IMG/VR virus record: IMGVR_UViG_3300027976_000125
Span: 1 to 31,912 of that record
Direction: 5' to 3' (one strand)
DNA: 31,912 nucleotides
From: a virus
Shown here: positions 1 to 31,912 of the stretch, piece by piece
How positions within the stretch are numbered: position 1 is the stretch's first letter
Layout of the letters: each line of letters starts with the position of its first letter
The notes under the pieces: generated by a model
Database searches by the model: none
Told to the model about the DNA's origin: nothing
What the model saw: only the letters and a program-made list of their open reading frames with translations
Program-made: the position numbers and the translations under genes

Positions 1-7
1 TCACTAC

Positions 8-15
8 TATTTATC
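8..15 (-). promoter_or_regulatory. Putative late promoter GATAAATA reading off the left edge
   Basis: The minus strand reads GATAAATA, matching the NATAAATA late promoter motif known for marine T4-like phages (TATAAATA in T4). It lies 32 bases beyond the stop of the last minus-strand gene, so it would drive a gene outside the window. In such AT-rich DNA a chance match is possible. Confidence 0.5.
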
Positions 16-46
16 GTATTTAATTTTTTTGGGTTAAATAGGACTA

Positions 47-781
47 TTAACCAGGTGGGAAGTAGCCGTCGATACCTTGTATTACTACAACAGGTTTTGC
101 AGGAACTTCACCTGAAAACTGAACATACGTTCCGGTATAATATGTAAAAGTTAATGATGTTCCGGCATTAACATCACCAATTACAGGTTCACTAATTTGT
201 ACGTTAAATGTTCCAGTGATAGTCTGAACAACAGTTGTTCCTGAATTGATTCCTGCCGATCCTGAAACTACTGTTCCAGGCTGAACATTGACCACAGTGT
301 CTAGATAAAGAATATTATTAGTCAACGAACTTGCAGCAGTTGTTCCAGTAGTTACTGCTGATGCAGGACTAGGATCAGTTGTTAAATCATAATTAGTGCC
401 TGGAATTTGAAAAACATTATCAACATAAACTGATATGTTTTCAGCGCCCGCATCATATGACAGTTGATAGCTAGGATTTAAAGGACCAAAAAATGTACTG
501 TAGTAGTTACCACTTCCTAAATTTTGAACATTCATTAAGGCAGGACGAACTGTTCTAACTCTTTCCCACAATCCTCTTACTGATGCTTCTAAATCAAATA
601 ATTGTGTATTGTATCTTATTTGATTATATTCTGTAGCGCCTGACGGACGTTGTCCAACAGTACCTGCAGGTACTTGTATACTGGCAGTTAAATCAGTTAT
701 CAAACGACCTGCTGCGGTTAGAGCAAAAGAATCATTGCTTACGTTTCCGTCATCTAAATTTTTTCTTTTATAAAATTTCAT
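47..781 (-). CDS. Virion structural protein, fibre/adhesin-like (244 aa)
   Basis: This is the last gene of the minus-strand virion block. The N-terminus is hydrophilic (MKFYKRKNLDDG). A GQRPSGATEYNQIRYNT segment (about residues 43-59) resembles the short repeat-like modules of marine phage fibre and virion proteins. The segment around YVDNVFQIPGTNYDL (about 119-133) is of the kind seen in tail-fibre or baseplate-attached adhesins. The rest is Thr/Ser/Gly/Val rich, as expected for beta-structured fibre proteins, and there is no signal peptide or membrane segment. The start is supported by AGGG upstream, inside the end of the preceding gene. It lies 2 bases after the 105-aa gene, so the two are probably translationally linked. 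The exact virion location cannot be told from sequence alone; it could be a fibre, a fibre-associated protein or a head decoration. Confidence 0.7.
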   Translation of the reverse strand: MKFYKRKNLDDGNVSNDSFALTAAGRLITDLTASIQVPAGTVGQRPSGATEYNQIRYNTQLFDLEASVRGLWERVRTVRPALMNVQNLGSGNYYSTFFGPLNPSYQLSYDAGAENISVYVDNVFQIPGTNYDLTTDPSPASAVTTGTTAASSLTNNILYLDTVVNVQPGTVVSGSAGINSGTTVVQTITGTFNVQISEPVIGDVNAGTSLTFTYYTGTYVQFSGEVPAKPVVVIQGIDGYFPPG

Positions 782-783
782 TG

Positions 784-1101
784 TTATTGCCCTGTTGCAA
801 CATAACTCACTGTAGCAGTAATTAAATTATTTTGCGTTGCCTGTGCTTGAACACTGTCGCTATCACTTAAAATAAATCTTTCTGTATCAATACTAAATGT
901 TTCTCCGGCAGGAACTGGCATTGCATTAATAATCATGTTAGCATCGCTAGCAGGTTGACTTGATGGAACAACCCAAATTGTAACTTCGTCGTCTGTAGAA
1001 CTTGTATTGCAAAAAATTAAACAAGTAATTGCGTTTTCGCCTGTTGAAACAAATACTTCTGTTTTGTCCGTTGCGATAAGTTGTGCGTTTGCGATAGCCA
1101 T
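784..1101 (-). CDS. Small virion protein, fibre/adhesin-associated (105 aa)
   Basis: A short Thr/Ala/Val-rich protein with alternating polar and hydrophobic residues typical of a beta sandwich. Phrases such as TGENAITCLIFCNTSSTDDEV and PVPAGETFSIDTERFIL resemble a small family found beside tail fibre genes in marine T4-like phages, where a beta-rich domain of this size repeats the pattern 'CNTS...AGETF..DTE..IL'. This recognition is from memory of the family, not a search. The start has a good Shine-Dalgarno (AAGGATTTAAG-ATG). It sits between two fibre-like genes with gaps of 9 and 2 bases, so it is part of the same transcript. The function in the virion is not known; attachment or decoration is the natural guess. 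Confidence 0.65.
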   Translation of the reverse strand: MAIANAQLIATDKTEVFVSTGENAITCLIFCNTSSTDDEVTIWVVPSSQPASDANMIINAMPVPAGETFSIDTERFILSDSDSVQAQATQNNLITATVSYVATGQ

Positions 1102-1110
1102 CTTAAATCC

Positions 1111-2151
1111 TTAAAATATAATTGAAAATACCAATGCTTTTCTTGCAGATATTAATTCACCTCTAACTTCTGTAGATGGTGATGTTCTGTTGTCATCTGC
1201 AACAAATAACAATCCTGTACTACCTGCGCCTAATGTTGATGTAGAATAAATCTTTACAGAGCCTTGGCTTCTAAATGGAGCAGTAGAAGATACACCAATT
1301 GATATACCGTTATTTACTACTGTAGTGCCTGTGCCAAAAGTTTGTAACGTTAAGTCTGTATTGGCTGTAGTTGTTCTTAGAGTACGATTTACAATAGCAA
1401 TGCCTTGCATTGTAATACCGCTACCTTGAACTAAGAATTGACTAACTCCGTCAATGTATGTAGTTACTTTACTCGGTAGTCCTGATACGCTGTCGTCTGA
1501 TACAGTAACATATGTGTTACCTTGTCTTAGTTCTAAAGAAGTTAATGAACTAGTAGCAGTTCCTGAAAAAGGTCTGTTATCTACATATTCTTTATTTGGA
1601 ATATCATTAGGATGTGTTACTCGAGAAGCATAATTTTGCTGTCCTATAACTGACAACATTTCTGGTTGTCCGCTATTTCCTAACAGAATCATTCTGTTGG
1701 TAGTAGTGCTAGAATCAACAACTCCTGAATAATCTAGCATCAAAGAAGATAATCTTAAAGCGCTGCCTTTTTGTGAAACACCGTTACCAACAGTTATAGA
1801 CCAACTTCCTGCATTAGAAGAAGTAGTTCCATTGTTTTTTGTCCATACCCAGGTATCTTCTTTGAATAATATTCTTGCAGACGATGTTGTGCTATCTCTA
1901 CTACCTCTATCGATTGCAAGACCTGCCGAACCGTATGTTACATATGAATTTGTTTCGCCTGCATTAAGTAAAAGAATATTATCTTGAATGTTAGTATTAG
2001 TTGCTGCAAAACTAGTCTGATTGCCTAAAACATTTAAACTACCAGTTATAACAACTGTTCCAGTGTTTACACCCGTATCGAGTGTAATAGTTCCTTCACG
2101 AGCAGTGGCTAACTTTAAATCACCTGTATATCTTATAACGTCTAATGCCAT
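1111..2151 (-). CDS. Tail-fibre-like virion protein (346 aa)
   Basis: The N-terminal portion contains a GTVVITGSLNVLGNQTSF module followed by TNTNIQDNILLLNAGET (about residues 30-67). This is the 'ITGNLTVxGNxT...NLxIxDNIIxLN' motif found at the start of many marine T4-like tail fibre and virion structural proteins. The remainder is rich in Ser, Thr, Gly and Asn, with a late segment (GVSQFLVQGSGITMQGI) suggesting a beta-helical or repetitive fibre shaft. No clear chaperone or peptidase domain is seen at the C-terminus. The start has AAAGGA about 11 bases upstream. The gene follows the terminator at 2189-2212, so it needs its own promoter or read-through; no clean NATAAATA was found, the nearest being CTAAATA. 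It leads the three-gene fibre-like group. Confidence 0.72.
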   Translation of the reverse strand: MALDVIRYTGDLKLATAREGTITLDTGVNTGTVVITGSLNVLGNQTSFAATNTNIQDNILLLNAGETNSYVTYGSAGLAIDRGSRDSTTSSARILFKEDTWVWTKNNGTTSSNAGSWSITVGNGVSQKGSALRLSSLMLDYSGVVDSSTTTNRMILLGNSGQPEMLSVIGQQNYASRVTHPNDIPNKEYVDNRPFSGTATSSLTSLELRQGNTYVTVSDDSVSGLPSKVTTYIDGVSQFLVQGSGITMQGIAIVNRTLRTTTANTDLTLQTFGTGTTVVNNGISIGVSSTAPFRSQGSVKIYSTSTLGAGSTGLLFVADDNRTSPSTEVRGELISARKALVFSIIF

Positions 2152-2188
2152 GGCGGTCAGATTCCTTTAACATATTTAGCCGTAAATA

Positions 2189-2212
2189 AGAAAAGGGCCG
2201 AAGCCCTTTTTT
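2189..2212 (-). terminator. Intrinsic terminator with UUCG loop, after the 137-aa gene
   Basis: On the minus strand AAAAGGGC-TTCG-GCCCTTTT forms a perfect 8-bp stem with the very stable cUUCGg tetraloop and ends in a T-rich run (stem arms 2191-2198 and 2203-2210). It lies 19 bases after the stop of the 137-aa gene. The flanking A and T runs mean it could also stop plus-strand transcription. Confidence 0.88.
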
Positions 2213-2230
2213 AAATTACATCTAAGTAAT

Positions 2231-2644
2231 TTACTCTGCGTCGCCTTCAAAGTTTGTAGCACCTGTTGCTGTAGTAACAGCAACTGTAGATGTGCCTGCT
2301 TCTTCAACACGGGCGGCTCCATCAATTGAAGATACGCTAAAGTTCCACGGATAACGAGCACCGTCATTAGCAGTCATTACACGACCGGCCATTTTAACTG
2401 CACGTACCGCACTTCCGCCGTCTAATTGAAAAGTAATTGTCATTTCGCCAGCAGCGATCGCAGCAGATGCTTTATCAACTAATCTGCATGTTTTTTGCAA
2501 TGAACCATCAGAGCAAACAAAAGTTTTACTACCTCTTTGTTTTACAATATATCCTGCAACACTAGCGGAACCATTGTGAAATTGAACTTTAATATTATTA
2601 TCTGTATTTGCGCTAAAATAGCGTTTGTTAGTTGGACGTCCCAT
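2231..2644 (-). CDS. Small virion protein directly after gp23 (137 aa), unknown role
   Basis: It begins MGRPTNKRYFSAN, an opening seen in a group of small virion proteins encoded beside the capsid gene in marine T4-like phages. The middle (SASVAGYIVKQRGSKTFVCSD) and the Thr/Ala-rich C-terminus look beta-structured and soluble, with an acidic tail (NFEGDAE). It has a strong Shine-Dalgarno (AAAGGAG, 6 bases before ATG). It is flanked by two intrinsic terminators, one after gp23 and one after itself, so it can be expressed as a monocistronic message or as gp23 read-through. A head decoration or stabilising protein would fit the location. T4 gp24 and Hoc/Soc are not recognisable here. The function is inferred from position only. 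Confidence 0.65.
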   Translation of the reverse strand: MGRPTNKRYFSANTDNNIKVQFHNGSASVAGYIVKQRGSKTFVCSDGSLQKTCRLVDKASAAIAAGEMTITFQLDGGSAVRAVKMAGRVMTANDGARYPWNFSVSSIDGAARVEEAGTSTVAVTTATGATNFEGDAE

Positions 2645-2740
2645 TTGTTTCTCCTTTAAAACGTTCTAGGTCTACGCAGCGGGTCAATTCTGCATAAGTC
2701 CTACTCAAGTGTAGGCACGATTAATGACACTGTATTTAAC

Positions 2741-2766
2741 AAAAAACCCGCCGAAGCGGGTTTTTA
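2741..2766 (-). terminator. Intrinsic terminator with UUCG loop, after gp23
   Basis: The minus strand has AAAAACCCGC-TTCG-GCGGGTTTTT followed by a further T, a perfect 10-bp stem (arms 2742-2751 and 2756-2765) with a UUCG tetraloop. It starts 24 bases after the gp23 stop codon. It has the same loop and design as the terminator at 2189-2212, and would separate very high gp23 expression from the downstream genes. Confidence 0.92.
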
Positions 2767-2789
2767 TTTGCCTTTTATCTAATTAAAGA

Positions 2790-3965
2790 TTAACGGAAAC
2801 TTACGTTAGCGCTAGTGATAGCAACTTTACCTAAGTAATCAGCAGCGTTACCTAGTGAAGATGCTGTGTTTGTTAACTCAACATATCCGTAACGTGTCAT
2901 AAAGCCAACTACTGGTTCGAATGTTGCTGGATCTAGCACAACACCAGAACTCATTAGAGGAATATATGGGCAGTAGAACGCAGCAGCATCTGCTTCGCTT
3001 GTACCTTTGTATCCAACTAATACTTGGTTGTTGTCATCTGCATCACTCATGTAAGCATCAACATAAATTCTCATGCTGTTGTTTAATGTACCAACAAACT
3101 TAGTGTTTGTAGGTGCTTCAAATGTACCTTCTGTAGTACGTGCAAATGCGCTAGTTGTAGCAGACTGAAGGATCGTTAGAGCCTGGTTAGATACAACTGC
3201 CCAGTTAGCAGAACCACGACGTGTACGCTGAGCAATCAAGTTAGCAACACGGTTGATTTGAATCGCTAAAGCAGCATGCTCATCACCAACAAATGTAGCA
3301 GTACCACTTACAGCAGCCTGGTCATATGTCTGCTCAACTGAACCTAAAGAACGTAGACTTGCTAGTACTTCTTGGTCAATTTCAGCAGTAATTTCTTGTG
3401 CTAGAGCAGCCATAATTTCTGCTTCAATGTCAATACCTTGCATGGATTGTGCATCTTGTGCAGCCTCAAAAGTCCAGCGTGCGCTTAACTTACGTGTCTT
3501 CGCTTCAACTGGTGCTTTCAAGATTTGAATGCTCATACGCTTGCCTGGCCGACCTTCTAGAACAGCAGTTGTTTGCGCCTTTGGAGTTGCATCAACGTTG
3601 TTACCAGAATAAGCAGCAGCGATCTTGAATGGACTTAATGCCTCGTCACCTGCTACAATGCCGTCGCCGCTATCAGCATAACGAACACGTAGAGTGTGAA
3701 TTTGTGCAACTGGACCTGTCATAGGCTGTACACCAACGATTTCGTTAGCAATAACAGTCGGCATAACACGTCTGATAACCGGTAAAATAACACGGTTTAA
3801 TGTTGCAATGTTGCCGGAACTTGTTGCACCAGCAGTTGCGCTTTCAGCCAAATACTTGCGAGTATTCTCAAGAGTTGTTGCCATTACGGATCTCTTGGTA
3901 CCTTGTAGGCCTTCAAGCAGAGCGTCTTTGGTCTCTGACCATCTTTCGTTTAATAATTGTGACAT
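2790..3965 (-). CDS. 23: Major capsid protein gp23
   Basis: This is the main shell protein of the head, a HK97-fold T4 gp23 homologue. Diagnostic stretches include ATLNRVILPVIRRVMPTVIANEIVGVQPMTGP (about residues 53-84) and the C-terminal region with PYIPLMSSGVVLDPATFEP and GFMTRYGY (about 330-360). At 391 aa it is shorter than T4 gp23 (521 aa) and close to the compact marine versions. The N-terminal propeptide contains LAE at residues 39-41, matching the gp21 cleavage rule (I/L-x-E), so the mature protein probably begins at Ser42. Earlier LNE (5-7) and LLE (16-18) sites could give intermediate cuts. It has a strong Shine-Dalgarno (AAGGAG, 10 bases from ATG). It follows gp22 by 25 bases and ends at its own terminator. 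Its GC content is visibly higher than that of the plus-strand baseplate genes. Confidence 0.97.
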   Translation of the reverse strand: MSQLLNERWSETKDALLEGLQGTKRSVMATTLENTRKYLAESATAGATSSGNIATLNRVILPVIRRVMPTVIANEIVGVQPMTGPVAQIHTLRVRYADSGDGIVAGDEALSPFKIAAAYSGNNVDATPKAQTTAVLEGRPGKRMSIQILKAPVEAKTRKLSARWTFEAAQDAQSMQGIDIEAEIMAALAQEITAEIDQEVLASLRSLGSVEQTYDQAAVSGTATFVGDEHAALAIQINRVANLIAQRTRRGSANWAVVSNQALTILQSATTSAFARTTEGTFEAPTNTKFVGTLNNSMRIYVDAYMSDADDNNQVLVGYKGTSEADAAAFYCPYIPLMSSGVVLDPATFEPVVGFMTRYGYVELTNTASSLGNAADYLGKVAITSANVSFR

Positions 3966-3990
3966 TTTATGTCTTCTCCTTGAATTAAGT

Positions 3991-5094
3991 TTATTTTAGA
4001 CCCGCTAATTTGCGGATGTCTAAGATGTTTTCTTTTAAGCCTACCTCGGCTGTCTTTTGTTCCCGGTCTCCAGTTACTTCTGTGCTTTCAGTAATAACTT
4101 CTTTGGTTTGCACCTTAGTAGTTTTCTTAACTGCACCTTCCATAACTGCTGGTAGGTATTTGTCAAAAGTATCACTAAGTTTTGCAGTCTGTACAGACTC
4201 TAGCAATTCTTTCATAATACTTTTTTGCTCAGCACCTAATGGTGCTAGCATTTCTGCCATTACTTCTTTACGTTTAGCAATATCATAGGCAACACGAATT
4301 TCGCGGTCCTTAGATTCTACTAAATGTGTTTTTTCATTAACAGCAGCCTTTGCTTCTGCTAGTTCAAGTTCTTTCTTCTCGATAACCTTCAACAATTTAC
4401 TTGTTTCAGATTTTTCGTTTAGATAACTTGTACCAAACTCTTGAGCAAATGCTTCAAATAAGCGGCGTCCAAATGCGTTTTCACGGGCACTATCAATATC
4501 TTCTTTGAGTTGTTTCATCTCAGAAGTTAATTTTTTAGTAACTGTGTTTTCAACAATTGCAGCACTACGCTTAATAAATTGCGCTTTGATTTCTCCAAAC
4601 TTGTTTTTTGCTTCACGGACTAACTTAACTTTCGTTTCTGCTAAATCACGCTTGTCAATTGCAAACTCGTTGATTTCTCTTGCTAGAGCACCTACAATAA
4701 AGTTCTCTAACTTAGAAAAATTCTCAGCAACTTTATCACGATCGCTTTGGAATTCTACTAATTCTTTACCAAGTTGTTTCATGATAAATGATTCTAATAT
4801 TTTAGCATCACCTGTCATTTTGCGTTGATAAGTAACCTTTGCTTCCACTAGGGCATTCTTATCTTCTGCTAACTCGGCCATTTCTGCGGCCAATCTCTCA
4901 CCGATCATCTTGTCAAGTGCTTCAACCATAACAGCCTTATCATGGCTGTATTTTTGAGCAAACTCTTCACGAAGTTCGGCAGTGACTTGGTCGCGATTCT
5001 CTTGAATACGTTGGGTAAAAGCGCCTTCAATCTCAGACTTTACGTCTTCTGACATCACGCCACTTTCGACCAATTGTTTGAATGCGTCCAACAT
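3991..5094 (-). CDS. 22: Prohead core scaffolding protein gp22
   Basis: This is the main internal scaffold around which gp23 assembles, later degraded by gp21. The 367-aa protein is almost wholly helical and charged, with long Glu/Lys/Ala heptad-like stretches. No enzyme motif is present. It begins MLDAFKQLVESGVMSEDVKSEIEG, a typical opening of the family in marine phages, where a short N-terminal helical segment precedes the coiled region. The C-terminal part (about 270-367) includes REIRVAYDIAKRKEVMAEMLAPLG, a conserved gp22-like region. Several I/L-x-E sites (for example LEE- and LVE-type) are available to the protease. The Shine-Dalgarno is AAGGAGA, 8 bases upstream. The gene stands between gp21 and gp23 exactly as in T4, with gaps of 12 and 25 bases. 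Confidence 0.92.
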   Translation of the reverse strand: MLDAFKQLVESGVMSEDVKSEIEGAFTQRIQENRDQVTAELREEFAQKYSHDKAVMVEALDKMIGERLAAEMAELAEDKNALVEAKVTYQRKMTGDAKILESFIMKQLGKELVEFQSDRDKVAENFSKLENFIVGALAREINEFAIDKRDLAETKVKLVREAKNKFGEIKAQFIKRSAAIVENTVTKKLTSEMKQLKEDIDSARENAFGRRLFEAFAQEFGTSYLNEKSETSKLLKVIEKKELELAEAKAAVNEKTHLVESKDREIRVAYDIAKRKEVMAEMLAPLGAEQKSIMKELLESVQTAKLSDTFDKYLPAVMEGAVKKTTKVQTKEVITESTEVTGDREQKTAEVGLKENILDIRKLAGLK

Positions 5095-5106
5095 TTTTTG
5101 GTCTCC

Positions 5107-5742
5107 TTAGGTTTTTAACCCGTTAATAATATGAAGCATCGCCTCTCGTAGATACTTCTGGGCCTTTGGATCTTCTTTCACTTCTTGCGCTACTGTAAAT
5201 GCTTTGTTACCTCCACGCATGTTCATGATATGTTCATAAACAGGTGTAGGATAAGCACCAGGAGCACTTGGTTGAGCAACTACGTCAACAGTAATAATCT
5301 CAAAATCTGCTACTTCGCCAGAACCTTCATTAACGTTACCGCTACCTCTAGAACTTACGCCAAGTTTTACGCCGCTTTCAAGCATTGTGCGAACTAAGTT
5401 ACCCATTGGGGTAGGAAGGATTTTCATCTTTCCATAGCCATTTGGGCCGTCCATCCACATATCTGTAATCATATGGGATACACGGTCTAAATTTACTTTT
5501 AAATCATCAGGATGATCAACTTCACCTAAAACAGAATAACCACTCTGAATTTGATCATTTAAAGTTTTTACAGCGTTAGCAATCTCATTTACTGGATAAA
5601 CCCGCTGGTTGGCATTTCGGATACCGCCTTGAATAGCAATTCCCTTCAAGTATAGATTCTTACCGTCCTTGTCATCAGACTCTAAGACTACTCTCGCCTG
5701 ATCAAAACTTAAATGCTCTCTTAGATATGAAAGTTGTTTCAT
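5107..5742 (-). CDS. 21: Prohead core protease gp21
   Basis: A serine protease of the herpesvirus assemblin-like fold that matures the prohead by cutting gp23, gp22 and other core proteins after I/L-x-E. It has 211 aa, like T4 gp21 (212). The visible family signatures are KGIAIQGGIRNANQRVYP (about 33-50), GEVDHPDD with His77 as the probable catalytic histidine, and GVSSRGSG with Ser130/Ser131 as the probable nucleophile region. A DFEIITVDVVAQPSAPGA block follows (about 146-163). The C-terminal tail is short and helical. It starts with ATG after AGGAAAATAGG and lies 13 bases after the acidic core gene. It is followed by gp22 and gp23, its two main substrates. Confidence 0.95.
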   Translation of the reverse strand: MKQLSYLREHLSFDQARVVLESDDKDGKNLYLKGIAIQGGIRNANQRVYPVNEIANAVKTLNDQIQSGYSVLGEVDHPDDLKVNLDRVSHMITDMWMDGPNGYGKMKILPTPMGNLVRTMLESGVKLGVSSRGSGNVNEGSGEVADFEIITVDVVAQPSAPGAYPTPVYEHIMNMRGGNKAFTVAQEVKEDPKAQKYLREAMLHIINGLKT

Positions 5743-5755
5743 CCTATTTTCCTAA

Positions 5756-6628
5756 TTATTGTGCTCGGTCTGCAGGAGATTTAGTATAAGCACCAGTTTC
5801 GCTAGTACCTTTTCTCTCTGCGCCATGACCTGCGGCAACTTTACTTAGGGTGTTACCTTGTGGCATTTTTGTTTTAGCGCTACCTGTGATGTTCTTTTCA
5901 ACACCTTTAGTATATTCGCCTTTAACATTACCAACTAGACCTTGACCGCCCTTGCCACCTGCTTCAGTAGACTTGCTACCTAAGATGTTGTGTGCAGTTG
6001 CGCCTGTTGTTGGCTTACCTTTAGCAGTACTTACTGGACTCTTACCATTGTCTGGTGAGTCTGTACGACCTTTTTTCTCAACTCCGTGACCGTCGGAAAC
6101 TTTTTCAACATATTCACGAACGCTTTCTTTAGCAAAAGGATTTTCTCCCTCGTCATCAGATTCTTCGTCGTCCATGTCATCCTCACCTTCTTCGTCGTCC
6201 ATTTCCATGTCGTCGTGTTCTGGTTCGTTTTCTTCGCCTGCCATTAGTTGTTCAAACTCGGCTTTCAATTGTTCTAGTGCGTCTTCTAAGTCAGCAATAC
6301 GTTCTTCTTCAGAACCTTCGCCTTCGTCGCCTAAATCGCCGGCCATATCACTGTCCATGCCCATTGCATCATCGTCTTGGACATCAGATACAAAGTCATC
6401 GCTAGCGTCGCCGCCGATTTCTAGGGTTGTTTCTTCTTCAATAGACTCTTCCATGTCGTCTTCATCGTCCATGGCTTCATCTTCTTCATCGTCTTCTGCT
6501 TCTTCAGCAATCATATTTTCGTAAATTTCTCTACTCTTCTCTACAACGATTTCGTGGAATAATTCATTTGCCTTATCCATTTCCTCGTTGACAAGAAGAT
6601 CTAATAGTTCTTCAAACTTGTTAGACAT
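5756..6628 (-). CDS. Acidic prohead core protein (gp67/gp68 position, 290 aa)
   Basis: The N-terminus (residues 1-40) carries a helical motif with ANELFHEIVVEKSREIYE, a segment recurring in precursor or core proteins of T4-like phages. It is followed by an extremely acidic stretch of Asp/Glu (about 41-170, with runs such as EEDEAMDDEDDMEE) and then a Gly/Lys/Thr-rich tail with a repeated 'GHG-E-KKG/RKG' pattern (GHGVEKKGRTDSP near 181 and GHGAERKGTSETG near 267). In T4 the genes between portal and protease encode the small acidic core proteins gp67 and gp68. The position and charge fit that role, but the length (290 aa) is far above T4 gp67 (80 aa). It is likely packaged or degraded inside the head. 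The Shine-Dalgarno is AAAGGAG. Assignment is by position and composition. Confidence 0.75.
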   Translation of the reverse strand: MSNKFEELLDLLVNEEMDKANELFHEIVVEKSREIYENMIAEEAEDDEEDEAMDDEDDMEESIEEETTLEIGGDASDDFVSDVQDDDAMGMDSDMAGDLGDEGEGSEEERIADLEDALEQLKAEFEQLMAGEENEPEHDDMEMDDEEGEDDMDDEESDDEGENPFAKESVREYVEKVSDGHGVEKKGRTDSPDNGKSPVSTAKGKPTTGATAHNILGSKSTEAGGKGGQGLVGNVKGEYTKGVEKNITGSAKTKMPQGNTLSKVAAGHGAERKGTSETGAYTKSPADRAQ

Positions 6629-6706
6629 TGCGGGTTCTCCTTTAATTAGATTGGCAAGGCTGTCCTATATATTTACAACCAAGCGCTAATACTTATGCGA
6701 AACAGG

Positions 6707-6727
6707 CCAAAAACGGCTCGTTTTTGG
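6707..6727 (-). other. Perfect 9-bp hairpin between the 79-aa gene and the acidic core gene
   Basis: CCAAAAACG and CGTTTTTGG (6707-6715 and 6719-6727) form a perfect stem with a 3-base loop in the 174-base gap between two head genes. There is no clean run of T after it on the minus strand (CCTGTTTCG), so termination would be partial at best. It may instead set a 5' end or attenuate read-through into the core gene. The rest of the gap is AT-rich with no convincing ORF. Confidence 0.55.
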
Positions 6728-6802
6728 TAAAAAAGAGATTATAGTGTGAATTTTTGACTAAAATATTTAATATTCTAATTCAAAAAGTTATATAGATAGT
6801 TA

Positions 6803-7042
6803 TTATACCGCAGGTTCAACAGGTGTAGCGTACATGATTTTTACAAACTTAAGATGTTCTTTTTGTTCGGCTTCTCTTACATCTCCTGCTTTTCTTAAAT
6901 CGCTTATCATCCTTAGTGTAAGTCTAGTTTTTCTAGTATCTTTAGATGTTATTACACTACTGTCATCTAATGGTTCATAGCGATCGTCAGAATCTAAATC
7001 TGCACTTTCTTTGTTAAAATAAATGAATTCGTTTAGTAGCAT
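6803..7042 (-). CDS. Small conserved protein between portal and core genes (79 aa, gp67-like position)
   Basis: The protein (MLLNEFIYFNKESADLDSDD...) belongs by appearance to a short family in marine T4-like phages that begins MLLNEF.YF and carries a central SDTRKTRLTL-like stretch, here TSKDTRKTRLTLRMISDLRKA (about 49-69), and ends with KFVKIMYATPVE. It is acidic at the front and basic in the middle, with one probable helix. It sits directly after gp20, where T4 has gene 67, and its length matches T4 gp67 (80 aa), but no sequence-level claim of homology can be made here. There is no good Shine-Dalgarno (GGAAT is 13 bases away). A late-promoter motif lies only 5 bases upstream, so a leaderless message is possible. 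Confidence 0.75.
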   Translation of the reverse strand: MLLNEFIYFNKESADLDSDDRYEPLDDSSVITSKDTRKTRLTLRMISDLRKAGDVREAEQKEHLKFVKIMYATPVEPAV

Positions 7043-7047
7043 AATAC

Positions 7048-7055
7048 TATTTATT
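7048..7055 (-). promoter_or_regulatory. Putative late promoter AATAAATA before the 79-aa gene
   Basis: The minus strand reads AATAAATA, matching NATAAATA. Its 3' end is 5 bases from the ATG at 7042. If initiation falls 5-7 bases downstream as in T4, the transcript would start at or next to the start codon. It lies in the 18-base gap after gp20. A chance match is possible. Confidence 0.45.
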
Positions 7056-7060
7056 CCAAA

Positions 7061-8737
7061 TTATTGTTGCGGCGGTAGTGTTTCTGCACCACCTAAATCT
7101 TCTGGAGGTATTTCTTCTGCTTGACTTAAATCTTCAGTATCTATATCCATTCCGCCTGCTGTAATGCCTGCACCACGCAGTTCAGCGGCTGCTGGTACTT
7201 GTTTAGCAGATAGACCATTTTCTTCTTTCCACATTTCCTCGTTCTCAGCCATTTCTTCTAATGAAAGACCTAAGAATCGTTTTAATGCAAACCGTTTGCT
7301 AATAAAAGGAACTGCAATAACTGCGCTATAACTAGAAATTCTTGCAGTATCCATTTCTGTTTGACGGTATGAAGCAAAGTTTTGTGGTGGATTAAATTGT
7401 AATTCAAATATATTAGGATCAAAGTTAATGCCTTTATGCATTAAGTAATCTTTAAATTCAATATCAAAATTCTCGTTTAAGAGACTTTGGAGACGCTCGC
7501 AGTACTTGTTGAATCGTAATTCTTGAATGTATGCTGTTCCAACTCTACCATCATTGAACGAAGATCCTCCGTCGTCAGGCCCGGTCGGAAGATAACTGCT
7601 AGGTATGCGTAGAGCACGAAACAACTTATTAGTAAAATATCTAAGATCATCAATTTCTCCTAAGTTAGTACCGCCTGGAAGAACTTCAACTTTAGAACCC
7701 CTACCTTCAGAAGTTTGTGGGAAAAAGTAATCTTCGTTGATACTTAACGGATTGTAACTAGCATCTACAACGCTTTGTCCTCCTCCAGTTACACTTGGGA
7801 TGCGTCGTTGATTTACTTCGTTTTTCACACGCTCAACAAATCCCATTGCCAAGTGACTTGGCATATTACCTACATCAATATAAAACACTCTACGCTCTGG
7901 CGCACGTTGTATACGATAGATAATAATAGCGTCTTCAAGCAGTTCTTTCTGCTTGTAAACTTTAAAAATGCTTTCTAATAGACTATTTCCAAACGGAAAA
8001 TTATTGTCCATTCCCTCGCTCATTGACAAATGTACCACATGTTCTGCATCAATTGCCCATTGATTTTGATTTACACCAAATCTATTTCCAGTATTGGTAG
8101 GACTAGATCCTACCATATTTTTATTACCGCCGCCACTGTACGCAGTAGGAGTAGTAGCATTTGTAGCGTTAGCATTGATCTGAGTTGAGCTTAGATTCAT
8201 AAAGTTCGGATTAATATCACGAACAACATATTGTTCAGGCTTTTTACCTTCGCTTTCGTTGACAATAATTTTATCAACTTTGCTAGGATCTACATGCATC
8301 CATGCTCGTGTTTCCGGGTCACGAATAAAAAAACAATCTCCGTATTTAAATGCACTACGTACAATTTTAAAAATTCTTTTTTGAAACTTGTTTAATCGAG
8401 TCCATTGCTGCAATGATCGTTTAATAATTTTAACTTCTGTAGGAGTTGCCTGTTCTTTAAAGAAGATGTTAAATGGTGTAGAATTTTCGTCGTTAGTTTG
8501 AGAACAAAATTCTGCAAGAATATCTAGCGCAGCATTAACTTCGCTATCCATATCCATAGTATCGTATTGATTATATCTTTCAATACGATTTGGATGTCCT
8601 GAATAGACATCCGGCAAGTATGAACTATAATTTGCTTTGCTTCCGGTAGGTCCGTATGCGGAGTCTGCACCGCTAATTGGACTTTTTGTGCCAGAAGCAT
8701 TAACTGTAACGGGGGTGAAGTACTTTTTCCAAGACAT
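7061..8737 (-). CDS. 20: Portal vertex protein gp20
   Basis: The dodecameric portal at the head vertex, the DNA gate and the nucleus for prohead assembly. At 558 aa it is close to T4 gp20 (524 aa). Family signatures are YNQYDTMDMDSEVNAALDILAEFCSQ (about 56-81), ARAWMHVDP/VDKIIV-type segments around 150, the stretch AIIIYRIQRAPERRVFYIDVGNMP (about 269-292), LPGGTNLGEIDDLRYFTNKLFRALRIPSSYL (about 354-384) and a C-terminal ISSYSAVIAVPFISKRFALKRFLGL. These are the regions commonly used to identify T4-like portals. The last ~50 residues are acidic and Pro/Gly-rich. The start lies 3 bases after the stop of the tape-measure gene with no clear Shine-Dalgarno, so translation is probably coupled. Confidence 0.97.
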   Translation of the reverse strand: MSWKKYFTPVTVNASGTKSPISGADSAYGPTGSKANYSSYLPDVYSGHPNRIERYNQYDTMDMDSEVNAALDILAEFCSQTNDENSTPFNIFFKEQATPTEVKIIKRSLQQWTRLNKFQKRIFKIVRSAFKYGDCFFIRDPETRAWMHVDPSKVDKIIVNESEGKKPEQYVVRDINPNFMNLSSTQINANATNATTPTAYSGGGNKNMVGSSPTNTGNRFGVNQNQWAIDAEHVVHLSMSEGMDNNFPFGNSLLESIFKVYKQKELLEDAIIIYRIQRAPERRVFYIDVGNMPSHLAMGFVERVKNEVNQRRIPSVTGGGQSVVDASYNPLSINEDYFFPQTSEGRGSKVEVLPGGTNLGEIDDLRYFTNKLFRALRIPSSYLPTGPDDGGSSFNDGRVGTAYIQELRFNKYCERLQSLLNENFDIEFKDYLMHKGINFDPNIFELQFNPPQNFASYRQTEMDTARISSYSAVIAVPFISKRFALKRFLGLSLEEMAENEEMWKEENGLSAKQVPAAAELRGAGITAGGMDIDTEDLSQAEEIPPEDLGGAETLPPQQ

Positions 8738-8740
8738 AAT

Positions 8741-10891
8741 TTAGACCGGATATAAATTTCCGGATAATCCTCTTAATGCATCAATGCTTCTGCGTCCTGT
8801 GTCTGCGGTGTCACGAACGTAAGATAACATTTCTGCTGTTTGCTTATTTAACGTTTGTAGTTCGCTAAGTAAATTTTTACCTACAACATCAGGTTCGTTA
8901 TTTTCTTTCGGTGCAAATAATTCTGCCAAAGAATTTTCAAACTTTTCAAAAGGATTTGCCTGTTGTGATTTCATTGTCTTTTGCATTTCTGCTACTAGAC
9001 CTGCTATATCTGGCTGCTGGAAATTTGTAGCACTAGGCATAGACATGTCTAATTGTACAGGAATAGTTCTACCATCTGGTAAAGGAACTACTGCTTCTGT
9101 ACCGTGTAGTATTGCATCAAATCCAGATCTTGGACCGCTTAACACCGCTCCGTTTGCCGCAGCCGGTGCTTGATTAGGTTGCATAACAGTAGGGTCTTCT
9201 TGTGCTGCTTTACCAAATATACTAAATTTATCCCACACTGCTTGGAATACTTTTGATAAAATATCAGTAAGCCCGTCAGTAAGATCTTTAATTGCCTTGT
9301 CTCGAGTTGCAGGATTGATAAAACTTTTAATCCAATCTGTAATTTTTCTTAGTCCTGCTTCTACCTCAGGCAAAACTTTACCGGACATTCCTTTAAAGTC
9401 TTGTACTAAATCATTTGCAAACTTTGTTAAATCTTTAATAACAGGAAGCAATGCCATATAGACATCTCTTCCGAGATCTCTCATTGCTTTTTCTGATTCT
9501 GCTGCCGCGGCTGCTTCAGTTTTAGCACGGTCTTGTGCTTTTGTAACGTCGTTTTGCAGTTTTATTAAATCTTCTTGCGATTTTGCACCTTGCTTCAATG
9601 CTCTATTATAGTTTGCCTGTGCAGTCATAATGGCTTCAGCAGTTGGTCCACTCATCATACTCATTGCACTAACTAATGTAGTTCCAAACTGTTTAATGTC
9701 TTTAAAAGATCCTGCCATAGCAGCAGCGCCTGAACGATTAACATCGTCTATTGTTTTACCGCTATTTTGTATGTCAGATGCTATTCGATCTATACCTTGA
9801 GCAGCATTGCCCATTGTTGCTCTAAATGTTTGCGATGCGTCTGTCATATCTGGCAAATTCATTAACTTTGCTTGCAAACTTTGTACTGCACCTTTGCCGC
9901 CTACTGCCAGTGCTTGCGATAGGCCTGCCATTGCTTTCTTACGACCATCTTCATCTAATGTCTGCAGGTATGCTTCAAACGCTGCATTTTGTTGGGCTTC
10001 TTGTAGGGCTTTTTCTTGTTCTTCTCTACTCTTACCAGTTATAGTAGCCAACATGTCGAGTTGTTTCATGTAGGATCCTGCTGCCTCTGATAACCCTTTA
10101 GTATTACGCATTTCGTCTGCTGTCCGTCCGCCAGTCATTTTAATGTAGTTGGCTAATCCGTTTGCAGTTTCTTCTGCCGATAATCCTAGTGCTCTCAATT
10201 GTTCTCCCATAGGAGAATTTCTTAAATCTTTTGCTAATCTTACGAAATTCTTTGAACCGTCTTCTGCTCCTGCACCCATACTAGCCAATGCAACAGAATT
10301 GTTTGATAAAACAGTTCCAAATTGTTCAAGTGTAAGTCCTAGCGATAATGCTTCAACTCTAATAGTAGTCAGTGAGCCACCAAAGTTAACACCTGCTTTA
10401 GTAAGTTGTCTGTAGGTTTCTAATTCTGCTTCCTGTAACTGCAATAACTTTTGAAATGCGCCTGCAACTAGACCAATACCAAGTGGCAAATCTTTAAACG
10501 CACCTGCTAGATCGCTGGCAGCACCTGCTCCGTCAACTAATGAACCGGCTAAGTTTGTTAGATTACCTGCTGTTTTAAATGCACTGGCTGCAACATCTCC
10601 TACAACAGTTCCTAAAAATTGTGCTCCTTTACCAAGACCGTAGAACAAAGGATTAAGTTTAAGTAAGGAGCCTGCACTTAATGATGAGTTCTTACCCAGG
10701 GCAGTAACTGCTTGTTCTGCTTGTTCAACTGCTCTAGCATCCATTCCTGCCTTTTCAGCAAGTTTGGCCAACTTCTTCATTTCTTTAACGGAACCAGCAG
10801 ATGCTAGCAGCAAAGCCTTTAGGGTTGTTTCCGTAGCCGCATTGTTTAATTCGACTTCGTTGTCACCTATTCTACCAGTTACGTCTGCCAT
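8741..10891 (-). CDS. Tail tape-measure-like protein (716 aa)
   Basis: A long Ala/Leu/Lys-rich, mostly helical protein. Residues about 75-155 are hydrophobic and Gly/Ala-rich (for example GIGLVAGAFQKLL), and a middle section (about 160-300) has the LGLTLEQFGTVL and RALGLSAEETANGLANYI pattern typical of tape-measure proteins. Near residues 585-615 it carries GFDAILHGTEAVVPLPDGR, a motif shared by many phage tape-measure C-termini. At about 1.5 angstrom per residue, 716 aa would span roughly 107 nm, in range for a myovirus tail. T4 uses gp29 (590 aa), but no direct gp29 similarity is claimed. It is the first gene of the minus-strand head operon and sits beside gp26 on the opposite strand. An unrelated virion helical protein is the alternative. 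Confidence 0.78.
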   Translation of the reverse strand: MADVTGRIGDNEVELNNAATETTLKALLLASAGSVKEMKKLAKLAEKAGMDARAVEQAEQAVTALGKNSSLSAGSLLKLNPLFYGLGKGAQFLGTVVGDVAASAFKTAGNLTNLAGSLVDGAGAASDLAGAFKDLPLGIGLVAGAFQKLLQLQEAELETYRQLTKAGVNFGGSLTTIRVEALSLGLTLEQFGTVLSNNSVALASMGAGAEDGSKNFVRLAKDLRNSPMGEQLRALGLSAEETANGLANYIKMTGGRTADEMRNTKGLSEAAGSYMKQLDMLATITGKSREEQEKALQEAQQNAAFEAYLQTLDEDGRKKAMAGLSQALAVGGKGAVQSLQAKLMNLPDMTDASQTFRATMGNAAQGIDRIASDIQNSGKTIDDVNRSGAAAMAGSFKDIKQFGTTLVSAMSMMSGPTAEAIMTAQANYNRALKQGAKSQEDLIKLQNDVTKAQDRAKTEAAAAAESEKAMRDLGRDVYMALLPVIKDLTKFANDLVQDFKGMSGKVLPEVEAGLRKITDWIKSFINPATRDKAIKDLTDGLTDILSKVFQAVWDKFSIFGKAAQEDPTVMQPNQAPAAANGAVLSGPRSGFDAILHGTEAVVPLPDGRTIPVQLDMSMPSATNFQQPDIAGLVAEMQKTMKSQQANPFEKFENSLAELFAPKENNEPDVVGKNLLSELQTLNKQTAEMLSYVRDTADTGRRSIDALRGLSGNLYPV

Positions 10892-10917
10892 AGTTAAAAT
10901 CCCAAGTTCTATGCGTA

Positions 10918-10925
10918 TATAAATA
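10918..10925 (+). promoter_or_regulatory. Late promoter TATAAATA for gp26
   Basis: An exact match to the T4 late promoter consensus TATAAATA, 42 bases before the gp26 ATG. The leader carries a perfect hairpin and a GGAGA ribosome site (10955-10959). It faces a minus-strand late promoter at 10947-10954. Confidence 0.8.
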
Positions 10926-10929
10926 ATAC

Positions 10930-10946
10930 ACTGAGTTATACTCAGT
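10930..10946. repeat. Perfect dyad ACTGAGT-TAT-ACTCAGT between opposing late promoters
   Basis: Inverted repeat with 7-bp arms (10930-10936 and 10940-10946) and a 3-base centre. It lies exactly between the plus-strand promoter (10918-10925) and the minus-strand one (10947-10954), covering both predicted transcript starts. It could act as an operator-like dyad or as a 5'-end hairpin on both messages. Confidence 0.75.
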
Positions 10947-10954
10947 TATTTATC
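10947..10954 (-). promoter_or_regulatory. Putative late promoter GATAAATA for the tape-measure/head operon
   Basis: The minus strand reads GATAAATA, matching NATAAATA, 55 bases before the ATG of the tape-measure gene at 10891. It is the only good late promoter motif ahead of the tape-measure-gp20 pair. Confidence 0.65.
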
Positions 10955-10967
10955 GGAGAATATAAAC

Positions 10968-11834
10968 ATGGTTCCACAGCAGACTAATAGTCAAAACCCA
11001 TTAATGAATCTTATGAGACAACCTAAGATTTACATTCGCTTACCTAGCGGAGGACAATATTGGGATGCCGGATCTATTGATGTTTCTGAAAATGGAGAGT
11101 TTCCTGTATTTTCAATGACTGCGCAAGACGAACTTGCACTGAAAATTCCAGATGCATTAATGAATGGACAGGCAGTTGTGGATGTTATTCAGCACTGTAT
11201 GCCTAATATTAAAAATGCATGGGCATGTCCTAACTTGGATTTAGATGTTATCTTAATTGCTATTCGTATTGCTACATATGGCGAAAAGATGAATGTACCG
11301 TTAGTGATTAAAGAGTTTGAAGCAGATTATTCTTTAGATTTACGAGTGTTATTAGATCAATTAAATGCTCAAATTACTTGGGATCCCGTTGTGCCTATCA
11401 ATGATGATCTTACACTTTATGTAAAGCCTATTAACTATCGTGTAATGAGTGCTAGTGCTGTACAGACTTTTGAAACACAGAAATTAATTCAACTTGCTGC
11501 TGACGATAGTATTCCTGATGATCAAAAGTTAGAAACATTTAAAAACAGTTTTGCTAAATTAAATCAATTGACTGTGGGAATTATCAATAATTCTGTTTAC
11601 CAAGTAGATTCTGCTGCCGGCCAAGTTACTAATCAACAACACATTCAAGAGTTTATGAACAATGTTGACAAGGCTACCTTCAGTAAAGTAAAAGACCATA
11701 TTGATGCCTTGAGAGAAATCAACACTATTAAACCATTGACTATACCTGTTAACGATGAAATTCGAGCACAAGGTGTTGACACAGACACTATTGAATATCC
11801 AATCAGTTTCGATCCTTCAAATTTTTTCGAATAA
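10968..11834 (+). CDS. 26: gp26 baseplate/tail assembly protein, 0-frame product (288 aa)
   Basis: A member of the T4 gp26 'base plate protein' family. Characteristic stretches are QPKIYIRLPSGGQYW (about 18-32), FSMTAQDELALKIPDALMNGQAVVDVIQHCMPNIKNAW (about 48-85) and DLDVILIAIRIATYGEKM (about 90-107). In T4, gp26 is needed for hub assembly and lies just before gene 51. The gene has an exact late promoter (TATAAATA) and a GGAGA Shine-Dalgarno 8 bases from ATG. The last codons, TCA AAT TTT TTC GAA TAA, contain slippery heptamers followed by a strong stem-loop. A part of the ribosomes should therefore shift to -1 and make a product of about 363 aa that adds the downstream frame. It is divergent from the tape-measure gene. 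Confidence 0.88.
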   Translation: MVPQQTNSQNPLMNLMRQPKIYIRLPSGGQYWDAGSIDVSENGEFPVFSMTAQDELALKIPDALMNGQAVVDVIQHCMPNIKNAWACPNLDLDVILIAIRIATYGEKMNVPLVIKEFEADYSLDLRVLLDQLNAQITWDPVVPINDDLTLYVKPINYRVMSASAVQTFETQKLIQLAADDSIPDDQKLETFKNSFAKLNQLTVGIINNSVYQVDSAAGQVTNQQHIQEFMNNVDKATFSKVKDHIDALREINTIKPLTIPVNDEIRAQGVDTDTIEYPISFDPSNFFE

Positions 11835-11905
11835 GGCTTTTGTCTCTCAGTTTGGAAGAGATTGACGAACTGAGTAGGAAAATGGAAAAAGAGACAAAAG
11901 CCTTA
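11819..11905 (+). promoter_or_regulatory. Programmed -1 ribosomal frameshift signal at the end of gp26
   Basis: Two overlapping slippery heptamers in the gp26 frame, A-AAT-TTT (11819-11825) and T-TTT-TTC (11822-11828), both fit X-XXY-YYZ. Three bases later a perfect 15-bp stem begins: TAAGGCTTTTGTCTC (11832-11846) pairs with GAGACAAAAGCCTTA (11891-11905). Inside it a second perfect stem TCAGTT/AACTGA (11847-11852 with 11868-11873) stacks directly. After a -1 shift the reading frame runs CGA ATA AGG CTT TTG with no stop, straight into the 72-codon ORF. The spacer of 3 bases is shorter than the usual 5-9, but a few base pairs can fray. The mechanism is inferred; the sequence elements are seen directly. 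Confidence 0.88.
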
Positions 11906-12058
11906 AAAGACAATCTATTCAGGCTTTGTTGGTATATGAGGGGCGGTATGACTATATCCGAAGCATACAATCTAGCACCTGATGATTTAGAAGTCCTTAA
12001 CATCATCATTAAGGACAATATGGAAACTACTAAGAAAAGCGGATTGCCGTTCTTTTAA
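11840..12058 (+). CDS. C-terminal frameshift extension of gp26 (gp51/gp28-like position, 72 aa)
   Basis: The reading frame is open from 11828 in the -1 frame of gp26. As a free-standing gene it would have only a TTG start, buried in a stable stem and without a Shine-Dalgarno, so expression as a gp26 fusion is more likely. The N-terminal half is charged and helical (LEEIDELSRKMEKETKAL). The C-terminal half (RLCWYMRGGMTISEAYNLAP...KKSGLPFF) has the pattern of the downstream piece of tail-assembly chaperones and resembles small ORFs following gp26 in marine T4-like phages. T4 has gene 51 (hub assembly catalyst) at this place, but with 249 aa. Its stop codon shares TTAA with the stop of the convergent minus-strand gene. 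Confidence 0.8.
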   Translation: MSLSLEEIDELSRKMEKETKALKDNLFRLCWYMRGGMTISEAYNLAPDDLEVLNIIIKDNMETTKKSGLPFF

Positions 12059-12570
12059 ACTGCTTTGCCGCCACGCACTACTTTAGGCTTTGCTGCCGGC
12101 GTTCCGGGAGGAGCCATTTTACTAACAGTCTTCTTAACTGGTGCTGCTTGATTTGTAATACCTAAGTCTTGTGCAAGGATAGCAAGAATTCTTTGCTTGC
12201 TTTTTTTATCTAATTTGGCAACTAAATCTTTTGTTTGTCTATAATTTGAAACTGCTGCAAGTTGTTGTGTAGATTGTCCCATTGCTGGGTTAACTTTATT
12301 TGTTGCAGTAGTTGGGTTACCTGCTACTGCTGATTTGCCTGCATTATAACCCTGCTTTGCTGCCTTGCCCATACCAGCAATACCACCTGCTACTGCGCCA
12401 GCACCTTTGGCAACACCGCCTACTACTCCAGGAACACCCATTGCAGCACCTTTGGCTACCTGACCTATGCCTTTGGCAACTCCTTTGATACCTGCTTTAG
12501 CAGCATCCCATCCAGGACCTTCATTTAATTCTCGAATAGCAGATTCGGATAATATTTGATCTATACGCAT
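12055..12570 (-). CDS. Glycine/alanine-rich protein with GxxxG-like region (171 aa), unknown
   Basis: The chosen start is the ATG at 12570 (MRIDQILSESAIRELNEGPGW), because AAGGA lies 10 bases upstream of it; a longer reading from 12597 (MFAIKETNI...) would put that site inside the gene. Residues about 20-85 are a Gly/Ala/Val/Lys stretch with repeated GVAKG, GAAMG and GGVAKGAG units, a glycine-zipper-like pattern able to pack helices or enter membranes. The C-terminal part has a helical segment (KLDKKSKQRILAILAQDLG) and a Pro/Lys-rich basic end. It has a good late promoter (12601-12608), so it is a late, perhaps virion, protein; an ejected or membrane-interacting protein is possible. No family is recognised with confidence. 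It is convergent with the gp26 extension. Confidence 0.72.
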   Translation of the reverse strand: MRIDQILSESAIRELNEGPGWDAAKAGIKGVAKGIGQVAKGAAMGVPGVVGGVAKGAGAVAGGIAGMGKAAKQGYNAGKSAVAGNPTTATNKVNPAMGQSTQQLAAVSNYRQTKDLVAKLDKKSKQRILAILAQDLGITNQAAPVKKTVSKMAPPGTPAAKPKVVRGGKAV

Positions 12571-12600
12571 GATGTTTGTTTCCTTAATAGCGAACATGAT

Positions 12601-12608
12601 TATTTATA
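12601..12608 (-). promoter_or_regulatory. Late promoter TATAAATA for the glycine-rich gene
   Basis: An exact TATAAATA on the minus strand, 30 bases before the ATG at 12570, leaving room for the AAGGA ribosome site. It lies immediately downstream (minus sense) of the hairpin at 12615-12633. Confidence 0.78.
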
Positions 12609-12614
12609 TTAATA

Positions 12615-13090
12615 AGATGTACTGCGTACATCTGTTCTTTGCTATCGCTCGAACTGTTATAAATGAAGTAATAATGATATGCGAAGCACTTAAACTATTA
12701 TCTAGATTAAGTGGTCACACTTCGCCCGCACAGGGCAAAGAAAAAAATCTGCATTATCTGAGTAGCGCAGCCACATAGTGTTAAAACTACAAAGTATTTC
12801 TACTTAACACAGGCGGTTGTCCGATACCTGCTCGTCTTGTCTTATTACAACGGCATGTTATGCATTAAACACTATCTTATTGCACAACACTGTAGGCGTT
12901 TGTTAAACCCTACATCTTTTTGCCTATTCAATTCTCTTCAAACAACTAAATCGCAGGTCTTGATTAGCGATCTTCATCCTTTCGGGTAGTAGTTGAGTAC
13001 TCTTAGCGGCGAGAGTTTTCCATCCCTGCGATTCGTAATCCAGGTTTAGGGCGTCCGATATTTGCCGACGCTTGCTTGTTACCGCTTAAG
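12615..13090 (-). ncRNA. Non-coding, hairpin-rich region: candidate large structured RNA (strand uncertain)
   Basis: About 480 bases hold no convincing gene but many perfect stems. Seen directly: AGATGTAC/GTACATCT (12615-12633). GCGAAG-CACTTAA with TTAAGTG and CTTCGC (12681-12725). GTGTT/AACAC enclosing AAGTA/TACTT (12778-12810). CAGG-CGG/CCG-CCTG (12810-12830). GCAT/ATGC (12853-12863). TGTAGG-GTTT/AAAC-CCTACA with one bulge (12891-12914). AATCGCAGG/CCTGCGATT closing an 85-base domain (12949-13033) with ACTCT/AGAGT inside. GCGTC/GACGC near 13051-13071. On the minus strand the AAGTA stem is capped by a GAAA tetraloop and the neighbours are transcribed that way, so minus is favoured. On the plus strand the stem at 12891-12914 is followed by TCTTTTT, terminator-like. 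I could not match it to tmRNA, RNase P RNA, a group I intron or a tRNA by eye. Confidence 0.6.
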
Positions 13091-13095
13091 GTGCC

Positions 13096-13524
13096 TTAAA
13101 TTTTAGATTTTATGTGAGAGCCATGGACACGGACTTGTATATGTCCGTTATAGTATTCGTCGGATTCTAATACTTTGCGCTCGAATTGTTCTCGAGCCTC
13201 AATGTAAGATGTTTCTGATTTTGATTTACAGTAATAGAGGATTTCTCTAGTGAATTTATCTGTGCCTAATGCTACAACGTCTGTTGTTAGATTAGGACTC
13301 GAGCCATAATATGTTTGCCAGTCTGATTCAATTTTGCCTCGAATCTTTTTTTTCTTCTTTGTGCCGTTCTTTAACTTTACAGTCTTGTAGGTCGTTTTAC
13401 TAAATTTTGCTAATTTCTTACCAATATACTTACGCCCGGTAATTGTGTTAGAGATAAGATATACAAATCCAACACAATCTTCGGGCAATTCATTAATTAT
13501 ACTGCCTTGATAAGTCCAAGTCAA
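13096..13524 (-). CDS. GIY-YIG-like nuclease-domain protein (142 aa)
   Basis: The N-terminal part carries GFVYLISNTITGRKYIGKK (about residues 18-36), the two-part signature of GIY-YIG nucleases with YLI in place of GIY and KYIG for YIG. The usual later elements follow: ESDWQTYYGSS (about 66-76) and a conserved Glu-containing helix (TSYIEAREQFERKVLE, about 105-120). A basic Lys-rich loop (about 47-62) may contact DNA. Small proteins like this are common in T4-like phages as free-standing homing endonucleases or domesticated nucleases. The start is TTG, directly after the TAA of the preceding gene and in the same frame, with AAGG 11 bases upstream. It borders the structured non-coding region. 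Whether it is an active homing enzyme cannot be told. Confidence 0.8.
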   Translation of the reverse strand: MTWTYQGSIINELPEDCVGFVYLISNTITGRKYIGKKLAKFSKTTYKTVKLKNGTKKKKKIRGKIESDWQTYYGSSPNLTTDVVALGTDKFTREILYYCKSKSETSYIEAREQFERKVLESDEYYNGHIQVRVHGSHIKSKI

Positions 13525-13722
13525 TTACTGTGCAGCCTTTTTTGCTTCAACACGAGCATTCTTTTCTGCTGTGATTTCGTTGCGACGTGCCTTGACAGCC
13601 TTGCTCATTTCTGCAAGTGCTTTACGAGCACGAGTTCCTGCTGCCGCATTACCTGCAGCAAATTTTGCATCTTCTGCCATGTATGCATCAAACGCTGATT
13701 GAAGTTCATTTTGTGTACTCAT
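13525..13722 (-). CDS. Small basic Ala/Lys-rich protein (65 aa)
   Basis: MSTQNELQSAFDAYMAEDAKF opens a helical N-terminus; the second half (TRARKALAEMSKAVKARRNE and the KKAAQ end) is Arg/Lys/Ala-rich and reminiscent of histone-H1-like tails. Similar short proteins occur near recombination genes in marine T4-like phages. DNA or RNA binding is the plausible activity, without direct proof. Its ATG overlaps the TGA of the upstream 96-aa gene (ATGA), and its TAA is followed in frame by the TTG of the GIY-YIG gene, so the three are one translational chain. No Cys, no membrane segment. Confidence 0.75.
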   Translation of the reverse strand: MSTQNELQSAFDAYMAEDAKFAAGNAAAGTRARKALAEMSKAVKARRNEITAEKNARVEAKKAAQ

Positions 13723-14009
13723 TTTTTATTTTCCTTTAAAAGTTTTCTTTGTTCTTTGGCTTCTGTCTTTAAACGGATCTGTTCTTTATGATCAAGCCAA
13801 ATTTGTTTTTGAATTTCACTATACTCTTTTTGTAATTGAAATACTTCCATCCTAAACGGATTCATATGTTCTTTTAACTGGCCTATGGCCTTTCTTAAAC
13901 GTCTACAAGATTTATTTGTTGGTTTTTGAGTAAAGCCAATGTGTGCATTATGCAACTCTGTGACTTTTTCCAAGAACTCTTTATAAATCTCTGTATATTT
14001 CTCTAACAT
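13719..14009 (-). CDS. Coiled-coil hypothetical protein downstream of gp46 (96 aa)
   Basis: A Lys/Glu-rich helical protein. The middle contains NKSCRRLRKAIGQLKEHMN (about 32-50), and the C-terminal half (about 52-96) reads as a continuous charged helix ending in KEQRKLLKENKK. No enzyme motif is seen. It starts 6 bases after the gp46 stop with no clear Shine-Dalgarno, so it probably depends on coupling with gp46, and it overlaps the next gene by ATGA. Position suggests a helper in DNA metabolism or nucleic-acid binding, but nothing in the sequence fixes that. A real gene is supported by tight packing and consistent composition. Confidence 0.72.
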   Translation of the reverse strand: MLEKYTEIYKEFLEKVTELHNAHIGFTQKPTNKSCRRLRKAIGQLKEHMNPFRMEVFQLQKEYSEIQKQIWLDHKEQIRLKTEAKEQRKLLKENKK

Positions 14010-14015
14010 TTAGTA

Positions 14016-15800
14016 TTAATACTCGATATGATCGGCATCATTTGAGTAAGAAGTAAATCCGTTCTCTTTGATAACCTTAAGTACAGTGTTAACTCGCCCC
14101 ACTAACTCGTCTTTGTGACTGATCAAGTATATATTCTTATTGCGTTCACGTGCCATCTTCTTTAGAACAGCAAGTCCGGATTCTACACCTGCACTGTCCA
14201 TTCCTGCATCTATAAGTTCGTCAATGAACAATAAATTAACCTGTTGGTAAAGTCCTTCCCAAACATCTCGGAATGCCCAACTTAGACTTAAAATAAGTCT
14301 GTTACGTTCACCACGTGATAAGTTATCAAAGTCAAGGTCTTGTCCAAGTTGTGTAATTTCAACGTTTAAATCATTTTGAAATTTTACTTGATGTGGCAAT
14401 CCCATTTTAGAAATATAATATCCTAATCGTTTGTTTAGATAACTTAAATTCTGGTCAATAATCTTTTTACGAATAAAACTATCTTTATTAGTCAACAACT
14501 TTAACAAAAACTCTTGATGATCTTTAGTTTTAGTTAATTCGTTAATGATATTCCAATTGATTACTTGTAGCGCAGTCTGTTTAAGTTCTTCTACTTGTTC
14601 TTTATACGGATTCAATTCTGCAACTTTATTTGTTAAACTAGTTTCTAAACTATTAAGATTGTTTTTATGACCTAGTGCTTCGGCTTCTGTTTCATAAAAT
14701 GTTTCAGGCCGCCTTCCTAAATCTCCAATTGCATCAATAGTTTCTTTGATAGACAACAAACCTACATTAACTTTATCTGCATAGATTAAACTGTCTTCTA
14801 GATCTTTTTGTGCTTTAAGTAACATTTCTTCATGCTTGTAGTCATGTAGTTCTTGCTCACATGCCGGACATTGTTTATTTGCAAGGGTTTCTACAGCGCT
14901 AGTATATTTGCTAACTGATTTATCAGCCTGTATCTTAGCACTTTCAAGAGTTGCCCGCTGTTTATTCAATTCTTTAACAGTAGAAGTATCTGAAAGCCAT
15001 TCTTTTAGATTTTCATGAAGCAATAGTTCTTCGTCAATGTCTACATTTTCTAATTGTAGTATTGCTCTTCCTAACTTTTCGAGGTCTTCGTTTGTTTTTG
15101 TTTCCCAGGCCGAACTTTTAATGCCCAAACTGTCAATGGATTTCTGTACATTCTCGTTCGCAGTTTTAACACCTTCGATTCTGAATGTTTCTTGTTGAAT
15201 AGCATCTTTTGTAATCTTTACTTCTTGTTTTAATCGTTCTGCTTTTTCTGACAGTAGTGTAATGCCTAGCAATTGTTCAATAACTTCTCTCTGATCTGCT
15301 GCTCGCATTGAAAGAAAAGGTTCAGTATAAGTGTTTAACGCAATTAAATGCTTAAACATTGTATGACTCATGCCTAACAATTGCTCAATAGACTTTTGCG
15401 TTTCTCGACTATCGCCTTGACTTTCGTCTTGATCTTCTGTTTTTTGCTCTTGATCATTTACAAAAAACTTTAGTACATTGGGTTTACGCCCTCTTTCAAT
15501 TCGAAAAGCCTGCCCGTTAGTATCAAACTCTACAGTAACAAGCATATGTTTCCCATTTGTCTTGTTAATTAAGTTTTCTTTTTTAATATTGGTTAGCGCC
15601 TGGCCATACAATGCATACGAAAGCGCATTAATAATAGTTGTTTTACCTGTACCATTTCGACTGCCGCTATCATCTCCACCTAAGTCTACGTTTTCACCTA
15701 ATACAAGTGTAAGTTGTGCTTTATCAAAATCAACTGCCTGAGTTTGATTGCCTACACTCATGAAATTTTTCACAGTTATATTATTGAGTTTGAAAGTCAT
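14016..15800 (-). CDS. 46: Recombination endonuclease subunit gp46 (Rad50/SbcC-like ATPase)
   Basis: The SMC-family ATPase of the gp46/gp47 complex that resects DNA ends for recombination-dependent replication and host DNA breakdown. Motifs seen in order: Walker A SRNGTGKTT (residues 47-55); a Q-loop region near 145-165; two long coiled-coil arms (about 175-300 and 325-455) joined by a zinc hook CPAC (Cys311, Cys314); the ABC signature LSRGERNRL (from 494); Walker B LLFIDELIDAG (about 519-529); and a late ISHKDE segment carrying the H-loop histidine. At 594 aa it is close to T4 gp46 (560). Its ATG overlaps the gp47 TGA (ATGA), the usual coupling of this pair. It lies in the gp55-gp47-gp46 run, the same order as in T4. 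Confidence 0.96.
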   Translation of the reverse strand: MTFKLNNITVKNFMSVGNQTQAVDFDKAQLTLVLGENVDLGGDDSGSRNGTGKTTIINALSYALYGQALTNIKKENLINKTNGKHMLVTVEFDTNGQAFRIERGRKPNVLKFFVNDQEQKTEDQDESQGDSRETQKSIEQLLGMSHTMFKHLIALNTYTEPFLSMRAADQREVIEQLLGITLLSEKAERLKQEVKITKDAIQQETFRIEGVKTANENVQKSIDSLGIKSSAWETKTNEDLEKLGRAILQLENVDIDEELLLHENLKEWLSDTSTVKELNKQRATLESAKIQADKSVSKYTSAVETLANKQCPACEQELHDYKHEEMLLKAQKDLEDSLIYADKVNVGLLSIKETIDAIGDLGRRPETFYETEAEALGHKNNLNSLETSLTNKVAELNPYKEQVEELKQTALQVINWNIINELTKTKDHQEFLLKLLTNKDSFIRKKIIDQNLSYLNKRLGYYISKMGLPHQVKFQNDLNVEITQLGQDLDFDNLSRGERNRLILSLSWAFRDVWEGLYQQVNLLFIDELIDAGMDSAGVESGLAVLKKMARERNKNIYLISHKDELVGRVNTVLKVIKENGFTSYSNDADHIEY

Positions 15801-16810
15801 AGGTTGTTATAAATTGAAAGTAATAATTTTTTATCAAATGAATTTGAATCGATATTCACTAATTGATCTGTAACAATTTGATCTACACTTTCAAATTTTG
15901 TTTCGGTTTGATCATCTAAAATAGAATCTAAATTTTCTTTTTCTTGAATTAGACTTATTTCTCTAATATCATATTTGTCTACAAATGTTTCTTTAATAAA
16001 ATTTGCTTCTTCAAAACTGATATCGATATCTAATCCAACTTTGATGTACATTTTATTTTTCATCAACGAAGATTCTTCATCAATTAGTCTGCTTAATTTT
16101 ACAGATCTAAATTTAGGAGCATCTTCCCAATCGATGAATTGAGGCACACCGCCCCATTCTAGTGTCATCATGCCACGCTCGTCATCCCATGTATCTGCAA
16201 AGTTATGGGGGAAAGCATTGCCAATGTACCAAACTTTTCCTTTATTTTGCCGTTTGTGGAAGTGACCACTGAACACATAGTCTTGATAATGAAAGTGTTC
16301 TGCTTGCAGTTCACCGTGATCAGGCATTTGTACCATGGCGTTCATGTAGAACAAAGGTAATTCAAAATGCCCAAACATATATTTGCTCTTGATCTTGGTA
16401 ATATCTCGCCATTCATCACTTACTAGCCAAGGAACAAGGGTTACGTCGTCAATAGTAGTAACTTTATCAACTACAGTGACACCCGGAATATGATGTCCGA
16501 ACGCAGCACTGTGAATAGTTCGTTTGTCTTTGTAAAACAAATCGTGATTACCAGGGAACCAAAAGAATTGTTCGAATGCTGCACCTAGTTTTTCTAAACT
16601 TCTAATGCTTGCATCTAAGGTAGTTAGATTAATCGAGTTGCGATTATGATGCCAATCGCCAAGAAAAATACAAGTTTCGCAACCTTCTCGTTTTGCGTTT
16701 TCAATAAACCAATCTACAAAGTCTTCACAATCTTGATTATGAGTTGCTGAATTTGATTTTAAACCAAAATGTATGTCTGTAAAACACGCTACTTTTTTAA
16801 ACAAAGCCAT
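15797..16810 (-). CDS. 47: Recombination endonuclease subunit gp47 (Mre11/SbcD-like nuclease)
   Basis: A metal-dependent phosphoesterase nuclease that works with gp46. Phosphoesterase motifs: FTDIHFG (Asp12, His14), FLGDWHHNR, FPGNHDLF, a later FGHFELPL and FSGHFHKRQ. Together they supply all the Mn/Mg ligands of the family, so an active nuclease is expected. It has 337 aa from the chosen ATG (MALFKKV), like T4 gp47 (339). A TTG two codons earlier (16816) is also in frame; the AGGGAG at 10 bases from the ATG and 4 from the TTG does not settle it, but ATG is preferred. A sigma70-type promoter lies just upstream, in the 48-base gap after gp55. It ends in the ATGA overlap with gp46. Confidence 0.95.
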   Translation of the reverse strand: MALFKKVACFTDIHFGLKSNSATHNQDCEDFVDWFIENAKREGCETCIFLGDWHHNRNSINLTTLDASIRSLEKLGAAFEQFFWFPGNHDLFYKDKRTIHSAAFGHHIPGVTVVDKVTTIDDVTLVPWLVSDEWRDITKIKSKYMFGHFELPLFYMNAMVQMPDHGELQAEHFHYQDYVFSGHFHKRQNKGKVWYIGNAFPHNFADTWDDERGMMTLEWGGVPQFIDWEDAPKFRSVKLSRLIDEESSLMKNKMYIKVGLDIDISFEEANFIKETFVDKYDIREISLIQEKENLDSILDDQTETKFESVDQIVTDQLVNIDSNSFDKKLLLSIYNNL

Positions 16811-16833
16811 TAACAATAGTCTCCCTATTTAAT

Positions 16834-16862
16834 AGTGTAGCATGCTGATATAATAATGTCAA
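16834..16862 (-). promoter_or_regulatory. Sigma70-type promoter for gp47-gp46
   Basis: The minus strand has TTGACA (16862-16857), a 17-base spacer and TACACT (16839-16834), with TG-N directly before the -10. The -35 box overlaps the gp55 stop codon. It would give gp47, gp46 and followers host-polymerase transcription independent of gp55. Confidence 0.82.
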
Positions 16863-17758
16863 GTTTCAGTTCCGCTTTCGATATCTGTTTCTTCCGATTT
16901 AGGCATTCTAAAGTTTTTATACAATTCTGCTTGCCTTGCAGTTTCTTCCGCATACTCATCACGGTATTGTCTTGTCATACTTGGAGTGAACCCATTAATT
17001 TCCAGCATATCATCTCGAATATTTTGATTTTTTTTCTCAATGTTTAGTACTCTAGTAAACGAATTAGTAACAGCCGCTGTATAATAAGCAAACGGATTTT
17101 CTGATTTTGATTCGTCGAACTGTAATCCTATTTGACTTAACTGTAGAATTGCTTGTCCACGCATTTCTTCATTATAAGTATAACCACGCCAGTTGCTACG
17201 TTGTGCATATCGTTCGGAAAGTTTAATAAACATTTTGCCAAGATTTTCAGTAATTCTGCCATGTTCTTTACTAAAATATCCTTTGTCTAGATCACCTTTC
17301 CAATGACTTTTACCTACACACACAAGTTCGTCGTTATCATTGTATTTCCAGTGTTGGAAAGGAGGAAAATTTACCTTATCGTGACTGTCTGCAGTACTCT
17401 TGACTGTTTTTTTACGTCCCGGTGCTAGCGGTATATGATCAAATGTCATAATTCGAAATACTAAGTCGACTTTTTGTATAGTTTTATAGTCCTGAGTAAG
17501 TTCTGCTAACTTTACTTTTTTATCTCCTTCTGCTCTGGCCTTATTAAACGCCAACAATCCTATTCGTTTAGCCTGTGCTCTTTTAGCATCAGTGACTGTA
17601 AGTCGATTAATTTTATCTAAATTAGTTAGAATAATATCGTGTTGACTGTATTTTTTATCGGTGAAACTGCTGAAAGTAATTTTACTTTTATGAATCTCTG
17701 CTAATAAATCTCTATTATTTAAATATCTAACTTTTGGTCCTGGAGATAGTATTGTCAT
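16859..17758 (-). CDS. 55: Late-transcription sigma factor gp55 (299 aa)
   Basis: This phage sigma factor redirects host RNA polymerase to late promoters (TATAAATA/NATAAATA). The sigma region-2-like core is at about residues 188-250: RGYTYNEEMRGQAILQ, then FDESKSENPFAYYTAAVTNSFTRVLNIEKK, closely following the T4 gp55 pattern (YTYRDEMIGDAL...NPFAYFT...IEKKQ). At 299 aa it is much longer than T4 gp55 (185); the extra residues include an N-terminal segment (about 1-170) with Lys-rich helices and a PPFQHWKYNDNDELVCVG stretch. It is the first gene of the gp55-gp47-gp46 run and has a clear sigma70-type promoter and AAGGGA ribosome site. The late promoters elsewhere in the window are its expected targets. 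Confidence 0.92.
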   Translation of the reverse strand: MTILSPGPKVRYLNNRDLLAEIHKSKITFSSFTDKKYSQHDIILTNLDKINRLTVTDAKRAQAKRIGLLAFNKARAEGDKKVKLAELTQDYKTIQKVDLVFRIMTFDHIPLAPGRKKTVKSTADSHDKVNFPPFQHWKYNDNDELVCVGKSHWKGDLDKGYFSKEHGRITENLGKMFIKLSERYAQRSNWRGYTYNEEMRGQAILQLSQIGLQFDESKSENPFAYYTAAVTNSFTRVLNIEKKNQNIRDDMLEINGFTPSMTRQYRDEYAEETARQAELYKNFRMPKSEETDIESGTET

Positions 17759-17780
17759 AGTTATAATGTCCCTTTATAAT

Positions 17781-17810
17781 ATTGTAGCAAATATGCCACA
17801 TGTGTGTCAA
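17781..17810 (-). promoter_or_regulatory. Sigma70-type promoter for gp55
   Basis: The minus strand reads TTGACA (17810-17805), an 18-base spacer and TACAAT (17786-17781), 22 bases before the gp55 ATG, followed by the AAGGGA ribosome site. A CATAAATA (17864-17857) also lies upstream on the same strand and might add late transcription. Confidence 0.87.
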
Positions 17811-17861
17811 CCATTTAATGACGGTTTTTTATGTGGTAAATAAGGTATAGGGAATATATTT

Positions 17862-19133
17862 ATGGCCGACCTTGACTCGCTTAAACAAAGATTAGCAAAT
17901 GCTAATGCAGCCGCCACTGCTGCAAAACCTGCTTATGATGCCGCAAAAGCAAAATCTGATGCTGCATATGCGGCATTGACAAATGTTATTGCTACCGAAG
18001 GACAGTCCGCCAAACTTAGAGAAGTTAATTCATTAAACACGCAAATAAACCAAAATCCAAACGACCCTGCTTTGCAATCAAGGCTTGTAGAAGTACAAAC
18101 TTCAATGCAGGAATCTCGAAAACGTATTGCCACAGCGCAGCAACAATCAGACGAAGCAAATGCAGAAAGAAATTCTACTGCTGCCACATATTTTGAAGTA
18201 GACATGCAAGCCGGAGAATTAGAAGAAGCAATATCGGTACAAGAACAAGCGGATATTGCTGCCCAAGTTGCAGACGGAGAAGCAAATGCTGCCCAAGCAG
18301 CAGACCCTACTTCGACTATTAAATCACCAGAAGCAACTAATGAATCTGCTACTGATATTGAATCTGCTGAAAAAATGGCAGACCCTAACAATACACCTGC
18401 CGGTAATAACCCAGACGAAGCAGATAGTACAGAAACATATGCTGCCGGTAATAACCCAGACGAAGCAGATTCGACTGCATCGCCAAGATCATCCGGAGTT
18501 CCGTCAGGCGCCCAACTAACCAAACCAGAACCTGCTTCTGCTAAATGGGCAGGTGCTGAAGATTTAAGAGTAATGATAAGGGTACCTACAGAGTATCTTA
18601 AAGGTAAATCCTCGTCGTTATCTGAACTAGGAGGTGTGTTATTTCCGTACACACCTCAAATTAGTTACGACACTCAAGCACAATATGGAAGTGTAAATCC
18701 TCTTCATAGCAATTATACACAATATTTCTTTAAGCATAGCAGCGTATCTGCTATACAAATTAACGGAAAATTTACAGTTCAAAATGAACAAGATGGTATA
18801 AAATGGTTAGCAGTTCAACATTTATTAAGAGCGCTAACTAAGATGCGGTTCGGAACAGATAAAAATGCCGGAAGTCCCCCACCCATATGTCGTTTAGAAG
18901 GGTATGGAGATTATCAATTGAGAAATATTCCTGTTGCTATACAAAGTTTTAAATTTGATTTGCCTGATGGAGTTGATTACATACAGGTTAAGTCATCGTT
19001 TGAAAATTCTTTAGTACCCACATCTTCTGTATTAGCAATAAGTTTAATACCTATTTACAGTAGACGTGAAATACAAAATTATAGTGTTGATAAATTTTTA
19101 TCAGGTGAATTCACAGGAAAAGGTTATCTATGA
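17862..19133 (+). CDS. Baseplate/tail-tube structural protein with Ala-rich coiled-coil front (423 aa)
   Basis: Two parts are visible. Residues 1-155 are Ala/Glu/Gln/Asp-rich and helical, likely coiled coil, followed by an acidic Asn/Pro linker (about 155-225) with two copies of AGNNPDEADST. The C-terminal half (about 230-423) is a folded domain with ISYDTQAQYGSVNPLHSNYTQYFFKHS-type, AVQHLLRALTKMRFG and LEGYGDYQLRNIPVAIQSF stretches, ending SVDKFLSGEFTGKGYL. This C-terminal pattern resembles tube or baseplate-cap proteins of marine T4-like phages (a gp48/gp54-type role would fit), but this is not certain. It is the first gene of the plus-strand baseplate block, with an AGGGAA ribosome site, and overlaps gp53 by ATGA. 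A weak late-promoter-like GGTAAATA lies upstream. Confidence 0.78.
   Translation: MADLDSLKQRLANANAAATAAKPAYDAAKAKSDAAYAALTNVIATEGQSAKLREVNSLNTQINQNPNDPALQSRLVEVQTSMQESRKRIATAQQQSDEANAERNSTAATYFEVDMQAGELEEAISVQEQADIAAQVADGEANAAQAADPTSTIKSPEATNESATDIESAEKMADPNNTPAGNNPDEADSTETYAAGNNPDEADSTASPRSSGVPSGAQLTKPEPASAKWAGAEDLRVMIRVPTEYLKGKSSSLSELGGVLFPYTPQISYDTQAQYGSVNPLHSNYTQYFFKHSSVSAIQINGKFTVQNEQDGIKWLAVQHLLRALTKMRFGTDKNAGSPPPICRLEGYGDYQLRNIPVAIQSFKFDLPDGVDYIQVKSSFENSLVPTSSVLAISLIPIYSRREIQNYSVDKFLSGEFTGKGYL
18397..18470 (+). repeat. In-frame 29-bp direct repeat (15-residue unit) in the linker
   Basis: Two identical 29-base copies (18397-18425 and 18442-18470) start 45 bases apart, encoding AGNNPDEADST twice. 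The exact nucleotide identity implies a recent duplication; gain or loss of a unit would keep the frame and alter only linker length. Confidence 0.92.
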
Positions 19134-19429
19134 CAATATATTCTAAAACTAGTCCTTACTATGCTACTGAGATAACTGGCGGTTATCTTGATGTACTTAC
19201 ATTAAGATCTTTTCCTAATCAAAAAGACGATATTCTTTTTACAGTAACTAATCAATATGAGAATCGTCCTGATTTACTTGCATATGATCTTTATGAAGAT
19301 GTTAATTTGTGGTGGGTGTTTGCTGTTAGAAATAGAAATATTCTAAAAGATCCTACATTTGACCTTGTTGCTGGTATTGAAATTTATCTTCCTAAGTTAC
19401 AAACTCTTAGAGATTCGTTAGGATTGTAA
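19130..19429 (+). CDS. 53: Baseplate wedge subunit gp53 (99 aa)
   Basis: Short homologue of T4 gp53, which joins the wedge core. The family core is clear: FTVTNQYENRPDLLAYDLYEDVNLWWVFAVRNRN (about 41-74), then DPTFDLVAGIEIYLPKLQTL (about 77-96). At 99 aa it holds only the conserved domain; T4 gp53 is 196 aa. The start overlaps the preceding stop (ATGA). The next gene begins one base after its stop. Position just ahead of the hub genes matches T4, where 53 precedes 5. Confidence 0.9.
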   Translation: MTIYSKTSPYYATEITGGYLDVLTLRSFPNQKDDILFTVTNQYENRPDLLAYDLYEDVNLWWVFAVRNRNILKDPTFDLVAGIEIYLPKLQTLRDSLGL

Positions 19430-19430
19430 T

Positions 19431-22400
19431 ATGACAAAACAACAAACAGGCATTACAGAGCGTAAGCAAGACTTGACTGGCGACGGAGGTGAAGCCATTG
19501 CTGCACTACTTAATAAATCGTCAAGTAATGCACTCTCTGATAATCCTACAGCAAATAATTCAGAACCTAATATTTTAAACAACTACCGGTCAGTTAACTA
19601 TCATTTTACATTGGCTGCGCTAACACCAAATAATATTCGAGACCCTAAAAGTTATAGAGACAGTACATTAAAATATATTATTATTTCGACTAAAGGTAAA
19701 GGCCCTAATGCAATATCTTCTAATATAGTTCCTATAAAAACTACAAAAGAAGTAACAGAACTAATATTTGATAACGGCGGCAACGAGGCAACTGAAATTA
19801 AAAAAATTATACCTGGAGAAGATGATGTAAGCGGTGTTGATATTGTTAAAGGATTTAACAAAGAAAGTCAAGGGCGATTCGAATTCTTTATTGACAATTT
19901 AGAAATAGATTCTATAGTTGCACCTAACGAACAATCAGGCACATCGTTATCTACTTCTGTAAGATTTGATGTATTTGAACAATTTAGTGTAAATGGATTT
20001 ATAGAAGCACTACATACTACGGCATTAGCCGCAGGATGGACAGGATATCTCAATGCTTCGTTTTTATTAAAAATTGAATTTATTGGTTATCCTGACAATG
20101 TTGATTTACCTACTCCAAAACTAATAAATGCTACTAAGTATATACCTATTAAGTTTACTGGTGCGGAAATGAATGTAACTGAGCAGGGAACAACATACAA
20201 TTGCAAAGCCATTCCTTTTAACGAAGCCGGTTACGGCAATCCTAATGAAATTTATACCGACATATCTTTTACAGGTAATACAGTAAAACAAGTTTTAGAC
20301 AATTTATTTTCGATTGTTAACAAACATTTAGAAGAACGTGAAAAGAAAGAAAAAAATTCTGATAATACTAAAACTATAAGAGACATTTATGAAATTTATT
20401 TTCCTAATATGCCTGAACTCGGAAAAGATATCAAAATTGTAAAAAACAGTGACGGTAATTTGATAGCAGGTAAATCTATCAACAATAATTTAAGAGAAAA
20501 TTCTTTATATAAATTTCCTGAAAAAGTTTCTACAGTAACAGGCGGCAGAGGAACTACTCAATCAGAACAATTTAGATTAAATCCGCAAGTAAGCAGAATT
20601 CAATTTGCAAAAGACAGTCACATAACTGATATTATTACTGCGGTTATTCGTGATAGCCATTATTTAAAAGAAATATTGGCTGACGTAAATGCTGCAAAAG
20701 ATGCACACGGCATGATTGATTATTTTCAAATAATAATCAATACACTACCTTTAGGAATCGACACTACTACGAACATTCACAAACACATATATCAATTCTT
20801 AGTAGTTCCTTACAAGGTTCATTATACTAAATTGCCAGGTTATCAGTCTAAAAAATTTCCTGCAAAAGAATTATTACCGTTTGTTAAAAGAACTTACAAT
20901 TATATATACACTGGCAATAATATAGATGTTCTTAATTTTAAATTAAATTTTAATAATTTATTCTTTCAAGCATCAAATCCTAAAATGGCCAATACTGATA
21001 AATTGGAAAAGCAAGATGCCGCCGCCTCTTCTGATAATGTACAAGTTAAGCAACCGAACGGTCTTTCAAAAGATGCTCCTGAATCTAAATTTGATACAGC
21101 GGGACTTGTTGCTAACGGAGACTCTAGCAGTTTCAAAGGAAGAGCAGGCGCTCCGAAAACAGATCCGTACTTTCAATTGGCATATAATGCACACCAAGCA
21201 ATTTTAGAAAGTGTTAATTTATTAACGGCTGAAATAGATCTAGTAGGCGATCCGTATTATCTTTCAACGTCGGGAATTGGAAATTATTTTGCAAGATTTA
21301 AACAACTAGGTCTTACAGTTGACGGAGAAGCAACCCCTCAATTTGGACCAGTATTGTGTAGAATCAATTTTAGAAATCCAGTAGATATTGACAGCGTTAC
21401 TGGACAATATAAATTTTCTGAATTAGTTCCGTTCAGCGGAGTTTATCAAGTCATCAAAGTTAAACACATGTTTACTAATGGTATATTTAAACAACGACTT
21501 AACTTGATAAGATTTCCAGGTCAAGTTGATGATGAAATAGGCAAGAAACCGCTACCTATTAAGTATGACATAGAATCAAAACCTGGCGAGCAATCAAGAA
21601 AAGACAGTGCTCCTGCTGAAGTACCACAACAAGGTGTCAAAGAAAACAACATTGAACTTGACAAAATGATCAGTAGAGGAGTTCCTAGTCCTGCAGGAAT
21701 TACTGGACCTGAATCTTCTAAACTAAATCAAATAGCAAAGGCAGCATTTGGTGTAAGTGCGGTGTTAGCCGGCTCCGATTTGCTTAAAGGCGGCCTGAAA
21801 TTAGATGTAGGGTCAATAGCAGGATTAGTACTTGCAGGCACAGGTGCAGCATCATTGTTAAATCAAGCAACTTCGGTTGCAAGTTCCTTACTCCCTAGCA
21901 ATGCATCTTCTTTATTGAATACTGATGTAACTAAATCTCTTTCAGAAACCGCCGGAGCAATCAAAACCGGTGCTGCAAACTTGGCTGCAGGAGTTAGTAT
22001 TTCTGGACAAGAATTTTTAAAAACTGCAAATGGATCTTCTATTATAGATGGCTCTGGAAATCCAATTCTAACTGGTGCAGCATTTCTTGATCCTGCTGGC
22101 GCACTGAGTGGTATTAAAGATAAAATAGGAAATATTACTGCACCTACAATCCCGGGACTAAGCGGCAGTGGCGGCAGTCTAACTGCTGCTCAAAAGAATG
22201 CTGTACTTGCAGATGCAAAAACAAAAGGAATTCCGGCAGATCAAGCATTACGAAATGCCAGTATGTTTGGAGTTAATCTTCCTGGATTTCAATCCAATGG
22301 CGGCTCGATCGCTGCTAAATTAGGTCTCGATACATCTGCGTTATCTAAACTTACTGGTGTTGATAGTAAGTTAGTAGACCAAATAAAACAAGCCGCAGAA

Positions 22401-23165
22401 GAAATACCTAAAAATACTGATCTTAACAAGGCTAAAGATCAAGGTATTATTATGGGAAGTTTGGGAGTAGACTCTTTTAAAAACTTACCATCAATTCCTC
22501 CTTTTCTTCACGCTCCTCTTGCAGCATTGCCTAATAGAAGCGTAGCATCTACCCTGTCTGCTGAACAGCGTACCGCAGTTATTGCTGATGCAAAAACCAA
22601 AGGTATCCCTGTAGATCAAGCACTGCGTAATGCCAGTATGTTTGGCGTTAATTTAAAAGTACTTTCACCTGAAGCACAGGCAATTGCAATTAGTAACAAT
22701 CCCCAAGCCGCTGCCGGAAATGCATCTGCATTGGCCGCCTTAGGTATCTCTGGTGCAGATATTGCTTCTGGAAAATTTGATACAATATCTAAACAACTAG
22801 AACAACTTAACCCCGGAATACCGAATGTAACTGATATAGTTGCAGGAATGAAAACATCATTGTTATCTATTGGTAGTAAGTTGCCTAACATAGGCGGCTC
22901 AATAGAGGGACTTGCAGGAAATATACAATCTGCATTAGGTAATCCTGGAACGAACTTATCTTTATCAGACATGGGCAAAAGTGCAGTTGCACAATTTGGA
23001 AGTTTATCCAGCAGTGTCGGTTCGCCTTTAAATAAACTCATGAATACCGCAGTTAACAGTTTAAACGATCCTAATGCACCTCCTTACACAGGCACTGATC
23101 CTATTGTAAGAGCAAGGTTAGGATTACCATCTGTTGTAGATAATCAAGGTAACGCAATAACATAA
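19431..23165 (+). CDS. Large baseplate hub-like structural protein (1244 aa), two-part with internal repeat
   Basis: The N-terminal ~720 residues form the folded part, with YRSVNYHFTLAALTPNN (about 52-68), a segment FEFFIDNLEIDSIVAPNE (about 151-168), LKIEFIGYPD near 214-223, and a Lys-rich FVKRTYNYIYTGNNIDVLNFKLNFNNLFFQ block (about 484-513). Such features occur in large proteins between gp53 and gp5 in marine T4-like phages, where a gp27-type hub role is likely. The C-terminal ~500 residues are Gly/Ala/Ser-rich and low in charge, and contain a 34-residue repeat (28 of 34 identical, from residues 917 and 1042). It lies one base after gp53 and one base before gp5, so these are coordinately made. 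T4 gp27 (391 aa) is much shorter; homology is inferred from position and fold type only. Confidence 0.72.
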   Translation: MTKQQTGITERKQDLTGDGGEAIAALLNKSSSNALSDNPTANNSEPNILNNYRSVNYHFTLAALTPNNIRDPKSYRDSTLKYIIISTKGKGPNAISSNIVPIKTTKEVTELIFDNGGNEATEIKKIIPGEDDVSGVDIVKGFNKESQGRFEFFIDNLEIDSIVAPNEQSGTSLSTSVRFDVFEQFSVNGFIEALHTTALAAGWTGYLNASFLLKIEFIGYPDNVDLPTPKLINATKYIPIKFTGAEMNVTEQGTTYNCKAIPFNEAGYGNPNEIYTDISFTGNTVKQVLDNLFSIVNKHLEEREKKEKNSDNTKTIRDIYEIYFPNMPELGKDIKIVKNSDGNLIAGKSINNNLRENSLYKFPEKVSTVTGGRGTTQSEQFRLNPQVSRIQFAKDSHITDIITAVIRDSHYLKEILADVNAAKDAHGMIDYFQIIINTLPLGIDTTTNIHKHIYQFLVVPYKVHYTKLPGYQSKKFPAKELLPFVKRTYNYIYTGNNIDVLNFKLNFNNLFFQASNPKMANTDKLEKQDAAASSDNVQVKQPNGLSKDAPESKFDTAGLVANGDSSSFKGRAGAPKTDPYFQLAYNAHQAILESVNLLTAEIDLVGDPYYLSTSGIGNYFARFKQLGLTVDGEATPQFGPVLCRINFRNPVDIDSVTGQYKFSELVPFSGVYQVIKVKHMFTNGIFKQRLNLIRFPGQVDDEIGKKPLPIKYDIESKPGEQSRKDSAPAEVPQQGVKENNIELDKMISRGVPSPAGITGPESSKLNQIAKAAFGVSAVLAGSDLLKGGLKLDVGSIAGLVLAGTGAASLLNQATSVASSLLPSNASSLLNTDVTKSLSETAGAIKTGAANLAAGVSISGQEFLKTANGSSIIDGSGNPILTGAAFLDPAGALSGIKDKIGNITAPTIPGLSGSGGSLTAAQKNAVLADAKTKGIPADQALRNASMFGVNLPGFQSNGGSIAAKLGLDTSALSKLTGVDSKLVDQIKQAAEEIPKNTDLNKAKDQGIIMGSLGVDSFKNLPSIPPFLHAPLAALPNRSVASTLSAEQRTAVIADAKTKGIPVDQALRNASMFGVNLKVLSPEAQAIAISNNPQAAAGNASALAALGISGADIASGKFDTISKQLEQLNPGIPNVTDIVAGMKTSLLSIGSKLPNIGGSIEGLAGNIQSALGNPGTNLSLSDMGKSAVAQFGSLSSSVGSPLNKLMNTAVNSLNDPNAPPYTGTDPIVRARLGLPSVVDNQGNAIT
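22179..22655 (+). repeat. Protein-level 34-residue repeat in the hub-like protein
   Basis: Copies encoded at 22179-22280 and 22554-22655 share ADAKTKGIP and DQALRNASMFGVNL, with 28 of 34 residues identical. The nucleotide copies have diverged at many third positions, so the duplication is old and the protein sequence is under selection. Confidence 0.88.
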
Positions 23166-23166
23166 T

Positions 23167-25425
23167 ATGCCAATAACTTCCCGTTCTCATTCAAAATTAC
23201 CTAGTCCCGGACCGTGGCTTGGTATTGTAACTAGTCACCAAGACCCTACCTATATGGGCGGATTAGAAGTTGTTCTAGTTAAACCTACAACAGGTGAACT
23301 AAATGTTCAAAGCGAAACTTTTATTGTTCAATATCTAAGTCCGTTCTATGGATCTACATCAATTAGATTTGAAGGTAATGATTCTTCTAATTGGCAAGAC
23401 GTACAAAAAAGTTATGGATTCTGGGCAGTTCCTCCGGATATTGGTTCTACTGTTATGTGTATTTTTATTGAAGGTGATCCTAATCAAGGCTATTGGTTTG
23501 GGTGTGTAGCCGATAGATTTCAAAATCATATGGTTCCGGGAATTGCTGCTAGTAAAAATGTTGCAATTACAGCGGCGCAAGAAAGAAAGTACGGCACTAG
23601 AAATCTTCCAGTTGCAGAATTTTTAAAAGGAACTAGAAGTACTTCAATAGGAAAGCCTGATACATTTACAAAACCTATTCATCCTTTTGCCGATAGACTG
23701 TTAGCACAAGGCCTTCTTACTGATTCAGTGAGAGGAGTTACTTCTAGTAGTGCAAGGCGAGAAGTTCCTAGTCAAGTGTTTGGCATTTCGACGCCAGGCC
23801 CATTAGATCCTAACGGTAAAAAAGGTTCTGTAGGTTACCAATCTAGTTCTCCTCAACCAGTTAGCAGATTGGGTGGTAGTACATTTGTTATGGATGATGG
23901 AGATGCTGATGGCCAAAATGAACTTGTGAGAATTCGAACTCGGACAGGCCATCAGATATTAATGCATAATACTCATGATTTAATTTATATTGCTAATGCA
24001 TCTGGTTCAGCATGGATTGAATTAACTGGACAAGGAAAAATTGATATATATGCAAAAGATTCCGTCAGTGTGCATACAGAAGCAGATTTTAATTTTAAAG
24101 CAGATAGAGATATTAATATTGAAGCAGGCAGAAATCTTAATATTTCAGTAGGTGAAAATTTTCAAGCAGATGTAGGCGGCAATTATACACTCATTGTAGA
24201 TAACAACGGTAAAATAACCTTTTCAGGCAATCTTGATGAAACTATTGTAAAAAATAATACTGTTTCTGTGGGTAAAGATCTCAATGTGGGCGCAAACGGT
24301 TCAATACTTCAAACTGCCGGAAATAAGATGCATCTATATTCAGCATCAGATATGTTCCAGCAATCGTCTTCAAATATTAATATTAAAGCCGGCGAACAAA
24401 TGTTCCAACAATCGACTGGTATTTTTAATGTTAAATCTGGAAGTACTTACACAGAAACTGCTCATGTAATTCACATGAACAGTAGTGATCAGATAGCCGC
24501 AGAAGCAACTAAATCAACAGTATCTTCAATTGCTGAAATTCCAACAGCATTACCAAAATATAATCTTCCTAACAGAAGTAAAGATGAAGGATGGGATGAC
24601 GGCAAGTTCTATAAAGCAGATGATATTTCGTCTATTATGAAACGAGTCCCGACACATGAGCCGTGGGACCATCACGAATCGATTAATCAAAGTCAATTTA
24701 ATTCTGTCAATACCGATAGCACTACTGATGTTCCTACTAAATCACAAGCACAATCTAGTTATAGTGCAGCATCATCTAGTCCTGCAACTAAAGAAAATCC
24801 TCCTACAAATTACAATAGGGCAGACATGCCTAAAAATTGGGCAGACGATCATGCATTTGTTAAAAAAGCTATTGAAGTTGCTAAAGAATTAAATTGTTCA
24901 TTTATAGATTTATTAGCCTGTATGGCGTTCGAAACAGGTAGAACATTAAGTCCGTCTATAAGAAATAGTATAGGAGCAACTGGACTAATTCAGTTTATTC
25001 CTTCTACTGCCAGGGGTCTTGGCACTACCACTGATGCATTGGCAGTAATGACACGAGTAGAACAAATGGACTGGGTATTAAAATATTTTAAAGCAGGTCC
25101 TGTGCGTAAAATTGCTGCTCCTACGCTTGAAGATCTATATATGCAGATTTTATGGCCACGAGCAGTTGGTAAACCTTTAGACTATGTGTTATTCAGTAGT
25201 CCTTCTACTGCTTACAGACAAAATAAAGGACTAGATGCTAATAATGATGGAAACATTACTAAAGCAGAAGCTGCTGCCAAAGTTAGAAATCAACTAACTT
25301 ATATTAGAACACAGATGTTAAAAATTCCAGAAGATGCTCAAGTATGGACTGATGGTAACGGCAATCCTGTACTTGATAGCAACGGTAATCCTATTAGAAC
25401 TGGCTACTATCCGCCCAAAAATTAA
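23167..25425 (+). CDS. 5: Baseplate central spike gp5 with C-terminal murein-cleaving domain (752 aa)
   Basis: This is the membrane-piercing spike and murein-degrading enzyme. The N-terminus (about 1-125) is an OB-fold-like domain (PGPWLGIVTSHQDPTYMGG, then YGFWAVPPDIGSTVMCIFIEGDPNQGYWFG). From about 261 the protein reads GHQILMHNTHDLIYIANASG followed by beta-helix repeats (about 285-430) rich in 'KADRDINIEAGRNLNISVG'-type strands, the trimeric needle. A Ser/Thr/Pro linker (about 485-550) leads to a transglycosylase-like domain (about 557-735): MAFETGRTLSPSIRNS with probable catalytic Glu589, then GATGLIQFIPSTARGLG. An EF-hand-like loop DANNDGNITKAE (690-701) lies inside. In T4 the lysozyme is between OB fold and needle; here it follows the needle. 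Confidence 0.9.
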   Translation: MPITSRSHSKLPSPGPWLGIVTSHQDPTYMGGLEVVLVKPTTGELNVQSETFIVQYLSPFYGSTSIRFEGNDSSNWQDVQKSYGFWAVPPDIGSTVMCIFIEGDPNQGYWFGCVADRFQNHMVPGIAASKNVAITAAQERKYGTRNLPVAEFLKGTRSTSIGKPDTFTKPIHPFADRLLAQGLLTDSVRGVTSSSARREVPSQVFGISTPGPLDPNGKKGSVGYQSSSPQPVSRLGGSTFVMDDGDADGQNELVRIRTRTGHQILMHNTHDLIYIANASGSAWIELTGQGKIDIYAKDSVSVHTEADFNFKADRDINIEAGRNLNISVGENFQADVGGNYTLIVDNNGKITFSGNLDETIVKNNTVSVGKDLNVGANGSILQTAGNKMHLYSASDMFQQSSSNINIKAGEQMFQQSTGIFNVKSGSTYTETAHVIHMNSSDQIAAEATKSTVSSIAEIPTALPKYNLPNRSKDEGWDDGKFYKADDISSIMKRVPTHEPWDHHESINQSQFNSVNTDSTTDVPTKSQAQSSYSAASSSPATKENPPTNYNRADMPKNWADDHAFVKKAIEVAKELNCSFIDLLACMAFETGRTLSPSIRNSIGATGLIQFIPSTARGLGTTTDALAVMTRVEQMDWVLKYFKAGPVRKIAAPTLEDLYMQILWPRAVGKPLDYVLFSSPSTAYRQNKGLDANNDGNITKAEAAAKVRNQLTYIRTQMLKIPEDAQVWTDGNGNPVLDSNGNPIRTGYYPPKN

Positions 25426-25428
25426 TAA

Positions 25429-25436
25429 AATAAATA
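25429..25436 (+). promoter_or_regulatory. Putative late promoter AATAAATA before gp25
   Basis: AATAAATA matches NATAAATA and ends 7 bases before the gp25 ATG (25444). Initiation 5-7 bases downstream would give a nearly leaderless gp25 message. A chance match is possible because the spacer is an AT-rich run. Confidence 0.45.
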
Positions 25437-25443
25437 ATAAACT

Positions 25444-25878
25444 ATGGCATATAAGAACTTGGTTATTACTCCTCCTAACGTTAAAAACGTATCTAAAACT
25501 AAAATTAGTCAGTTTTATAAAGGATTTAGCACGATAGATGAGTCTACGACCAATGTCAAACTATATGATTTTGAATTAATAAAACAAGATATATTAAACG
25601 AATTCAACACCCGCAAAGGTGAACGATTAATGTATCCTAACTTTGGTTCTATCATATGGGATTTAATTTTTGAACCTTTAACTCCGACTGTTAGACAGTT
25701 TATTGCCGAGGATGTTGACAGAATAGTCAATTCAGATCCTAGAGTAATTCCTACATTTATTAACATTGTAGAACAAGACTTTGGATTCTTAATAGAACTA
25801 ACACTGACATACTCGGGATCGGATGTTAGCGAGAATATGCTCCTGAAATTTGACAAAAATGCTGGCCTTGCAGTGTAA
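25444..25878 (+). CDS. 25: Baseplate wedge subunit gp25 (144 aa)
   Basis: Homologue of T4 gp25 and the GPW/gp25 family that joins wedge to sheath and hub in contractile tails. The family hallmark GERLMYPNFGSIIWDLIFEP (about 59-78) is present, with the conserved Glu60-Arg61 and Phe67-Gly68, followed by PTVRQFIAEDVDRIVNSDPRV (about 81-101). At 144 aa it is close to T4 gp25 (132). No clear Shine-Dalgarno is seen; a late-promoter-like AATAAATA lies just upstream. It is 18 bases after gp5 and 54 bases before gp6. In T4 gene 25 is not next to gene 6, so this is a marine-type order. Confidence 0.94.
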   Translation: MAYKNLVITPPNVKNVSKTKISQFYKGFSTIDESTTNVKLYDFELIKQDILNEFNTRKGERLMYPNFGSIIWDLIFEPLTPTVRQFIAEDVDRIVNSDPRVIPTFINIVEQDFGFLIELTLTYSGSDVSENMLLKFDKNAGLAV

Positions 25879-25900
25879 TAACTACCCAGTTTATTTTTGC

Positions 25901-25908
25901 TATAAATA
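25901..25908 (+). promoter_or_regulatory. Late promoter TATAAATA for gp6
   Basis: An exact TATAAATA 24 bases before the gp6 ATG. It is bracketed by an imperfect inverted repeat, CCAGTT (25886-25891) and AACTGG (25915-25920). Confidence 0.82.
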
Positions 25909-25932
25909 CACCATAACTGGATTGTTTTACCT

Positions 25933-28900
25933 ATGATACCGGCAACGAACTCAAAATTATTAGTAACAGAAGATTGGAAAAAAGTATACCAATCTTATAA
26001 AAATGCGGACTTTAAGTCATACGACTTTGAAACTGTTCGTAGAACAATGATTGCGTACTTAAGAGAAAAATATCCTGAAGATTTTAATGATTATATTGAA
26101 TCTAGCGAATATATTGCTCTTATTGATCTTATCGCATACTTAGGGCAAAATTTAAGTTTTCGTGTTGATTTAAATGCTCGTGAAAACTTTTTAGAAACTG
26201 CTGATCGTAGAGACAGTGTGCTAAGACTTGCGCAGTTAATTAATTACAATGCTTCTAGAAATAACCCTGCTAATGGTTTATTAAAGTTAACTGCAATTAG
26301 TACTACTGACGATGTGTTTGATGCTAACGGTAGCAACTTAGCAAATACTATTATTGGTTGGAACGACACTAGTAATTTAAATTGGTATCAGCAATTCGTA
26401 TCTATATTAAATTCTGCAATGCCAGCAAGCGTAGTTTTTGGAAAACCTTACGATAAAAAACCTATTGCCGGTGTACCTACAGAGCAATACAAAATTAATT
26501 CCGCTAACACTGATGTTCCTATATATTCTTTTACAAAGGTCATTGGCGGCGTTAACATGCCGTTTGAAATTACTAGTTGTGAATTCAGCAGTAGTAATGT
26601 AATTAACGAATCAACGCCTGCTCCCGGCAGTCCATTTAACTTTATCTTTAAAAATGATGCCAAAGGAAGTGCAAGTCCTAATACTGGATTTTTTGTGCAT
26701 TTCCGACAAGGTGCCTTAAATGTTACTAATTTTTCTTTAGATAATCCTGTACCTAATGAAATTGTAGGAATTAATGCAAGCGATATCAATGACGCCGATG
26801 TTTGGTTATGGCAACTTGATGCTAACGGTAATTATGTCACTGAATGGACTAAAGTTAACTCTTTAACAGGTAACAATATTATCTATAACAGTACTAGTAT
26901 TGACAAAAGAAATATCTATACGGTAACTACTAGAGAAAACGATCAAATTGATTTAAATTTTGCAGACGGCACATTTGGTAATTTACCTAAAGGCCAGTTC
27001 TCTTTATTTTATAGACAAAGTAACGGATTAAAGTACTACATTAAACCAGAGCAAGTTAACGGTGTCCAAATTGAAGTTCCTTACTTTAACAAAACAGGAC
27101 AACTTCAAACTATAACAATGACATTAAGTTTGCAATACACTGTTTCAAATAGTGAAGCAAGTGAATCTAATGCAAGTATTAAACAAAAAGCCCCCCAATC
27201 ATATTATACACAGAATCGTATGATTACTGCGGAAGATTATAATATTGCTCCATTAACTGCTAGTTCTGACATTATTAAAATTAAAAGTATAAACAGAATA
27301 TCAAGTGGAATTTCTAAGTATTATGAATTGAGCGATGTAAGCGGAAAATACTCCAGCACTAACATTTTTGGAAGTGACGGAATTATATACAAAGATGCAG
27401 TAACTCAAAGTTTTAATTTTACATTTTCATCTAACAATGCAATATATTCTGCATTAAGTACTGAATTAATTCCTGCTCTGGAATCTGCAGCAATGAAGAA
27501 TTTTTATTATGAAAACTGGCCTCGCCCTGCATTAACTGATCCTATAGTATCTTGGCAACAACTGACAAAAAGTACTAATCAAACTACTGGATATTTTAAA
27601 TCATCTATAGATAATGTTCCTTTACAAACTGGCATATTTTCTGGAAATAATCTTCAATATGCAGCAGCAGGTAGTCTTATTAAATTTGTTGCTCCTGCCG
27701 GTCAGTATTTTTTACCTACAGGAAAATTAACTTCTACTCAAGACAATACTACTAAAGATATTTTATGGGTTAAAGTTGCAACTGTTATTGGTGACGGTGC
27801 ATACGGCGGCCTAGGCGCATTGCCTAACGGAACTGGTCCTGTAATTTTAACTCAGCATGTACCATCTAGTGCAATTGCAGAAGCAATTATACCTTCTTTT
27901 GATACTATATTAAGTTTTAATTTACAAGCAGACATTGTAGGGTTGTGTAATTCCAAAAGAAATTTTGGTCTTTCCTTTGCACAAGATACTCGTACTTGGT
28001 ATATTATAAACGACACTGATCTTGATCTTACTAGTCCTTTTAAATTAACTTACCAAAAAGATGCAACTAATACTAACTTAGATTCTAGTTGGTTATTTGC
28101 CTTTGTATGGAACGGTATTGGGTATACAGTCCGATATAGATCAACTGAATATATATTTGAAAGTAAAAAAGAAACAGCGTTCTTTTTTGATAAAACTTCT
28201 AGAAATTTTGATTTTACAAAAAATACTTTAGTAAAAGATCAAGTTGAAATTCTTAAAATTAATAATAATCCGTTAGACGGAACTCCGTTAAAATTAGGAC
28301 ATTTATGGCAGGTAGAAGAAAATGTAATTGAACCAGATGGATATATTGAACCTAAAAAAATTAAAGTAAGTTTCTTTGATGAATTAGATGATAATCAAAT
28401 TGATAATCCTGATAGTTTTGAAGACATTGTTGCTCCTGCTTCTACTAGCACACAAACTACATTTAAAGATAAATTTGTTTATTTTGTAAGATCTGACAAT
28501 TATCAAACATATTCATTAATTGATAGTACTAATGTGCTTGCGTATCCTACTGAAGCAGCAGTTCCGTCTAACGCAAAATCTGTAGACAATCTTTATTATT
28601 TTTACAATCCTGCAGAAAATATAATCAAATCGTACAATGGTACTGAGTTTGTTTTAGAACCACTTTACTTTGCCAAAGAAGGTCGATCAAATTTAAAATT
28701 TCACTATAAGCATAACAGCGGTGAAAATAGAAGAATTGATCCAAGCAAGTCTAACATAATTGATGTATACTTATTAACTGCTAACTATGATATCAAATAC
28801 AGAAATTGGTTGTTAGAAGATAACAGTAACGAACCGTTACCTCCTACAAGTTCTTCATTAGAAGAAAACTATGCTGCTGCATTAGAACCTATTAAATCTA

Positions 28901-29331
28901 TAAGCGATCAAATTATTTACAGACCTGCAAAATATAAAGTATTGTTTGGATCTAAAGCAACTAGAAATTTACAGGCAACATTTAAAGCAGTAAGAAACAG
29001 CACTCGTCCTACTACAGACAACGATCTAAAAGCAAGAATTTTATTAGTAATCGATCAATTTTTTGCTCTAGAAAATTGGGAGTTTGGACAGACATTTAAT
29101 TTTAGCGAACTATCTACATATGTTATGAACATAATGAGTCCTGATATTACAAACTTTATTATTGTACCTAGGGCGAATGTTCCATTCGGTAGTTTATATG
29201 AAATCACTTGCCAATCAGATGAGATATTAGTAAACGGAGCATCAATTGATGATATTGAAATTATTGATTCGATTACTTCTACTCAAATTAACGCCACAAC
29301 AGCACTAACTAACAGCACAGGAGTTTATTAA
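25933..29331 (+). CDS. 6: Baseplate wedge subunit gp6 (1132 aa)
   Basis: The main wedge protein that forms the inner baseplate ring. The N-terminus is characteristic: DFKSYDFETVRRTMIAYLREKYPEDFNDYI (about 27-56), then EYIALIDLIAYLGQNLSFRVDLNARENFLETADRRDSVLRLAQLI (about 59-104). A middle region of beta-rich insertions follows (about 120-700). The late part TDNDLKARILLVIDQFFALENWEFGQTFNFSELSTYVM (about 1029-1066) matches the end of gp6/gpJ-like wedge proteins. At 1132 aa it is far longer than T4 gp6 (660 aa); the extra length lies in the middle. It has an exact late promoter but only a weak ribosome site (GGATTG). Its stop TAA overlaps the ATG of the next gene (TAATG). Confidence 0.92.
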   Translation: MIPATNSKLLVTEDWKKVYQSYKNADFKSYDFETVRRTMIAYLREKYPEDFNDYIESSEYIALIDLIAYLGQNLSFRVDLNARENFLETADRRDSVLRLAQLINYNASRNNPANGLLKLTAISTTDDVFDANGSNLANTIIGWNDTSNLNWYQQFVSILNSAMPASVVFGKPYDKKPIAGVPTEQYKINSANTDVPIYSFTKVIGGVNMPFEITSCEFSSSNVINESTPAPGSPFNFIFKNDAKGSASPNTGFFVHFRQGALNVTNFSLDNPVPNEIVGINASDINDADVWLWQLDANGNYVTEWTKVNSLTGNNIIYNSTSIDKRNIYTVTTRENDQIDLNFADGTFGNLPKGQFSLFYRQSNGLKYYIKPEQVNGVQIEVPYFNKTGQLQTITMTLSLQYTVSNSEASESNASIKQKAPQSYYTQNRMITAEDYNIAPLTASSDIIKIKSINRISSGISKYYELSDVSGKYSSTNIFGSDGIIYKDAVTQSFNFTFSSNNAIYSALSTELIPALESAAMKNFYYENWPRPALTDPIVSWQQLTKSTNQTTGYFKSSIDNVPLQTGIFSGNNLQYAAAGSLIKFVAPAGQYFLPTGKLTSTQDNTTKDILWVKVATVIGDGAYGGLGALPNGTGPVILTQHVPSSAIAEAIIPSFDTILSFNLQADIVGLCNSKRNFGLSFAQDTRTWYIINDTDLDLTSPFKLTYQKDATNTNLDSSWLFAFVWNGIGYTVRYRSTEYIFESKKETAFFFDKTSRNFDFTKNTLVKDQVEILKINNNPLDGTPLKLGHLWQVEENVIEPDGYIEPKKIKVSFFDELDDNQIDNPDSFEDIVAPASTSTQTTFKDKFVYFVRSDNYQTYSLIDSTNVLAYPTEAAVPSNAKSVDNLYYFYNPAENIIKSYNGTEFVLEPLYFAKEGRSNLKFHYKHNSGENRRIDPSKSNIIDVYLLTANYDIKYRNWLLEDNSNEPLPPTSSSLEENYAAALEPIKSISDQIIYRPAKYKVLFGSKATRNLQATFKAVRNSTRPTTDNDLKARILLVIDQFFALENWEFGQTFNFSELSTYVMNIMSPDITNFIIVPRANVPFGSLYEITCQSDEILVNGASIDDIEIIDSITSTQINATTALTNSTGVY

Positions 29332-31912
29332 TGGCACAAAATAATAACAAAAAAGGTTTGAAAAAATCTATAAATTTGTTGCCTGTTCTTTTTAGAACTG
29401 AAAAAAACAATAAGTTTTTATCTGGAACTATTGATCAACTAATACAAACTCCAGCACTTAAACGCATTGACGGTTGGGTAGGTAGTAAAATAACTCCTAC
29501 TTATAATCCGTTAGCAGATCTTTATATATCTTCTAATTTAAAATCAAAACAAGATTACCAATTAGAACCTGCGTTAGTTGTTACTAATGATGTTTTTAAA
29601 ATTAAAAAAGCAACTTCATACGATGATTTGTTGAATCAATTAGAGTTTGAAGGAGCCAATGTTTCTAACCACAATAGATTATTAACACCTGAGACATACT
29701 CTTACGACCCGCACATTAATTGGGATAAGTTTGTTAATTTTGAAAAATACTATTGGTTACCGACGGGCCCTGCAACTGTAAGTATCTCTGGCGAAACTAA
29801 AGAAATTGTAAGCACTTATAATGTTTATGATTCTGACGACGGCATGTTCTATGTGTTTAATCCAGACGGCTTAACTCCATTACCTCAAATTACATTATAT
29901 CGAGGCGTCACATACAAATTTAATATTAAATCAGCGCATATGTTTTGGGTCAAGTCTGCTAGAATAGCAGGAACTGAAGGAGCATTTAGAGGCGCTCAGA
30001 ATAACGGAATTACAGAAGGTACTGTTACTATTACTGTAGATGAAAGAACACCTAAGACTCTTTACTTTGTTTCTAAAGATAATGTGTTAAATGGCGGCGA
30101 ATTTGTTATTAAGACATTAGATGAAAATTCTGTAATTGAAATAGACAAAGAAATTTTAGGAAAGAAAACATACACTTCTTATTCTGGTGTTGATTTTACT
30201 AACGGGTTAGTTATAAATTTTGTAGGAAATGTATACCCTGAATTTTATAGACAAAAAACTTTCATAGTTGAGGGTGTTGGTAATAGTATTAAACTAGTTG
30301 ATGTTGCAACTCTCGAAACTCCCGAGCAGTTTGCAGAAGTGTACGACGAAAAGTTTGATAATACTTTCTTCGATTCATATGCTTTTGATCAATCTAACAA
30401 CATTGCAGTTACACCGGAATATATTACAATCAATAGAAGCAGTCAGGATTTAAACCCTTGGACTCGTTACAATCGTTGGTTTCATGAAGATGTTATCAAA
30501 ACTTCTTGCGAAGCAAACGGTGTGCCAGTATTACTGCCGTCTGAACAAAAAGCCAAGCGTCCTATTATTGAATTTAATGCTGATTTAAAACTTTACAATT
30601 TTGGCGGCTGGGCTAAAAAGAATGTGCAGTTTATAGATACTACGACTACTGATGTGTTTTCAACCGCCGAAGGCGCATTAGGCTATTATGTCAATGGTGA
30701 AGAACTAGGGCAGGGTGATAGAGTAATCTTTTTAGCAGACACTGACGACTTTGTTAACGGAAAAGTGTACGAAGTTAATTTTGTTCCTATTGCAGGTAAA
30801 CTTAGAATTAGTTTAGAAGAAATTGCTGACTCTGTCCCTGCCATTGACGATTGTGTTGTAGTAACAAAAGGCACTAATTTAAAAGGAACTAATTGGTGGT
30901 ATAATGGAACTACTTGGGTTTTAGGACAACAAAAGACTGTGTTAAATCAACCTCCGTTGTTTGATATATTTGATAGCAACAGAAATTCGTACTCTGATGA
31001 AACAATTTACAAAGGTAAATTTTCAGGAACAAAAATATTTGGATATAGTGTAGGTAACGGTGCAGTTGATACAGTACTAGGTTTTGCATTAAAATATAAA
31101 GACGTTTCTAATCAGGCATATTATTTGTTTGAAAACTATTTCATGAAAGATGAGTTGTTAGTGATTAACGGTTCCGTTAGTTCAACTATAGAAACTTCAG
31201 TTGGGTTTATTAAAGATAACACAAATAGAAATTCTCCTGTTTACAAAACCGTATGGACAGATTCAGTATCTTATAATATTCCTGTAATTCAATATAATGT
31301 AATTGAAGAAGAAATTACTGAAATTGAAATTACATCTATTAAAAATCCTGGTTATCAAGATATGGTAATAGATGTATTTGTTAACAATGTAAAGCAAACT
31401 ATTGATGTTGATTATTCTTTATATGCATCTGGTAGACAATATTTTGTTGCTTTTAATTCACCATTGCAACCTAAAGATAGATTGTATTTAAAAATAATTA
31501 CATCTGCAGAAATAAGTGCTACAGGATTTTACGAAACATCTATTGGATACTCAAACAATCCTTTAAACTTTAATATCAATGGATTTACACTAACTGAATT
31601 GTCAGATCATGTAAAAACTATGATTGATAGGCACCCGGACTTTACTGGTGTATTTCCGGGTAATGGAAATATTAGAGACATTGCTAATTTAACATCTTAC
31701 GGTACTAGATTAATTTCTAATAAAACTCCGGCAGCATTTGCAACATATTTTATTGCAAATGACGAATTTAGTTTAATTAATGCTACTAAAACAATTGCGC
31801 AACATTATTCACAATTTAAATTAGCATTAATTGATCAGATTAACAAATTGCAGGGAACATACTCTCCTGCTCAAGCATTAGATATTGTGTTGCACAATAT
31901 AAATGCAATAAA
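29331..31912 (+). CDS. Large baseplate wedge protein at gp7 position (partial, 860 codons, runs off the right edge)
   Basis: The reading frame opens with ATG in a TAATG overlap with gp6 and stays open to the end of the window. The first residues (MAQNNNKKGLKKSINLLPVLFRTEKNNKFLSG) are followed by a segment PLADLYISSNLKSKQDYQLEPALVV (about 56-80), typical of large baseplate proteins following gp6 in marine T4-like phages. Later parts alternate beta-rich blocks with short repeats of YYV/YEVNF type and SYDPHINWDKFVNFEKYYWLP (about 123-143). In T4 the gene after 6 is 7 (1032 aa, peripheral wedge), so gp7 is the most likely role. The C-terminus and total length are unknown. It is probably translated by coupling from gp6. 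Confidence 0.82.
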   Translation, partial: MAQNNNKKGLKKSINLLPVLFRTEKNNKFLSGTIDQLIQTPALKRIDGWVGSKITPTYNPLADLYISSNLKSKQDYQLEPALVVTNDVFKIKKATSYDDLLNQLEFEGANVSNHNRLLTPETYSYDPHINWDKFVNFEKYYWLPTGPATVSISGETKEIVSTYNVYDSDDGMFYVFNPDGLTPLPQITLYRGVTYKFNIKSAHMFWVKSARIAGTEGAFRGAQNNGITEGTVTITVDERTPKTLYFVSKDNVLNGGEFVIKTLDENSVIEIDKEILGKKTYTSYSGVDFTNGLVINFVGNVYPEFYRQKTFIVEGVGNSIKLVDVATLETPEQFAEVYDEKFDNTFFDSYAFDQSNNIAVTPEYITINRSSQDLNPWTRYNRWFHEDVIKTSCEANGVPVLLPSEQKAKRPIIEFNADLKLYNFGGWAKKNVQFIDTTTTDVFSTAEGALGYYVNGEELGQGDRVIFLADTDDFVNGKVYEVNFVPIAGKLRISLEEIADSVPAIDDCVVVTKGTNLKGTNWWYNGTTWVLGQQKTVLNQPPLFDIFDSNRNSYSDETIYKGKFSGTKIFGYSVGNGAVDTVLGFALKYKDVSNQAYYLFENYFMKDELLVINGSVSSTIETSVGFIKDNTNRNSPVYKTVWTDSVSYNIPVIQYNVIEEEITEIEITSIKNPGYQDMVIDVFVNNVKQTIDVDYSLYASGRQYFVAFNSPLQPKDRLYLKIITSAEISATGFYETSIGYSNNPLNFNINGFTLTELSDHVKTMIDRHPDFTGVFPGNGNIRDIANLTSYGTRLISNKTPAAFATYFIANDEFSLINATKTIAQHYSQFKLALIDQINKLQGTYSPAQALDIVLHNINAI

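Follow-up and report, generated by a model that had tools for sequence, protein, structure and literature searches.

The gp26 gene of this virus is very probably joined to the next ORF by a -1 programmed frameshift, and the predicted product would be the long form of a G/GT-type tail assembly chaperone. We analyzed a window of 31,912 nt, the 31.9-kb virus record IMGVR_UViG_3300027976_000125, together with homologous loci from other phages, and the features of the locus are listed in Table 1. A first-pass annotation made from the sequence had proposed both the -1 frameshift and the likeness to the G/GT pair, and the comparative evidence given below strongly supports this reading, with TTTTTTC as the probable slip site.

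Table 1. Features of the gp26 locus, in window coordinates.
Feature	Position	Strand	Remarks
Divergent neighbor, probable tape-measure protein, 716 aa	8741..10891	-	Homologous position only
gp26 homologue, short form (TAC-N), 288 aa	10968..11834	+	Includes stop codon TAA; PF12322, phrog_150
Overlapping heptamer A-AAT-TTT	11819..11825	+	Present here, unconserved, probably incidental
Slippery heptamer T-TTT-TTC, in phase	11822..11828	+	Conserved in 79/79, 15/16 and 55/55 junctions
-1 frame extension (TAC-C), 76 aa + stop	11828..12058	+	Homologous -1 ORF in 113/115 loci; conserved motif
Stem, 5' arm	11832..11847	+	15 bp as first noted, 16 bp in total; conserved core from 11835
Stem, 3' arm	11890..11905	+	Covariation at alignment columns 21-74, 22-73, 23-72 (34 relatives)
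Nested 6-bp stem	11847..11852 with 11868..11873	+	Present here, not in consensus fold

The ORF starting at 10968 matched PF12322, the T4 gp26 family (E 6.3e-08; 33 bits against a curated cut-off of 24.5), as well as the baseplate hub family phrog_150 (E 1.6e-10), and PF12322 was also matched by 47 of 48 aligned relatives. The genes around it were T4-like, i.e. major head protein, protease, portal, gp46, gp47, late sigma factor and baseplate proteins. At the position equivalent to that of the divergent neighbor, a RaK2 protein is annotated as similar to tail tape measure protein and a SNUABM_47 protein as a putative tape measure protein, and by annotation and position the gp26 gene probably adjoins a tape-measure gene, divergently. 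With this probable neighbor, the gene is best read as encoding a G/GT-type tail assembly chaperone, and homology and context give good support to the putative chaperone role. On the other side of gp26, a convergent ORF of 180 aa (12055-12597, minus strand) overlapped the end of the extension with its own end by 4 nt and gave a weak phrog_9577 match, and an ORF of 142 aa with a TTG start (13096-13524, minus strand) matched phrog_447 and homing endonuclease families.

The last codons of gp26 read TCA AAT TTT TTC GAA TAA, with the TAA at 11832-11834. Two overlapping slippery heptamers had been reported here in the gp26 frame, and both were present in the 0 frame, but A-AAT-TTT was not kept by relatives, in which its AAT was replaced by ACT, AGT, GTT, GCT or GAT; being unconserved, it was ruled out as the slip site. 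TTTTTTC on its own was frequent (6 per strand within the window), and it is meaningful through its phase and conservation, not through mere presence. In two scans, viral contigs yielded 115 loci that carry gp26. When the gp26 ends of relatives were aligned, a check that the first-pass annotation had proposed for a conserved heptamer and a covarying stem, TTTTTTC was conserved: it was observed in phase at 79 of 79 distinct junctions of related environmental phages (window counted), among which gp26 identity dropped as low as 26%, in 15 of 16 records of jumbo-phage isolates, and at all 55 cyanophage-type junctions. The base directly after it was nearly always G. Phenylalanine elsewhere in these genes was encoded by TTT 553 times and by TTC, the minority codon, 190 times, as counted in a set that took only junctions with the heptamer; this set was used for codon usage and not for the conservation counts, which come from unselected sets. 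The invariant TTT-TTC was therefore selected as nucleotides and does not reflect codon bias.

Rhizobium phage IC12 kept the arrangement of gp26 and -1 ORF with the slip site. Of the jumbo phages, only Xanthomonas phage XacN1 (L127:2280-2522) had a different slip site, TTTTTTT, with a perfect 11-bp stem (CCATCAAGTCC/GGACTTGATGG) six nt downstream of it. Pseudomonas phage Cygsa01 (L147:1572-2482) had gp26 and gp51-like ORFs in -1 relation with a TAATG start-stop overlap; no XXXYYYZ heptamer was found at its junction (C ATT TTC ACC TAA TG), and possibly frameshifting was lost there in favor of coupling.

The -1 frame was open from 11822 through the stop at 12056-12058. The sizes of about 288 and 363 aa in the first-pass annotation were correct as arithmetic (288 aa for the short form, 287 + 76 = 363 aa for the fused form, with the extension joined at gp26 residue 287) for two forms that are predicted from the reading frames. 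We observed a homologue of the extension immediately 3' of gp26 in 113 of the 115 loci, in the -1 frame every time, with a conserved motif (CWYMRGG...ETTKKSGLPFF). Its initial residues, FFRxRLL, were also conserved and begin ahead of any start, and in the jumbo phages the homologous -1 peptide begins at the slip (FFR in most). The -1 frame usually opened no more than 9 nt upstream of the heptamer. A PHROGs search with the extension gave no family common to its members, and an assignment as phage integrase was rejected (E 0.012, below the cut-off).

A reading to be weighed against frameshifting leaves gp26 unshifted and takes the downstream ORF for a small protein of its own, which would start at TTG 11840 or close by through reinitiation or coupling. 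Starts in the -1 frame of the window were this TTG, which lies 5 nt past the gp26 stop with TAAGG just ahead of it, and then only later ones, e.g. ATG 11882. About half of the relatives, window included, had a TTG shortly past the gp26 stop, the cyanophage downstream ORF had a conserved ATG at +5, and 121Q had the start-stop arrangement TAATG. Separate initiation would account for the TTG, for the retained cyanophage ATG, for the overlap in Cygsa01 where the heptamer is missing, and for the separate genes called by annotators in 121Q, Phosso, CBB and others. However, the start was unconserved: 29 of 74 non-redundant junctions had no ATG, GTG or TTG within 45 nt after the heptamer start (55 of 74 with TTG ignored), and PA5oct had no start for the -1 ORF at all. 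The downstream ORF of the window had been described as a 72-codon ORF that lacks an ATG and a ribosome site; its homologues often have no start near their conserved N-terminus. A separate protein also fits poorly with the conserved FFRxRLL ahead of any start and with T4 gp51, which is a single continuous fusion, and it leaves the invariance of TTTTTTC at synonymous sites unexplained; we consider it improbable. In the cyanophages and 121Q, separate initiation may add to the proposed frameshifting. Cyanophage-type loci (L150-L229) had both the ATG at +5 and TTTTTTC, so gp51 could be both fused and free.

The sequence TAAGGCTTTTGTCTC (11832-11846) was the exact reverse complement of GAGACAAAAGCCTTA (11891-11905). 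The perfect 15-bp stem that had been noted as starting 3 nt past the heptamer was thus exact, and we found one extra base pair, so that the pairing reaches 16 bp (11832-11847 with 11890-11905). This was the sole perfect inverted repeat of at least 15 bp within 100 nt in the 31.9-kb window, with an expectation of 0.04 such repeats per first-order Markov sequence. The part kept in relatives (GGC, from 11835) begins 6 nt past the heptamer. The nested stem (TCAGTT paired with AACTGA), also part of the first-pass annotation, was real in the window but missing from the consensus fold, and was ruled out as a conserved element.

Covariation of the stem was present among 34 relatives, in which 39 cells of the helix had changed on both sides compared with 15.9 expected; none of 500 shuffles reached 39, and slid controls gave 15 at most. 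These 34 sequences were picked for pairing at this place, and the selection inflates the paired percentage; the compensatory pattern was judged against the shuffles. RNAalifold recovered the same helix core. Over 74 sequences, the fold z after the heptamer had a median of -2.8 relative to synonymous-codon shuffles of the -1 frame, with no significant stem in this test for Munch, SNUABM_47, L109, L092 and others. In some other lineages the 5' arm paired with different partners, located nearer or farther away. A downstream stimulatory structure is helpful, not universal, for G/GT-type frameshifts.

The shift could also be attributed to RNA polymerase, slipping on the T run, and not to the ribosome, as the run of six T (seven in XacN1) might suggest. 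Six bases are short for RNA polymerase slippage, however, the C after the run was nearly invariant with the phase fixed, and a covarying stem at 6-nt spacing fits a ribosome, which together leave polymerase slippage highly unlikely. Hardly credible at all is a reading in which heptamer and stem play no part in decoding and simply follow from conservation of the protein (FF, RLL...ETKAL): conserved residues are indeed encoded there by FF, R and portions of both arms, but synonymous-codon shuffles of the same proteins gave no such stems in most sequences, the compensatory changes exceeded the shuffles, and TTC, the minority phenylalanine codon, was invariant here.

The structure of the short form was confidently predicted, with a pLDDT of 87.9, and the extension was predicted as helices with a pLDDT of 89.5. 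In Foldseek searches the short form matched viral models of T4-like baseplate hub assembly proteins, no significant match was obtained for the extension among the viral models, and the search against the PDB gave no match with E <=0.001. Sequence searches of the PDB with either profile gave no credible match. The HK97 chaperone (2ob9_A) aligned to residues 6-104 of the short-form model with a Z of 5.7 and an rmsd of 4.6 over 86 aligned residues, a result within noise. In phage CBB, the gp26 homologue CBB_250 was missing from the 55 virion proteins, and its neighbor CBB_251 was observed with 29 peptides. The absence of CBB_250 from the virion table fits a chaperone that leaves, but GenBank gives it the label 'structural protein', the CBB authors note undetected proteins, and the non-detection is weak.

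The first-pass annotation had related the locus to T4 genes 26 and 51, which was right, and the relation proved more exact than proposed. T4 gp26 and gp51 both match PF12322 and are paralogues, and gp51 has approximately 48 residues beyond its PF12322 domain match. Profile comparisons spanned the junction, with E values of 1.6e-18 for T4-like gp51 against the cyanophage-type fusion, 7.5e-15 for the window-type against the cyanophage-type fusion, and 1e-4 for the window-type fusion against gp51 directly; therefore the counterpart of gp26 is the short product, and that of gp51 is the entire fusion. The genes are separate in T4, as had been stated, but 51 is not downstream of 26: gene 25 follows 26, and 51 is divergent from it. 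No slip site was found at the end of gene 26 in T4 and Aeromonas phage 31. The chaperones of T4-like phages thus share the family (PF12322/phrog_150) with those of the window, and T4 gp51 aligns with the whole fusion, but T4 has one gene for the short form and another for the fused form, without a slip site, whereas here one gene apparently gives both. In T4, two genes encode what these phages apparently obtain by frameshifting.

The cyanophage gp26/gp51 genes resemble the window in their TTTTTTC-G junction and -1 frame (55 of 55) and in their homologous fusion. They differ in having the ATG at +5 and a shorter, more gp51-like extension, and they are annotated as two genes, with gp51 as 'baseplate hub assembly catalyst'. 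We lean slightly towards a history in which the -1 frameshift at T-TTT-TTC is ancestral in T4-like phages for both chaperone forms and was retained by jumbo phages, by cyanophages and by uncultured relatives. The T4 lineage would then have swapped it for short and fused genes, and stimulatory stems at fixed spacing would have arisen with different partners in each lineage.

We infer the occurrence of frameshifting, its efficiency and the chaperone role. Most ribosomes would halt at the TAA and release the short chaperone (gp26, TAC-N) of 288 aa, and a minority, aided by the stem with its conserved core 6 nt downstream, would slip back one base on T-TTT-TTC and make the 363-aa form (TAC-NC) with its helical C-terminal extension. 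If the products act as in lambda, the short form would coat the tape-measure protein in many copies, and the recruitment of tail-tube subunits would fall to a few copies of the long form. Compared with the G/GT frameshift of phage lambda (Levin 1993; Xu 2004, 2013; reviewed in PMC5009743), the slip site here is TTTTTTC with a long covarying stem downstream, and the probable tape-measure gene is divergent, not downstream.

T4 has long stood as the exception to the G/GT frameshift in long-tailed phages, and the 2016 review (PMC5009743) describes G-T frameshifting as widely conserved except in T4. According to the passages of PMC10885494 and PMC12846349 that cite it, the chaperones of T4-like phages were identified by Vladimirov, Gautam and Davidson (2022), and in some of these phages a short gene occurs together with a fused one. 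PMC12846349 also attributes to Vladimirov et al. 2022 the poly-T slip signals that occur within the TAC-N genes of T4-like phages; given this attribution, the first-pass annotation was probably mistaken in its guess that gp26 frameshifting had no published description. The chaperone frameshift of Vandenendeviridae and Andersonviridae (PMC12846349) is alike in its conserved -1 open extension and in a poly-T signal where the short gene ends, and unlike in that signal being GTTTTT, here TTTTTTC. The CBB, phAPEC6 and Atu_ph07 papers make no mention of a frameshift. A frameshifted chaperone is thus not new in kind, and the comparative evidence for this one is unusually strong.

The probable frameshift is missing from the annotation of these phages and of many giant phages. 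In jumbo-phage records (L118, L124, L125, L126, L119, L131 and similar) the extension is entered as a hypothetical protein of its own, whose internal-ATG start cuts off its conserved N-terminus, and in RaK2, PA5oct and PAC2 it is unannotated. Our analysis corrects the annotation of the jumbo-phage records examined, which split both ORFs or miss the extension, and the combination of an invariant TTTTTTC and an open -1 frame provides a simple marker for further cases. With both arrangements in one homologous family, the swap of programmed frameshifting for two genes can be studied directly.
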